Shown piece after piece: positions 1-64,000 of a stretch of 64,000 nt of DNA. Location: assembly GCA_011523705.1 (NCBI GenBank), contig WTGC01000140.1, positions 110,667 through 174,666 of the forward strand, read 5' to 3'. Below the pieces are notes generated by a model. It was not told the DNA's origin. It was given only the letters and a program-made list of their open reading frames with translations, and did not search any database. Numbering within the stretch: position 1 is the first letter of the stretch; each line of letters begins with the position of its first letter. Source of the DNA: Chloroflexota bacterium. GTDB taxonomy: Bacteria > Chloroflexota > Anaerolineae > Aggregatilineales > Phototrophicaceae. The position numbers and the translations under genes were made by a program.

Positions 1-1
1 C

Positions 2-2017
2 CAGACGCCGGTCGAGCCGGATGAAGTGGATATCAGCATCAATGGCTATGACATGCCGGTTCTCATCAGCGCGATGTCCTTTGGCTCGCAAGGCGAATTG
101 GCTTATCGCTCCTACGCCGAGGCGGCCCACCTGCTCAACATCATTTGCATGAACGGCGAAGGCGGCGAGATTCACGACCTGCTCGGCCGGCACCCGCGCA
201 ATCGTGGACAGCAAGTCGCTTCAGGTCGCTTTGGCGTCAACATCGCCTTCCTGAACGCCGCCGATTATATCGAGATCAAAATCGGACAGGGCGCGAAACC
301 GGGCGAAGGCGGCCATCTGCCGGGCTACAAAGTCACCGAGCAGATCGCGGCCGTGCGCAGTACGACGCCGGGCGTCGGCTTGATATCGCCGAGCAACAAC
401 CACGACCTCTACTCGATTGAAGACCTCGCCCAATTGATTGACGAACTCAAGACCGCCAACCCGCACGCCAAAGTGTCGGTAAAGCTGCCGGTTGTTCCTG
501 GCATTGGCATCATCGCGGTCGGCGTCGCCAAAGCGGGCGCCGATATCATCACGATTACGGGCTACACCGGCGGCACTGGCGCCGCGCGCGCGCATGCTCT
601 GCGGCACGTCGGCTTGCCGGCAGAAATCGGCGTCTGGCTTGCGCATCGTCATTTGATCGAAAGCGGCTTGCGAGATGATGTCGAGCTGTGGGTCGATGGC
701 GGCATGAAGAGCGGTCGCGATGTGATCAAGATGGTATGTCTGGGCGCCAACCGTGTCGGATTTGCCACTCTGGCGATGGTGGCGCTCGGCTGCACGATCT
801 GTCGCGGCTGCCAGGACGGCACCTGCCATGTCGGCATCACGACGCATGTCAAGACCAAGGAAGAGGCTGAGAAACGGGACTTCAAAGCTTTCCGTCCCTT
901 CGAGGAGCGCGGTTCGCCGCATAGCATCGTCACCATGTTCGACGCCTTGGCCGATGACATTCGCAAGTGGGCGGGGACAATGGGCGTCAGCAGTTTGCAG
1001 GACATCGTCGGGCGAGCTGACCTGTTGTATCAGCGCTCTCACCATGACCGAATCGATCTGACGGGCCTGCTGCGCCCGGTCCCGCGCGCGCAGTTGACGC
1101 CGGCGCAACCGGGCGGCCGCCGCATCTCGCGCCCGCGCAACACCGTCAGCAAGCAGATTACCGATATCGTCACCGAATATGTCGACAAAGGCGAATACGA
1201 GTTGACCTATGACGACGAGCAAGTCATGGCGATGGATCGCGCCTTGGGCACGCATTTGGCCGGCGCCATCAAACGCCAGGATGTGCCGCAAGCCAACCGC
1301 ATCCGCGCCATCAATCTGTCATTCAGCAACTCGGCGATCCCTGGCAATGGATTGGCTGCCTTCATCGACGACCCGGTCAATGTGCTGGTGGAGGGCGGCG
1401 CGCAAGATGGAGTCGGCAAATGCGCCGCGGGCAGCAAAGTCTCGATCCTCAAGGGGCTCAACCACAACGGACGGCGGCTTGATGGCTCGGTGGGCAAGAG
1501 CTTCGCTTATGGCGCGCAAGGCGGTCTATTCATCGTACAGGGCGATGCCGATACCCGCGCCTGCATCCGAATGAGCGGCGCTGATGTGGTCTTCGGCGGT
1601 GAAATCGTGGAACCGCTGAACGACAGCCTGGGCGGTCTGGGCGCGCGCGCCAATCTCAAAGGATACGCCTTTGAGTACATGACTTCCGGGCGCGCGGTTG
1701 TTCTGGGCGATCCCGGTCCCTGGATGTGCGCTGGTATGACCGGCGGCGTCGTCTATCAGCGTGTTCAGCCGAATATGGGCTTGACCATCGAGGCGATTCA
1801 AAGCCGTATCGCATCGGGTTCAGTCGTAGAGATTCAACCGCTGGAAGACGAGGGACACAACGATGTTCGTGAGCTCTTGAACGAGTACATTCGTACGTTA
1901 GAGGAAAATCACCAATCGAGCGCGGCCGAGCCGCTGTATCCGTTGCTGAAGCGACCGAGCGATCACTTCGTCAAGATCGCGCCGCCGGAAGCGCGCAAGA
2001 TCGTCAACGAGAGTTGA
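2..2017 (+). CDS. gltB: Glutamate synthase-like protein (FMN/Fe-S and GXGXG domains), 5' truncated by window
   Basis: Frame is open to the window edge (QTPVEPDEVDISINGYDMPVLISAMSFGSQGE). Fe-S cysteine stretch CTICRGCQDGTCHVGI; C-terminal glycine-rich GXGXG-type repeats. Confidence 0.85.
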   Translation, partial: QTPVEPDEVDISINGYDMPVLISAMSFGSQGELAYRSYAEAAHLLNIICMNGEGGEIHDLLGRHPRNRGQQVASGRFGVNIAFLNAADYIEIKIGQGAKPGEGGHLPGYKVTEQIAAVRSTTPGVGLISPSNNHDLYSIEDLAQLIDELKTANPHAKVSVKLPVVPGIGIIAVGVAKAGADIITITGYTGGTGAARAHALRHVGLPAEIGVWLAHRHLIESGLRDDVELWVDGGMKSGRDVIKMVCLGANRVGFATLAMVALGCTICRGCQDGTCHVGITTHVKTKEEAEKRDFKAFRPFEERGSPHSIVTMFDALADDIRKWAGTMGVSSLQDIVGRADLLYQRSHHDRIDLTGLLRPVPRAQLTPAQPGGRRISRPRNTVSKQITDIVTEYVDKGEYELTYDDEQVMAMDRALGTHLAGAIKRQDVPQANRIRAINLSFSNSAIPGNGLAAFIDDPVNVLVEGGAQDGVGKCAAGSKVSILKGLNHNGRRLDGSVGKSFAYGAQGGLFIVQGDADTRACIRMSGADVVFGGEIVEPLNDSLGGLGARANLKGYAFEYMTSGRAVVLGDPGPWMCAGMTGGVVYQRVQPNMGLTIEAIQSRIASGSVVEIQPLEDEGHNDVRELLNEYIRTLEENHQSSAAEPLYPLLKRPSDHFVKIAPPEARKIVNES

Positions 2018-2087
2018 TGCGAAACTTGGAGTTGCTTGAGAAGCGCCGGGCTGTGCGCTGCTGCCTGGCGATTATACAGTTCCCGAC

Positions 2088-3743
2088 TTAATCGCTGGCT
2101 TTCGCCCCCGGTATCGTCGCCAAGACGCGCCGCGTCTTCAGCGCCAGGTGCAGAATCAAGCGATTGTCCGAATCGTCGAGATCAAGTTCGGCCAATTCGG
2201 CGATTCGCTCCAAACGATAAACCAGCGTATTACGGTGCACATCCAGTTCTTGCGCCGCCTTCGCCAGATTGCCGTTGGCGGCGAAGAATCCATTCAAGGT
2301 TCGCACAAGGTCACCTTGCTTGCGCTTGTCGTGTTCAATCAAGGGGCCGAGCGCGTCGTGGCAGAAGCGCTGCAAATGCTCCAGATTGCGTTCCTTCAGC
2401 GCCAGCAGCAACTGATATAGTTTGAGGTCGCCGTAGAAGGTGGTCGCGTCATAGTCGCTCAACTCGTAGGCGATGCCGACGGCGTCCTTCGCCTCGCGGT
2501 AGGCATCGCGCAGGCTGGACAGTCCGTTCGCGGGCCGGCTGATACCGGCCGACACTTGGCCATCTGCGCCGCGAGCCGCCAACTGCGCCCGCACATCCTC
2601 AACGCATGATCGCGCGCGCGCCATGGCGACCGCATCTTCCACATCAAGCGGATACAGCGCGACGATGACGTCAACATACTGCCCGACAGCCCCGTTGATG
2701 CCGCGCCGAGACATGTCATCACGCACCAATGAGATAGACGATTCCAGCGGTATGGATTGTCCTGATTCGTCCATCGCCCGGTATACTGCGGCCGCGTAAC
2801 GAGAATCCGGTTGGAAGCCCGTGCGCAAAGCGCGCGTTCGCAAGAGATCATCGTCAGCCGGCGTGCCGCTCAGCCACATTTGAATCCAGTCGCCCCTGGT
2901 CTGCTCCACTGCGGATGCTATTGCGCGGTTCTTCGCCATCTCGATCGCGCAGACATCGCCGCCGTAGGTCAATACGAGTCGGTCGAATTCAGTCATGTCG
3001 TCGGCGCTGTCAATCACCGACAGGTATCCGGCGACGCGCTTTTCCACTTTGAGCACGGTCGTGTAGCCCAAAGGGCTGGCGATGATGGAGCCGAGCATTG
3101 ACGGCGCTTCGTCCATGAGCCAATGCTGGAATTCATCATGAGGCGCCGGCAAGGCGCGGACCCGACCATTCAGACCGCGGCGACCCATATAAGGCAAAGT
3201 CTGCGCGATCAAATTGCCCGCGTCATCGTGAATCGCGATCGGCTTGCCAGTTGATCGCGCCATCACCTGCAGCAAGCTGTTTAGGTCGCGATTCTCAGCC
3301 GAAAGCCGCGTCAGTTGACGTTGAATTTCGATCGCGCGCTCGGTCAGGCGCGCCGCTTGGTTGAGAATCAAGGCGTTCACCGCGCGCTCTACGGTGGTGA
3401 GGCTGGTGTCTTGCGGCACTGACAGTAGCGCAACGCCGCAGTCATTGGCTGCGTTCACAGCATCCTGCCCCACCGAGCCGGTTGCCAGTACGCCGTTAAC
3501 GCCGAAATCCGCAAGTTGGCGCAAGACACTCGAGAGCGTCAGGCGACTGTCGAAGCTCCGCAGGACATCCATCGACACCAGCGCCAACTCGCCGCCATAG
3601 ATATCGGGAAAGACCGGCGGCTGCGCCCTGATCGTCACCGACCAATTCACCTGTGTATCGGGGTCGCCAGCGACGATGCTCGCGCCCAATGGCAAAGAGT
3701 AACGAAGCAAGGATTGAATCGAAGCTGCGTTTTTATCTGACAT
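2088..3743 (-). CDS. PucR/CdaR-family transcriptional regulator
   Basis: C-terminal HTH NGNLAKAAQELDVHRNTLVYRLERIAEL is typical of the PucR family. Start chosen at MSDKNAASIQSLL (ORF opens at 3812). Confidence 0.85.
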   Translation of the reverse strand: MSDKNAASIQSLLRYSLPLGASIVAGDPDTQVNWSVTIRAQPPVFPDIYGGELALVSMDVLRSFDSRLTLSSVLRQLADFGVNGVLATGSVGQDAVNAANDCGVALLSVPQDTSLTTVERAVNALILNQAARLTERAIEIQRQLTRLSAENRDLNSLLQVMARSTGKPIAIHDDAGNLIAQTLPYMGRRGLNGRVRALPAPHDEFQHWLMDEAPSMLGSIIASPLGYTTVLKVEKRVAGYLSVIDSADDMTEFDRLVLTYGGDVCAIEMAKNRAIASAVEQTRGDWIQMWLSGTPADDDLLRTRALRTGFQPDSRYAAAVYRAMDESGQSIPLESSISLVRDDMSRRGINGAVGQYVDVIVALYPLDVEDAVAMARARSCVEDVRAQLAARGADGQVSAGISRPANGLSSLRDAYREAKDAVGIAYELSDYDATTFYGDLKLYQLLLALKERNLEHLQRFCHDALGPLIEHDKRKQGDLVRTLNGFFAANGNLAKAAQELDVHRNTLVYRLERIAELAELDLDDSDNRLILHLALKTRRVLATIPGAKASD

Positions 3744-3863
3744 GACCAGAGTCCATCTGTTGTTTCGACAAGCGCGCGTCTCTATCTTGACGCAATCTGA
3801 CAAAATAAACAAGAATCTCTATCTTCTTTGTACGCTCTTGCCAATTCTAGCAGCAAACTGGCG

Positions 3864-3902
3864 AAAAAAAACAGGGCGAATTCAAGTTTAGCAATCGCCC
3901 TG
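3864..3902 (-). terminator. Intrinsic terminator downstream of ileS
   Basis: Minus strand CAGGGCGA-N15-TCGCCCTG followed by TTTTTTTT. Confidence 0.85.
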
Positions 3903-3929
3903 CTTCATCGGTTGGTTAGTTCTTACAAC

Positions 3930-6900
3930 TTATCGCGCGCGCCTTACGCCGATTGTCAGGCTTTCGCCCCGCCCCTTGATCTCGAACGATTCCCTCACAT
4001 ATTCATCCGATATCTCACCCGGTCGCAACTGTTCGGCCAAGGTCTCGGCGCAAATGTATCCGCTGAACAACTGCATGACGGCGTCGACTGTATCCGACGC
4101 GTCGCAATAGACGATGTCGATGCGGTCATCCAAGGCGAAATCCGCGGTCCTCCGCAGGTTCTGAATGCGGCGAATGAGCTCGCGAGCCAATCCTTCTCTC
4201 AGCAGGTCCGATGTCAAGAGCGTGTCCAGCACGACAATGTAGCCGCCATCTTCGACCGCCCCCTGAGGTGTCTGCGCGCGAACCGTGACCTCGCATTCGT
4301 GATTGAGGATTTCGAAGCTGGATCCATTCAACTCAACGGTGATGTCTCCACCTTCCAGCAATTTTTCGGCTAATGGACGCACGAATTCCTGCTGACCGTC
4401 GCGCAGCGCCGTTTGAATCGCTTTGAAATCCGCGCCGTATTTGCGCCCCAAGTAGCGCGGAAGCGGATTGAGACTGTAGGTCGTCGTGGATTCAAAGGCG
4501 CTCGCCTGGTCGGCGCCCATTACGCTGACCGCCTTGATGTTCAGCTGGCCCTTGATCAAATCCGCGTAGCGCTCCACAACCGGCGCTTCCGAGACGTCGC
4601 GCAAGGCAAATTGCGCGCCCGCCAAGGGCTGACGAACGCCAAGCTGCGCTTCGTTGCGCGCGGCCAGACCGAGGCTGACCAGGCGCCGCACCAGCGACAT
4701 TTCTTGCGTCAGGCTCTCATTGACAAGCGCCTCATCACTCAGGGGCCAGCTCGACAGATGCACACTGTCAACTGAAGCGCCGGCCTGTTCAGCCACGAGA
4801 TTCCGATACATCTCCTCGCTCAAGAAGGGCATCGTCGGCGCCAACAATTGCGACACGGTCTTAAGCGCTTCGTAGAGCGTGGCATAAGCCGAGAGTTTGT
4901 CGCTGTCTGCTTCGCTCTTCCAGAAGCGGTCACGGCTCAAACGCACGTACCAATTGCTCATGCGCTCCACGAATTCCTCGATCGGGCGGGTCGCGTTGAC
5001 CGCATCGTATTCTTCGAATGCGTCTGTCACCGTTCTAATCAGCGTGTGCAGCTCCGCCAGCAGCCACTGATCCAGCGGGTCGCGATCGGACGGCGCGGGC
5101 GCGTTTTGCGTCGGCGCCCAGCCATCGATATTGGCGTAGGTGACGAAGAAGCTGTAGGTATTCCACAAGGTGGACCAGAACTTCTTGATCACATCATTGA
5201 CCAGATTGATCGAAAAGCGGCGCGATTCACCCGGCGGACCTGATGTATACATATACCAGCGGAAGGCATCGGCGCCGGCCTGTTCCAGCACCATCCAGGG
5301 GTCGACGGCGTTGCCCAGGCTCTTGGACATTTTCTGGCCATTTTCATCAAGAATGTGGCCCAGGCAAATGACGTTTTTGAACGAGACCGTTTCAAAGAGC
5401 ATCGCCGCGATCGCATGCAGACTGTAAAACCAGCCGCGAGTCTGATCCACCGCCTCGCAGATATAGTCAGCTGGATGCTGCTCGTCCAGGACCTCGCTGT
5501 TTCTCACTGGATAACCCCATTGCGCCACCTGCATGGCGCCGCTGTCGAACCAGACGTCGATCACTTCCGGCACGCGGCGCATCGTTCCGCCGTCTCCATT
5601 TGGATTTTCGAATGTGACATCATCGACGTAAGGGCGATGCAGATCAAGCTCGCTGAGATCTTTGCCCGCAAGCTCGCTTAGCTCCTCAACGCTGCCGACG
5701 CAGATCATGTCCCCCGTTTGATCATCCGCCCAGACGGGCAGAGGCGTGCCCCAAAAACGTTCCCGGCCCAGCGACCACTCCTTGAGATCGTCAAGCCAGT
5801 TGCCGAAGCGCCCGTCTCTGATATGCTGCGGCACCCAATTCACCGTCTGGTTGAGGTCGATCATAAGCTGTTTGTACTTCAGCGTATCGATGAACCAGGT
5901 CTCGCGCGCGAAGTACATCAGAGGCGAGCCGTCGCGCCAGTTATGCGGGTAGGTATGCTCATAAGTCTCGCTGCGGTACATCAAGCCGCGCTCGGCCAAG
6001 TCGTCGATAATATGCCGATCGGCATCTTTGAACCACATGCCGCGGAAGGACGACACCGCCTCTACAAAGTGGCCGGTTTCATCCACAGTGATCAATACCG
6101 GCAGATCGTGTTTACGTCCGGTCGCCAAATCATCGACGCCGTAGGCGGGCGCCGTATGCACGATGCCGGTCCCGTCGGCGGTGCTGACGTAATCGGCCGC
6201 GACAACATAGGCGTAGTCTTGCTCAACGGGTAAGAATGTGTACAAAGGCTGATATCGCCAGCCCACCAGATCGCTGCCCCGGAAGCGATTGACGATCTTA
6301 TACTCATCGGGATCCGACAACACCTTCTCCATGAGAGCGTCGGCCAGGATCAGCTGTTCGGTCCCTTCGCCATCAATCGCGGGACCCTCGACTTGTACGT
6401 AATCGACATCAGCGCCGACGGCCAAGGCGGCATTTGCCGGCAGCGTCCATGGGGTCGTCGTCCAAGCCAGCAAATAGACGCCCGGCCGTTCCCGAACCGG
6501 AAAGCGCACATAAACACTGGGATCGACGATCGTCTTGTAGCCTTGCGCCACCTCGTGCGTGCTCAAAGGCGTGCCTGAAGATGGACTGTATGGCACGACC
6601 TTGTAGCCGCGGTAGAGCAAGCCCTTATCCCAGAACTGCTTGAGAATCCACCAGACGCTTTCAATGTAGTCGTTGGAAAAGGTGACGTAAGCATCGTCAA
6701 GATTGACCCAGAAAGCGGTGCGTTCGGTCAACTTCTCCCATTCGTTGATGTGCTGGAAAACATTGGCGCGACACTTGGCGTTGAACTCGGCCACGCCATA
6801 TTCTTCAATCTGTCCTTTGTTCTCGAAACCGAGTTCCTTTTCGACCTCGATCTCGACCGGCAGACCGTGTGTATCCCAGCCGCCGCGCCGCAGGCAATAA

Positions 6901-7139
6901 TAGCCCTGCATCACCTTGTAGCGCGGGAACATATCTTTGAAGGCGCGCGACAGCACGTGATGGCTGCCGGGCATGCCATTGGCCGTCGGCGGACCTTCAT
7001 AAAAGACATATCGAGGCGCATCCTCGCGCCCCATTGTCGTCCGTTCAAAGACTCGATTGAAACGCCAGAAGTCAAGCTGCTGCTGCTCGAGCTTGTTGAT
7101 GACTTCGCTGCTAACCTGCGGGTTTACGGCTCTAAACAT
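3930..7139 (-). CDS. ileS: Isoleucyl-tRNA synthetase (IleRS type-2-like)
   Basis: 1069 aa; GWDTHGLPVEIEVEKELG and KMSKSLGNAVDPW motifs. The HIGH region reads GMPGSHHVLSR. Confidence 0.95.
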   Translation of the reverse strand: MFRAVNPQVSSEVINKLEQQQLDFWRFNRVFERTTMGREDAPRYVFYEGPPTANGMPGSHHVLSRAFKDMFPRYKVMQGYYCLRRGGWDTHGLPVEIEVEKELGFENKGQIEEYGVAEFNAKCRANVFQHINEWEKLTERTAFWVNLDDAYVTFSNDYIESVWWILKQFWDKGLLYRGYKVVPYSPSSGTPLSTHEVAQGYKTIVDPSVYVRFPVRERPGVYLLAWTTTPWTLPANAALAVGADVDYVQVEGPAIDGEGTEQLILADALMEKVLSDPDEYKIVNRFRGSDLVGWRYQPLYTFLPVEQDYAYVVAADYVSTADGTGIVHTAPAYGVDDLATGRKHDLPVLITVDETGHFVEAVSSFRGMWFKDADRHIIDDLAERGLMYRSETYEHTYPHNWRDGSPLMYFARETWFIDTLKYKQLMIDLNQTVNWVPQHIRDGRFGNWLDDLKEWSLGRERFWGTPLPVWADDQTGDMICVGSVEELSELAGKDLSELDLHRPYVDDVTFENPNGDGGTMRRVPEVIDVWFDSGAMQVAQWGYPVRNSEVLDEQHPADYICEAVDQTRGWFYSLHAIAAMLFETVSFKNVICLGHILDENGQKMSKSLGNAVDPWMVLEQAGADAFRWYMYTSGPPGESRRFSINLVNDVIKKFWSTLWNTYSFFVTYANIDGWAPTQNAPAPSDRDPLDQWLLAELHTLIRTVTDAFEEYDAVNATRPIEEFVERMSNWYVRLSRDRFWKSEADSDKLSAYATLYEALKTVSQLLAPTMPFLSEEMYRNLVAEQAGASVDSVHLSSWPLSDEALVNESLTQEMSLVRRLVSLGLAARNEAQLGVRQPLAGAQFALRDVSEAPVVERYADLIKGQLNIKAVSVMGADQASAFESTTTYSLNPLPRYLGRKYGADFKAIQTALRDGQQEFVRPLAEKLLEGGDITVELNGSSFEILNHECEVTVRAQTPQGAVEDGGYIVVLDTLLTSDLLREGLARELIRRIQNLRRTADFALDDRIDIVYCDASDTVDAVMQLFSGYICAETLAEQLRPGEISDEYVRESFEIKGRGESLTIGVRRAR

Positions 7140-7330
7140 GATTATTCACTGCTCCATGCCACTGATACGAATAGTCTGATGCGATATCTCGCGCGGAACC
7201 GCCAGATTCGAATCAGCGAGCAATGACCCGCGGCGCGCGCGCATCTCCATGCGACACCACGTAAGCACCTCCTCGTCGTTGAGGCATCCCCTTCGGGACT
7301 GCATATCCGCTGGGATTATGGCGTAAATTG
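7140..7330 (-). promoter_or_regulatory. Structured ileS leader with T-box-like motif (candidate T-box)
   Basis: Minus strand contains CTGGCGGTTCCGCG, 10/14 to the T-box consensus AGGGTGGTACCGCG. Flanking arms CTGATTCGAAT and ATTCGTATCAG pair with one mismatch, just upstream of the ileS start. Confidence 0.35.
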
Positions 7331-7390
7331 GAATCGGGTAAAAGGGTTAAGTCAGAGGGTTGACGCGCTGCCAGCCACAACGCTTAGCGG

Positions 7391-8200
7391 CTATTGGATG
7401 TTTTCCAAGGCCTCGCGAAGTTCACATTCAACATCGGACAGGTGAGCGCCGTATGGGGTGTCGCTGTATTTTCGCGCCTCCAGCAGCCAATGCTCGATGT
7501 TCTGGCGAATAGGCTCTTCAGTCGGCATTTCGTCCGCGCCCAGAGCCCACAGGTAGTATTGCAGCAAGAGCAATTGGGCCGGATCGTCCGCCAGTGCGGG
7601 TCGCGCCGCCGTCAAGTGCCGATAGGCTTCGGCGTGCTCGCCCAGCAGATAGCGCGCCTGCCCCAGTTCAAATCTCACGATGTCTGGCGCGCCGGTCTCG
7701 ATGGCGCGTTCAATGCGTTCGCTCGCGGCGTCATATTCGCCTTGCACAAGGTGGAGCTTTCCCGCGCTGAAAAGCGCCAAGTCGTGCCGCGGCTTGAGTT
7801 CCAGCGCCCGCGCCAGCGCCGTTCGAGCAGGGTCGAATTGACTCAGATGACGATAAGTGTTGCCAAGCAAAACCAGGGCGTCGACCGACGCGCGTCCTCT
7901 ATCGGGCAATGCCTCCAACAACTCGCGCGCGGCTTGATAGTCACACGCAATGAAATGCTGCTGCGCCTGATGATAGGGCGATGCGTCGCGCCGATTGCCC
8001 CAGAGGAATAAAAGCTGAATCGTGACGAGCAGCCCGAAGGCGCCAATTCTTGCCGGAAACTGAATGGCCTCCGAACCCAAGAAGCCGACGCCTAGCAGCG
8101 CCAGCAATAGAAGAATGGCTATCGCGAGCGATAACTTCGCTGATGCATCCCATTCCGGCAGCCGCCGCGTCAGATCGCGCGCGACCTGCCAGAGCATCAT
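7391..8200 (-). CDS. Membrane-anchored TPR-repeat protein
   Basis: N-terminal hydrophobic segments, then TPR repeats (e.g. YRHLSQFDPARTALARALELKPRHDLALFSAGKLHLVQGEYDAA). Confidence 0.7.
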   Translation of the reverse strand: MMLWQVARDLTRRLPEWDASAKLSLAIAILLLLALLGVGFLGSEAIQFPARIGAFGLLVTIQLLFLWGNRRDASPYHQAQQHFIACDYQAARELLEALPDRGRASVDALVLLGNTYRHLSQFDPARTALARALELKPRHDLALFSAGKLHLVQGEYDAASERIERAIETGAPDIVRFELGQARYLLGEHAEAYRHLTAARPALADDPAQLLLLQYYLWALGADEMPTEEPIRQNIEHWLLEARKYSDTPYGAHLSDVECELREALENIQ

Positions 8201-9111
8201 CAGCTGTTCTTCCTCTTGCCCAGGGTCTCGGCGATTGCCTCTTCGATCTTTTCAATTTCATAGTGCAGCAAACTGCCGTATGCCGTGCCCTCGAGCGCGC
8301 GCAAAGTCGACTTCCACGCCTGCAGCCCGTGCGCGGTAGAGACCATGCGCTCGCTGGCGCTTTGGGCGTTTTCGCGCTCACCACCCTTCAGGTAATGACG
8401 CGACAGATAGTAATTGACGCGAACAGCGTACATGGACGGCATCGAATATAGCGCGGCATGTTTGAAGGATTCCATCGCTGAGTCATGCTCGCCAGCTAAC
8501 TGCTGCACAAAAGCCAACTCCGCCCAGATGATAGGCTGTGCCGGGGATAGCTGGGCGGCCGTCTGCAGCGCGATAGCCGCTTCGCCATAACTCGCCTGCA
8601 TGCGGTATCCGTTCGCCAAGGTCATGTAGGCGCCGGCATCGCGCGGGAACATTTGCACGGCGCGGTCGGCCGTCTCTTGCGCCTTCGCCAGTTGGCCGTT
8701 GTAGGCGTAGGCGCTGGTCAGCAGCATGAGCAAATCGGGTGTGATCTTGCCACCGGCGAGCACGCGCTCCAGCAATTGAATCGCCTCAGGGAATTTGAGC
8801 TTCTGCATCAAGCGGTAAGCCTCGCCATAGCCCGCTCCATATTGGCGTGACTGGCGCGCCAGCAATACACCAACCAGCAGGAAGCCAAGCAGAATCATGC
8901 TCGCGGACAGGCATAGCCCGGCGAGGGACATCTGCGCCACCGGAGAAATGTAAGAATCGAGCGGCTCGGTGATGCCATCGGCTAATTCGATCAACACGCC
9001 GAGGACAAATACGATGAAGCCCAATGCCGCCAGCGCAACCGAGACGAGCACCGCTATCCAGCCGATCAGACGGCGGAAGGACATGTCCGTTCTCCAATTA
9101 CCGCGATACAT
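8200..9111 (-). CDS. Membrane-anchored TPR-repeat protein
   Basis: Two N-terminal TM segments plus TPR repeats; overlaps neighbours. Confidence 0.7.
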   Translation of the reverse strand: MYRGNWRTDMSFRRLIGWIAVLVSVALAALGFIVFVLGVLIELADGITEPLDSYISPVAQMSLAGLCLSASMILLGFLLVGVLLARQSRQYGAGYGEAYRLMQKLKFPEAIQLLERVLAGGKITPDLLMLLTSAYAYNGQLAKAQETADRAVQMFPRDAGAYMTLANGYRMQASYGEAAIALQTAAQLSPAQPIIWAELAFVQQLAGEHDSAMESFKHAALYSMPSMYAVRVNYYLSRHYLKGGERENAQSASERMVSTAHGLQAWKSTLRALEGTAYGSLLHYEIEKIEEAIAETLGKRKNS

Positions 9112-10087
9112 CTTGCAATTCGTCCTTTATAAGACGGCGCGCCTCTTCGATATCGTCGCTCAAGACTGCGCGCAGCGCCTGCGCCTCATCAGCGCTCATG
9201 ATGACTTTCCATTCCTCCAAGCCCGCCTTCTCGCGCTTGAGCGCTGCCAGCGAGTCGCCCGCCGAATCCAGGTCCCCTCGGCGCTGGTAGACTCGCCATA
9301 AGTATAGATGTACCAAGAGCCGATGTCGAGAATCAGGTATTTCCAGGGCCAGCGCGTCACTGAGATGGCGCAGCGCCGCATCGTCCTGCCGCAGTCGCTC
9401 TTCTATCATGCCCAGATTATAAGCCGCCACCCACTCATCCGGCGCCAGTTCATGCGCCACCCGCGCCGCCTGCATGGCTTCTTCATATCGGCGCGCCTGC
9501 AACTCGACCTCAGCCAAGCCGTTGTAAGCGACCGCCGATTGCGCGTTAAGTTCCGCCATTTGCCGATAATCAGCCCGCGCCGAATCGAGATCGCCGGCCA
9601 ATCGATGCAGCTCGGCGCGAAATCGAAAATGCTGCGCCTGATCCGGCTTCTCTCGTATTTCCGCCGACATGCTGGAGATGGCCGATTGGTAGTCGCCTCT
9701 GCGCATCGCCTTGACCGCCGCTCGGTAATTTTGGGGACCGCGCGGGTCGCGGAAGATGAAGATGCCGGCGACGATCCAGCCCAAGCCTGCCCCGACGAAC
9801 AGCCCGGTCAGATGAGGGAATGCGAGCGAGCCGATGACGATCGCCAGCGCTGACGGCACGATGATGCCGAGCCAGCGGAGGCGTTCTTCGGTCGGCAGCC
9901 GCCCGAGGACAATCACCGACGACCCTAGAATGAAGATGACCAGCAGCAGCGACTGAATGCCCGTCGCGACTGGCGAACCCTGGACCAAGACGTTAAGCGC
10001 CAGGCTGGCGAGCCCCGTCGCCGCGAGGAGCGCCAGAAACGCGCGGAAGCGACGCGGACCCAGGAAACTCTGCATTCGCCTAATCAT
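9098..10087 (-). CDS. Membrane-anchored TPR-repeat protein
   Basis: N-terminal TM segments plus TPR repeats; overlaps the next ORF by 14 bp. Confidence 0.7.
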   Translation of the reverse strand: MIRRMQSFLGPRRFRAFLALLAATGLASLALNVLVQGSPVATGIQSLLLVIFILGSSVIVLGRLPTEERLRWLGIIVPSALAIVIGSLAFPHLTGLFVGAGLGWIVAGIFIFRDPRGPQNYRAAVKAMRRGDYQSAISSMSAEIREKPDQAQHFRFRAELHRLAGDLDSARADYRQMAELNAQSAVAYNGLAEVELQARRYEEAMQAARVAHELAPDEWVAAYNLGMIEERLRQDDAALRHLSDALALEIPDSRHRLLVHLYLWRVYQRRGDLDSAGDSLAALKREKAGLEEWKVIMSADEAQALRAVLSDDIEEARRLIKDELQDVSR

Positions 10088-10120
10088 CGACGCGCCCCGT
10101 GAAGGCCTTGCTTCGCGCCG

Positions 10121-10837
10121 TCATCGGGCTTTCGCCGTCGGCGAAGCATAGTTGCTGATCGCAACCGTCATCTCCTGCTGCTTATAGCTATTCACCCGTT
10201 TGACGATCATGTCGTGCTGGTCTATCCAGTATGACACCGCCTGGTCTCGGTAGCGGTAACGGCTCGCATTGATCGCGCGATTGCCCAGGAGCACCGTATC
10301 TTCGCCGGCATGCTCGACCGGGGAGGCGACCTGCCGCAATACACCGGGGAAAAGCTGCGCGTGTTCAAACATGGGCACAAATACAGCAATGGCGCCAGTG
10401 GACTTCTCCGCCAGCTCCTTGATCGTTGAACCGCGGAACACCAGCAGAGGCAGGTCAATCAGGGCATCCGCCGGCAAGTCAACCTCGATATACTTTCGTT
10501 CATCTCCGTTCAAGCTGTAGCCGATCTGAATGCGCTCGTCAGTCCGATGGTAGGTCGCCCTTAGCTGCTTTATCCCGCCTTCAAATTTCTCGTTTTCATA
10601 ACGGATATCGAAACGAACCAGGGCGCCATTGAGGTCTAGGAGCGCTTCAGCAAGGATGGACTTGCCTTCCTCTTGCCGCGCATCCATATCGACGCGGACG
10701 AACTTCTCCCCATCCGAATGCGCATGCAAGGTCCAGGATTCCGTTTTCGCCAGCGATTGCCCGTTCTTGGAAAAATGGTAGCGGCCGCTGGCCAGGAATC
10801 GCTCATGCGCCTGAATCGGATGAAGATAGCGCATCAA
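10121..10837 (-). CDS. Hypothetical protein (238 aa)
   Basis: Intact ORF in a same-strand gene run; 4-bp ATGA-type overlap with alaX. No family recognised. Confidence 0.6.
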   Translation of the reverse strand: MMRYLHPIQAHERFLASGRYHFSKNGQSLAKTESWTLHAHSDGEKFVRVDMDARQEEGKSILAEALLDLNGALVRFDIRYENEKFEGGIKQLRATYHRTDERIQIGYSLNGDERKYIEVDLPADALIDLPLLVFRGSTIKELAEKSTGAIAVFVPMFEHAQLFPGVLRQVASPVEHAGEDTVLLGNRAINASRYRYRDQAVSYWIDQHDMIVKRVNSYKQQEMTVAISNYASPTAKAR

Positions 10838-11541
10838 GCCTCGAGCTCCACGTAGAGCCGCTTGTTGATGCCGCCCTTGCTCTTATACTTGGCGATCTTA
10901 ATCGCGCCAACCTCGCGCGTGTTGGCGACATGGGTGCCGCCGTCCGCTTGCAGGTCCAGCCCCACAATCTCCACCGTCCGCACCTCTTGAATGCTCTCGG
11001 GCAAGAGATTGATTTTTGTGCGAATCAGATCGGGGATTTCAAAGGCGGTCTCGCGCGGCAGGATGGCGATCTTCACATCGCGCGCCGCTTCAACTTCGAT
11101 GTTGATCTTCTTTTGGATCTCCACGATGACTTCGGGCGCCAGCCGCTCAAACTCGAAATCCATGCGCCCGCTGAGCACATCCATATTGCCGCCGGTGACG
11201 CTGGCTTGATAATCACGCCAGATCACGCCGCAGAGGATATGCATCGCCGTATGTGTCCGCATAATTTTGTAGCGCCGATCCCAGTCAATCTCGCCCCGGA
11301 CGCGGCTGCCGACGGCTGGCAATTCGTCGTCCAGCAGATGCACATTCCCGCGCCGAACCTTGCTGACACAATAGCGCGCCTCGCCATTCGACAACGCGCC
11401 GTGATCCGGCAGCTGTCCGCCGCCACCGGGATAAAAGGCGCTTCGGCTGAGCGTTACGCCATTCTGATTAAGGTCATGGTCAAGCACGACCGCGTCAAAC
11501 TCTTTGCAATAGCTGTCGGTCAAATAAAGCAACTCGGTCAT
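10834..11541 (-). CDS. alaX: Alanyl-tRNA editing protein AlaX-like
   Basis: HTAMHIL (HxxxH) and GGTHVANTREVG motifs; start set at MTELLYLTDSYCKEF. Confidence 0.85.
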   Translation of the reverse strand: MTELLYLTDSYCKEFDAVVLDHDLNQNGVTLSRSAFYPGGGGQLPDHGALSNGEARYCVSKVRRGNVHLLDDELPAVGSRVRGEIDWDRRYKIMRTHTAMHILCGVIWRDYQASVTGGNMDVLSGRMDFEFERLAPEVIVEIQKKINIEVEAARDVKIAILPRETAFEIPDLIRTKINLLPESIQEVRTVEIVGLDLQADGGTHVANTREVGAIKIAKYKSKGGINKRLYVELEA

Positions 11542-12020
11542 CAATCCGCCTCCGGTACGGACGCGCGCATGCGCAGCATCGTCGTTTCGCCGCCTATCGC
11601 CTTCCAAAATGCCAATGCCTCGTGATTGCCCGCGCTGACATGCCATTCAAAGTGACTGACGCTTCGCGAGCGGAACCAAAGCATCAAGCGTTCGACCAAC
11701 TGTTTGCCTAAACCGCGCCGACGATAGGTGGTTTGCACATAGATGTCCGCTAGTAAGCCGCAGCGCAGCGGCATGAACAGTTCGGTGGTGATATCGGCGA
11801 TGACGCCATTGACGTAACCGACGACCGCGCCATCGATTTCAGCCACCAGCACGCGCGCGTCCGCATCTCGGAGACGGTCCAGAATGCCGCGCGCATATCG
11901 CTCCGCGCCCCGTTCCGCCGGTCGAAAGGTCAATGAGTCCAGCGCGGCGTGATAGGCAACCATCTCCGACCACAGATCGCCAATGCGCTCGGCATCGGAC
12001 CCTTCCGCCAAACGTATCAT
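11541..12020 (-). CDS. GNAT family N-acetyltransferase
   Basis: YVQTTYRRRGLGKQLVERLM acetyl-CoA binding motif; start set at MIRLAEGSDAERIGDLW. Confidence 0.8.
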   Translation of the reverse strand: MIRLAEGSDAERIGDLWSEMVAYHAALDSLTFRPAERGAERYARGILDRLRDADARVLVAEIDGAVVGYVNGVIADITTELFMPLRCGLLADIYVQTTYRRRGLGKQLVERLMLWFRSRSVSHFEWHVSAGNHEALAFWKAIGGETTMLRMRASVPEAD

Positions 12021-12481
12021 AACGGCAGCCTGAACCTCTCGGAACAAGCAGTGGCGCCCTGCGCGCGCCAGAACGCTGCTTCCACCGGGTAGCGCGCGGG
12101 GACGTCCACCTCGATTTCGCCGGCGCCACTAGCGCTAAGCCACCGCCGAGCGCGCTCCAATAGCAAATCAGCCAAGCCGCGATGCGTTTCATGCAAATCG
12201 ATGACCATCTCCAGCAAGACGCCACGCTGTTGGGGCTGCAAGCCCGGCACTCCCGACGCTAAACGGACGACGGCGAATCCAAGCAGCGCCCCGTCTCGTT
12301 CCGCCACCCAAAAACTCGTCCGCTCGTCGCTAATCCAGCAGGCGGCTGCGGTCGACCAATTCCCGCGGGCATCGGGCAAGAGCTTGATGCGCCTATCAGC
12401 CTGTTGCAGCAAATTAATTCGGTCGAACCAGAGTTCGGCGGCGGCCGGCAAGTCCGACAACCTCGCCAGTCGAATCTGCAT
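12017..12481 (-). CDS. GNAT family N-acetyltransferase
   Basis: MQIRLARLSDLPAAAELWFDR...LLEMVIDLHETHRGLADLLLERARRWL. The upstream extension of the ORF is probably non-coding. Confidence 0.7.
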   Translation of the reverse strand: MQIRLARLSDLPAAAELWFDRINLLQQADRRIKLLPDARGNWSTAAACWISDERTSFWVAERDGALLGFAVVRLASGVPGLQPQQRGVLLEMVIDLHETHRGLADLLLERARRWLSASGAGEIEVDVPARYPVEAAFWRAQGATACSERFRLPL

Positions 12482-12708
12482 GACGCCTCGTCTTGTGTAT
12501 TCTTGTCGGGAAAAGCTTATCACCGTGCCAGACAAGCCACAAGGCGCTATAATACGCAGGCGCGGCAATTCGGCGCTTCCTCCGCGCTTTCCGCTAAGCA
12601 GTAGCGGCGAGTCAAGTTTTCGGTAAAATACAGGTGATTTCCCGCGTCGAGTGTGGTCGCCCCTTGGCAACGGCAATTCGCTCGACTTGATATCCGGAAG
12701 GAGAAGAC

Positions 12709-13065
12709 ATGTCCACGTTACCCTCGGCAGAGAAAATCGGCAGAGCATGGCGCCAGCATCGCGACGGCGACAATCAGGGCGCCATTCGATTGTTTGAAGA
12801 GGTGATCGCCGCCAGCCCGGATAGCGTCGACGCCCACTACGGGATGGGTTTGGCCTTCAAATCAATGGGCGAAATGCAGTCCGCCGCCGAGTCGTTTCAG
12901 CGGGCGCTTTCCGTCACTGAGCAGGCGCTTTCCGCAGTGCAGTTGACGTCGCATGCTGAAGGTCAGCATGGCGCCAACGACCTCGAAACCAACATCGACG
13001 ATCGCTATATGATGCTGACTCGAATGCTGAATCAGCGCCTTGAGGATGTCGGCGGCACGGCCTAA
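12709..13065 (+). CDS. Small TPR-repeat protein
   Basis: GDNQGAIRLFEEVIAASPDSVDAHYGMGLAFKSMGEMQSAAESFQRAL; SD-like GGAAGGAG upstream. Confidence 0.65.
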   Translation: MSTLPSAEKIGRAWRQHRDGDNQGAIRLFEEVIAASPDSVDAHYGMGLAFKSMGEMQSAAESFQRALSVTEQALSAVQLTSHAEGQHGANDLETNIDDRYMMLTRMLNQRLEDVGGTA

Positions 13066-13084
13066 TCGAGCTGAATGCCTAGCT

Positions 13085-13666
13085 ATGTCCTTGCGCGTCA
13101 TCGCCGGCGCCGCGCGCGGCATGAAACTAAAGCCGGTACCCGGCGACAGAACGCGTCCGATTATGGACCGCGTCAAAGAAGCGCTCTTCAGCATCATTGG
13201 CGCGGATATCCGAGACGCCAACTTTCTTGACCTCTTCGCCGGCACGGGCAGCGTGGGCATTGAAGCCTTGAGCCGCGGCGCCGCCTACGCGCATTTCAAT
13301 GACTTGGATCGGCAGGCCGTCAAGACGATCCATCAAAATTTGGCGCATACCGGATTCAAACCTCAAGCGACTGTGACCAGGCGACCAGCCCTTGACCTAA
13401 TCGCCCGCGGTCCAGACCGTCATTATCAGTTTCTCTATGTGGCGCCGCCCCAATATCAGGGCATCTGGCTGAAGACACTTGCCGCTCTCGACGAGAATTC
13501 GGATTGGCAGCGCCCGGACAGCCAGGTCATCGTGCAGATTGACCCGAGCGAATTCGATGCGGAGCGCCACTTTCGCCATCTTGAAGAGATTGACCAGCGC
13601 GTTTACGGCCGCACGATGCTGGTATTCTACCAGTTTACGGATTGCGCCGGGGATTCGTCCGGATAA
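13085..13666 (+). CDS. rsmD: 16S rRNA (guanine(966)-N(2))-methyltransferase RsmD-like
   Basis: MSLRVIAGAARGMKLKPVPGDRTRPIMDRVKEALFSIIG...FLDLFAGTGSVGIEALSRGA. The catalytic motif reads VAPPQY. Confidence 0.85.
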   Translation: MSLRVIAGAARGMKLKPVPGDRTRPIMDRVKEALFSIIGADIRDANFLDLFAGTGSVGIEALSRGAAYAHFNDLDRQAVKTIHQNLAHTGFKPQATVTRRPALDLIARGPDRHYQFLYVAPPQYQGIWLKTLAALDENSDWQRPDSQVIVQIDPSEFDAERHFRHLEEIDQRVYGRTMLVFYQFTDCAGDSSG

Positions 13667-13699
13667 GCGCGGAAAAGCCGATTCGCCCCTTCTGGTAGG

Positions 13700-15103
13700 C
13701 TATTCAGCCGAACGCGAGACAAAGTCGCGCGCTTCTTGTATCGACTCAATCATGCCGGTCGCTTGCGCCTCTCGCAGCTTTGTCAACATCCTGCCCACTG
13801 AGGGTCCGGGCTTAATGCCAAGCAAATCTTGCACATCGCGCCCATCCAACAGCGGCGGCGGATTGACGACTTCCTCGTAATTGTTGTAGAATGTATCGAG
13901 CAGGAGTGTGGCGCGCTCTACAAATTGCAGCCAGTCCGCTTGGCGCAGGCTGCTGCCCGCCTCCCCCAGAACAATGGCGGACGCCAGCAATATCGCGTCG
14001 ATGCCGCCATCGCCGAGCCGATGCCAGAAGCGATGCTGATCCAGCCTGGACCAGGATTGCTGGTCGACGATTTGCCGGTAATTGCCGATGACCAGCGACA
14101 GCCGCCGGCCCTCGTCCAGGGTGAGCGCCAGCGCCTTCGCGGTCATTGCCGCTCGCTTGGCGCGGGGAGTATCGCGCTTGTCACCTAGCGCGTGTATCGC
14201 CGCCGCCAACACCAGCAGCTGGCCATGTTCGCGCCCGTTGCCGTAGACGCGCGCCAAGTGCGCTTGCAGCTTAGCGCGAAAACGATCCAGCTGAATCACC
14301 AACATGCCGAGATCAAATGCCGCCGCCGTATTATCGCTGCGCCGGCTGCTGACTGCTGAAAGAACGACTGCCATACGCTCCACCACCGCCAGCAAGACCT
14401 CTGCCTTATCGGCGCGGAAAGGCAGAATCTGCTGGAGAATCCCAATATGCGCCAGCACGCGAAGACCGCGCGCCGCCTTCTCCAGCCCCAGCAGCTTAAA
14501 GAATTCATCGCGGACGCGCTCGGGCGAAGTCTCGCTTAGTCCGCCTGAGTGCTGTCGGATATCGGTCCCCGTTTCCGGGTGAATCTTCAGGTCGAATTGC
14601 ACGCTTAATCTTACTGCCCTCAAGGCGCGAATTGGGTCGTTGGCGATGGAGCGCGGGGAACAGCGGCTCAACACTTTCTGGCGCAGATCGGACAGGCCAT
14701 TGAGCGGGTCAATCAAAGCATTGGGATCACCCGACAGATCAGCCGCCATCGCATTTATGGTGAAATCCCGATCGCGCAGGTCATCGTCCAGCCTTGCCCC
14801 TCGAAGTTTGGCGAAGTCGATCGTGACTGCGCCCTCGTCGCGTTTGACGAAGACTCGCGCGACATGACGCTCTCGATCCATGATGTAAATGTCGGCGTCC
14901 AAGGCATCGGTGACGAAGCGCGCTACCGCAATGGCGTCGCCATCCACCGCGACGTCTATGTCCTCTATCTCGCGATGCAAATAGGCGTCGCGAACGCTCC
15001 CGCCAACAAGATAGAGCGGCGGCGCATTCGGAATCGCTTTTGTCAGCTCAGAAAGTTCAAAGACGAAGTCGGGCCAAGACAGTCTTATCGAAGAGTCATC
15101 CAT
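13700..15103 (-). CDS. CCA tRNA nucleotidyltransferase / poly(A) polymerase family protein
   Basis: LYLVGGSVRDAYLHREIEDIDVAVDGDA and RDFTINAMA motifs. Confidence 0.85.
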   Translation of the reverse strand: MDDSSIRLSWPDFVFELSELTKAIPNAPPLYLVGGSVRDAYLHREIEDIDVAVDGDAIAVARFVTDALDADIYIMDRERHVARVFVKRDEGAVTIDFAKLRGARLDDDLRDRDFTINAMAADLSGDPNALIDPLNGLSDLRQKVLSRCSPRSIANDPIRALRAVRLSVQFDLKIHPETGTDIRQHSGGLSETSPERVRDEFFKLLGLEKAARGLRVLAHIGILQQILPFRADKAEVLLAVVERMAVVLSAVSSRRSDNTAAAFDLGMLVIQLDRFRAKLQAHLARVYGNGREHGQLLVLAAAIHALGDKRDTPRAKRAAMTAKALALTLDEGRRLSLVIGNYRQIVDQQSWSRLDQHRFWHRLGDGGIDAILLASAIVLGEAGSSLRQADWLQFVERATLLLDTFYNNYEEVVNPPPLLDGRDVQDLLGIKPGPSVGRMLTKLREAQATGMIESIQEARDFVSRSAE

Positions 15104-15656
15104 CGCTGAGAGCGTCCGTCTTCACCACCGCCACAAAGCGCAGGTTTCGAAAGCGCTCGTCGAGGTCCAGTCCGTAGCCGAAGACGAATTTGTTCTCGAT
15201 ATCGAATCCAATGTAATCGACCTGGATATCGACTTCCCGGCGCGACTGTTTGTTGAGAAGCGCGCAAAGCTTGAGGCTGGCCGGCTCGCGATTTCGCAAG
15301 GTCTTCAAAACAAAGGCAAGCGTGTAGCCGCTGTCGATGATGTCCTCGACTACCAGCACGTGTTTGTCTTTGACATCCAGGCGCATGTCCATGTCGATGC
15401 GCACGGAACCGGTTGATTTGCGGGCGCCCGCCCCATAACTGCTCGCCGCCATGAAGTCAATCGCATGCGGCACATGGATATGGCGGGACAAATCGGATAA
15501 GAACATCACACCACCTTTGAGCACGCAAAGCAGCACCAGATCGCTGCAGCCGGAATAGTCGAGATTGATCTGCGCGCCAAGTTGGGCGATGCGGCTTTGC
15601 AGCGCCGCTTCATCAATCAGGATTTCCTGGAGATATTTCTCGTATGCCAACGCCAT
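15096..15656 (-). CDS. hpt: Hypoxanthine phosphoribosyltransferase
   Basis: PRPP motif VLVVEDIIDSGYTL; HPRT-like VLKGGVMFLSDL. Confidence 0.9.
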   Translation of the reverse strand: MALAYEKYLQEILIDEAALQSRIAQLGAQINLDYSGCSDLVLLCVLKGGVMFLSDLSRHIHVPHAIDFMAASSYGAGARKSTGSVRIDMDMRLDVKDKHVLVVEDIIDSGYTLAFVLKTLRNREPASLKLCALLNKQSRREVDIQVDYIGFDIENKFVFGYGLDLDERFRNLRFVAVVKTDALSDG

Positions 15657-15727
15657 TCGCTCAACCTCCCCATCTTGCTTTCATGTAATGCCAAGGTGGT
15701 CGTGCAAAAGACAGCTTCGCTAGGAAA

Positions 15728-15794
15728 ACTCCCCTCCCTGATGCTTCGGGGAGGGGCCGCGCCGCGTAGACACAGGCGGTCGGGGAGGGGTTGC
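15728..15794. repeat. Dispersed palindromic GC-rich intergenic repeat, copy 1
   Basis: ctcccctccctgatgcttcggggaggggccgcgccgcgtagacacaggcggtcggggaggggtt; shares CGTAGACACAGGCG with 29694-29707. Confidence 0.6.
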
Positions 15795-15829
15795 AATGGC
15801 GCCATACGCTCAACCTCGGGTGCTCTGCT

Positions 15830-18800
15830 CTACAGCATTGCCTCATAATGCGATTGCAAACTGCGCACGCTGAGCGGTTTTTCGCGCATGCGTCTGATGC
15901 CTTGCACGGTCGCGGCGGCCGCGCTCATTGTCGTGACGATGGGGATCCCCAGCGCGTAGGCCTGGCTGCGAATGGCGATGCCGTCTTCATGCGCTTGGCT
16001 GCCGCGCGGCGTATTGATAATGAGATCGACTTGCCCCCTCTGCATGGCATCCATTATATGCGGTTTGCCCTCGGCAATCTTGTTGATACGACCCGTCTGG
16101 ATGCCCATCTGGTTGAGCCAGCGAGCGGTGCCATCGGTTGCCAACAGATCAAAATCGAGCTTTGCCAAATCGCGCGCCATCTTCGCGACCACCGGTTTGT
16201 CGAAGTCATTGACGCTGATGAAGACGACGCCAGACTCTGGCAAGGACAGCCCGGCCGATGCCTGCGACTTGACAAAGGCATGGCCAAAACTCGACGCTTG
16301 ACCCATAACTTCGCCGGTGGAGCGCATTTCGGGACCGAGCCGCGTATCGACGCCGGGGAATTTTTGAAAGGGGAAGACCGCTTCCTTGATGAAGAAGCCA
16401 TTCACCTTTGGCTCTTCCAGGAATCCCAGATCCGCCAGCGTCGCGCCAGCCGCGATCTGCGCCGCATATCGCGCCAGCGGGCAGCCGGTCGCCTTGCTGA
16501 TGAATGGCACGGTTCGGCTCGCGCGCGGATTGACTTCCAGCACGTATACTTCGTCGTCCTTGACCGCGAACTGAATGTTGAACAGTCCCTTCACTCCCAG
16601 CGCCAGGCCGATCCGCCGAGTGTGATCCCGAATGATGTCCAGGTGAAAATAGCTGATCTTGTAGGGCGGCACGACGCAGGCGGAATCGCCGCTGTGCACG
16701 CCAGCCTGTTCAATGTGCTGCATGATGCCGCCGATGGTGACATGGGCGCCGTCGCAGAGGGCGTCCACATCTACTTCGTAGGCGTCATCCAGAAACTGAT
16801 CGATCAATACCGGATGCCCGCCCCATTCCACGTGATCATCCAGCCATGCCAGCAACTGCGCTTCATCAAAGACGATGCCCATGCCGCGCCCGCCCAACAC
16901 ATAGCTCGGGCGCACCAGCACCGGGTAGCCAATGGAGGCGGCCGCTTCCGCCGCTTCATCTCGGCTTAAGATCGTCGTGCCGGCCGGCTGCGCGATATTC
17001 AATCGCCGCATCAGCGCGTTGAAGCGCTCGCGGTCTTCGGCGAGATCGATGGTGTCGACCGAGGTGCCCCAAATTGGCGCGCCCATTCGTTCCAAATCGC
17101 GGGCGATATTGAGCGGCGTCTGCCCGCCGAATTGCACCAGCAAGCCAGCGGGCTGTTCCCGGTCGACGATGTTCATCACATCTTCGGCCGTCAATGGCTC
17201 GAAGTAGAGGCGATCGGCGGTGTCGTAGTCGGTGCTGACCGTCTCCGGGTTGCAATTGACCATGATGGTTTCGTAGCCCGCCTCTTTTAGGGCGAAACAG
17301 GCATGGACGCAGCAGTAATCAAATTCGATGCCTTGGCCGATCCGGTTGGGTCCGCCGCCGAGGATCATCACCTTGCGCGCCTGGCTCGGCGCCGCCTCGT
17401 CTTCCATTTCGTAGGTTGAGTACAAGTACGGCGTTAACGCTTCAAATTCTGCCGCGCAGGTATCCACGCGATAGAAATTCGCTTCGACGCCGAGCTTCTT
17501 GCGATAATCGCGCACGGCAAAGCGGTCCACGCCAACGAGGTCGGCGATATAAGCGTCGCTGAAGCCATACTGTTTGAGCTTGCGCAGGTCAGTCTTGTCC
17601 ATATCGCCTAAGCGCAACGACTTGCCCAAGACCGATCCGTGAATCGCCATCAGGTCGTTCATCTGCTGCACAAACCAGGGATCAAAATGTGTCCGCTGCA
17701 CGATTTCGTCAAAGCTGACGCCGCTGGCGATCAGGCTGGCAACTTGAAACAGTCGTTGCGCTGTGGGTACGCTCAGCGCTTCCGGCGTCAGATCGCTATC
17801 GACCTGGCTGCCGAATCCGTCCATGCCGATATCCAGCGAACGGACGCCCTTTTGCAGCGCTTCGGGAAAGGTCCGGCCGATGGCCATGACTTCGCCAACC
17901 GCCTTCATCTGCGGTCCCAATACCGGATCGGCGCCGGCGAATTTCTTGAAATCCCAGCGCGGAATCTTGACGACAATATAATCCAGCGAGGGTTCAAAGC
18001 TGGCGGGCGTCTTCAAAGTGATATCGTTGGGAATTTCGTCCAGCGTGAAGCCGACAGCGACCAGCGCGGCAATCTTGGCGATAGGGAAGCCAGTGGCTTT
18101 GCTGGCCAGCGCCGACGAGCGGGAGACACGCGGATTCATTTCGATCACGTAAACTTCGCCGTCGTCGGGATTAATGGCAAATTGCACGTTGGCGCCTCCG
18201 GTCGTGATGCCGACGCGGTCGAAAATCTTGCGAGACATGTTACGCAGCCGCTGGATCTCTTTGTCGGTCAAGGTCTGCGCCGGCGCGATTGTGATGCTGT
18301 CGCCGGTGTGCACGCCCATCGGGTCCAAGTTCTCAATCGAGCAAACGACCACGAAATTGCCTTTGGCGTCCCGCATCAGCTCCAGCTCATATTCTTTCCA
18401 GCCGAGCAAGCTCTTATCGACCAGCACCTCGCCCAGCGGGCTCTGCTGTATGCCGTTGGCGGCCACCTGTCGCAATTCGTCGCTGTCGTAAGCGACGCCC
18501 CCGCCGGCGCCGCCCATCGTGAACGATGGCCGAATCAAGACCGGATAACCGATGACCTTGGCAAATTCGAGCGCGTCATCCACCGCGCCCACGACCTTGC
18601 TGTCCGGCACGCGAAGACCGATTTCTCTCATCGTGTCATTGAAGAGTTGACGATCCTCCGCCAGCTGAATGCTGGTCAGAGTAGCGCCGATGAGTTCGAC
18701 GTCGTGGCGATCGAAAAAGCCCGATTCTTTCAGTTGCACCGCCAGATTCAAAGCCGTCTGCCCACCGACCGTCGGCAGCAGCACGTCGGGTTTCTCCTTG

Positions 18801-19036
18801 GCAATAATCTTTTCGCAGATATCTGGCGTCAGCGGTTCGACATAGGTCGCGTCGGCAAATTGCGGGTCTGTCATGATCGTCGCCGGGTTGGAGTTGACCA
18901 GCACGACGCGATAGCCCTGCGCCTTGAGCGCCTTGCAAGCCTGGACGCCACTGTAATCGAACTCACAAGCCTGTCCGATGACGATGGGACCGGAACCGAT
19001 GATCATGATGCTCGTTATGTCAGTACGCTTTGGCAT
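15830..19036 (-). CDS. carB: Carbamoyl-phosphate synthase large subunit
   Basis: [30 protein letters not shown] and a duplicated ATP-grasp architecture. Confidence 0.95.
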
Positions 19037-19073
19037 GGATTTCACTCTTCTGGTTATGCTGCCGCCGTCCGAG

Positions 19074-20195
19074 TTAGCGATTGCCGTGCACGGCGTCGAC
19101 AAATTCGTCAAAGAGGTAGAAAGAATCATGCGGACCCGGCGACGCTTCCGGATGATACTGTACGCTGAACGCGCGCAGTTCGCGATGGCGCAAGCCCGCC
19201 ACCGTATTGTCATTTAGATTCAGATGAGTAATTTCGCCGCCCTTTAAGTCGCTGTCGGCGCGGACGGCGAACCCATGGTTGTGCGAGGCGATCTCTACTT
19301 CACCGCTGGCCAGATGTTTCACCGGTTGATTGCCGCCCCGATGCCCGAAGCGCATTTTTTCCGTTTCGCCGCCCAGCGCCAGCGCCAGAATCTGATGTCC
19401 AAGACAAATGCCGAAAATTGGCGTCTTTCCCATAAGCAACTGCACGTTGGCGATGGCGTAATCGACCGCCGCGGGGTCGCCCGGTCCATTGCTGAGGAAT
19501 ACGCCGGCCGGATTCATGGCGAGCACTTCCGCTGGCGGCGTCCAGGCCGGCACAACCCTGACGCGCAAGCCGCGATCGGTCATCATGCGTAAGATATTCC
19601 GTTTGATGCCATAGTCATAAGCGACGATGAGCGGGCGATCTCCAGCTGCGTGGTGCTCACCATACCATTGCTCGTCGCTCTCGTCAGTCCAGTCGTAAGG
19701 CACATCAACCGAGACCTCATCGACCAGGTTCGCGCCCGACATATCGAGCGAGGAACGCGCCATATCGACCAGCGTGTCGGTATCTTCCGCCTCGCGTCCG
19801 TGAGCGACCGCCCCGCGCATCACACCGATTTCGCGGATATGCCGCACGAGGGCGCGGGTCGGCACCGATGACAGGCCGATGATGCCGCTGTCTTTGAGAT
19901 AGGTCGCCAGATCGCCGCGATTGCGCCAATTGCTGACGATCGGGCTCAGCGATCGCACGACGAAGCCGGCGACCCAAACTTTAACCGATTCAGGATCTTC
20001 CAGGTTGACGCCGGTATTGCCCACATGCGGCACCGTCATGGTGACGATCTGGCGATGATATGACGGGTCGGTGAGGATCTCCTGATATCCCGTCATCGAA
20101 GTGTTGAATACGATCTCGCCGGTGGAGACGCCTTCCGCGCCGAAGCCTTCGCCCGGGAAGACGCGCCCATCCTCCAGAACCAGCGCCGCTTTCAT
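19074..20195 (-). CDS. carA: Carbamoyl-phosphate synthase small subunit
   Basis: Class I amidotransferase motif [15 protein letters not shown]; start set at [18 protein letters not shown]. Confidence 0.95.
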
Positions 20196-20389
20196 ACCGT
20201 GCTCCTGTTTCTTGCCATGCCGCCCGCTAGGTAATTCCGACAAAGACATGCAAAAGCCAAGGAACGCTGAAAGGCTTGTACGAACCTACTTTTCTTACTT
20301 CAAACTAACAGAGAATACATTACAACTATACATCAACGAGAATCAGTTCTAGCGAAAGTCATCAGATTCTACGATATCCGACTAGCTTA

Positions 20390-20460
20390 ACTCCCCCTCT
20401 CGGAGTGCGGTGTCTACGCGCACCCCTTGTGGGAGAGGGGGCCGGGGGGTGAGGGGTTAC
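20390..20460. repeat. Dispersed palindromic GC-rich intergenic repeat, copy 2
   Basis: actccccctctcggagtgcggtgtctacgcgcaccccttgtgggagagggggccggggggtgaggggtta; contains GTGTCTACG, the reverse complement of the CGTAGACAC core. Confidence 0.6.
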
Positions 20461-21683
20461 GACCGATAATCTCCGTTGATCGAGATGTATTCGTGGCTGA
20501 TGTCGCAGGTCCAAATGGTCGCGCCGCCATCACCGATGCCGCAATCCAGCGTGAAGGTGATCGATGGCGCCGCCATGATCGCCGCCGCGTCTTCTTCGCG
20601 ATAATCGGTGGGCATGCCACCGCTGAAGATCTCCAAGCCCGGCGCCTCGCTTGGTCCCGATTCTCCCGCCGCCACCCAAAGCGATGCGCTGTCCGGCTCA
20701 AGCGGCACTTCGGCGCGGCCCGCAGCCGCCATGATGCGCCCCCAATTGGCGTCGCTGCCGTAAAAGGCTGACTTGGTCAGGACAGAAGCGCCAATCGTCC
20801 CCCCGATCTTTTGGGCGTCAGCTTCCGACTCGGCATTTACAATGTTGAGCGTGATGAATTTGGTGACGCCTTCGCCATCGCGCACGACTTCCTGCGCCAG
20901 AAATCTTGTGAGCGCGTTTAGCGCCTCTTGAAATACCGTCAGTTCGTCCTCGCTGGAGAGCGATACGCCGCTCATCCCGTTAGCGAGCAGCAGGACGGTG
21001 TCGTTGGTGCTGGTATCGCCATCGATCACAATCCGGTTATAACTCTGATGCGCCGCCGCCCGCAGCGACGACTGCAATTCTGGCAGCGGCAATTCAGCAT
21101 CGGTGACGATCACACTCAGCATCGTCGCCATATTGGGCGCGATCATCCCGGCGCCCTTGACCATGCCAGCAAGCGTATAGGATCCGTCAGCCGTTTCCAC
21201 TGTGATTGATCCGAATTTGGGTCTCGTATCGGTGGTCATGATGCCGGCGGCTGCCGCGCGCCAGTCCGAGCCCAAATTCGCGCTCGCCAACTCGACGCCG
21301 CGGGCGATCTTGTCCATCGGCAGGTGGGTGCCGATGACGCCGGTGGACATCACCAGAACCTGTTCCGCCACAATCGAGAGCGCGTCCGCCACCAGGTTGG
21401 AAGTGGCGCGCGCATTCTTCAAGCCGATCGCGCCGGTGCAAGCGTTGGCGCTGACGGTATTGGTCGCGACCGCTCGAATCGATTTCGGGTTTTCGTCCAG
21501 GCGCTGCATATCCAGCAGCACCGGCGCCGCTTTAACCTTGTTCTTCGTGAACACGCCGGCGGCGACGCAATCGACTTCGCTCACCACCAGCGAGAAGTCC
21601 GGCGAGCCGTCCTTTTTCATGCCCGCATGAACGCCGGCTACTTGAAAGCCGCGAACGGAATCTACCGAGGGACTAACTTTCAT
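20457..21683 (-). CDS. argJ: Bifunctional ornithine acetyltransferase/N-acetylglutamate synthase
   Basis: Cleavage-site region KGAGMIAPNMATMLSVIVTDA; GDTSTNDTVLLLANG. Confidence 0.95.
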   Translation of the reverse strand: MKVSPSVDSVRGFQVAGVHAGMKKDGSPDFSLVVSEVDCVAAGVFTKNKVKAAPVLLDMQRLDENPKSIRAVATNTVSANACTGAIGLKNARATSNLVADALSIVAEQVLVMSTGVIGTHLPMDKIARGVELASANLGSDWRAAAAGIMTTDTRPKFGSITVETADGSYTLAGMVKGAGMIAPNMATMLSVIVTDAELPLPELQSSLRAAAHQSYNRIVIDGDTSTNDTVLLLANGMSGVSLSSEDELTVFQEALNALTRFLAQEVVRDGEGVTKFITLNIVNAESEADAQKIGGTIGASVLTKSAFYGSDANWGRIMAAAGRAEVPLEPDSASLWVAAGESGPSEAPGLEIFSGGMPTDYREEDAAAIMAAPSITFTLDCGIGDGGATIWTCDISHEYISINGDYRS

Positions 21684-22875
21684 TTTGGATGCCCTCCAGA
21701 ATCTGAGTCAACTTCTCGACAAGTTCGTCTACGTGCTGCTTTTCAATGATCAGCGGCGGAATAAATCGAATGGCGTCGGGTCCGGAATTCACCAGCAGCA
21801 ATCCATGTTCGTAACCTTGGGCAACGATGTCGGCGGGCGGGACGCTTATCTCAATCGCAGCCATCAGACCACGGCCTCGCACATCGGTGATATGCGGGCT
21901 GTTGATCTCCTCCAGCCGTTCGAGCAGATAATCGCCCACTTCCTTAACGTGCTCCAGAAAGCCGGGGCTGAGGATGCGCTTCACCACCATTTCGCCCGCG
22001 CGCATGACGACCGCGCCGCCGGAAAAGGTCGAGCCGTGGTCGCCCGGCTGCATGGCGCCGCCCACTTCCTCCGTGACCAGGATCGCGCCGATCGGCAGAC
22101 CGCCCGCCAATGGCTTGGCCAAGGTCATGATATCGGGGCTCACGCCGCTGCTGGTATGCGCCCAGAGTTCGCCCGTGCGCCCCATGCCGCACTGGATCTC
22201 GTCAAAAATCAGCACGGCTTCATGCTCGTCGCAAAGCTGGCGCAAAGCGCGCAAAAACTCGGCGCTGGCCAGGTTGATGCCGCCCTCGCCTTGAATCGGC
22301 TCGACGATTACTGCAACGGTGTCCTGATCGATCAGCTCCCTGGCGCTGTCGATATTATCAAACTCGCCCACGACGGCGCCCGGCACCATCGGCTTGAAGG
22401 GCGTCTGATACTTCTCGGTCGGCGTTACCGAAAGCGCGCCCAGAGTGCGGCCGTGGAAGGCTTTGGAAAAACTGACGACTTTCGTCTTGTTCTTGTGTTC
22501 ATTGACGTAGGCGAGCTTGCGCGCGAACTTCAGGGCGCCTTCGTTGGCTTCGGCGCCGCTGTTGCAGAAGTAGGCTTTATCGGCGAAGGAATTGGCGCAG
22601 AGCAATTCGGCCAGGTCGGTCAGCGCCTGCGTATGATACAGACCGCTGACATGGATGAGGCCGGTGCTCATCTGCTTGGCGACCACGTCCATCAACTCTT
22701 TGTCGCCGTATCCCAGCGAGTTGACAGCGATGCCAGCCACCCAATCGGTATAGGCTTTGCCGTCCGCGTCATAGACGGTCACGCCTTCGCCGCGCTCCAG
22801 CACGAAATCCGGCCGGCCCGCAACCGGCACGCTGAACTGTTTGTCCTTCTGAATCACATCCGCTGTTATTGACAT
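21673..22875 (-). CDS. argD: Acetylornithine aminotransferase
   Basis: Class III PLP aminotransferase: NSGAEANEGALKFARK, VLIFDEIQCGMGRTG. Sits between argB and argJ. Confidence 0.9.
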   Translation of the reverse strand: MSITADVIQKDKQFSVPVAGRPDFVLERGEGVTVYDADGKAYTDWVAGIAVNSLGYGDKELMDVVAKQMSTGLIHVSGLYHTQALTDLAELLCANSFADKAYFCNSGAEANEGALKFARKLAYVNEHKNKTKVVSFSKAFHGRTLGALSVTPTEKYQTPFKPMVPGAVVGEFDNIDSARELIDQDTVAVIVEPIQGEGGINLASAEFLRALRQLCDEHEAVLIFDEIQCGMGRTGELWAHTSSGVSPDIMTLAKPLAGGLPIGAILVTEEVGGAMQPGDHGSTFSGGAVVMRAGEMVVKRILSPGFLEHVKEVGDYLLERLEEINSPHITDVRGRGLMAAIEISVPPADIVAQGYEHGLLLVNSGPDAIRFIPPLIIEKQHVDELVEKLTQILEGIQNES

Positions 22876-23651
22876 ATCTCCTCACTCATTCTCGATTTCG
22901 CCTCCGAGCCAAAAAAGGTCGTGCCTCCGCGCGTTGCCCAGCCATGCAAATCTGTGATCACCGCTTGCGGCACACCCGATTCTAGCACAGCCAGGGCGCT
23001 TTCCACTTTGGGTATCATGCCGCCGTAAATCACGCCGCGCTCGATCAATTCCAGCGCCTGCGACTGTGTCAAATTCGCGGCGCGCTTCCCTTTGATTAAT
23101 ACGCCGGCGACATTGGAAATGAATACGACTTCGCGCGCGCAAATGGCGGCCGCGATTGCGCCAGCCACCGGATCGGCATTGAGGTTGAAGTTGCTGCACT
23201 CGCCCAGGCTAACCGGCGACACTACCGGGGTTATGCCCCGCCTGAGCAAGTCGGTGATCACCTCACCCCGCACGGAAACCACTTCGCCCGTATAACCCAT
23301 GTCAAGCGATTCATGGCGCATTTTGCGCGCGCGGATCAATCCACGATCGACGCCCGACAAGCCTTGGGCATCGACACCCGCCGACAGCAAGTATCGCACA
23401 AGTCGCTTGTTGACGCTGCCGCACAAGACCATCTCCACCAGCGCCAGCGAATCAGCGTCGGTCACGCGCAAGCCGTCGACATAGCGGGGCTCGATATTCA
23501 ACTTTTGCTGCAGCTGCGAGATTTCCACGCCGCCGCCGTGCACGATCACCAACGAACTGTCGGAATCTGCCACGACCTTCGCGAACTGGCTAATCAGTTC
23601 GTGGTCGTCCAGGCAATGTCCGGAGACCTTTACGACGCTGATGCAATCCAT
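22866..23651 (-). CDS. argB: Acetylglutamate kinase
   Basis: Amino acid kinase fold; VIVHGGGVEISQLQQKLN; position between argC and argD. Confidence 0.9.
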   Translation of the reverse strand: MDCISVVKVSGHCLDDHELISQFAKVVADSDSSLVIVHGGGVEISQLQQKLNIEPRYVDGLRVTDADSLALVEMVLCGSVNKRLVRYLLSAGVDAQGLSGVDRGLIRARKMRHESLDMGYTGEVVSVRGEVITDLLRRGITPVVSPVSLGECSNFNLNADPVAGAIAAAICAREVVFISNVAGVLIKGKRAANLTQSQALELIERGVIYGGMIPKVESALAVLESGVPQAVITDLHGWATRGGTTFFGSEAKSRMSEEICQ

Positions 23652-23653
23652 CG

Positions 23654-24658
23654 CTATATCAATCCCAGGGTCTCATCCAGTCCAAACATCAAGTTCATAT
23701 TCTGCACCGCCTGGCTCGCGGCGCCTTTGCGCAGATTGTCGGTCACGCTTGTGATGTGCGCGTGGCGCGGCAAAACGGGCGTGATGCTGATGACGCATCT
23801 ATTCGTCTTCACCGCATGTCTCAAGGTCGCCTGCTCGCCCAAGGGCAAGACATCCACCAAAGATTCGCCATCGTACATTTCGGTGTAGAGATCGTGCGTC
23901 TGATCGCTTTCGATTGTTTCGTTCAGCGTCACGTAAATGCTTGTCATCAGTCCGCGGTCAACCGGCAAGAGATGCGGGCAGAATATGATTGGACCAACGC
24001 GCTCGCTGATCTTATGCGCCTCCTGCTCCATTTCACCGAGGTGACGATGCGATCGGCCCGTCTTGTAGGGAATCAAATTGCTGTAGACCTCGGCGAAATG
24101 CGTCGTGAGCGATGGCTTGCGACCAGCGCCGGTAACACCTGACTTGGCGTCGATGATTACCGGCGTGTCTTCGCGCAGCGCCTCGGCTGCCAGCAAAGGA
24201 TAGATGCCCAGCAGAGTCGTTGTCGGGTAACAGCCCGGCGTCGCGACCACGTCAGCGCCGATGACATTCTCGCGATTGATTTCCGGCAGTCCATAAGGCG
24301 TCGGCAACAATTCCGGGTGTGGATGAGGACTGTGATAAGACCGTTCATAGGCTTCGGGCGTATCGATACGCAGGTCAGCCGACAGGTCCACCACCTTAAC
24401 GCCCGCGTCAATGCCCCGCTTGGCCATCGCTGCCGAAGTCCTATGCGGGAGGGCTAGGAAAATCACATCGACGGTATCCAGCGCGACTGAGTCCGCGGGC
24501 ACATAACGAAGATTCGTGCCGGGGACGGCATCGCCGGCATAGGTGTTTGATGTCGCGAAAGCCAGGTCAATTCGCGGATGGCGCCAAAGGATCTCCACCA
24601 GGTCCAGACCGGCATAACCGGAACCGCCATATACACCCGCACGGATTCTGCTATTCAT
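23654..24658 (-). CDS. argC: N-acetyl-gamma-glutamyl-phosphate reductase
   Basis: RAGVYGGSGYAGLDLVEIL; PGCYPTTTLLGIYPL active site; SD GGGAGAGG upstream. Confidence 0.95.
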   Translation of the reverse strand: MNSRIRAGVYGGSGYAGLDLVEILWRHPRIDLAFATSNTYAGDAVPGTNLRYVPADSVALDTVDVIFLALPHRTSAAMAKRGIDAGVKVVDLSADLRIDTPEAYERSYHSPHPHPELLPTPYGLPEINRENVIGADVVATPGCYPTTTLLGIYPLLAAEALREDTPVIIDAKSGVTGAGRKPSLTTHFAEVYSNLIPYKTGRSHRHLGEMEQEAHKISERVGPIIFCPHLLPVDRGLMTSIYVTLNETIESDQTHDLYTEMYDGESLVDVLPLGEQATLRHAVKTNRCVISITPVLPRHAHITSVTDNLRKGAASQAVQNMNLMFGLDETLGLI

Positions 24659-24677
24659 CGTCCTCTCCCTACAAAAC

Positions 24678-24713
24678 AAAAACCCTGACCGGCGATTTCG
24701 AGATCAGGGCTTC
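24678..24713 (-). terminator. Attenuator terminator hairpin upstream of argC
   Basis: Minus strand AAGCCCTGA-tctcgaaatcgccgg-TCAGGGTTT followed by TTTTTGTTTT; ends about 20 nt before the argC ATG. Confidence 0.8.
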
Positions 24714-24737
24714 TCTTGCATTTGAACAGACGTCTTG

Positions 24738-24827
24738 TCACAAACACAAAGCGCGCGCGCTGAACCCGACCCGTGCGGGACGGCGACGCCTCAAAATTTC
24801 GAATGCCACTCTACAATTTGACATCAT
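24738..24827 (-). CDS. Putative arginine leader peptide MMSNCRVAFEILRRRRPARVGFSARALCL*
   Basis: 29-codon ORF with AGG CGT CGC CGT run plus 3 other Arg codons. It lies between a consensus-like promoter and a hairpin/U-tract upstream of argC. Confidence 0.75.
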   Translation of the reverse strand: MMSNCRVAFEILRRRRPARVGFSARALCL

Positions 24828-24852
24828 GACTTTGTCTATTTGCGCTCCTCAA

Positions 24853-24881
24853 ATTCTAATTTTCGCGCCGGAAATAGTCAA
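24853..24881 (-). promoter_or_regulatory. Predicted sigma70-type promoter of the arg operon
   Basis: Minus strand TTGACT-N17-TAGAAT (-35 at 24876-24881, -10 at 24853-24858), about 25 nt upstream of the leader peptide ATG. Confidence 0.65.
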
Positions 24882-25267
24882 CTCAAGAGCATATCTTTAT
24901 GCACAATTGAAATTTCCTTGTGCAATGTATACGAAGATTTGCGGCGCTGTCAGCTGCTTGCTTCGCGATTAGTTCGGAGAATTGCGTCTATGTACATCTG
25001 TCTTCTGCGAAATGATACAGATTGAGATTATCGTGGCAAATTCGGCGACCAAGCGCAGGCTTGGCGGCGGATGGCAGCCAGGGCGGCGAATGCAGCGAGA
25101 CGCAAACTATCGTATAGTATGGTGGCTGCCTGATTCGCCAGGCTTCAAAGCACGATCCGTACGTCTGCACTAAGGTTTTGGTCAGAGAGAGATGGCAAGT
25201 TCAGAGGTTCAGCGCCGTTCGATGTCGCATGAATATGGCACATTCCTGAATTGCGCTTGTGAAAAAC

Positions 25268-25296
25268 TTGACAAGTAATTGAATACGCGTTAAATT
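25268..25296 (+). promoter_or_regulatory. Predicted sigma70-type promoter upstream of sigma factor gene
   Basis: TTGACA-N17-TAAATT. Confidence 0.6.
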
Positions 25297-25531
25297 GTGC
25301 TTGGAGCAGGCAAAACTAGTAGTCATTCTGTTGGTTGCACTGGATTCTTATTGAGTGAACTGCAGCGCGCTGTGAGCGAGACCATCGCTGCGGCTCGCTG
25401 TATACCAATATGAATGGCGAAGCATGGACAATTGAGTTGTCAACGCGCGATCTCATTTGCCCGAAAATGGGATTTAGTATAGATTGCGTCTGCCGTGCAA
25501 AGAGTTGGTTAGCGTTCTGAAGTGGAAAGGC

Positions 25532-26839
25532 ATGTCTGTGGTAGCGGTATTGGAAAACGTCAATAACTTGACGCAGCGCGAAGAGTTGCGGAAGCAACTA
25601 GTCGAAAAGTCAAACAATCAAGGTTTTGTCACTTACAGCGACATCCTCGAACTCATGCCGGACGTCGAAGGCGATGTCGCTTTGCTTGACGACCTCATGG
25701 ATAGCCTGCTCGAAGCCGGGATTGAAGTCATCCCGGGGCCGGCCAAGCCCGTCCCGGAGGCTGCCGATGAGGATGAGCAAAAAGAGGTAAAGCCCCATTC
25801 CGATACCTTGCCTGCGGACGCTGACGATGAAGAGCACGACGAACGTAATGCCCTGCTCAAAGTCCTGAAGAAGGATTTGACGGCCGACGCGGGCTATCAG
25901 GCCGCGCTCGACACCGACGATGTCGTGGGCCTCTATTTGAAAGAAGCCGGCCGAGTACCGCTGTTGACAGCAGCGGAAGAGGTCATGCTGGCGAAGCGCA
26001 TGGAGGCGGCCGAATTCGCCCGCGTCCGGCTGGTGGACTGCGAGGATCAGCAAGTTCTGGAGCTCAGTTGGAGCGAAGAACAAAGGCTGCGCGCGACGAT
26101 GTTGGACGGGGAACAAGCGCAGGAGCACCTGATCCGCGCCAATGCACGTCTCGTCATCAGCGTGGCCAAGAAGTATATCGGCCGCGGCGTGCCCTTCCTG
26201 GATCTGATTCAGGAGGGCAACATCGGGTTGATCCGCGCCACCAACAAATTCGAATATCAGCGTGGGCACAAGTTCAGCACCTACGCCACCTGGTGGATCC
26301 GGCAAGCCGTCAGCCGGGCGGTCGCCGATCAGGGCCGGACGATTCGAGTCCCGGTGCACATGGGCGATCAATTGAACCGTATGCGCCGCGTGCAACTGCA
26401 ATTGCTGCAGGAACTGGGTCGCGAACCTCAAATTGATGAATTGGCGCTCGGCATGGATACCACGCCGGACAAGGTGGAAAACCTGCTGGAGATTTCGCGG
26501 CGACCCGTGAGCCTGGAAACGCCAATAGACGACGAGGGCGATTCTACCTTCGGCGACTTTGTCGAAGACAGCAACAGCCCGGCGCCATCGGAAGAAGTCG
26601 CCACCCATCTGCTGCACGTGCAATTGCAGCAGGCGCTGGACAAGCTGCCGGATCGCGAAGCGCAGATCTTGCGCTTGCGTTATGGGCTCGCCGACGGGCG
26701 CGTTTACACCTTGGAGGAAGTCGGGCAGACGATCGGCGTGACCCGGGAGCGCGTCCGCCAGTTGGAAGCGCAAGCCTTGAATCGCCTCCGCCAATCTTCA
26801 GCCCATGTCATTCTCAAGGACTATCTATACGAGGTATAG
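25532..26839 (+). CDS. rpoD: Primary RNA polymerase sigma factor (RpoD/SigA)
   Basis: Region 2 VPFLDLIQEGNIGLIRATNKFEYQRGHKFSTYATWWIRQA and region 4 TLEEVGQTIGVTRERVRQLEAQALNRLR. Confidence 0.95.
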   Translation: MSVVAVLENVNNLTQREELRKQLVEKSNNQGFVTYSDILELMPDVEGDVALLDDLMDSLLEAGIEVIPGPAKPVPEAADEDEQKEVKPHSDTLPADADDEEHDERNALLKVLKKDLTADAGYQAALDTDDVVGLYLKEAGRVPLLTAAEEVMLAKRMEAAEFARVRLVDCEDQQVLELSWSEEQRLRATMLDGEQAQEHLIRANARLVISVAKKYIGRGVPFLDLIQEGNIGLIRATNKFEYQRGHKFSTYATWWIRQAVSRAVADQGRTIRVPVHMGDQLNRMRRVQLQLLQELGREPQIDELALGMDTTPDKVENLLEISRRPVSLETPIDDEGDSTFGDFVEDSNSPAPSEEVATHLLHVQLQQALDKLPDREAQILRLRYGLADGRVYTLEEVGQTIGVTRERVRQLEAQALNRLRQSSAHVILKDYLYEV

Positions 26840-26884
26840 CGTCCGACACCCTGCGCGATTGAGGCAATCTGCAAAATCCCTCGA

Positions 26885-26930
26885 ATGACCCCACACAGAT
26901 TCCGTGATTGGGGTCATAATTTTATTTGAT
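26885..26930 (+). terminator. Intrinsic terminator downstream of rpoD
   Basis: ATGACCCC-N17-GGGGTCAT followed by AATTTTATTT. Confidence 0.75.
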
Positions 26931-26981
26931 GGCTGCCAAGCTGGAGCCCGCAATGACCGAGCCTGTTGGAGCGCCATAGCC

Positions 26982-27545
26982 ATGCAAGCTGCCGGACTTG
27001 ACACTGCTCAACTGATTTTTCGCGATGGCGTTGATACCGATATCCCCTATTGTCTGGCGCTCGACAGCGACTTTCAAAGCGAGCACGTGTGGCAAATGAC
27101 CGTGCAGGAATCCGGCGACGACGTCCAGATCAGCTGCCGCAAACAGCGACTGCCGCGCCATCTGGATTCAAGACATGTTGCCGATCCGCAGCAGCTTGAA
27201 TGGACGCTGCGGCAGAATTATTGTTTCGTCGTTGTGCAAGACCAGAGCAGCAATCATATTCTCGGCTATGCCTCGATGTGGGTTGATCAATCCAGCCAAG
27301 TCGCTTATCTGCAAAATATCGTGATCGACCGACCCTACCGCCGCCGCAGTCTGGGTTCCCGCCTGGTTCACGTCGCGCGGCAGTGGGCGAGCGAATATCG
27401 TCTCAGACAGATTCTGTTTGAGATTCCTACAACTAACTTTCCCTGCATCATGTTCGCCAGAGCTTTGGGCTTCAGTTTCTGCGGTTTCAACGACCATCAT
27501 TTCGCCAACCGCGAAATTGCGCTCTTCTTCAGCCTGTCCATCTAG
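26982..27545 (+). CDS. GNAT family N-acetyltransferase
   Basis: AYLQNIVIDRPYRRRSLGSRLVHVARQW. The ORF opens at 26904, but that overlaps the rpoD terminator. Confidence 0.75.
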   Translation: MQAAGLDTAQLIFRDGVDTDIPYCLALDSDFQSEHVWQMTVQESGDDVQISCRKQRLPRHLDSRHVADPQQLEWTLRQNYCFVVVQDQSSNHILGYASMWVDQSSQVAYLQNIVIDRPYRRRSLGSRLVHVARQWASEYRLRQILFEIPTTNFPCIMFARALGFSFCGFNDHHFANREIALFFSLSI

Positions 27546-27637
27546 GCTCATCGCCGTATCTGATTTTTGCTACACTTGTTGACAGAAGTAAATCCAAGTT
27601 AGTCATGCGAAAACTGACAAGCTATCTATAGCAAAGC

Positions 27638-27664
27638 GGGCGAGCCACCGGCTCGCCCCTACAA
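27638..27664. repeat. Palindromic intergenic element (REP-like)
   Basis: Perfect 9-bp hairpin GGGCGAGCC-acc-GGCTCGCCC followed by CTACA; its reverse complement shares TGTAGGGGCGAG with 35350-35361. Confidence 0.55.
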
Positions 27665-27667
27665 CGT

Positions 27668-29674
27668 TTGGATTTTTTGGAGGATTTCTTCCATGCTGCA
27701 ATTATTCTCATTACTTGCTTGGAACGGCTGAGTCACAACGCTAAAGGACCTGAGTTGAGCATACTCACGACCTTGCTTCTAACTGTCAATGAGACTTTGA
27801 CCGCGGGCAACGCCATCATCGCGGTCTCACTTCTGCTGTTCAATTTGACGCGAAACCTGAATAACCGCGTCGCCAAGACATCGGCGGTCGTCCTTGCCTG
27901 CGTCGCCGCCGCCTATGTCGCCGACGCCTTCATCTCGCTTGAGCCGGATTACGCAGCGCACGAAATCGCCTCCAGGCTGCAATGGATGGGCATCGCCTTC
28001 ATTCCGGCCGCGATGTATCACCTGTCAGACGCCCTGCTCGCGACGACTGGCTTGCCCTCGCGCGGCCGGCGAAAACGCGTGGTCCGCCTGCTTTATCTGA
28101 TTGGCGCCGCTTTCCTGCTCGCCGTCGCTTTTTCCGATTCGCTCGTCCAAGTTGTCAGCGCGCAAGGATCGGTGAGCATTCAGGCTGGTCCCATATTCTT
28201 GATCTATTCGCTTTATTTCTTGCTTGCCAATGGTTTCGCTTTCTTCAACGTGCAGCGGGCGCGCAAGCGATGCCTGACACGAGCGAGCGCCCGGCGCATG
28301 GCTTATTTGCAGATCGCCTTCCTGACGCCTGCCTTGGGGATATTTCCCTATTCGGTTTTGCTCAAGCCCGGTGATGAATTAACTTTGTTCGGTCTGTTAG
28401 TGATCAATACGGCCAACATCATCATCATCCTGATGCTCTTCTTCTTGTCTTACCCGCTTTACTTTTTCGGCTCGGACAGGCCGGATCGCCTGGTCAAAAA
28501 GCAACTGCTCGATTTTCTTCTGCGCGGTCCCGCGACCGGATTGATCGCGCTGGCAGTGGTCAACTTCACTGCGCAGGCATCACGCATTCTGAGCCTGCCC
28601 GGCGAAGCTTTTACACCGCCCGCCGTCGTTGGCGCCGTCTTGCTTTGGCAGTGGTTCGTCTCTCTGGCCTTGCCGTACTTCGAAAAGTTCTTCATTTACC
28701 GCGATGAGGACGACGAACAGATCACCAAGCTGCAGACGCTCAGCGACCGGGTCTTGACACACACCGACCTTTCTCAGCTGATCTTGGCAACGACTGAGTC
28801 TATTTGCGACTATCTTCGCATCGACAAAGCCTTCGTGGTCAGCCTCGCCGGCGCCAAGCCTGAGATGGTCAGCCGGGTTGGATCATCTGATTTTGACGAA
28901 GCAAGTCTCTTGAATGATGGCGAGCTCTTGCGACAAGCCTCGGCGCGGACCAAGGAGCAGCCTGATCCTGGTTATATCGCGTGGGGCGGCTTCGCGCTCG
29001 TTCCTTTGCGCAGCAGCAGGGCGAGCGGCAACGGCATGGAGGCGCTGACCATCGGTCTGCTTGGTTTGCTGAACAACGATGAGACGCTGCGCGACGAATT
29101 GTCGGCGCCGGGCGGATCCCTGGAGGCCTTTGTCAACCGCGTCGAAACGAGCCTCGATGATATGCATCTGCAAGCGGAAATGTACAACCTGCTTGAAGGT
29201 CTGCTGCCGCAATTGCAAATGACGCGGTCGCGGGCGCTGCAAGTCGAATACAGACAATCCGAAGTCAATCCCCCTCACATTGACGCCTTGCCCGATCGCG
29301 ACGAGCTGTTCGAGCAGGTGCGCGCCGCGTTGAGGCACTACTGGGGCGGATCCGGCATGACTCAAAGCAATATGATGATGCTGAGCGCGGTGCAGAGCCG
29401 CATTCAACACGGGGAAGAGACGCCGGTGAACGCTCTGCGCAAGCTGCTGGAAGAGGCGATTGCATCCCTGAAGCCCGAAGGCGAGCGGAAATTGCTGAGC
29501 CCCGAATGGACCTTGTACAACATTTTGCAGCTCCGTTTTCTCGAGAACAGAAAAGTCCGCGAAGTCGCGCGGAGCTTGAGCATGAGCGAAGCCGACCTCT
29601 ATAGAAAACAGCGCATCGCGATTCTGGCTGTGACGGATCTGATATTGGAGCAAGAGCGGGCGCTGCTGGAATAA
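27668..29674 (+). CDS. Membrane protein with 7TM-like N-terminus, GAF-like region and C-terminal HTH-like region
   Basis: Multiple hydrophobic helices, then DLSQLILATTESICDYLRIDKAFVVSL (GAF-like), then LQLRFLENRKVREVARSLSMSEADLYRKQRIAILAV (HTH-like). The N-terminal start is uncertain. Confidence 0.65.
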   Translation: MDFLEDFFHAAIILITCLERLSHNAKGPELSILTTLLLTVNETLTAGNAIIAVSLLLFNLTRNLNNRVAKTSAVVLACVAAAYVADAFISLEPDYAAHEIASRLQWMGIAFIPAAMYHLSDALLATTGLPSRGRRKRVVRLLYLIGAAFLLAVAFSDSLVQVVSAQGSVSIQAGPIFLIYSLYFLLANGFAFFNVQRARKRCLTRASARRMAYLQIAFLTPALGIFPYSVLLKPGDELTLFGLLVINTANIIIILMLFFLSYPLYFFGSDRPDRLVKKQLLDFLLRGPATGLIALAVVNFTAQASRILSLPGEAFTPPAVVGAVLLWQWFVSLALPYFEKFFIYRDEDDEQITKLQTLSDRVLTHTDLSQLILATTESICDYLRIDKAFVVSLAGAKPEMVSRVGSSDFDEASLLNDGELLRQASARTKEQPDPGYIAWGGFALVPLRSSRASGNGMEALTIGLLGLLNNDETLRDELSAPGGSLEAFVNRVETSLDDMHLQAEMYNLLEGLLPQLQMTRSRALQVEYRQSEVNPPHIDALPDRDELFEQVRAALRHYWGGSGMTQSNMMMLSAVQSRIQHGEETPVNALRKLLEEAIASLKPEGERKLLSPEWTLYNILQLRFLENRKVREVARSLSMSEADLYRKQRIAILAVTDLILEQERALLE

Positions 29675-29693
29675 CCTCTCAATTGGCGAGAGC

Positions 29694-29835
29694 CGTAGAC
29701 ACAGGCGCGACAGTGCCGCCCACGCACAATAACTTGCGACCCGCTCAAGGCAAGACGCTTGATAATTCACGCGCTCGCGAGGTATAGCTCCCCTTCCATA
29801 GCTGGCTGTGGAAGGGGCCGGAGGATGGGGTTAGA
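29694..29835. repeat. Dispersed palindromic intergenic repeat, copy 3
   Basis: CGTAGACACAGGCG (29694-29707), and CCCCTTCCA/TGGAAGGGG hairpin (29790-29817) followed by ccggaggatggggtta. Confidence 0.5.
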
Positions 29836-29971
29836 CGCCTGCCATAGCGTGCACTATGTAAGCGCAGCGCCGCCGCCTCTTGGCCCTTTTCCTCCCAAAA
29901 ACCTGCATTGCATTCCCTGAATCTGTCTATACTGGTGTCAGAATTGGAATCGCGCATAAGCGGAACGACTT

Positions 29972-32506
29972 GTGGAACGAGAGACTCTCGAGCCAGGGGC
30001 GCGGCCTTCTACCGAAATACTGGCTGAGCCACGATTGCCGGCTGTGGAAGACGTCGTCAAACCATTGGATGACGTGACGCCGGAATTCGACTTTTGGGAA
30101 GACCTCAAAGAAAGCATGCCGCCCTGGATGAACGAGGTGGTCGGCTTTGCCCTCATTGTATTTGGCATTCTATCCTTCATTTCGCTTTACATCGCTTCCG
30201 ACGCGCTGGTAGCGGTGACCTGGGCCGACATGTTGACCGCGCTTTTCGGCGATGGCGCGATCTTCGTCGCTTCCGCCCTGTTTGCTTTCGGCATCACGCT
30301 TTGGCTTCCGAAATCCGGCGTCCGCTTCCGCTTCAGCTCGGCGAGAGTGCTGGCATTGGAGATTGTTTTTCTGTCAATCCTCGCCATTCTGCATCTTGGC
30401 AATAGTGACAGCGAGTTGCGAGCCCTGGCGCGCGCTGGGCAAGGCGGCGGTTTAATCGGCTGGGGCTTGAGCTATCCCGTCTTCTGGATACTGGGTCGGC
30501 AGGCCGCGCTGGTGTTCTTTGGGGGGCTAATCGGCGTCTGCGTTGTGATCACAGTTGGATTGAGGCGGCGACATTTTGCAAATGTATTGACGAAATTCGG
30601 CGGGAAGCTGCAGCTCTATAGTGATCTCTCTACGCAACCGACCCAGCCGATTGCGGAAGACGACGAATCGCGCGAGATTTACCAACGCCTCGCGGTCTCC
30701 TCCGCTTATCGCGCTCAGGTCATGAGAATCCGGCCGAACCCGGCGGGCGATCCCACGCCAGAAAACCCTGACCGCCCGTCCTTGCCCGCGAAAGAAAACG
30801 GCGTCGCAAGAGTGCGCTCAGGGCGCCCCGCTCCCAAAAAACAGACAGACTCGGTTGAATCCAGCGCCTTTAGCCCGCTGCCGGCTACAGCCGATGCCAG
30901 TGGCTATCGCGACTACGCAAATAATGCCGACCGGAATGCGCCTGCAGTTGGCGACAGTCTTTCGCCCACAGGATCGCCAGATGCGGCGAGCGCTATCCAG
31001 AGAGATGCATGGCTCGACTCCCTGCCGAGCATCGAATGCTTGACCGCCGCCGACCTGATCTTGCCCGATGAAGACGAGATCAATCACAACGCGAATCTGA
31101 TTCAGAATACGCTGCTGGAGTTCGATCTCGAAACGACCGTGATCGACGTGCAAGTCGGGCCCACGGTGACGCGCTACGCCCTGCAGCCGCACAAGGAGGA
31201 CGGCAGCGACCGTGTGCGAATGAGCAGAATCGCCTCCTACGCGCGCGATCTTTCGCTGGCGCTCGCCGCCAAGCGACTGCGGATGGAGACGCCGGTCCCC
31301 GGTACCAACTACATGGGCATTGAGGTGCCCAACAAAAGAGCAGGCATCGTGGCGCTGCGCAACGTGATGGAAAGCGAAGCATACCAGCGTGAGACTGTGC
31401 GCAAAGGCAAGCCGCTGCTCGTTCCGCTCGGCAGAAACGTCACGGGAGAGCCAGTGTCTGTTGATCTGGCGCAGATGCCTCATTTGCTCATTGCCGGCAC
31501 AACCGGTTCCGGAAAGTCCGTTTGCATGGGCTCCATCGCCACAGCGCTGCTCATGCAATATTCGCCGGACGAATTGCAACTGGTGATGCTGGATCCCAAG
31601 ATGGTGGAACTCTCGCGCTTCGACGGCGTTCCGCATTTGCTTGGTCCGGTTGAGATCGACCACGATCGCATCATCGGCGTGCTGCGTTGGTGCGCGCGAG
31701 AAATGGATCGCCGTTACAAACTGCTGGAAGAAAGCGGCGCCAAAAACATCCTCATGTATAACGAGGCGCAGTTGGCCAAAGGCGAATCTGCACCCGCGCT
31801 GCCCTACTTGGTGATTCTGATTGATGAGATCGGCGACTTGATGCTGAGCAACCCCGATGAAACCGAGCGCGCCCTCACGCGGCTGGCGCAAATGGCGCGC
31901 GCCGTCGGCATACACATGGTGGTCGCCACGCAGCGGCCTAGCGTCGACGTGATCACCGGATTGATCAAAGCGAATTTCCCGTCGCGAATCGCCTTCTCCG
32001 TCGCATCGGGCGCCGATTCGCGCGTGATCATTGACCGAGTCGGCGCCGAACAATTGCTCGGCAGCGGCGATATGCTCTTCCTGTCGGCGGACGCGGCCGA
32101 CCCGCAACGCGTCCAGGGCTGCTTCGTCTCCGAGGATGATGTCCGTCTCGTTGTCGATCATTGGAAAGAACAACATTCGCAGCTTCTGCAAGCTGGCTTG
32201 GCGCCGGCCCGAAATGCTAGTCCCTGGGAGCCAGATCTGAAGCGCCGCCAATTCATGTCCGATACCGATCCAATGCTGCATGACGTGCTCAAGCTCGTGG
32301 TCGAGAGCGGTGAAGCATCGGCTTCACTCATTCAGCGTCGGCTCGGTTTGGGCTACCCGCGGGCAGGGCGCATCATGGATCTACTGGAAGAATTGGGCGT
32401 TGTCGGCGAAGAACCCGGCGCTGGTCGCAGCCGCAAGGTCATCATTCCGCCCGGCGTGGACCCGGTACAGTTTGTCTTCGAGCGCTATAAGAAATCGCGT
32501 TTGTAG
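29972..32506 (+). CDS. ftsK: DNA translocase FtsK/SpoIIIE
   Basis: N-terminal TM helices; Walker A IAGTTGSGKSVCMGS; C-terminal winged-helix gamma-like domain. Confidence 0.95.
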   Translation: MERETLEPGARPSTEILAEPRLPAVEDVVKPLDDVTPEFDFWEDLKESMPPWMNEVVGFALIVFGILSFISLYIASDALVAVTWADMLTALFGDGAIFVASALFAFGITLWLPKSGVRFRFSSARVLALEIVFLSILAILHLGNSDSELRALARAGQGGGLIGWGLSYPVFWILGRQAALVFFGGLIGVCVVITVGLRRRHFANVLTKFGGKLQLYSDLSTQPTQPIAEDDESREIYQRLAVSSAYRAQVMRIRPNPAGDPTPENPDRPSLPAKENGVARVRSGRPAPKKQTDSVESSAFSPLPATADASGYRDYANNADRNAPAVGDSLSPTGSPDAASAIQRDAWLDSLPSIECLTAADLILPDEDEINHNANLIQNTLLEFDLETTVIDVQVGPTVTRYALQPHKEDGSDRVRMSRIASYARDLSLALAAKRLRMETPVPGTNYMGIEVPNKRAGIVALRNVMESEAYQRETVRKGKPLLVPLGRNVTGEPVSVDLAQMPHLLIAGTTGSGKSVCMGSIATALLMQYSPDELQLVMLDPKMVELSRFDGVPHLLGPVEIDHDRIIGVLRWCAREMDRRYKLLEESGAKNILMYNEAQLAKGESAPALPYLVILIDEIGDLMLSNPDETERALTRLAQMARAVGIHMVVATQRPSVDVITGLIKANFPSRIAFSVASGADSRVIIDRVGAEQLLGSGDMLFLSADAADPQRVQGCFVSEDDVRLVVDHWKEQHSQLLQAGLAPARNASPWEPDLKRRQFMSDTDPMLHDVLKLVVESGEASASLIQRRLGLGYPRAGRIMDLLEELGVVGEEPGAGRSRKVIIPPGVDPVQFVFERYKKSRL

Positions 32507-32642
32507 ATCGTCCGCGCTAATATTACGTTCACTGGGACGACCGCAGGTTGGCGCCGACTGGCTGCGTCCATGCGCCGTTCGTTGCCCCTCAGCCGCCCGC
32601 TAAATCGTAAACGGTTCGGCGACACCTAAGTCGTCCACCGGC

Positions 32643-33740
32643 TTGCCTCATTTTCGCCGCACGAACTTGGAATCATTTAAGCGAATGTCCACTCCAGACT
32701 CAGAACATCATCGCAGCATCGCCCAGGTCAATCGAATGATCCGCAGCATCGTTGAAGCGGAGACGCTGGAGCATTATTTCTGGGTCGGCGGCCGTATCGA
32801 CCGATACTTTAAGTCAGAATTGGGTCATGTCTATTTCGATCTGGTCGATGACAGGTCGCGCATCCGCTGCATGATTCGCGAAGAGTCGGCCGGCAGTTTT
32901 CCATTTGAGCTTCGCAACCACTTGGATGTCGAAGTCTACGGTGACGTGCGCTTCTATGAAGATCGCGCCGAAGCGCAGATCAATGTTACCAATTTGCGCC
33001 TTTCGTTCAATGCCGTCGATACTGCTCCCGCCGTCGACCGATTACGCGCGCAGGGGCTCTATCCTCCCGACAAGAGAATGCCGCCGTCGCAAATTCGACG
33101 GATCGGCGTGATAACGAGCCGAAGCAGCCGCGCCATCGGCGATTTTGAGAGCGCCTACCAAAACGCAGGTGAACGCGGCGTGCTGGCGCCTGTTGAGTGG
33201 AAATACGTCATATTGGAAGGCGAACGCGCAATTCAATCCATTGTCGACGCCATTCGTGCCCTGGACAAAAGTCGGGAAATTAACCTGATCGCGATCATTC
33301 GCGGCGGCGGACGTTCGGAGAATCTCGCCGCCTTCGATAGCTTCGAAATTGCGGAAGCTGTCATTTGCAGCAAGACATTTGTCGTCACCGGCATTGGTCA
33401 CCACAGAGACAGTTCGCTGGCTGATGAGGTTGCCGACCAAGCCGCATCTACCCCAACCGCGGTCGCCCATTTCCTGGCGGAACTCTGTCTGCGCGAGGCG
33501 TCTGAAACAACGAGGACTGCGTCCCGCCCAACAGAATACAGAACCGCCGCAAGATCGTCTCAGCGCGAGTACGCCAGCCGCACCGCGCCAGGGCAAAAGA
33601 TCGGTTCAGTATCTCAGGAATATTCGCCGCCGGCGGCGAATTGGTCACGGACTACGAAAGCTCTCATCGGGATATTGCTGATACTTGCGGTCGCCTCAGT
33701 CGTATTCCTAATCGCGCTGCTGATTGCACAAACACGATAG
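32643..33740 (+). CDS. Exodeoxyribonuclease VII large subunit-like protein with C-terminal TM helix
   Basis: OB-fold-like N-terminus (YFWVGGRIDRYFKSELGHVYFDLVDD), XseA core (IAIIRGGGRSENLAAFD...GIGHHRDSSLADEVADQAASTPTAVAHFLAE), then TM ALIGILLILAVASVVFLIALLIAQTR. Confidence 0.75.
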   Translation: MPHFRRTNLESFKRMSTPDSEHHRSIAQVNRMIRSIVEAETLEHYFWVGGRIDRYFKSELGHVYFDLVDDRSRIRCMIREESAGSFPFELRNHLDVEVYGDVRFYEDRAEAQINVTNLRLSFNAVDTAPAVDRLRAQGLYPPDKRMPPSQIRRIGVITSRSSRAIGDFESAYQNAGERGVLAPVEWKYVILEGERAIQSIVDAIRALDKSREINLIAIIRGGGRSENLAAFDSFEIAEAVICSKTFVVTGIGHHRDSSLADEVADQAASTPTAVAHFLAELCLREASETTRTASRPTEYRTAARSSQREYASRTAPGQKIGSVSQEYSPPAANWSRTTKALIGILLILAVASVVFLIALLIAQTR

Positions 33741-33833
33741 AGATTTACGGCAGTCACTCTTGGCGCGCCCGGCGAAGCGAAAGCAATCACCGGAAGGCGG
33801 AGCATTAGCGCGTACGACAAGCCCGCGGTATTC

Positions 33834-34109
33834 TTACTTCTTGCCCGACTTTTCGTCTTTTTTCGGTTTGCCCAGCTCAGCTATCTGGCGCACGAGGCCC
33901 AAGATTGCCAGGAGCACGGCAAGCGCTTGCCCGGTCGATACGGAGCCGGGCGCGCCCGCCTCCGGGTTGTCGCTCTCTTCAGCCGCGCGCGTGTAAAGAT
34001 AGCTCGAAAGCAGGCCGAGCGCCGCGCCCAGAGCCGCGCCGGCAAGAATGATGCGCGCTTTACGCTCTTGCAAGCTGTCCCGCGTTGAACCGCTATCCGA
34101 ACTGCTCAT
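33834..34109 (-). CDS. Small hypothetical membrane protein
   Basis: 91 aa with hydrophobic segments; 4-bp overlap with the next ORF. Confidence 0.5.
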   Translation of the reverse strand: MSSSDSGSTRDSLQERKARIILAGAALGAALGLLSSYLYTRAAEESDNPEAGAPGSVSTGQALAVLLAILGLVRQIAELGKPKKDEKSGKK

Positions 34110-34606
34110 TCGCTTCCCTCTTCGCTTGACTCAACGGCGGGCGGGTCAAAGGTGGTTAGCAATTCACGCAGCGGCGCCAGCCTTACCGCCCAATTCAAAA
34201 CGCGTTCGTCCACGTTGTACAGCCAGCCCTCGACATTTTGCTCCAACAGCGCCGTCCAGGCTTCCAAACGCCGCAAGGGCGAGCGCGACTTCGGCTGCCA
34301 GCGGTTGAGCAAAACCACCAGGACCAGGCACAAGATGACGAGCGGAAACATGCACATAACCAACGGTAAAAGCACCAGCACGGTCAGCAAGGAATCCGAT
34401 AGCACCGCCACTTGAACCGGAGACCGCAGCGAAAGAATTGCGCCGACAATCGCGATCACGATGACCAAGACGAACATGAATGGCAACCGCACGCTCAACC
34501 AGAGGCCGCGCCGTTCCGCGCGCCCTGGCGCTAGTGGGCGCAATTCCAGCGCACCATCGCTCGTATCCGCTTGCTGACTCATTCGCCTTCCATCATCTGA
34601 AAGCAA
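34106..34606 (-). CDS. Hypothetical membrane protein (two TM helices)
   Basis: LPFMFVLVIVIAIVGAILSL and LLTVLVLLPLVMCMFPLVILCLVLVVLL. Confidence 0.55.
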   Translation of the reverse strand: MLSDDGRRMSQQADTSDGALELRPLAPGRAERRGLWLSVRLPFMFVLVIVIAIVGAILSLRSPVQVAVLSDSLLTVLVLLPLVMCMFPLVILCLVLVVLLNRWQPKSRSPLRRLEAWTALLEQNVEGWLYNVDERVLNWAVRLAPLRELLTTFDPPAVESSEEGSE

Positions 34607-34662
34607 CGCCTACAATATTGTACAGTGGCGCGCCCTGAGTTTCCAGAAAGCGATTCGCACAA

Positions 34663-35325
34663 ATGAGCCATATTTCTCCGGTCGCGCAGCGTCTTCGCGT
34701 CACCTTCGGCAAATCGGGTCCGTTGATTTACACCAGCAATCTCGATACCGCCAAGATCTGGGAGCGCGTGCTGCGGCGCGCCGACCTGCCGATACTCTAC
34801 ACGAAGGGCTTCAACACGCGTCCGCGCATTTCGCTGGCGATGCCGCTGCCGCTCGGCATATCCAGCGAATGTGAGATACTCGAGATTTCCCTGCGCGAGC
34901 GAATTGAACTGCGCGAAGACGAACTGCGAGAACGCTTGCTGTCGGTATCGCCGCAAGGTTTGACAGTCGGCGCGATTGTCGAGGTCGATACGCGCGCATC
35001 CACCTTGCATTCGCTCGTCGACAATGCCGAATACCGAATTCAGTTTCTGGATGACATCGACCGCCAGGATTTGCAGCGGCGGATACAAGAATTGCTCAGC
35101 CGCGAGTCCATCATCGTCGATCGCGTGCGGCGGCGCAAGCGCAGCGTCATGGATATCCGGCCGCTGATTTTAGGACTGCGTCTCGATAGCAGTGACAATC
35201 TAATCGCCCATCTTTCCGTCGGCGACCGGGGCAACTTGCGTCCCGATCAGCTGATGGAGCACCTAGGCTTGACCAACTTGCATCACAGCGTCCTTCGCTT
35301 TAAGCTGCATTTCCTGCCCGAATAA
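34663..35325 (+). CDS. TIGR03936/DUF2344 family radical SAM-associated protein
   Basis: LRVTFGKSGPLIYTSNLDTAKIWERVLRRADLPILYTKGFNTRPRISLAMPLPLG. Confidence 0.8.
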   Translation: MSHISPVAQRLRVTFGKSGPLIYTSNLDTAKIWERVLRRADLPILYTKGFNTRPRISLAMPLPLGISSECEILEISLRERIELREDELRERLLSVSPQGLTVGAIVEVDTRASTLHSLVDNAEYRIQFLDDIDRQDLQRRIQELLSRESIIVDRVRRRKRSVMDIRPLILGLRLDSSDNLIAHLSVGDRGNLRPDQLMEHLGLTNLHHSVLRFKLHFLPE

Positions 35326-35405
35326 TTCGTCGCACGCCACATCGCAAACTGTAGGGGCGAGACTTGTCTCACTCTCCCGCCAAAACAACAAAGAAAGACA
35401 CCTGC

Positions 35406-36317
35406 ATGACCTTGCCTTTGATCATCAGTCCCGAAGTGAAAGCCGCCCTGGAAAACCAAGCGCCCGTCGTCGCCCTCGAATCGACCTTGATCACGCACGG
35501 CCTGCCCTACCCGACAAACGTGGAGACGGCGCTGGCGATGGAAGCGGCCGTTTGCGATGCCAGCGCGATACCGGCGACTATCGCCATTCTAAAGGGAGCG
35601 ATCACCGTTGGAATAAGCGCTGCGGATATTGAATCGCTGGCGCGCATGCCGGCCGATCAGGTGCGAAAGTGCAGCCGCCGCGATCTGGCAATCGCCACCG
35701 CCCTGGGTGAATACGGCGCCACGACGGTCGCCGGCACGATGATCGTGGCCCAGATGGCGGGAATCAAGCTGTTCGCGACCGGCGGCATCGGCGGCGTGCA
35801 TCGGGGACAGCCCCACGATGTCTCGGCCGATCTGACTGAATTGGGACGAACGCCAGTGACGGTGGTCTCATCGGGCGCGAAGTCGATTCTTGATCTGCCC
35901 TTGACGCTTGAGGCGCTTGAAACGAATGGCGTGCCCATACTCGGCTACCGGACCGATGTACTGCCTGCATTTTACTCTGGACGGACGGACCTGCCGATCG
36001 ATCAACGCATTGAGTCGGCGGCGGAGGCGGCCGCGATCATACGAGCGTCACAGGCTTTGGGCGCTCAGAACGGCATGTTGATTGCCGTGCCGGCGCCCGC
36101 CGAACATGAGCTGGAGTTGGAAAGAGCCGAAGCCGCAATCGCGCAGGCGACGCGCGAAGCCGAAACATCTGGCGTCGTTGGAAATGAAATCACGCCTTAC
36201 GTGCTCAGTCGCGTCAGCGAACTGACGGACGGCGCCTCCATGGCGGCGAATATTGCCTTGCTCATCAACAACGCGCGAATCGCCGGTGCAATCGCCCGCG
36301 AATTGAGCCGGCTCTAA
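35406..36317 (+). CDS. psuG: Pseudouridine-5'-phosphate glycosidase
   Basis: VVALESTLITHGLPYPTN...FATGGIGGVHRG...SSGAKSILDLPLTLE. Confidence 0.93.
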   Translation: MTLPLIISPEVKAALENQAPVVALESTLITHGLPYPTNVETALAMEAAVCDASAIPATIAILKGAITVGISAADIESLARMPADQVRKCSRRDLAIATALGEYGATTVAGTMIVAQMAGIKLFATGGIGGVHRGQPHDVSADLTELGRTPVTVVSSGAKSILDLPLTLEALETNGVPILGYRTDVLPAFYSGRTDLPIDQRIESAAEAAAIIRASQALGAQNGMLIAVPAPAEHELELERAEAAIAQATREAETSGVVGNEITPYVLSRVSELTDGASMAANIALLINNARIAGAIARELSRL

Positions 36318-36321
36318 AGCC

Positions 36322-36822
36322 TTATCCCTGTGCCGACCAAAGATGCAGGATCAGATCCTGTTCAAAGGTCGCCGCTCCGAGACCACTAAGAAGAGCCAGG
36401 ATCTGCGCCCGGTGATCGGTGCCGTGATTCACCATGTGCACCAAGATCTGCCAGCGACGACTGCGCCGCAACCCGCCACGATCGGGGAATTGCAAGTCGA
36501 CGACTTCGTCAAGTTCCTCCGTGCTTAATTGTCTGACATAGGCCATGACCTGGTCTTGGACTTCTTCCCATTCGCGCCACAGAGTCGCTTGATCGGAGAA
36601 ATCCGTGTATTCCATTTCCGGCGGCGGCTGCCGATTGAGCCGCGCCAGCCAGCGAGTGTCGACCATCAGACAATGCGCCAGCTGATTGCGCACCGAGCCG
36701 ACCGAATAGCTCGAACCGGCGACGAACTGGTCCTGAGACAGCGCGGCAGCGCACTGCCGAATTCTGTCGAAAGAAGCGTAGTGGTAGTCGAATAGTGTCG
36801 AAACCTGCTGTGGGTTCATGCG
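36322..36822 (-). CDS. DinB family protein
   Basis: SVRNQLAHCLMVDTRWLARL...ILVHMVNHGTDHRAQILALL; start set at MNPQQVSTLFDYHYASFDRI. Confidence 0.8.
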   Translation of the reverse strand, partial: RMNPQQVSTLFDYHYASFDRIRQCAAALSQDQFVAGSSYSVGSVRNQLAHCLMVDTRWLARLNRQPPPEMEYTDFSDQATLWREWEEVQDQVMAYVRQLSTEELDEVVDLQFPDRGGLRRSRRWQILVHMVNHGTDHRAQILALLSGLGAATFEQDLILHLWSAQG

Positions 36823-36913
36823 AATAGCGCTCCCTGCCTTCACAGTCGCTATACATTGGAACTGCCATAGGTTATACTCGAATTCACGCAGTAAACGAGA
36901 GGCAGAAACGATT

Positions 36914-38848
36914 AGCGTGCCTATCACGGATCCGCGGCGCATTGAAAGCCAACTGGAACGCCACCTGCTGGCTGTGGAGAAGCCCGGCCGCTATGTCGGC
37001 GGCGAATACAACAGCGTCGTCAAAGACTGGGAGCGCGCCGATGTCAAGGTCGCCCTGGCATTCCCCGACATTTACGACTTGGGAATGTCCAACCTTGGCA
37101 TTATGAACCTCTACGATCAGGTGAACCAGCAGCCGGATATGCTGGCGGAACGCGTCTTCTCGCCCTGGTTGGATATGGAAGCGGTGATGCGCCAGGGTGA
37201 GATTCCGCTCTTCTCATTGGAGACCAAACATCCACTGCGTGATTTCGACTTGCTGGGCATCAGCCTGCCCTATGAGCAGCTCTATACCAACGCGGTCAAT
37301 CTGCTCGACCTCGCTGGGCTGCCGCTGCTGAGCCGAGACCGCGACGAGCGCTATCCGCTGGTCATCGCTGGCGGGCACGCCTGCTTTAATCCCGAGCCGA
37401 TGGCCGACTTCATCGACGCCTTTGTCATTGGCGAGGGCGAAGAGATCATCGTCGAAATCGCCAGAACTGTTGGCGAGCTGAGAGGACGATGCCGTCACGA
37501 GCAATTGCGCGAAATCGCCAAGATACAGGGCATGTATGTGCCGCGCTTCTTTGACGTGGAATACAACGATGACAGCACGGTCCACTCGATTGCGCCCAAC
37601 GAGCCGGGCATCCCGGACCGCATCTTGAAACGCATCGTCATCACCTTGCCCAAGCCCTTCACCAAGTTCATCGTGCCCAATATCGACACCGTGCATAATC
37701 GCGCGCCAATCGAAATCATGCGCGGCTGCACACGCGGCTGCCGCTTCTGCCACGCGGGCATGGTAACGCGCCCGGTGCGCGAGCGTCCCGTGGCCGAGAT
37801 CATGGCGGCCATCGCCGAAATCGTCCAGCATACCGGCTTTGAAGAGATTAGCTTGCTCAGCCTCTCGTCATCAGATTATGTCTGGGTGGAGGAATTGGCG
37901 GAAGAAGTTAATCGCGTATACAAGGACGCCGGCCTCAGTCTCAGCTTGCCCAGCCTGCGCATCGAGAGCGCCAGCGCCGATCTGCTGGAAAAGATTGGCG
38001 GCACGCGGCGCAGCGGCTTCACCTTCGCGCCGGAAGCCGCGACCGAGAAAATGCGCGATTTGATCAACAAGTATGTGCCCGATGAACAGGTGCTGCAAAC
38101 GGCGCGCGACGTCTATTCTCGTGGCTGGCGCACCATCAAGTTCTACTTCATGATTGGCCACCCCGAGGAGTCGCTTGAGGATGTACAGGCGATTATCGAC
38201 TTGTGCGTCAAGACGCTGAATGAAGGCACGCGGATTCTGGGCAAGAAGGCGACGCTGAACGTCGGCGTCAGCACCTTCATCCCCAAGCCCCACACGCCAT
38301 TTCAATGGGCGTCGCAAGATACCCGCGACAGCGTCAATCGCAAGCAGCGTCTATTGAAACAGCAGATGCGGCGCGGCGGCATGCATTTGCGCTGGAACAA
38401 CTACGAAGACAGCGAATTCGAAGGCTGGCTCAGCCGCGGTGACCGCCGGCTGGGAGCCGTGATTCGACGCGCCTGGGAGCTAGGTTGCAAGTTCGATGCC
38501 TGGCAGGATCAGCACCAACACCGAAAATGGCTGCGGGCTTTCGCTGAGCTGGGCATTGATCCGGACTTCTACAACTTCCGCGAGCGCGATCTAGACGAAG
38601 TCTTCCCCTGGGATCATATCGATGTCGGGATCCACAAGAAGTTCCTGCGCGAGGACTACTTGATGAGCATCAAGCGCGAGACCCGAGTTGATTGCCGTGA
38701 CAAGTGTTTCGCCTGCGGGATATTGCCCAAGTTCGCCAAGGAACGCTCCACGACGGAAGAATTGGCTTGGGAGTGCCCGCCGGTGACGCCGATCAGCGAA
38801 CGAAAACGCGCGCGTCAAGTCGCCATTCCCCTTAGCGCAATCGGCTAA
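36914..38848 (+). CDS. TIGR03960 family B12-binding radical SAM protein
   Basis: VALAFPDIYDLGMSNLGIMNLYDQVN and radical SAM IMRGCTRGCRFCHAGM. Confidence 0.85.
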   Translation, partial: SVPITDPRRIESQLERHLLAVEKPGRYVGGEYNSVVKDWERADVKVALAFPDIYDLGMSNLGIMNLYDQVNQQPDMLAERVFSPWLDMEAVMRQGEIPLFSLETKHPLRDFDLLGISLPYEQLYTNAVNLLDLAGLPLLSRDRDERYPLVIAGGHACFNPEPMADFIDAFVIGEGEEIIVEIARTVGELRGRCRHEQLREIAKIQGMYVPRFFDVEYNDDSTVHSIAPNEPGIPDRILKRIVITLPKPFTKFIVPNIDTVHNRAPIEIMRGCTRGCRFCHAGMVTRPVRERPVAEIMAAIAEIVQHTGFEEISLLSLSSSDYVWVEELAEEVNRVYKDAGLSLSLPSLRIESASADLLEKIGGTRRSGFTFAPEAATEKMRDLINKYVPDEQVLQTARDVYSRGWRTIKFYFMIGHPEESLEDVQAIIDLCVKTLNEGTRILGKKATLNVGVSTFIPKPHTPFQWASQDTRDSVNRKQRLLKQQMRRGGMHLRWNNYEDSEFEGWLSRGDRRLGAVIRRAWELGCKFDAWQDQHQHRKWLRAFAELGIDPDFYNFRERDLDEVFPWDHIDVGIHKKFLREDYLMSIKRETRVDCRDKCFACGILPKFAKERSTTEELAWECPPVTPISERKRARQVAIPLSAIG

Positions 38849-38854
38849 TGCACT

Positions 38855-39634
38855 GTGGCTCACAGCGGCGATGTCGTCATCAGCGGCATTCGAATCAGAC
38901 AAGAAGTCGTCGGTGATGGCGCGCCAATATTGATGGTCCACGGATGGGGCGCGAGCATTGAACTTCTGGCGCCCCTCTCTCTCCGCCTGAGCCGTCTGGG
39001 ATATCGCTGCTGCCAAATTGATTTGCCCGGTTTCGGCGGCAGCGACGAACCAAATGAGCCATTCACGATATTTGACTACGCGGCATTTTGTCTCGCCTAC
39101 CTGGATCACCTCGGCATCAACAAAGTTCACTACTTTGGACACTCGCTTGGCGGGCGCATCGGTCTGATTTTGGGATCTGATCATGGCGACCGCATTGCTA
39201 GCATGGTCTTGTCGAATAGCGCCGGCATCAAAGTTGAAGCGGCGCTTCCGACTCGATTGCGACTGAGCGCCTACAAGTCGCTTCGGCGCGGCCTAGAGAA
39301 GATCGGCGCCAAGTCGGCGGCGGACGGTATACGCCAAAGCTACAATCGACAATTCGGCTCTGACGATTACCGGACTGCCTCGCCGGTAATGCGGCAGACG
39401 CTCGTCAACATTGTCAACCAAGACCTGCTTGACCACGCTACATGCGTCTCCGTCCCGACCATATTGATCTGGGGCGACGAAGACGAGGAGACACCGCTCT
39501 GGATGGGGCGAAAGCTGGAAGCGACCATTCCAGATGCCGCGCTGATCCTCCATGAGGGCGCCGGGCATTACGCTTACCTCGATTTCCCCGATCGAACGGC
39601 CAGCATCATGGACGCGCTTTATCGAAGCGCGTAG
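38855..39634 (+). CDS. Alpha/beta hydrolase
   Basis: VHGWGASIELLAPL; nucleophile elbow YFGHSLGGRIGL. Confidence 0.85.
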   Translation: MAHSGDVVISGIRIRQEVVGDGAPILMVHGWGASIELLAPLSLRLSRLGYRCCQIDLPGFGGSDEPNEPFTIFDYAAFCLAYLDHLGINKVHYFGHSLGGRIGLILGSDHGDRIASMVLSNSAGIKVEAALPTRLRLSAYKSLRRGLEKIGAKSAADGIRQSYNRQFGSDDYRTASPVMRQTLVNIVNQDLLDHATCVSVPTILIWGDEDEETPLWMGRKLEATIPDAALILHEGAGHYAYLDFPDRTASIMDALYRSA

Positions 39635-39724
39635 CCTTCCAAAGTCAATGAGCGGCGCCGCTCACTTTTCCCTCCTGTCGGTTCACGTCTATAATGACAT
39701 TGCGTTGACAAAGCAGGGTGGAGA

Positions 39725-41371
39725 ATGTCAGAAATTCTGCTCGCCATATTGGCCACCGTCTGGCTAATAGGCTCCTGGCTGCGGATCCACAGGCAGGCGC
39801 GTTTCTATCAAATTGAAGAGTACATGAGCGGGCGTTACCTGCGCTGGGTTCTGGGCGACCGCTCGCGATCGCTGCCGGCTCGGCCCATCGTCGCCTGGAT
39901 CCTGGGATTGGCGATCGCTAGCCTGCTGGCCGAGGCGCCCGACAGCATCGTGCCATTGATTGTCGCCATTTTTGCCGCGCTTGTCGCCGTCATTACGCCG
40001 CGTCAACAGGAAGTCAAGCAAGCATTCGCGGCCACTCCAAGAATGAAGCGGCTGCTGGCCGGCGCCTGGTTGGCGAGCGTCCTGGGACTTGCCGCTGCGC
40101 TTGCCGCCATTAGCGCCATTCAGCTTGGCGAAATAGATTTCTTACTTGCATTTGCCGTCAGCACAATCGGATTAATCCATTTCCTCGCTGCGCCATTATG
40201 GCTTATTGCGGGAAACTTTTTGCTGCAGCCAGTCGAAAGCACTCTGCGCCGCCGATATCTGCGGGGTGCGGCCGACACGCTTGACAAGATCAGGCCGAAA
40301 ATCATTGGGATCACTGGCAGCTATGGCAAGACGACGACCAAGCACTTCCTGCGCGAAATCCTCAGCGTCCGTTTTCGCACCTATGCCACGCCCAAGAGCT
40401 ACAACACCTTGATGGGAATCTCGTTAGCGATCAACCGGGACCTTGCTGATGACTATCGCTGCGAGTATTTCATCAGCGAAATGGGCGCTTATGTCGAAGG
40501 TGAGATCGAACGCATCTGCCAGCTGACCCCGCCTGATATCGCTATCGTCACCGAAGTGGGACCGCAGCACCTGGAGCGCTTCGGCTCGCTGGATAACATC
40601 CGCCGAGCGAAATACGAGATCGTCAAGAACCTGCCCGCCGACGGCCTCGCGGTCCTGAATTGGGACAACCCCTACGTTCGCGCCATGGCCGAGGCGGGCC
40701 ATCCGAAGACCGTTCTCACGGTCAGCAAAGAGTTAACGCCAGAAGCGGCGCAAGAGCAAGGCGTCGCCTTGATCGCCAGCGATGTCAAAGCGACGCTCGG
40801 AGGCTTGTCGTTTATGGCTACGCATGTCGCATCCGGTGAGCGGGCGCTCATCAAGACGGAGGTGGTCGGCGAACACAACGTGACCAACCTGCTCCTGTGC
40901 ATCGCTGTCGCCTGGCACGAGGGGATTCCCCTGCGTGATATCGCCAGGCGCATCCGCAGCTTGCAGCCGGCCGAAAGTCGACTCGTCGTGAAGCAGACCG
41001 CGGCCGGCATTACCATCATCAATGACGCCTACAGCGCCAATCCAAAAGGTGTCGTCAGCGCCTTGAAAGTGCTGGGCCTGCACGAGACGGGCGCGCGCTT
41101 GCTGATCACGCCCGGCATGATTGAATTGGGCGATTTGCAGGAGGCCGAAAACCGCAAGCTGGGCTTGCTGGCGGCGCAGCACGCCACCGATATCATACTG
41201 GTCGGAAAATCGCAGACGCAGCCCATCGTCGATGCGATTCAATCTACTTCCTTTGATCCGTCGCGTCTTCGCGTGGTAGAGACGCTGCAAGAATCGGTAG
41301 ACTGGTATCAGCAGAACCTGAAAGCGGGAGATACTGTGCTTTTTCTCAACGACCTACCCGATACATATTGA
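39725..41371 (+). CDS. Mur ligase family protein (MurF-like) with N-terminal TM domain
   Basis: About 180-aa hydrophobic N-terminus, then GITGSYGKTTTKHFLREIL and INDAYSANPKGVVSALKVLG. Confidence 0.8.
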   Translation: MSEILLAILATVWLIGSWLRIHRQARFYQIEEYMSGRYLRWVLGDRSRSLPARPIVAWILGLAIASLLAEAPDSIVPLIVAIFAALVAVITPRQQEVKQAFAATPRMKRLLAGAWLASVLGLAAALAAISAIQLGEIDFLLAFAVSTIGLIHFLAAPLWLIAGNFLLQPVESTLRRRYLRGAADTLDKIRPKIIGITGSYGKTTTKHFLREILSVRFRTYATPKSYNTLMGISLAINRDLADDYRCEYFISEMGAYVEGEIERICQLTPPDIAIVTEVGPQHLERFGSLDNIRRAKYEIVKNLPADGLAVLNWDNPYVRAMAEAGHPKTVLTVSKELTPEAAQEQGVALIASDVKATLGGLSFMATHVASGERALIKTEVVGEHNVTNLLLCIAVAWHEGIPLRDIARRIRSLQPAESRLVVKQTAAGITIINDAYSANPKGVVSALKVLGLHETGARLLITPGMIELGDLQEAENRKLGLLAAQHATDIILVGKSQTQPIVDAIQSTSFDPSRLRVVETLQESVDWYQQNLKAGDTVLFLNDLPDTY

Positions 41372-41398
41372 AGATGACTTGTCGATAAGGATCGCGCA

Positions 41399-42592
41399 AT
41401 GAGCAGTCGCCGCCGCACGACCATTGCCGTCATTTTTGGCGGACGCAGCGTAGAGCATGATGTCTCCATCGTCACCGGGCACCAGATCATGAAAGCCTTT
41501 CCCTCCGAAAACGACGACATCGTCCCGGTATACATTTCTCGCGATGGCCGCTGGTTTACCGGCGAAGCGCTAAGCGATCTCGACAACTTCCGGGACGACG
41601 ATATTCAGCGCCACGATGGCGTACGCTCCTGCCTACTGTCGCCCGATACACGGCACCATGGACTGATTGTCGATCCGCTGGCCGGGCGCTTCAGCAAGAG
41701 CGAGGTAAGGCGCATTGACGTCGCGTTTCCCGCGCTTCATGGCTCACACGGCGAGGACGGCAGCATTCAGGGTCTCTTCGAGTTGGCGGATATCCCCTAC
41801 GTCGGCTATGCCACGCTTGGGTCGGCGCTGGCCAATGACAAGATCATGACTAAAGCGGTCCTGAGACAAGCGGGGATACCGGTGCTGGACGACTCTTGGT
41901 GTACCCGTGATACTTGGTTTGACCGGCCCGATGCCGTTATTGAGGAGTTGCTTGCGCGATTCGAGCTTCCACTATATGTGAAGCCGGCGACGCTCGGCTC
42001 CAGCATTGGCATCGGACGCGCGGATACGGAGGCGCTGCTGCGCGCCAGCATCGATATCGCCGCCAATTTCGACCGGCGCATTTTGATTGAGCCCGCGGTG
42101 ACAAAGGGCATCGAAATCAATTGCTCGGTCATGGGATTGGGCGATCAATATGAAGCTTCCCCGCTGGAACAGCCGGTCTCATGGGATGAGTTCCTCTCCT
42201 ACGAAGACAAATACTTGCGGGGAAGCGAAGGCATGAAGAGCGCCGAACGCCAGGTGCCCGCGCCGATCAGCGCCGCGCTCACGCGACGAATCCAGGAAAC
42301 GAGCATCGCCGCCTTCAAAGCCGTCGATGGCCGCGGCATCGCTCGCATCGACTATCTTGTACGACCGGACCAGAACGAACTGTTTCTCAACGAGATCAAC
42401 ACCATGCCGGGCTCATTGGCTTTCTATTTGTGGCGCGAAGACGGCGTCACATCGACCGATCTGGTGCAGAAGCTGGTTCAGCTCGCCCGCGCTGCCCACG
42501 CGGAAAAGCGGCGGAATACGTACGACTACAAAACCAACCTGGTGGAGATCGCCAGCCAGCAAGGCCTCAAAGGCGCAAAAGGCGCGAAATAG
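41399..42592 (+). CDS. ddl: D-alanine--D-alanine ligase
   Basis: IAVIFGGRSVEHDVSIVTG; FPALHGSHGEDGSIQG; NEINTMPGSLAFYLW. Confidence 0.93.
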   Translation: MSSRRRTTIAVIFGGRSVEHDVSIVTGHQIMKAFPSENDDIVPVYISRDGRWFTGEALSDLDNFRDDDIQRHDGVRSCLLSPDTRHHGLIVDPLAGRFSKSEVRRIDVAFPALHGSHGEDGSIQGLFELADIPYVGYATLGSALANDKIMTKAVLRQAGIPVLDDSWCTRDTWFDRPDAVIEELLARFELPLYVKPATLGSSIGIGRADTEALLRASIDIAANFDRRILIEPAVTKGIEINCSVMGLGDQYEASPLEQPVSWDEFLSYEDKYLRGSEGMKSAERQVPAPISAALTRRIQETSIAAFKAVDGRGIARIDYLVRPDQNELFLNEINTMPGSLAFYLWREDGVTSTDLVQKLVQLARAAHAEKRRNTYDYKTNLVEIASQQGLKGAKGAK

Positions 42593-42772
42593 CAGCGTTC
42601 AATTCGGCGGCTGGCGCGCGCGCCCCGTCCCTCGCTTGACTTGTTAGCAAGCGCCACTATGTTATGATAACGGCGTATTGGGTTGCCCTTTGCCGTGGCC
42701 GCTTGACCTTTTCGCGCGTCAGTTCGCGAAATTGCGATTGCGAAGAGATAGCGTCGCGCCCGTCCAAAGGCA

Positions 42773-44434
42773 TTGCCCTCCAGATGCTGTTTTTCGCTTA
42801 AGGTTGCTGTGCCTTATACACCGAGCAATCCCCGTCCTCCTCGACCATCCGATGTCGGCCGCTCATTATGGGGTGGCGCGCCGCTGCCACCCATTCCCGA
42901 GCGCGTGCTTGACGGCATTCCGGGCTTCCTCGCCTGGCTGGCTCTGCTGGTTTCCATCGCCAGCGCGGTCGCTTTTCCTTTGACTCTCATGCTGACCGCC
43001 GCTCTGGTGGCCACGTATTCAGCGATAAGATTTCTGCTCGCCGGCATCGCCAATGGCATCGGCATGCGCCGGATTCGGGAATGGGAATCGATCGACTGGT
43101 ATCGAAAGTATCTGCAAGACCGGCGACCGGATTCCCTCGACTGGGACAGTGTTCACCACCTGGTCATCATCCCCATTTACAACGAGTCCATGAAGATACT
43201 GACTCGCACGATGGATCAACTGAGCTTGCAGGAAAACGCGGCTTCACAAATCTCGGTCTTGCTCGCCATGGAAGCGGCCGAGCCGGACAGCTATCAAATG
43301 GCGCAGAGCCTTCACCGCCAATACGCCGCCCACTTCGCCGACATTTACTTTACTGTGCATCCGCGCGGGTTAATTGGCGAGATGCAGTGCAAATCGGCAA
43401 ATCTCGCCTGGGCGATCAATCGTTTCTTTGAAAATGTCGTGGACGAAGAAAACCTGAGTATCGACAATTATGTGCTGACGACAATGGATGCCGACACGCG
43501 CTGGCATGAAAAGCACTTCGCCGCGCTGACCTATCACTTCGCTCTCAACCCAGATCGACATCGAACATTTTGGCAGGCGCCGATTCGTTATCACGGCAAT
43601 ATCTGGCAGGTCAATCCCTTGATGCGCATCATCAATACCTACGCGACCGCCTTTGAATTGGCTTATTTGGCCGCGCCCTGGTGGATGGCGATGCCGATGT
43701 CGTCGTACTCGCTTAGCCTGCAGCTGCTCGAGCAGAGCGGCAACTGGGATACGGATGTGATCGCCGATGAATGGCATATGTGGATCAAAGCTTATTTCGC
43801 CACGGGCGGGCAAGTGAAATTGCAGCACATTTACTTGCCCTTCCTGGCCGATTCAACGACCGGATCCAATATTTTCGAGTCGATAAAGAATCGTTATAGC
43901 CAGACGCTTCGACACGCCTGGGGCAGTAAAGAAGTCGGCTACATGCTCGCCAAGCTGATCGAGAATCCCCAGGTCGTATCCTTTAACTCGTTCAAGCTGC
44001 TGCTGCGCATCGCCCATGATATTCTGCTGGCGGGCGCCGGCTGGATAATCTTGACGGTCGGTTCACAACTGCCAGTATTCTTCCATCCCAAGATCGCCCC
44101 GATCAAAGTTGAAGGCGTGATGGCGGCCAGCGACAAGCTCACCTATATTTTGGAAGGTTTCTCCACGAGCCACCCCGCCTGGATTCTGCTCGCGATCTCC
44201 GGCATCGTCATGATCATTCTGGTTGTGGTATTTCAGATTCAAGATTATCGCATTCGTCCGCCGCGCCTGTCGCCCTACACTTTTGGCGAGTCCATTCTGG
44301 AACTCTTGAGCATTCCCTTCATGTTGGTGTTGACCTTGCTAGTGGTTGCCCTGCCCACCTTGGTCGCGCAGACGCGGCTCTTGCTCGGCATCCCGCTGCA
44401 ATTCATCGTCACCGAGAAGTCCATCGACAAATGA
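42773..44434 (+). CDS. GT2-like membrane glycosyltransferase
   Basis: HHLVIIPIYNES...VLTTMDADTRWHEKHF...VIADEWHMWIKAY; TM helices. Start uncertain. Confidence 0.7.
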   Translation: MPSRCCFSLKVAVPYTPSNPRPPRPSDVGRSLWGGAPLPPIPERVLDGIPGFLAWLALLVSIASAVAFPLTLMLTAALVATYSAIRFLLAGIANGIGMRRIREWESIDWYRKYLQDRRPDSLDWDSVHHLVIIPIYNESMKILTRTMDQLSLQENAASQISVLLAMEAAEPDSYQMAQSLHRQYAAHFADIYFTVHPRGLIGEMQCKSANLAWAINRFFENVVDEENLSIDNYVLTTMDADTRWHEKHFAALTYHFALNPDRHRTFWQAPIRYHGNIWQVNPLMRIINTYATAFELAYLAAPWWMAMPMSSYSLSLQLLEQSGNWDTDVIADEWHMWIKAYFATGGQVKLQHIYLPFLADSTTGSNIFESIKNRYSQTLRHAWGSKEVGYMLAKLIENPQVVSFNSFKLLLRIAHDILLAGAGWIILTVGSQLPVFFHPKIAPIKVEGVMAASDKLTYILEGFSTSHPAWILLAISGIVMIILVVVFQIQDYRIRPPRLSPYTFGESILELLSIPFMLVLTLLVVALPTLVAQTRLLLGIPLQFIVTEKSIDK

Positions 44435-44549
44435 AAGCCAGCCAACGCTTAATGGTGTCGCGTCTTGGAGTCTCCCTAGCGTCAGGCGGTAGCCTTGCCT
44501 ATCATTAGGCTGCGAGCGCGTCTCAACGAGGCCGTGGAAAGGACGAGAA

Positions 44550-45332
44550 GTGCCAAGCCAGCGCGTGCACAAGATCATGGCGCAAGCCGACATCGGTTCG
44601 CGGCGAAAATGCGAAGAGATCATCCGCCAGGGTCGCGTTCGGGTGAACGGGAAAGTGATCAAGCTGGGGGCGCAGGCTGACCCGAGCAAAGACGTCATTC
44701 AAGTCGACGGCGAGCGCATTGGCGAATCCTTCGAGCCACTCTACATCGTCGTCAACAAACCGAGAGGCGTGCTGAGCACCAACAGAGCCGAGAAGAACGA
44801 TGACCGCCCAACCATTCGCGAATTAGTAGAAGTGCCCGGGCATCTCTTCACGATCGGCCGGCTGGATGCTGACAGTGAAGGCTTGATGGTCTTGACAAAT
44901 GACGGGGAGATCGCCAACAAGATCACGCATCCGCGTTACGAACACACAAAGACTTACAAAGTCACCGTCAAGGGCAAAGTATCGAGAGAGACGATTGAAG
45001 CCTGGGAGAGCGGCATTTGGCTCGATGACAGCCGCACCGCCGCTTGCTCGCTGACCATACTGCAGTCGACCAAGCGCTCAACGGTCTTGCGTCTGGTCAT
45101 GATCGAAGGCCGCAAGCGTCAGATCAAGCGCGTCGCCGCAGCATTGGGCCATCCCGTATTGCGGCTCGTCCGGACACATATCGGGCAGCTTGGTCTGGGA
45201 ACGCTGCGCAAGGGCGCCTGGTATCAACTCGATGAGGACGAAATCAGCGCGATGCTGACGCCGGCTCATGAATTGAGCGCGATCAGACGGAAGCGGCGCG
45301 AACGCAAGCGCAAGCGCAGTTCCCGTCGGTGA
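44550..45332 (+). CDS. S4-domain rRNA pseudouridine synthase (RluB/RsuA family)
   Basis: S4 domain then VVNKPRGVLSTN...TIGRLDADSEGLMVLTNDGE. Confidence 0.9.
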   Translation: MPSQRVHKIMAQADIGSRRKCEEIIRQGRVRVNGKVIKLGAQADPSKDVIQVDGERIGESFEPLYIVVNKPRGVLSTNRAEKNDDRPTIRELVEVPGHLFTIGRLDADSEGLMVLTNDGEIANKITHPRYEHTKTYKVTVKGKVSRETIEAWESGIWLDDSRTAACSLTILQSTKRSTVLRLVMIEGRKRQIKRVAAALGHPVLRLVRTHIGQLGLGTLRKGAWYQLDEDEISAMLTPAHELSAIRRKRRERKRKRSSRR

Positions 45333-45350
45333 GCCCGCGCAGGCAGCTTC

Positions 45351-46079
45351 ATGTCCAATGAATTGAGCATCGAGGAGTACATCGCCCGTCAGCCCCAATA
45401 CGAGCGGGCGCGGCGCATCATGCATCCGCTCCTGCGCGCCGTCGTGCCGAGCTTCTGCAAAGTTGAGGTTGCCGGTCTTAAGAATGTCCCGCGGCATGGC
45501 TCAACCTGCCTCATGATCAATCATGTGTCCTACCTCGATCCAATTGTCGTTACCGTCAGCATTCCCTTTCGCCATACCATCTCGCTGTCCAAAGTGGAGA
45601 ATTTCAGCATTCCCGTCGCCGGCTGGTTTCTGCGCCAATGGGGCCACTACCCCATCCATCGCGGCGAATACGATCGCAAAGCGCTGCTGCAGACGATTGA
45701 GCTGTTGAAAAGCGGACAGCTTGTGCTCATGGCGCCGGAAGGCACGCGCCATCCAGGCGGGATGCAGCGGGCGAAGGAAGGCATGGCATACGTCGCGACG
45801 AAAGCCGATGCCGTGATCGTGCCAGCGGCGATATGCGGCGCCGAAGACTGGCGGCGGCGTCTGAAGCGCTTCCGTCGAGCCTACGCGAAAGTCGTCTTTG
45901 GCGCGCCATTTCGTCTGCGAACCGAGGGGCGGCGGCGCATCCCGCGGGCGGAACTAGCGGAAATGACGGCGCAGTCCTTGTACCAACTGGCTTTGACCAT
46001 TCCCGATGAATACGCGCATTTGCGCGGCTTCTACAGCGATGTAGAAAACGCCCGCGCTGATAGCCTGGAATTCTTGTAA
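45351..46079 (+). CDS. plsC: 1-acyl-sn-glycerol-3-phosphate acyltransferase family
   Basis: Acyltransferase motifs INHVSYLDPI and APEGTRHPGG. Confidence 0.85.
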   Translation: MSNELSIEEYIARQPQYERARRIMHPLLRAVVPSFCKVEVAGLKNVPRHGSTCLMINHVSYLDPIVVTVSIPFRHTISLSKVENFSIPVAGWFLRQWGHYPIHRGEYDRKALLQTIELLKSGQLVLMAPEGTRHPGGMQRAKEGMAYVATKADAVIVPAAICGAEDWRRRLKRFRRAYAKVVFGAPFRLRTEGRRRIPRAELAEMTAQSLYQLALTIPDEYAHLRGFYSDVENARADSLEFL

Positions 46080-46092
46080 GTTGGCGCTTCGC

Positions 46093-47166
46093 TTAACCCG
46101 CGTTCTCGCGCATGATCTCAAGCGCCCAGGCCGTGAGCGCTTCTACCGAAATATTCAGATGAGCGAAGCGCTTGTCCTGCGTATAGCCGCGGACATAGCG
46201 AATGTAGATTTGCTGCAAGATCACGAGCACGCGAAAAATCCCCAGCACATGATAGAAGGGCATATTTGAGAGGTCGCGCCCGCTCTGTTCGGCATAGCGC
46301 TGGAGGATCTGCCCCCGGTTGTAGAAATCAAAGTTGCCGGCGGGCATCGTGCCAATCGCCCTGACAGCGTCCGAATCGCCGGGTCCCGTCCAATAAGTCA
46401 ATAGCGCGCCAAGGTCCGATAATGGATCGCCAAGCGTACACATGTCCCAATCGAGAATGGCGACAACGCGGGCTGGATGGTCGGCGTCAAACATGGTGTT
46501 GTCCAGCTTGTAGTCATTATGGACCAGCGAGTGGTAACTTGATTCGGGCAGATGTTCCTTCAGCCATTGATAAATTTGCTTTACCCGCGGGTCATCGTCC
46601 AGCTTGGCCGCCCCCCAGCGCCGCCACCAGCCTTCCACTTGCCGCTGGACGAAACCTGCGGGCCGACCCAGCTCGGACAGACCCAATGCCTCGTAATCGA
46701 CCGCATGAAAGGCGGCCAAAGTATCAACAAGAGCGCGGCTCATTTGCTGAGGCGCGTCGCGATCGCTGGCGAATCGCTCGGGCATGTCAGCGCGCACGAC
46801 GACGCCGCGGCAGCGCTCCATGATGAGGAATGGCGCGCCGATGACCGCCTCGTCTTCGCAATAGTGGTAGATTCTTGGCGCGAAGGGAAAAGCATTGTGC
46901 AAAACAGAGAGCACCCGGTTTTCACGCCCCATGTCATGTGCCGACGGCGCATAGTCGCCCAATGGCGGCCGGCGCAATACGTATTCCAGCGACTCACCGA
47001 AAGTCAGGAGATAGGTCAGGTTCGCCTTGCCGCCGCTGAACTGCCTGACGGACATGTCGTCCTGGGCGCCCGGCAGCCGATCCCGCAGATATCGCCCCAA
47101 GCGACTCTCATCAAAGCGCTCGTCGGGGCGGACCTCGATCAGGTCGTGCTTGTCAGGTGATGACAT
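46093..47166 (-). CDS. Phosphotransferase family (APH/ACAD10-like) protein
   Basis: HNDYKLDNTMFD and AILDWDMCTLGDPLSDLGALLTYW. Confidence 0.85.
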   Translation of the reverse strand: MSSPDKHDLIEVRPDERFDESRLGRYLRDRLPGAQDDMSVRQFSGGKANLTYLLTFGESLEYVLRRPPLGDYAPSAHDMGRENRVLSVLHNAFPFAPRIYHYCEDEAVIGAPFLIMERCRGVVVRADMPERFASDRDAPQQMSRALVDTLAAFHAVDYEALGLSELGRPAGFVQRQVEGWWRRWGAAKLDDDPRVKQIYQWLKEHLPESSYHSLVHNDYKLDNTMFDADHPARVVAILDWDMCTLGDPLSDLGALLTYWTGPGDSDAVRAIGTMPAGNFDFYNRGQILQRYAEQSGRDLSNMPFYHVLGIFRVLVILQQIYIRYVRGYTQDKRFAHLNISVEALTAWALEIMRENAG

Positions 47167-47355
47167 TGCGCATATTCCTCCATGCGCGATTAGAGCCGAT
47201 GGGTCATGCCGTCAGTCTACCACAGCAGCGAAGATCCTCTTCAATTTCTTTCTTCTGAGCAACTCAACCCCGAACATATTCGGCCGCTGAAACTATTGCG
47301 CGTCCGTCGTTGCGGAGTATGATAGGCGGCAGCGTATCAAGAGAATCGAGCCAAA

Positions 47356-48546
47356 TTGAACTTCCACAAGACCTTCCCTATTCTGGTCGCCTATCTGGTC
47401 TTCATCGTGATTGGCATCGCGACAGGGCTGCTGAACATTTCCTGGACCTATATGCAAGACACCTTCAATGTCTCGCATGATTCCTTGGCGGTTCTGGCGC
47501 CAGCGGCGATGCTGGGCGGGTTGATCGCCGCCTTCCTCAGCGGCACAATCATCGGCCGATTTTCCATTGGTCCGGCGCTGGTCGGCGGTATGGCATTCGC
47601 CGGCGTCGGCATGCTCGGTTACGCCATTGCGCCAATATGGATTATCTTGCTCGGCGTGGCTTTCATCGGCAGCATCGGCAAAGGCTTGACGGACGCGGTC
47701 TTGAACAATTTCGCCTCCGCCAATTACGGCGCCAGCGAGATGAACTGGCTTCATGCCTGCTGGGGCATCGGCTTAACCATTGCGCCGGCTGTGGTTACGC
47801 ATTTTGTACTTTATCAGGGCGGCGGCTGGCAATCGAGCTACGTGCTCGTTGGCTTGGTCATCCTGCTCATTGGTCTGGTCATCCTGCTCAGTCTGCCGCT
47901 ATGGCAGATAAAACCCGCCAAGGGCAAGTCAAAAGGTGTCAGCGCCAGCCCGCCACTTCGCGAGAGCCTGCGCCGGCCCATTGTGATCATCGGCCTGCTG
48001 TTTTTCTTTCTCTATGGCGGGGTCGAGTTGGGGACCGGACAGCTGGCGAATACGCTGCTCATTGAAGCGCGCGGTCTGCCGCAAGCGATTGCGAGCAGCT
48101 GGGTCAGCGCTTATTGGGCCAGTTTCACCGCCGGGCGAATCACGATGGGGCTGCTTGCGTTGCGCCTGGGCGACAAGACGCTGCTCAACATCTGCTTCGG
48201 CTTCACTGTCGCGGGCGCAATTCTGCTCTTCCTCAATTTGAATGATGCATTCAGCCTTTTGGGATTTATCGGGATGGGATTCGGCCTGGCAGCGATCTTC
48301 CCGATACTGATCCTACAGACGAATCGGCGAGTTGGGCGCGCGCATGCTTCCAACGCCATCGGCTTCCAGGTCGGCTGCGCCGGGCTTGGCGGCGCGGCTC
48401 TCTCCGGCATGGGCGGTATCTTCGCCGAACATGTCGGACCCGAATCAATCAGCCTGTTCATACTTGTCGGCGCGCTTCTGACATTCGCGCTGTACGAATT
48501 CATGATCCGTTGGGAAGCCAGACAGGTGAAAAGAAAGACATTCTAA
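47356..48546 (+). CDS. MFS transporter
   Basis: About 12 hydrophobic segments; FucP/MFS-like organisation; TTG start. Confidence 0.8.
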   Translation: MNFHKTFPILVAYLVFIVIGIATGLLNISWTYMQDTFNVSHDSLAVLAPAAMLGGLIAAFLSGTIIGRFSIGPALVGGMAFAGVGMLGYAIAPIWIILLGVAFIGSIGKGLTDAVLNNFASANYGASEMNWLHACWGIGLTIAPAVVTHFVLYQGGGWQSSYVLVGLVILLIGLVILLSLPLWQIKPAKGKSKGVSASPPLRESLRRPIVIIGLLFFFLYGGVELGTGQLANTLLIEARGLPQAIASSWVSAYWASFTAGRITMGLLALRLGDKTLLNICFGFTVAGAILLFLNLNDAFSLLGFIGMGFGLAAIFPILILQTNRRVGRAHASNAIGFQVGCAGLGGAALSGMGGIFAEHVGPESISLFILVGALLTFALYEFMIRWEARQVKRKTF

Positions 48547-48552
48547 GCGCAG

Positions 48553-50094
48553 ATGATGCAACCTCTTGCTGAACGCGTTGGGCAGTTGATGATGGTGGGC
48601 TTCGAGGGACTAAAGCCACCGCCGCACATCCTGGCCTGGTTGGCGAGCGGGCGCATCGGCGGCATCTATCTGTTCGCGCGCAATATCGAATCGCCAGCGC
48701 AAGTCAAGCGACTGATCGCCGATTGCCGGGCGGCGGCGCAGCATCCCATTCTAGTCGGCATTGATCAGGAGGGCGGCATCGTCGCCAGGCTGCGCGACGG
48801 CTTCAGCGAAAGCCCCGGGGCGATGGCTTTGGGCGCGAGCGGCGACTGCCAGCTTGCGGAAGACGTCGCCTTCATGCTGGGACGGGAAATGGCGGCGCTG
48901 GGCATCAACTGGAACTTCGCGCCGGTCGCCGATATCGCGCATCAACGCGACAATCCATCCGTCGGCACGAGAGCAGTCGGCCGTGATCGGCGCTTGGTCA
49001 GCGAATTGGTGGCGGCGCAGGTTCGCGGCTTTCAACGCGCGGGCGTGGCGGCGACCGTGAAGCACTTTCCGGGGCTGGGCAATTCTGTCATCGACACGCA
49101 CGATGCCCCGGCGAGAGTATCTGGCTCTCTCTCGTTTTTGTATGCGGAAGACCTGCTGCCTTTCCGCGCGGCGATCGCTGCTGGCGTCGGCTGCGTCATG
49201 TTGACTCACGTCATCTATGATGAGCTGGACAGCGAATTGCCCGCGACGCTGTCGCCACAAATCGTGGATGGGCTGCTGCGGAGGGAACTCGGTTTAGATG
49301 GCGTTGTCTGCACCGACTGCATGGAAATGAAGGCGATGACCGATGCCTTTGGATCCGGCGAATCGGCTGTAATGGCGCTGCAAGCCGGCGTCGACCTGGT
49401 CCTTTTTTCGCACAGCCGCGAAGCCCAGGAAGCGGCTTACGACGCGGCGCTGACTGCGGCGCTGTCTGGTCGAATAGCAGAGGAGCGAATCGATCTTTCT
49501 GTGTCACGCGTCCAGGCGCTCAAGCGTCGCTTTCGTCTTCATAATGCGCCGCCGCTCGAAATCATTGGATGCGAGGCGCATCGGGCGCTGGCGCGTGAAG
49601 CGGCTCGCGCTGGCACTATCATGATTAAGCAAGGCGGCGCCGTACCCGTCAACGTAACGTCGAAGCGAATCGTCTTGATCGAATTCTCTTCGCATTGGTC
49701 ACCCGATGCGGATAAGGCGGGTTCACAAAGCCGCTTCGCGTCGCTCTTGTCTCGCCGCATTCCGCGGGTCGCGCGCCACCTGGTTGATCCAGAGTCTGAT
49801 TTCACCGACAAGACCTTGGACGTAGTCAGCGCCTTGAGCGGAGCAGAAGCCGTCATCCTGGTCACGCGGAACGCGCACATGCAGCCGGCCCAACGGCGTC
49901 TCGCCCAGTTCGTCTGCGACAGCTCGCGCAAGGCGATCCTGGTTTGCGCCGGCAATCCTTATGACGCGGGCGTGATCCATGGAGCGGACAGCGTCATCTG
50001 CACGAACGGCGACAGCGGTCCATCGCTTGAAGCCGCCGTTGACGCCATCTGCGGCGACTACAGCCCCAGCGGCAAACTCACGGTGGAAATCTGA
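48553..50094 (+). CDS. nagZ: Glycoside hydrolase family 3, beta-N-acetylhexosaminidase (NagZ-like, two-domain)
   Basis: IDQEGGIVARL; KHFPGLGNSVIDTHDAPARV; DGVVCTDCMEMKAM; extra C-terminal domain. Confidence 0.88.
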   Translation: MMQPLAERVGQLMMVGFEGLKPPPHILAWLASGRIGGIYLFARNIESPAQVKRLIADCRAAAQHPILVGIDQEGGIVARLRDGFSESPGAMALGASGDCQLAEDVAFMLGREMAALGINWNFAPVADIAHQRDNPSVGTRAVGRDRRLVSELVAAQVRGFQRAGVAATVKHFPGLGNSVIDTHDAPARVSGSLSFLYAEDLLPFRAAIAAGVGCVMLTHVIYDELDSELPATLSPQIVDGLLRRELGLDGVVCTDCMEMKAMTDAFGSGESAVMALQAGVDLVLFSHSREAQEAAYDAALTAALSGRIAEERIDLSVSRVQALKRRFRLHNAPPLEIIGCEAHRALAREAARAGTIMIKQGGAVPVNVTSKRIVLIEFSSHWSPDADKAGSQSRFASLLSRRIPRVARHLVDPESDFTDKTLDVVSALSGAEAVILVTRNAHMQPAQRRLAQFVCDSSRKAILVCAGNPYDAGVIHGADSVICTNGDSGPSLEAAVDAICGDYSPSGKLTVEI

Positions 50095-51293
50095 TGTCCG
50101 GCTTAATGGATAGCGCCGCCTTTGAAAGACTTTTGGAGCGACATCTTCCGGCGTCGTTTCCCGCGTTGAGCATTTGCGTCATTCACCGGGGCGAAACCGT
50201 CTGGCAAGATGCCCGCGGCTGGATCGATCCTGGCGACGAATCCTTGCCGATCACCGTTGAGTCGCTCTTCGATTTGGCATCGGTGACCAAGCTCATCGTC
50301 GAGACGAGTTTTCTCGTCTTGGTCGATGCCGGCGCAATTGCGCTTGAGAGCCGCCTGGTTGATGTCATCCCCGAATTCGGCCACGTGAATCCGCGGGAAA
50401 TCAGAGGCGGACAAGACCCGCATACGCGCGCCATTCTGCCGGTGGAGCCGCCATACCGAGATTCGCAGGTTGATCCGGCCGGCGTTACATTCAAGCACTT
50501 GCTCACGCATTCATCCGGGCTGCCACCCTGGCGCTCTGTTTACCTGCTGGCCGGCGATAGACCGCCGCCTCCGCCGACTCACGCTGTGCAATACGACGAG
50601 CGCCGTTGGCGCCGCGGCTTGAAAGCCATGGTGGATTTCCCCTTCGCGGGAAAGATCGGCGACACGATCCGCTACACCGACATCGGCATCATGCTCCTCG
50701 GTGAGGCGGTCGCGCGCCTGCATGGCCGCCGCCTGGATCTGGCGGTCAATGACCTAGTGCTGAAACCATTGGGACTGGGCTCATTCACTTACAATCCGAT
50801 GCTGAACGGCGTTCCGCGCGAGCGAATCGCGCCGACCGAGCTGGACAATCACTGGCGGCAGCGGCGCGCCTGGGGCGAGGTCCACGATGAAAATACCTGT
50901 GGCCTTGGCGGCATCGCCGGTCACGCCGGGCTCTTCGCCACCGCGCGGGATGTCGCCCGTTTCGGCCAAGCCTGGCTCGCGGGAGAAATGCGCCTCGCCA
51001 TCAGCGCCGACCTGCGCCAAAAGGCTACCAGCCAGCAAGTCAGCGGTCAGTTCCGTCTCGGTCTGGGCTGGATGCTGAAAGCGGAGCGCGATTCGTCAGC
51101 CGGAGACCTCTATAGCGCAAATTCTTATGGTCATACGGGATTTACCGGCACGTCGCTTTGGATTGATCCGGAACGAGAACTGGTAAGCGCCGTGCTTACC
51201 AACCGCGTTTATCATGGGCGGGCGGATGAGGGCATTCATGCCTTTCGCCGCGCGCTTCACGATCTCATCGTCGAGAGCATAGACGAGCGATGA
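50094..51293 (+). CDS. Serine hydrolase, class C beta-lactamase/S12 family
   Basis: DLASVTKLI (SxxK), YTDIG (YxN-type position) and GHTGFTG (HTG) motifs. Confidence 0.85.
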   Translation: MSGLMDSAAFERLLERHLPASFPALSICVIHRGETVWQDARGWIDPGDESLPITVESLFDLASVTKLIVETSFLVLVDAGAIALESRLVDVIPEFGHVNPREIRGGQDPHTRAILPVEPPYRDSQVDPAGVTFKHLLTHSSGLPPWRSVYLLAGDRPPPPPTHAVQYDERRWRRGLKAMVDFPFAGKIGDTIRYTDIGIMLLGEAVARLHGRRLDLAVNDLVLKPLGLGSFTYNPMLNGVPRERIAPTELDNHWRQRRAWGEVHDENTCGLGGIAGHAGLFATARDVARFGQAWLAGEMRLAISADLRQKATSQQVSGQFRLGLGWMLKAERDSSAGDLYSANSYGHTGFTGTSLWIDPERELVSAVLTNRVYHGRADEGIHAFRRALHDLIVESIDER

Positions 51294-52222
51294 CTGAGCC
51301 GCTGTTCATGGGCATTGACGGCGGCGGAAGCAAGCTGCGCGTCGCCATCGTGGATGCGAATCTGGACGAGTTGTCGTCGCTGACGGCGGGCGCCGTCAAT
51401 CCAAGCATTGTTGGACGCGATACCGCGCGCGAGCGCATTCAGGAAGGCATACTCCAGGCAGTGCGTTTGGCGGATATCCGACAGGAAGACATCGCCGCCG
51501 TTGGCATCGGCATCGCCGACGCCTCCAATCTGCATAGCAAAGACTGGCTCCGCGAAACAGTGAAGCCAGCCCTGCCCAGCGCCCAGATTGCACCCAGCTC
51601 GGATCTGGAGATTGCCATGGTTGGCGCCTTGGGGCAGCGTCACGGCCTGCTGGTTTTGGCGGGGACTGGCAGCGCGGTTTTTGGGGTAACAAGCGATGGC
51701 AGGCGCCTTCAGGTCGGCGGCTGGGGTTACCTGCTCGGCGACCAGGGCAGCAGCTACTGGATTGGATCGCAGCTCTTGAAACATGTCACCGAGACATTCG
51801 ACACGGGCGGCGAAGTCGGCCTGAAGGCATTGGGTCGCGCCTGTCTGGACAAGTTGGGTTTGACTGCCCCTCGCGATTTGGTCGCCTGGGTGTATCGGTC
51901 CGAGGAGGCGCCGACAGTTCGGATCGCGAGCTTGGCGCCCTTTGTCTTGCGGCGCGCAGACGCGGGTGACGAGCTGGCGCGCGAGATTTTGTGCGGCGCT
52001 GCACGGCATTTGGCGGGGCAGCTTGGTACCGTTCGGCGCCGATTGGATGATGCCCAGGCGCCGATCGCATTTGCCGGCGGTCTGCTCGAAAGCGACAACT
52101 GGCTGTCTCGCGAACTTGCCAAGCGCCTCGCCCTGCCTTCGCGCCCAGCCGCCAAATACGCGCCGGTCATTGGCGCCGCCCTGCTGGCGAAAATGGAATG
52201 GAGCGCTACTCGAAAGCCATGA
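51290..52222 (+). CDS. BadF/BadG-type sugar kinase (GlcNAc/MurNAc kinase-like)
   Basis: FMGIDGGGSKLRVAIVD; LVLAGTGSAVFG; GGWGYLLGDQGSSYWIG. Adjacent to murQ. Confidence 0.85.
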   Translation: MTEPLFMGIDGGGSKLRVAIVDANLDELSSLTAGAVNPSIVGRDTARERIQEGILQAVRLADIRQEDIAAVGIGIADASNLHSKDWLRETVKPALPSAQIAPSSDLEIAMVGALGQRHGLLVLAGTGSAVFGVTSDGRRLQVGGWGYLLGDQGSSYWIGSQLLKHVTETFDTGGEVGLKALGRACLDKLGLTAPRDLVAWVYRSEEAPTVRIASLAPFVLRRADAGDELAREILCGAARHLAGQLGTVRRRLDDAQAPIAFAGGLLESDNWLSRELAKRLALPSRPAAKYAPVIGAALLAKMEWSATRKP

Positions 52223-53106
52223 ACTTGACGACAGAACAGGCCAATCTCGACAGCAAGAATATCGATCAAATGTCGACGCTGGACGCGCTAAGCCTGATCA
52301 ACCGCGAAGACGCCAAGGTTGCCGCCGCTGTGCAAAAGGCGCTGCCGCAGGTCGCGGAAGCAGTCGACGTCATTGCACAGGCGCTCGCCAATGGCGGACG
52401 CCTCTTCTACCTGGGCGCAGGCACCAGCGGCCGGCTGGGCGTTCTTGACGCGGTCGAATGCGTGCCGACCTTCAGCGTCTCGCCCGAACTGGTGCAAGGC
52501 CTCATCGCCGGCGGGCCGGATGCCCTAACGCAGTCGATTGAGGGCGCGGAAGACCGCCCAGAATACGCGCGGAAAGACCTGGCGGCGCGCGGACTCACGA
52601 AGGCGGATGTCGTCTGTGGCATTGCCGCCAGCGGGCGAACGCCCTACGTCATCGGCGGTCTAACTTATGCGAAGGCGCTGGGCGCCAAGACGATAGCGAT
52701 CGCCTGCAACGCGCGCTCCCCCATTGGCGAAATCGCCGACATTTCGATCAGCGTTGTTGTGGGACCTGAGATTATCGCCGGGTCAACCCGAATGAAAGCG
52801 GGCACCGCGCAAAAGATGATTCTGAATTTGCTCAGCACGGGCGCTATGATCCGCCTGGGCAAGGTCTACGGCAATTTGATGGTCGATGTCAAGGTGTCCA
52901 ATCAGAAGCTGGCTGAGCGAGCCTGCCGGCTGGTCATGCGATTGACCGGCGTCGACAGCGAGCGGGCGCGGGCACTCTTGGCGGGGGCCAACCAGGATGT
53001 GAAGGTGGCGGTCGTCATGGCGCGCCTGGGCGTAGACTACGAAGAGGCGCGTGAGCATTTGGCGCAGGCGAAGGGAAAACTGCGCGAAGTCATCGGCGGG
53101 AAATAA
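52219..53106 (+). CDS. murQ: N-acetylmuramic acid 6-phosphate etherase
   Basis: LFYLGAGTSGRLGVLDAVECVPTF; GSTRMKAGTAQKMILNLLSTGAMI. Confidence 0.95.
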   Translation: MNLTTEQANLDSKNIDQMSTLDALSLINREDAKVAAAVQKALPQVAEAVDVIAQALANGGRLFYLGAGTSGRLGVLDAVECVPTFSVSPELVQGLIAGGPDALTQSIEGAEDRPEYARKDLAARGLTKADVVCGIAASGRTPYVIGGLTYAKALGAKTIAIACNARSPIGEIADISISVVVGPEIIAGSTRMKAGTAQKMILNLLSTGAMIRLGKVYGNLMVDVKVSNQKLAERACRLVMRLTGVDSERARALLAGANQDVKVAVVMARLGVDYEEAREHLAQAKGKLREVIGGK

Positions 53107-53120
53107 GCGCATGACCGCCG

Positions 53121-53909
53121 CTATTTGCCTTCCCAGTCAATCGGATAAGTCTTGTCGATCATCGCCTGAATTGCCCGACGGAAGTCTTCTGTACGGAATA
53201 GCTGTGCCTGCGCCCAAGCCTCAACTCTCAGTCCAGTCGCGTTGTCAACGATGTCATTGACGACGCGCTTGCCATAGCTGACCGCCAGCGGCGCCGAAGC
53301 GGAAAACGCCTCGACAAAGTCTTGAACGCCACGCTCCAGCTCGGCTTTGGGCACGACGGCATTGACCAGCCCCCATGCCGACGCCTGCGCTAAGTCGATA
53401 TTGCGTCCGGTAAGAATCAGCTCCTTGGCGCGCGCGGGACCAATTAGCTTGATTAAGCGTGTCGTGCCGCCGACATCGGGAATGATGCCCAGGCGCGCTT
53501 CCGGCAGCCCCAGCTTCGTGCGCTCCGCGGCAATGCGGAAATCACAGGCGAGCGCCAGTTCCAGCGCCATACCCAGACAGTAGCCTTGCATGACACAGAT
53601 GACCGGCAGGGAACAGCGCTCAATCTTGTTGAAGATGGCTTGATAGCGCTCGGTAAAGGGAAAGAGGTTATGCCGCAGCCCTTCGTCGGGCCTCAGGAAC
53701 TGCTTCAAGTCGATGCCGGCGGAAAAGACGCGCCCGGCGCCGCGGACCAGCACGACGCGCGCGCCATCATGGAACTCACGCTCCGCCCGATCGAAGGCCG
53801 CGGAAATCGCGCTCATCATCTCGTCGTTGATGGCGTTGCGTTCGCCCGGACGGTTGAGAATCACCTCAAAGGTCTTTCCCTCCCGCTTGGCAAGCACCAG
53901 GTCAGACAT
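53121..53909 (-). CDS. Enoyl-CoA hydratase/isomerase family protein
   Basis: NRPGERNAINDEMM; ALACDFRIAAERTKLGLPEARLGIIPDVGGTTRL. Confidence 0.88.
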   Translation of the reverse strand: MSDLVLAKREGKTFEVILNRPGERNAINDEMMSAISAAFDRAEREFHDGARVVLVRGAGRVFSAGIDLKQFLRPDEGLRHNLFPFTERYQAIFNKIERCSLPVICVMQGYCLGMALELALACDFRIAAERTKLGLPEARLGIIPDVGGTTRLIKLIGPARAKELILTGRNIDLAQASAWGLVNAVVPKAELERGVQDFVEAFSASAPLAVSYGKRVVNDIVDNATGLRVEAWAQAQLFRTEDFRRAIQAMIDKTYPIDWEGK

Positions 53910-53936
53910 GATCGGCGGCTCCAACGTCCAGACTTC

Positions 53937-54887
53937 TCACGCTGAGGACTCCAGGAAGGCGTTCAGCGCCGCCACCGTATTGAGACTGACGCGCTTTTTC
54001 GAACGATCGATTCGGCGCATCAAACCGGTGAGCACGCTGCCGGAGCCGATCTCGATGAAAGTCTCCGCTCCCGCATCGATGATCGACCGCATGGACTCCG
54101 TCCAGCGAACGGACCGCGTCAACTGCTGATCCAATTCCGTCTTGATGTCCGCCGCCGTTTCCAGCGGCTGCGCCAAGACATTGCCATACACGGGCACAGC
54201 CGGCGGTGAAAATGCTGTGCGGTGCACGACATCGAGGAAGCCTTCCAAGGCGGCCGCCATCAAGGGCGAATGCGCCGCCACGCTAACCGACAACTTCACT
54301 GCCCGTCTTGCGCCAGCTGCGGACGCGCGCTCGATGAGCCGGTCAACAGCGGCAATGTTGCCGGATACGACTGCCTGCCCCGGACAGTTGTCATTCGCCA
54401 GCACGATGATCTGTCCCGTTTCGGCCGACGCCTCGGCACAGAGCGATTCCACCTGATTGATATCCAGCGCCAGTATCGCCGCCATCGCTCCCGGATTCAG
54501 CTCGCCCGCCTGCTGCATGAAGCGTCCACGCGCTTGCACCAGCCGCAGACCACCTTCGAAACTAAGTGCGTCCGCGGCGGTCAGCGCCGAAAACTCGCCC
54601 AGGCTGTGCCCGGCCATCCAAGCAGGCTGCGCCGATGGAAGTAGCTCTTGCAGAACGCGCCAAATGGCGATACTGCAAACATAGAGCGCCGGCTGCGTGA
54701 TGGCAGTCTGATTCAACTCGTGGCCTGGTCCCTCGAAGCAAAGGCGCGAAAGGCCGAAGCCGAGGAGCTCATCCGCCTGCTCGAAAGTTTCACGGGCGAC
54801 TGGATAAGACTGCGCAAAATCCGCGCCCATGCCAAGGGCTTGCGAGCCTTGCCCGGGAAATAACGCAGCGCCTGTATTCCAGTCCAT
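53937..54887 (-). CDS. fabD: Malonyl CoA-acyl carrier protein transacylase
   Basis: LFPGQGSQALGMG; AGHSLGEFSAL; VAAHSPLM. Confidence 0.93.
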   Translation of the reverse strand: MDWNTGAALFPGQGSQALGMGADFAQSYPVARETFEQADELLGFGLSRLCFEGPGHELNQTAITQPALYVCSIAIWRVLQELLPSAQPAWMAGHSLGEFSALTAADALSFEGGLRLVQARGRFMQQAGELNPGAMAAILALDINQVESLCAEASAETGQIIVLANDNCPGQAVVSGNIAAVDRLIERASAAGARRAVKLSVSVAAHSPLMAAALEGFLDVVHRTAFSPPAVPVYGNVLAQPLETAADIKTELDQQLTRSVRWTESMRSIIDAGAETFIEIGSGSVLTGLMRRIDRSKKRVSLNTVAALNAFLESSA

Positions 54888-54972
54888 CGGTCTTTACTTT
54901 GCCCGTTGTCGGCCAGCTACTATTATGCCCAATAGCAGTTCCTGGGGCGAGCCATTCACATGGTCGGGGCGC

Positions 54973-54998
54973 AAAAAACCGCGCCTTGCCAGCGCGGT
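54973..54998 (-). terminator. Intrinsic terminator downstream of rpmF
   Basis: Minus strand ACCGCGC-tggcaag-GCGCGGT followed by TTTTT. Confidence 0.75.
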
Positions 54999-55032
54999 CC
55001 GTCAGCACAATTCTGTCGCTTCGAATTGCCTG

Positions 55033-55218
55033 CTAGTCGCTTTCGACCTCGACGACTTGTTCGCCGCGATACGAGCCACATTTTGGACAGACACGATGCG
55101 CGATATGATATTCGCCGCAGCTCTCGCACTCCACCAGATGCTTGAGTGTCAAAGCGTGATGAGCGCGGCGCCGGTCCCGCCGGGATTTTGAGACTTTTCG
55201 CTTTGGCAGGGGACCCAT
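55033..55218 (-). CDS. rpmF: 50S ribosomal protein L32
   Basis: MGPLPKRKVSKSRRDRRRAHHALTLKHLVECESCGEYHIAHRVCPKCGSYRG. Confidence 0.95.
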   Translation of the reverse strand: MGPLPKRKVSKSRRDRRRAHHALTLKHLVECESCGEYHIAHRVCPKCGSYRGEQVVEVESD

Positions 55219-55318
55219 ATCTTTAACTCCTGAACAATTTCGAGCATAATCGGCGCATTATACTGGGCGGCAAGCGCGGCTGTCAAGCCAAGTATGCCGC
55301 TAACCTAGACGGATTCCA

Positions 55319-56185
55319 ATGGACAGCGTCATCGACAACGAAGTTCGATACAGTATTGAACGGGCGCTAAATCGTAACGTTCGCTCCTGGCAACCGCTTG
55401 CGGGCGGCATGATCAGCCAGGTGCTGCGCGTTGAGCTGGCGGACGGCCAATCAATCGTCGCCAAAGTCGGCGATGGCAGTCACGATCTGACGATTGAAGC
55501 CTATATGCTGCGATACTTGCGCCAGCATTCGGGATTGCCGGCGCCGGCAGTGCTGCATGATGAAGCAAACCTGCTCTTGATGGAATTCGTAGAAGGTCGC
55601 ATTGAGTGGGAAGGCGATGCCCTGCGTCATCTCGGTGAGCTCTTGGCTCGTTGCCACCAAGTGACCAGCCCTGCCTACGGCCTCGAACGCGACACGCTGA
55701 TCGGACCATTGCATCAGCCAAATCCGCGGACAGCCTCATGGATCGCCTTCTTTCGCCAACAGCGGCTGCTCTACATGATCGGCATCGCGCGCGAATCGGG
55801 CGAGCTTCCCGCCGAGCTTGAGCGGCGGCTCCTGCGCATCGCCGATCAACTGGAGCGATATCTCTTTGAACCGCCGCAACCCGCGCTTATCCATGGCGAC
55901 ATGTGGAAAACCAACGTGATCGTACGGGATGGTCGGGTGGCGGGAATCATCGATCCAGCGCTCTATTACGGGCACAATGAAATGGAACTCGCCTATATGA
56001 CCCTCTTCAACGGCACCGGTCCCGAGTTTTTCAGCACCTACACCGAGCAGATTGCAATTGAGGAAGACTTCTTCCGCACCAGACGCCACATTTACAATCT
56101 GTATCCACTTCTGATTCATCTCGTCATCTTCGGCGAAAGATACCTTCAGCCACTGCACGAATCGCTGGAACGAGTAGGAAAATAG
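55319..56185 (+). CDS. Fructosamine kinase family protein
   Basis: PALIHGDMWKTNVIVRDGRVAGIIDPALYYGHNEMELAYMTLF. Confidence 0.85.
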   Translation: MDSVIDNEVRYSIERALNRNVRSWQPLAGGMISQVLRVELADGQSIVAKVGDGSHDLTIEAYMLRYLRQHSGLPAPAVLHDEANLLLMEFVEGRIEWEGDALRHLGELLARCHQVTSPAYGLERDTLIGPLHQPNPRTASWIAFFRQQRLLYMIGIARESGELPAELERRLLRIADQLERYLFEPPQPALIHGDMWKTNVIVRDGRVAGIIDPALYYGHNEMELAYMTLFNGTGPEFFSTYTEQIAIEEDFFRTRRHIYNLYPLLIHLVIFGERYLQPLHESLERVGK

Positions 56186-56297
56186 TTAGGATGGGGTTTG
56201 TAATGTTTACATATTCGTACCATTTGATTATGGTTTATACTCGATGCAAGCGTTAGAGTATTCGTTTGAATCGATAGCGACAAGCAGGGCAAATGCG

Positions 56298-56357
56298 ATG
56301 AACGCGATCGGCGGCGCAGTCGAGAGCAAGAAGGTGAAGAAGACCGACACCCACTGA
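56298..56357 (+). CDS. Putative lysine leader peptide MNAIGGAVESKKVKKTDTH*
   Basis: 19-codon ORF with AAG AAG GTG AAG AAG, AGGG SD-like element 8 nt upstream, followed by antiterminator/terminator arms and lysW. Confidence 0.82.
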   Translation: MNAIGGAVESKKVKKTDTH

Positions 56358-56421
56358 GTATGGGCTTGTTTGTGCTGCTAGATGACCTAAGACACACACC
56401 CGCCCATACGGCGGGTTTTTT
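56358..56421 (+). promoter_or_regulatory. Attenuator: mutually exclusive antiterminator and terminator upstream of lysW
   Basis: Antiterminator GTATGGGC (56358-56365) pairs perfectly with GCCCATAC (56402-56409). Terminator ACCCGCC (56398-56404)-CATAC-GGCGGGT (56410-56416) then TTTTT. Confidence 0.85.
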
Positions 56422-56453
56422 CGTTGTGAGTAGATGACTGAGGAGAATTGACG

Positions 56454-56630
56454 ATGACCAGTGCAAGCCCGCTATGCCCCGAATGCGAAGGCGAGGTCGA
56501 TATTCCAGCCGACGCGATGGAGAACGAGTTGGTGTCTTGCCCCGAGTGCGGCACAGAACTTGAGATTATGAGCCTTGACCCGATGGAGCTGGAATTGGCG
56601 CCCGAAGTGGAAGAAGACTGGGGAGAGTAG
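56454..56630 (+). CDS. lysW: Amino-group carrier protein LysW
   Basis: MTSASPLCPECEGEVDIPADAMENELVSCPECGTELEIMSLDPMELELAPEVEEDWGE; CxxC pairs and C-terminal EDWGE; SD GAGGAG 8 nt upstream. Confidence 0.93.
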   Translation: MTSASPLCPECEGEVDIPADAMENELVSCPECGTELEIMSLDPMELELAPEVEEDWGE

Positions 56631-56635
56631 ATCTC

Positions 56636-57514
56636 ATGCGCGTCGCCCTGCTGGTCACGCATATTCGCGCCGAAGAAAAGCTGATTCTGGCCGCCTTCAA
56701 CAAGCGCGATATCAGCCCGGACATCATCCTCGACCGCGAGTTGAATTTCGAAATCACGCAGGGCGCTGGTCAGTTGGCGCCATCGGGCATCGCCTGGCGC
56801 GATTACGATATGATATTTGAACGCTGCGTCAGCACATCGCGCGGCATGTACGCGCTGGCGATTCTCAACAGCTGGGGCGTCCAAACCTTCAACACTTATG
56901 AAACAGCGGCCGCCTGCAGTGACAAGCTGCGAACAAGCGTCGCCTTGATGCAGCATAATATTCCGCAGCCGCATACGCGCGTCGCCTTCACGCCGGAGAG
57001 CGCGATGCAGGCGATCGAAGACGTCAAATATCCAGCGGTGCTGAAACCGGTGACCGGCTCCTGGGGGCGCCTGCTGGCGCGCGTCCACAATCGAGACAAC
57101 GCCGAAGCCATCCTCGAACACCGGCAGACCCTGGGCGATTACAATCATCACATTTATTACGTGCAGGAATATGTCGACAAGCCGGGACGCGACATCCGCG
57201 CTTTTGTCGTCGGCGATCGCACCATCGCGGCCATCTACCGCGAGTCCAATCACTGGATCACTAATACCGCCCGCGGCGGATTGGCCACAAATTGCCCGGT
57301 GACCGAGCCGCTTGACGATATTTGCGTGCGCGCGGCGCAGGCCGTCGGCGGCGGCATACTGGCGGTCGATCTGCTGGAAGACGCAGGCGGCAACTTCGTG
57401 GTCAACGAGATCAACCACACGATGGAATTCCGCAACAGCAGCAAACCCACCGGCGTCGATATCGCGCAGGAAGTCATTGACTTCGTCATCGGGCAGATTG
57501 GAGTGGTCGCGTGA
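56636..57514 (+). CDS. lysX: Alpha-aminoadipate--LysW ligase LysX
   Basis: ATP-grasp family; VNEINHTMEFRNS; adjacent to lysW. Confidence 0.9.
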   Translation: MRVALLVTHIRAEEKLILAAFNKRDISPDIILDRELNFEITQGAGQLAPSGIAWRDYDMIFERCVSTSRGMYALAILNSWGVQTFNTYETAAACSDKLRTSVALMQHNIPQPHTRVAFTPESAMQAIEDVKYPAVLKPVTGSWGRLLARVHNRDNAEAILEHRQTLGDYNHHIYYVQEYVDKPGRDIRAFVVGDRTIAAIYRESNHWITNTARGGLATNCPVTEPLDDICVRAAQAVGGGILAVDLLEDAGGNFVVNEINHTMEFRNSSKPTGVDIAQEVIDFVIGQIGVVA

Positions 57515-58536
57515 TTCGGGCGGGCATCGTCGGCGGCAGCGGCTATACCGGTGGCGAGCTGCTGCGACTGCTGCACTTTCACCCACAGGTTGAAGTGACG
57601 CAGATCACCAGCCGCGAACAGGCGGGGCGCTATGTGCATGCCGTGCATCCGAACCTGCGCAGCGTCTCCCGCTTCAAGTTCATTCACCCCGATGCGCTGG
57701 AAGAGTGCGATCTGCTTTTTCTGGCGCTGCCTCACGGGACGGCCGCGCGCCATATCGAGCGCTATGCCGGTCTCGCGCCGAAACTAATCGACCTGTCGGC
57801 CGATTTCCGCCTCGATTGCGCCGCCACCTACGAAAAGTATTACGGTGAGCCGCATCCGGCGCCGCGCTGGCTGTACCGCTTCGTCTATGGCTTGCCCGAG
57901 GTCAATCGCGAATCGCTTCTTGGCGCCAGCTATGTCAGCGGGGTTGGCTGCAATGCGACCGCGTTGAATCTCGCGCTGCTTCCGCTAGTCCAGGCCGGCA
58001 TCCTCGAGCGCGCTGCCTGCGAGATCAAGGTCGGCTCATCGGAAGGCGGCAACAAGAGCAATCCCGGCTCGCATCATCCCATTCGCAGCGGCGCCGTTCG
58101 CAGCTACAAAGCCACCGGACATCGACATCTGGCGGAAGCGCAGTTGGTGCTGGGCGAAGATATCCCGCTTCACTTCTCGGTTACAGCAATTGAGATGGTG
58201 CGCGGCATTCATCTGCTGGCGCATTGCTACTTGAGCGAGCCAAAGGTCGAACGCGACATCTGGCGGCTCTATCGCGGGCGCTATCGGCACGAGCCCTTCC
58301 TGCGTCTGGTGAGCGGCAAGGCGGGCTTGCATCGCCTGCCCGAACCGCGCGTGGTCGCCGGCACGAATTACTGCGACATCGGCTTCGAGCTGGACGGCGA
58401 TGGGACACACCTTGTCGTCATCGCCGCGCTGGACAATCTAGGCAAGGGCGCGGCCGGCAGCGCCGTGCAAGCGATGAATCTGATGTATGAACTGGATGAG
58501 CCGACCGGGCTGGAGTTTCCCGGCATTTACCCCTAG
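57511..58536 (+). CDS. lysY: LysW-aminoadipyl phosphate reductase (ArgC paralog)
   Basis: RAGIVGGSGYTGGELLRLL; SGVGCNATALNLALLPL; cluster context. Confidence 0.9.
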   Translation: MIRAGIVGGSGYTGGELLRLLHFHPQVEVTQITSREQAGRYVHAVHPNLRSVSRFKFIHPDALEECDLLFLALPHGTAARHIERYAGLAPKLIDLSADFRLDCAATYEKYYGEPHPAPRWLYRFVYGLPEVNRESLLGASYVSGVGCNATALNLALLPLVQAGILERAACEIKVGSSEGGNKSNPGSHHPIRSGAVRSYKATGHRHLAEAQLVLGEDIPLHFSVTAIEMVRGIHLLAHCYLSEPKVERDIWRLYRGRYRHEPFLRLVSGKAGLHRLPEPRVVAGTNYCDIGFELDGDGTHLVVIAALDNLGKGAAGSAVQAMNLMYELDEPTGLEFPGIYP

Positions 58537-58550
58537 CGAGAAGCGGGAAA

Positions 58551-59360
58551 ATGGCTGTATCAAAACTCTTGATTGTTAAGTTGGGTGGCGGAGAAGGCTT
58601 GGATCTGGCGGCCGCCTGTGATGATTTGGCATTGATCGCCGAGAGGCGCCCGCTTGCCGTCGTGCACGGCGTCAGCGCGATCATGAATCAGCTTTGCCTG
58701 GAAAGCGGTGTCGAAGTGCAATCATTGCAATCGCCATCCGGACACAGCTCCCGTTATACCCCGCCGGCCGTGCGCGACATCTACGTCCGCGCCGCGGAAG
58801 CAGCCAATGAGTTGCTGGTATCGGCATTGCGTGAGCGGGGCTTGAGCGCGGTCGGATTCATCGGCGAAAATCTGGCGCTGGCGGGCACGCGCAAAACGGC
58901 GATACGAGCCCTTGTGAACGGACGCGTACGCGTGATCCGCGATGACCACAGCGGCTCGATTGTCGGCGTTGATGAAGCGATACTCCTTCAAACGCTGGAC
59001 GCCGCCAAAACACCGGTTCTGCCACCGATGGCGCGCAGCAGCGATGGTCCGCTCAATGTCGATGGCGATCGCGCTGCTGCGGCTGTAGCCGGCGCGCTGG
59101 ACGCCGAGACGCTCGTTATCCTAAGCAATGTCGCTGGGCTCTACCGGCGTTTTCCCGATGAAACTTCCATAGTCAATCTGGTAACCCTTTCGCAGATCGA
59201 CGGGGCGCTGGATTGGGCGCAAGGTCGCATGAAACGAAAAGTATTGGCAGCGCGGGAGGCGCTGGCTCAGGGACTTGGGCGCGTCATCATTGCTGATGGA
59301 CGTATTTCCAATCCGGTGTCGCGCGCGCTGGACGGAGCTGGCACGAGGTTTACCACATGA
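58551..59360 (+). CDS. lysZ: LysW-aminoadipate kinase (ArgB paralog)
   Basis: Amino acid kinase family (LLIVKLGGGEGLDLAA); cluster context. Confidence 0.9.
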   Translation: MAVSKLLIVKLGGGEGLDLAAACDDLALIAERRPLAVVHGVSAIMNQLCLESGVEVQSLQSPSGHSSRYTPPAVRDIYVRAAEAANELLVSALRERGLSAVGFIGENLALAGTRKTAIRALVNGRVRVIRDDHSGSIVGVDEAILLQTLDAAKTPVLPPMARSSDGPLNVDGDRAAAAVAGALDAETLVILSNVAGLYRRFPDETSIVNLVTLSQIDGALDWAQGRMKRKVLAAREALAQGLGRVIIADGRISNPVSRALDGAGTRFTT

Positions 59361-60523
59361 TGGAGACAGCGAATCTTTTCGAATTGGAGAATCGGCACGG
59401 ATCGGGCGCTTATGGCAAGCGACCAACGGCTTTGGTACGTGGCGAGGGCGTCTATGCCTTTGATCAGTTGGGCAATCGCTATCTGGACGCGACCAGCGGC
59501 CAGGGCGTGGCGGCGCTTGGCCATTGCCACCCGGCCGTCATCAAGGCGATTAGCGAACAGGCGGCGACTCTGATCACCTGCCACGAGTCATTCTACAACG
59601 ATCGCCGCGCCGAGCTCTATCAGTTGCTGGCAAGTATCATGCCGGCGGATCTCAAGCGCTTCTTCCTCTGTAACAGCGGCGCCGAAGCCAACGAGGGCGC
59701 GCTAAAAGTGGCCAAGCTGCTCACCGGGCGCGATGGCATCGTCGCGGCGAAGCGCTCCTTCCATGGTCGTACCACCGGCGCTCTCTCCTTGACCTGGACG
59801 CAGAAATATCGCAAGCCCTTTCAGGAATGGCTGCCCGCTGTCGATTATGTCGCCTTCAACGACATTCAAGCGGCGCGCGATGCAATTACCGACGCGACCG
59901 CAGCCGTCGTCGTCGAGGCGATCCAAGGCGAAGGCGGCGTGCACCCGGCCGATGACGAATACCTGGGTGCGCTGCGAGAGCGCTGCGATCAAAAGGGCGC
60001 CATGCTGATAATCGATGAGATACAGACTGGCTTTGGCCGAACGGGCAATTGGTTTGCATTCGAGCATGCCGGCATCGTCCCTGACATCATATCGGTCGGC
60101 AAAGCGATCGCCGGAGGCCTGCCCATGGGCGCCGTTTGCTGGCGCGACGCGCACGGACCGATTGACCGCGCCACCCATGGCAGCACCTTTGGCGGCAATC
60201 CGCTCGCTTGCGCCGCCGCTCTCGCCGCGGTCGCCGCGATCCGCGATGAGGGCTTGGTCGAAAGGGCGCGAGTCAACGGCGAGTGGTTCATTGATGAATT
60301 ATCCGCGCTGAAACTGCCCGGTGTGCGCCAAGTGCGCGGACGAGGACTGATGATCGGCCTTGAGCTGAGAGGTCGAGTGACACCCATTCTAAAGGCGCTG
60401 CAGGAACAGGGTGTGCTCGCCCTGCCCGCCGGACTCAATACGCTGCGCTTGCTGCCGCCTTTGATCATCAGTCGCGAGCAGCTTTCTGTTGTCGCCAGCG
60501 CAATCGAGGCGGTATTGGGATAG
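59357..60523 (+). CDS. lysJ: LysW-aminoadipate semialdehyde/ornithine aminotransferase (ArgD paralog)
   Basis: Class III aminotransferase NSGAEANEGALKVAKL, MLIIDEIQTGFGRTG; cluster context. Confidence 0.9.
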   Translation: MMETANLFELENRHGSGAYGKRPTALVRGEGVYAFDQLGNRYLDATSGQGVAALGHCHPAVIKAISEQAATLITCHESFYNDRRAELYQLLASIMPADLKRFFLCNSGAEANEGALKVAKLLTGRDGIVAAKRSFHGRTTGALSLTWTQKYRKPFQEWLPAVDYVAFNDIQAARDAITDATAAVVVEAIQGEGGVHPADDEYLGALRERCDQKGAMLIIDEIQTGFGRTGNWFAFEHAGIVPDIISVGKAIAGGLPMGAVCWRDAHGPIDRATHGSTFGGNPLACAAALAAVAAIRDEGLVERARVNGEWFIDELSALKLPGVRQVRGRGLMIGLELRGRVTPILKALQEQGVLALPAGLNTLRLLPPLIISREQLSVVASAIEAVLG

Positions 60524-60526
60524 CTG

Positions 60527-61579
60527 ATGAGCCTCTTATCCAATGGCAGCGCGGAGAAACTGCTGCATGATTTGGTCGCCATTCCCAGCCCGTCTTTCGC
60601 TGAAACTGAGGCGGCCGCCTATTTGACCGCGTGGATGGAGCGTCACGGCTATGATGACGCCTTCTTCGATGAGGCTGGCAACGCGGTCGGCGTCATCGGG
60701 TCCGGCGCCCGCCAGATCGTTTTGCTCGGGCATATCGATACCTTCGCCGGCTTTCCACCGGTTCGCTTGGATGGGCGAAGACTTTTTGGACGCGGCGCCG
60801 TCGATGCCAAGGGACCGCTGTGCGCATTCGCGGCGGCGGGGGCAAGAGCCAAGCTGGCGGCGGACGCGCAAGTCATCGTCATTGGCGCGGTGGAAGAAGA
60901 AGCGGCCACCAGTCACGGCGCCCACTATGCTCTGACCCAATATCAGCCAGCCTGCTGCGTAATCGGCGAGCCATCGCGGTGGGATCGCATCACCTTGGGC
61001 TACAAGGGGCGCCTCCTGCTCGACTGGCGCTGGGAAGGCGGCCTCGCGCATAGCGCTGGGGAAGCGCCCAGCCCGGCCGAACGCGCCTTGGATTATTGGC
61101 AGGGCATCAAAACGTATTGCGAAGAATTCAATGCTGGCATCGGGTCGCTATATGCAAGGCTGGACCCCTCAGTCCGCGATATCAATACCTGGCAGGAAGA
61201 CGTCAACGGCGTCGCCGAGATGACCGTGGGCTTCCGCCTGCCGCCAAATGTCATCCCTGACGACATCCGACTTCAATTTCCCGCGAGCAATGGCGCGACC
61301 GTAAGCGGGCGCGGCGCCGAATGCGCCTTCAGCGGCGACAAGAACAGCGCGCTCAGCCGTCATTTCCGGCGAGCCATCCGCGCTCAGGGCGGCGTCCCGC
61401 GCTTCGTTTACAAAACCGGCACATCCGATATGAACATCGTCGGGCCGCGCTGGGGCTGCCCGATCGTGGCATATGGACCGGGCGATTCCGCGCTCGACCA
61501 TACGCCGGACGAGCATATTCACCTTGACGAATATCTGCGCGCAATCGACGTCTTAACACAAGCACTCGAGACCGTCTGA
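60527..61579 (+). CDS. lysK: LysW-lysine hydrolase (M20 family)
   Basis: VLLGHIDTFAG; GRGAVDAKGPLCAF; cluster context. Confidence 0.88.
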   Translation: MSLLSNGSAEKLLHDLVAIPSPSFAETEAAAYLTAWMERHGYDDAFFDEAGNAVGVIGSGARQIVLLGHIDTFAGFPPVRLDGRRLFGRGAVDAKGPLCAFAAAGARAKLAADAQVIVIGAVEEEAATSHGAHYALTQYQPACCVIGEPSRWDRITLGYKGRLLLDWRWEGGLAHSAGEAPSPAERALDYWQGIKTYCEEFNAGIGSLYARLDPSVRDINTWQEDVNGVAEMTVGFRLPPNVIPDDIRLQFPASNGATVSGRGAECAFSGDKNSALSRHFRRAIRAQGGVPRFVYKTGTSDMNIVGPRWGCPIVAYGPGDSALDHTPDEHIHLDEYLRAIDVLTQALETV

Positions 61580-61596
61580 GTGAGGTCAGGCAAGCT

Positions 61597-62748
61597 ATGC
61601 ACAATCGCAAAATACCAGTTCCTGAATTCAACTTCATTGATTCCACCTTGCGCGAAGGCGAGCAATTCCGCGGGACGCACTTTACCTTGGACGACAAGCG
61701 CGAAATCGCTGAGCTCCTGGATCAGTTTGGCGTGGAATACATGGAATTGTCCACGCCGGTGGCCAGCCCGCAAAGCGCCGATGCCATCCGCGCTTTGGCC
61801 GATATGCCGCGCCGGTTCCGGCTTTTGACGCATATCCGCGCCAATATGGATGACGCCAGGCTGGCAGTCGATTGTGGCGTTGACGGCGCTGATGTCTACA
61901 TCGGAACATCCGAATACATGCGCGAATACAGCCACGGCAAGAGCCTCGAACAAGTCATTGAAATCGGGCAAGAGGTCATCGCCTATCTGAATCAGCAAGA
62001 CATTGAGACGCGCTTCAGCACGGAGGATACCTTCCGCAGCAATTTCGCCGATGTGATGACGGTCTACCGCGCGATGGATTTGGCCGGCGTGGATCGCGTC
62101 GGGGTCGCCGATACGGTGGGCATCGCCGATCCTTTGCAAACCTACAATCTCATTTCCAATCTGCGCGATGTGGTCAACTGCGATATCGAATTTCACGGTC
62201 ATAACGACAGCAGCTGCGCCGTCGCCAACGCCTTCTGCGCCTTGCAAGCGGGCGCCACCCATATTGACACCACCGTCCTGGGCATCGGCGAGCGCAACGG
62301 CATCACGCCGATGGGCGCGCTTGTCGGCCGGCTCTACACCTGTGACAAGTCGTTAGTGGAGAAGTACCAGTTAAGTCTGCTGCCCGAAATCGAACGCGTC
62401 GTGGCGGAGAAACTGGGTATCGAGATTCCTTACAACACGCCTATCACCGGCGAGGTCGCTTTTCATCACAAAGCCGGCGTTCATACCAATGCCGTATTGA
62501 AGAACCCGACGACGTATGAAGCGATCGACCCGGAAGATTTCGGCCTGCCGCGCATCATTGATATCGCCCATCGCCTCGTGGGGCGCAACGCCATTCGCGA
62601 TTACGCCGCCGGCCACGGTATCACGCTGCCCGACGATGTGCTCAATCTGGTTACGGCTCAGGTCAAACTGATGGCGGACGAACGGCCGATCACCCTGGAA
62701 GATGTTGACGGCATCCTCAGCAAAATGATGTTGCCGGTCGACGATTAA
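61597..62748 (+). CDS. lysS: Homocitrate synthase
   Basis: NFIDSTLREGEQFRGTHFTLDDKREIAELLDQFGVEYMELSTPVASPQS; IEFHGHNDSSCAVANAF; HHKAGVHTNAVL. Confidence 0.88.
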   Translation: MHNRKIPVPEFNFIDSTLREGEQFRGTHFTLDDKREIAELLDQFGVEYMELSTPVASPQSADAIRALADMPRRFRLLTHIRANMDDARLAVDCGVDGADVYIGTSEYMREYSHGKSLEQVIEIGQEVIAYLNQQDIETRFSTEDTFRSNFADVMTVYRAMDLAGVDRVGVADTVGIADPLQTYNLISNLRDVVNCDIEFHGHNDSSCAVANAFCALQAGATHIDTTVLGIGERNGITPMGALVGRLYTCDKSLVEKYQLSLLPEIERVVAEKLGIEIPYNTPITGEVAFHHKAGVHTNAVLKNPTTYEAIDPEDFGLPRIIDIAHRLVGRNAIRDYAAGHGITLPDDVLNLVTAQVKLMADERPITLEDVDGILSKMMLPVDD

Positions 62749-63998
62749 TCGGCGGGGGCGATATTCCGCTTTCGCGCGGCCGATGACTCTTGCGGATCGC
62801 CCATGGGGAAAACGTAGACCAAGATCGACAATAAACCTGCCAGCGCGAAGATGCCGAATGTGAGCTCGAAGTTGACGGCATCAACCAGCCAACCGCCAAA
62901 GATGGGCGCGAATATCGTCACCGGCGCGATGAGTGAGTTCGCCATCCCGATGTAATAGGGGCGTTCCGCCACCGAGCCAAACTGCACGGTGATAGTCATG
63001 ATCGTGGACCATTGCGCCGAGTTGACGATGCCGGTCAGGGCGAAGACAGCGTAAAACCAGCTGACATCGCTGGCCTGCAGGGCGATGGCGATGCCCAATA
63101 TGGTCAGCAGATTTGCCGCTATCAATACGCGCCGGTGGCCCCAGCGATCGCCGATCCAACCGATGACCGAACTGCTTACGGTATTAGACACCAGCAGAAC
63201 GCTCGTCAAGATTCCGGCGAATTCCGGCGACATATCAAAGCGCCGAATGCCGTAAATGGTATAAAAGGAAATCGCGGTCAGGCTAACCCCGGTTAAGGCG
63301 CGCGCGATGAGAAACCAGCGAAAGTTGTCGTCTTCGCGCAGAATCTGCCGCAGGCGGCCGCCGAATTGACGCCACCTGACCGGCTCTGCCACATGCCGCG
63401 GATGACTCTTCGGTTCATAGGTCAAAGCCAAACCGACAAAGGACACCAGCAAGCTGATGCCGGCCAAGGTGAACAGCAGCGAAAAACTCTCCGGGAAATC
63501 CATCCTTTCCAGGATGACGCTGGCGAGCAGCGCGCCACCGGCGCCGAAGAGATTGACGCAGGCCGACTGGATGCCGAAGAACGAACCGAGGCGATGAGGC
63601 GGCATGATCTTGCTGATCATGCTCTGCCAGGCGGTGCCTGTGAATCCGCCGCCCAGCGCTTGTATGCCGAGCAGGAGCAGCGCCAAGATCAGCGCCGTAT
63701 CCAGGCCAATCTGCGGGATCATGAAAGCCAGCAGCGCCAGCCCAAAGTAGGGCACGCGCTCCACCATGGTCATCACCAAGACCATCGGCTTATAACGCTG
63801 AAGACTGGCGACGTAGCTGGAGGTCAGCAGTTGCGGCACTTGCCAGCCGATATGAAAGAGCGTGGCGACAAAGCCGATCAATGCGGTCGACTCGGTGAGA
63901 AAAGACAGGAAGAGCGGGATTATGGTAACATAAGATGCCAAACCCGAAACGCCGAAGCCGAACAAGCTGCCGTCAAAGATATTGACAGCAATGTTGTG
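62745..63998 (-). CDS. MFS transporter, probably truncated by window end
   Basis: Multiple TM helices. The frame remains open upstream of the called start (HNIAVNIFDGSLFGFGVSGLASYV). Confidence 0.8.
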   Translation of the reverse strand, partial: HNIAVNIFDGSLFGFGVSGLASYVTIIPLFLSFLTESTALIGFVATLFHIGWQVPQLLTSSYVASLQRYKPMVLVMTMVERVPYFGLALLAFMIPQIGLDTALILALLLLGIQALGGGFTGTAWQSMISKIMPPHRLGSFFGIQSACVNLFGAGGALLASVILERMDFPESFSLLFTLAGISLLVSFVGLALTYEPKSHPRHVAEPVRWRQFGGRLRQILREDDNFRWFLIARALTGVSLTAISFYTIYGIRRFDMSPEFAGILTSVLLVSNTVSSSVIGWIGDRWGHRRVLIAANLLTILGIAIALQASDVSWFYAVFALTGIVNSAQWSTIMTITVQFGSVAERPYYIGMANSLIAPVTIFAPIFGGWLVDAVNFELTFGIFALAGLLSILVYVFPMGDPQESSAARKRNIAPAD

Positions 63999-64000
63999 AT

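Follow-up and report, generated by a model that had tools for sequence, protein, structure and literature searches.

A lysine-codon leader peptide with mutually exclusive terminator and antiterminator hairpins is a very probable transcription attenuator of the LysW lysine operon in a Chloroflexota order

How is lysine synthesis controlled in this Chloroflexota order, in which regulation has hardly been studied? The window analyzed here, a stretch of 64,000 nucleotides from contig WTGC01000140.1 of a Chloroflexota bacterium, contains a cluster of lysine biosynthesis genes of the LysW type. The genes of the cluster were assigned by profile searches as follows.

56454..56630, + strand: lysW, amino-group carrier protein (TIGR01206, 54.8 bits; cut-off, 53.2)
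56636..57514, + strand: lysX, LysW-aminoadipate ligase (TIGR02144, 319.7 bits; cut-off, 275.6)
57511..58536, + strand: lysY/argC-type reductase (TIGR01850, 347 bits)
58551..59360, + strand: lysZ, [LysW]-aminoadipate kinase (NF010659, 249.5 bits; cut-off, 223)
59357..60523, + strand: lysJ/argD-type aminotransferase (TIGR00707, 427.5 bits, above the cut-off; best match, NF042418 LysJ)
60527..61579, + strand: lysK, [LysW]-lysine hydrolase (NF003367, 402 bits; cut-off, 363)
61597..62748, + strand: homocitrate synthase (TIGR02146, 411.7 bits, slightly below the curated cut-off of 413.55)

The presence of a homocitrate synthase and of an aminoadipate-type kinase indicates that the product of the operon is lysine, and lysine codons are therefore the regulatory codons to be expected in a leader peptide. 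Positions 56241 to 56421 very probably form the leader of this lysW-lysX-lysY-lysZ-lysJ-lysK-homocitrate synthase operon and act as a transcription attenuator of the classical ribosome-mediated kind, with charged tRNA-Lys as the signal. The relevant elements of the leader and its surroundings are the following.

56206..56234, + strand: putative sigma-70 type promoter, TTTACA-17 bp-TATGGT (consensus scan, 9/12 matches)
56298..56357, + strand: leader peptide ORF, MNAIGGAVESKKVKKTDTH and stop; 19 codons, ATG at 56298, TGA at 56355-56357 (from the sequence)
56328..56342, + strand: candidate regulatory Lys codons AAG AAG GTG AAG AAG (KKVKK), with AAG AAG at 56328-56333 and again at 56337-56342
56358..56365, + strand: segment 2, the putative antiterminator 5′ arm, GTATGGGC; abuts the stop codon, is a perfect complement of 56402-56409, and covaries with segment 3 between genera
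56358..56409, + strand: extended antiterminator hairpin, an 8-bp outer stem plus an inner stem (predicted fold, about -20 kcal/mol; genus pair counts)
56398..56421, + strand: intrinsic terminator, ACCCGCC-CATAC-GGCGGGT + T5; 7-bp stem, 5-nt loop, and U tract (independent scan)
56440..56447, + strand: lysW Shine-Dalgarno sequence, GAGGAGAA, 6 nt before the ATG at 56454 (from the sequence)

These elements agree with an earlier note on this DNA. The 19-codon Lys ORF that it had placed at 56298-56357 is present, with every base at those coordinates, as are the complementarity between GTATGGGC and GCCCATAC and the T5 hairpin at 56398-56421; the terminator was found again by an independent scan. The lysW start that it had described, 32 nt past the U tract with a Shine-Dalgarno sequence of its own, was likewise confirmed.

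A classical attenuator is defined by codons for the end product in a leader peptide, by alternative terminator and antiterminator structures, and by the coupling of transcription to translation (PMC9413887). In the window, KKVKK lies within 19 codons before the lysine operon, and the intrinsic terminator sits between the leader ORF and the first gene. Segment 3 (GCCCATAC, 56402-56409), the perfect 8-bp complement of GTATGGGC, lies inside the terminator, so that antiterminator and terminator, which share these bases, are mutually exclusive. The predicted antiterminator pairing exceeds the 8 bp noted before, as UUGUUUGUGCUG also pairs with a CACACA stretch. When the 5′ part of the leader was masked to mimic a ribosome on the Lys codons, structure prediction yielded the antiterminator (56358-56409), and with the ribosome placed at the stop codon it yielded the terminator.

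The proposed course of events starts from transcription beginning near 56241, with a ribosome that would trail the polymerase through the 19-codon leader ORF. With Lys-tRNA plentiful, the ribosome would reach the stop codon at 56355-56357 and cover segment 2 (56358-56365), which would leave segment 3 free to form the terminator at 56398-56421 and end transcription before lysW. With Lys-tRNA scarce, the ribosome would stall on KKVKK and end short of 56358; segment 2 could then pair with 56402-56409, no terminator would form, and the operon would be transcribed. The spacing suits both states. The last Lys codon is 15 nt from segment 2 in the window (median of 15 nt, with an interquartile range of 13 to 17, over 116 loci), and a ribosome, given the size of its footprint, ends before 56358 if it stalls with its A site on a Lys codon and covers 56358-56365 when at the stop. 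The 15-nt spacing would thus leave segment 2 free under a stalled ribosome and occupied under one at the stop codon. The transcription start, leader translation, ribosome stalling, and the lysine response are all inferred from sequence.

No stable 1:2 protector hairpin was predicted in the leader, where the only option, a 4-bp CCCA/UGGG pairing, is absent from the predicted fold; an untranslated leader would therefore be expected to read through, unlike that of E. coli trp. The CCC before the stop and the TGGG after it are invariant in the genus alignment, and this CCC could pair with the UGGG or with the GGGU of the terminator. The leader ORF, a single-copy sequence in the genome, has no strong Shine-Dalgarno sequence. 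Its ATG at 56298 is aligned across the 11 closest members of the genus; an alternative in-frame start at 56244, which would lengthen the ORF, is not kept in relatives.

Transcription probably starts near 56241, as judged from the promoter-like site upstream. At this site, most of the closest relatives have TATAGT as the -10 block and a TTG-type hexamer 16 to 17 bp upstream of it. Just past the putative start, a GATAAAGT/TTAGAGT block that may be a second -10 box is conserved between the window (56250-56259) and its relatives.

Within the genus, the lysW upstream region was matched in 33/33 other members (601-base query). The conserved blocks of the alignment are SKKxKK, the CCC of the last codons, TGGGC past the stop, and the terminator including the U tract, while the sequence before and between the leader blocks drifts. 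Of the 34 members counted, all have KKxKK apart from one T in place of K, and at 3/4 Lys positions AAA and AAG are interchanged with the amino acid unchanged, which indicates that the amino acid, and hence its decoding, is what is conserved. Among 21 members, the terminator has 100% of its cells paired and an invariant U6, and the antiterminator in register has 86.6% of its cells paired versus 18 to 53% in slid registers. Covariation inside the genus is modest, with few double changes, because the outer-stem pairs hardly vary; by itself it is unconvincing, and the strong covariation is that between genera. A stricter terminator finder reported one attenuator unit in 31/34 genus loci, two in 1, and none in 2.

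To extend the comparison to the order, lysW was located with TIGR01206 in 128/151 genomes, and a locus was scored when its lysW was preceded by a short ORF in which 3 or more of 6 codons were Lys, with a terminator within the next 150 nt. Window tiles (450 nt, both strands; n = 282), reverse complements, and shuffled sequences served as chance controls. In total, 109/129 lysW loci of the order have a Lys-cluster leader with a terminator; among the controls, mononucleotide shuffles scored 0/645 and reverse complements 2/129. A second terminator finder gave 72/91 positives among same-order loci outside the window's genus, against 0/91 reverse complements, 3/455 dinucleotide shuffles, and 0/282 window tiles. 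These locus counts include related species and are not independent events, and the automatic scans miss some units in which the Lys codons are fewer or the hairpin is imperfect. The cluster is specific for lysine: when each amino acid was tested (at least 4 of 6 codons), Lys was found at 94/125 loci, followed by Arg at 14, with all others at 14 or fewer.

Covariation was assessed by permutation with one locus per genus. Across 50 genera, segment 2 forms a duplex of -19.3 to -19.6 kcal/mol on average with the terminator 5′ arm of the locus it belongs to. Exchanging the arms at random between genera raised the mean to -13.5 kcal/mol (standard deviation, 0.41), and in five runs of 5000 permutations each, no value below -15.06 kcal/mol was reached. 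Pairs that change together include GUAUGGGC/GCCCAUAC, GUCUGGGC/GCUCAGAC, GUUCGGGC/GCCCGAAC, and ACGAGUGGU/GCCACUCGU. The conserved Lys-rich ORF, covarying pairs, and conserved terminator that the earlier note had named as checks on its proposal are thus found in the order (72/91 loci outside the genus; -19.5 versus -13.5), and the attenuation geometry that it had described is strongly supported by the Lys specificity, the conserved geometry, and the between-genera covariation of the antiterminator. Chance is excluded by the independent scan that found the terminator and by the 0/282 other window tiles with a Lys-cluster ORF and terminator, and these comparisons indicate that the lysine attenuator is real and selected.

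Farther away, the signal thins out. In other families of the class, 16/70 sampled loci pass the Lys leader and terminator criteria (0/70 reverse complements); some loci of the order and most of those sampled elsewhere in the class had no match under the automatic criteria. No Lys leader was found at lysX loci sampled from other Chloroflexota classes or at lysW/lysX of Thermomicrobium roseum (L283). A family of another class (f70; L295-L297, L303, L305, L307, L308, L310, and L312) has a conserved terminator-like hairpin before lysW, GCTCTTCGTCCTT...GAAGAGC-T5 with variants, mostly about 75 to 90 nt from the gene. This hairpin comes without a Lys leader, and Rfam gave no match at either of the two loci searched; it may represent another, unexplained control of lysW. 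Within the order, one subclade (L025, L029, L030, L033, and L034) carries about 50 nt of strongly conserved sequence (CGAGCAGCCTTACTATAGTTAGCCGCTGGCAACAGTTGCAGGAGA) between terminator and lysW, with a small hairpin adjoining the lysW Shine-Dalgarno sequence. No Trp-, His-, or branched-chain-codon leader with a terminator was found before trpE, hisG, or ilvB in the genus and order (L314-L349), so the lysine attenuator stands alone among the operons tested.

Other readings of the locus have to account for the same observations. The RNA might bind lysine itself or uncharged tRNA-Lys, as an L-box riboswitch or a Lys T-box, with the Lys-rich ORF incidental. Bacterial lysine genes are known to be controlled by either type, each of which likewise ends in a terminator, but an Rfam search of the leader returned only subthreshold noise, with neither an L-box nor a T-box match, and at ten loci of relatives no match to either reached the gathering threshold. 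The leader is about 180 nt long with the ORF included and holds no conserved aptamer; what is conserved is the Lys codons, segment 2, and the terminator, and we regard a riboswitch or T-box as very improbable. A hairpin that merely terminates the phosphotransferase-like gene at 55319-56185, with the ORF a chance frame, is just as improbable. This gene, which is encoded on the lysW strand, ends at 56185, and a terminator behind it would be unremarkable, but the terminator found lies about 210 nt past the gene and 32 nt before lysW. Furthermore, about 100 species have a Lys-codon ORF ahead of it, segment 2 covaries with the terminator arm, and a Lys leader with a terminator occurs by chance at less than 1% per locus.

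Attenuation might also be real but respond to the general translation state or to Lys and Arg jointly, or the leader might be uncoupled, with a protein or RNA factor deciding the outcome. Some leaders do end in Arg (e.g., ...KKTRTR and stop), and Arg is the second most frequent clustered residue (14/125). Against this, the tail residues vary freely but the Lys codons hardly at all, the geometry suits stalling at the Lys codons, and the homocitrate synthase in the operon makes lysine the product; this possibility is slightly less remote than the two above, but still unlikely. Attenuation through the leader peptide therefore remains the preferred reading, and it very probably controls LysW-route lysine synthesis across the order, in place of a lysine riboswitch.

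Relatives of the window often carry more than one such unit. Outside the window's genus, the second finder identified two complete units in series before lysW at 46 loci of the order, spread over 24 genera, and two units were also found at 7 loci elsewhere in the class; in the chance controls, even a single unit is found at a rate close to zero. The tandem loci fall within L053-L124 (e.g., L055, L083, L101, and L112), with the units 180 to 300 and 20 to 120 nt before lysW. Segment 2 prefers its own terminator arm in 37/46 distal and 45/46 proximal units, and both units covary (distal, own -17.4 versus permuted -11.9 ± 0.63; proximal, own -18.0 versus permuted -14.4 ± 0.59). The distal unit resembles that of the window, with a KKAKK-type leader and a stop just before segment 2; the proximal leader often ends in ...KKPxxRSG and a stop, and its last codons lie within segment 2. 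Only one unit, of the distal type, is present in the window and in its genus, except for an outlying member (L035, genome G033). This locus has two leaders, MNTQVSTSKKAKKIYTH and, nearer lysW, ...MISKTKQLKKTKQII, each with a terminator; the pairing of its second unit is weak (-7.2 kcal/mol), and the genome, at 8.5 Mb, is possibly contaminated.

It is likely, with less assurance than for the attenuator itself, that lysine attenuation is old in a large part of Anaerolineae, often as two lysine attenuators in series, and that the window's genus keeps only the distal type. If so, readthrough would require stalling twice, which would make the lysine response steeper or less leaky. The one- and two-unit leaders form a natural comparative set for the effect of serial attenuation on dose response. 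We know of no precedent for two ribosome-sensed attenuators of the same amino acid in one leader.

Lys-codon leaders are not a new kind of element at LysW-type clusters, and the novelty that the earlier note had suggested for a Lys-codon attenuator of this pathway was too strong. Tsubouchi et al. (2005, J Biol Chem) reportedly described Lys-codon leader attenuation of the aminoadipate/LysW lysine cluster of Thermus thermophilus; that leader, like the window's, is reported to combine a short Lys-codon ORF with a terminator before genes of a LysW-type lysine pathway. A plasmid of Deinococcus sp. NW-56 (L282, 5645-5746) likewise carries a Lys-codon leader, MTALATASKKPTAPPG and stop, followed by a strong terminator, upstream of an aminoadipate/LysW cluster in the order lysS(hcs)-...-lysW-lysX. 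In Deinococcus, the leader lies before homocitrate synthase, contains two Lys codons, and finishes with PPG and a stop, whereas the window's precedes lysW and has KKxKK, with the segment 2 block following its stop; first gene, peptide, and terminator all differ, and the Chloroflexota and Deinococcus leaders may have independent origins. Within the literature that could be searched, nothing relevant was found on a Chloroflexota lysine attenuator, and the Chloroflexota set appears to be undescribed there.

The L-box resembles the window's leader in that it controls lysine genes, often via a terminator, and differs in that no Rfam lysine riboswitch match was obtained for this leader or for the ten loci of relatives. 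The classical trp, his, leu, ilv, thr, and phe attenuators share the window's layout of end-product codons and alternative terminator and antiterminator; the window departs from them in its amino acid, lysine, in the lack of a clear predicted 1:2 protector hairpin, and in its Chloroflexota host. For the tandem relatives, the closest comparison is the Salmonella mgtCBR leader, which has two translated short ORFs with attenuator structures, was called a singular example, and senses ATP and proline (PMC3641672); both units of the relatives carry Lys codons, whereas the two mgtCBR signals differ.
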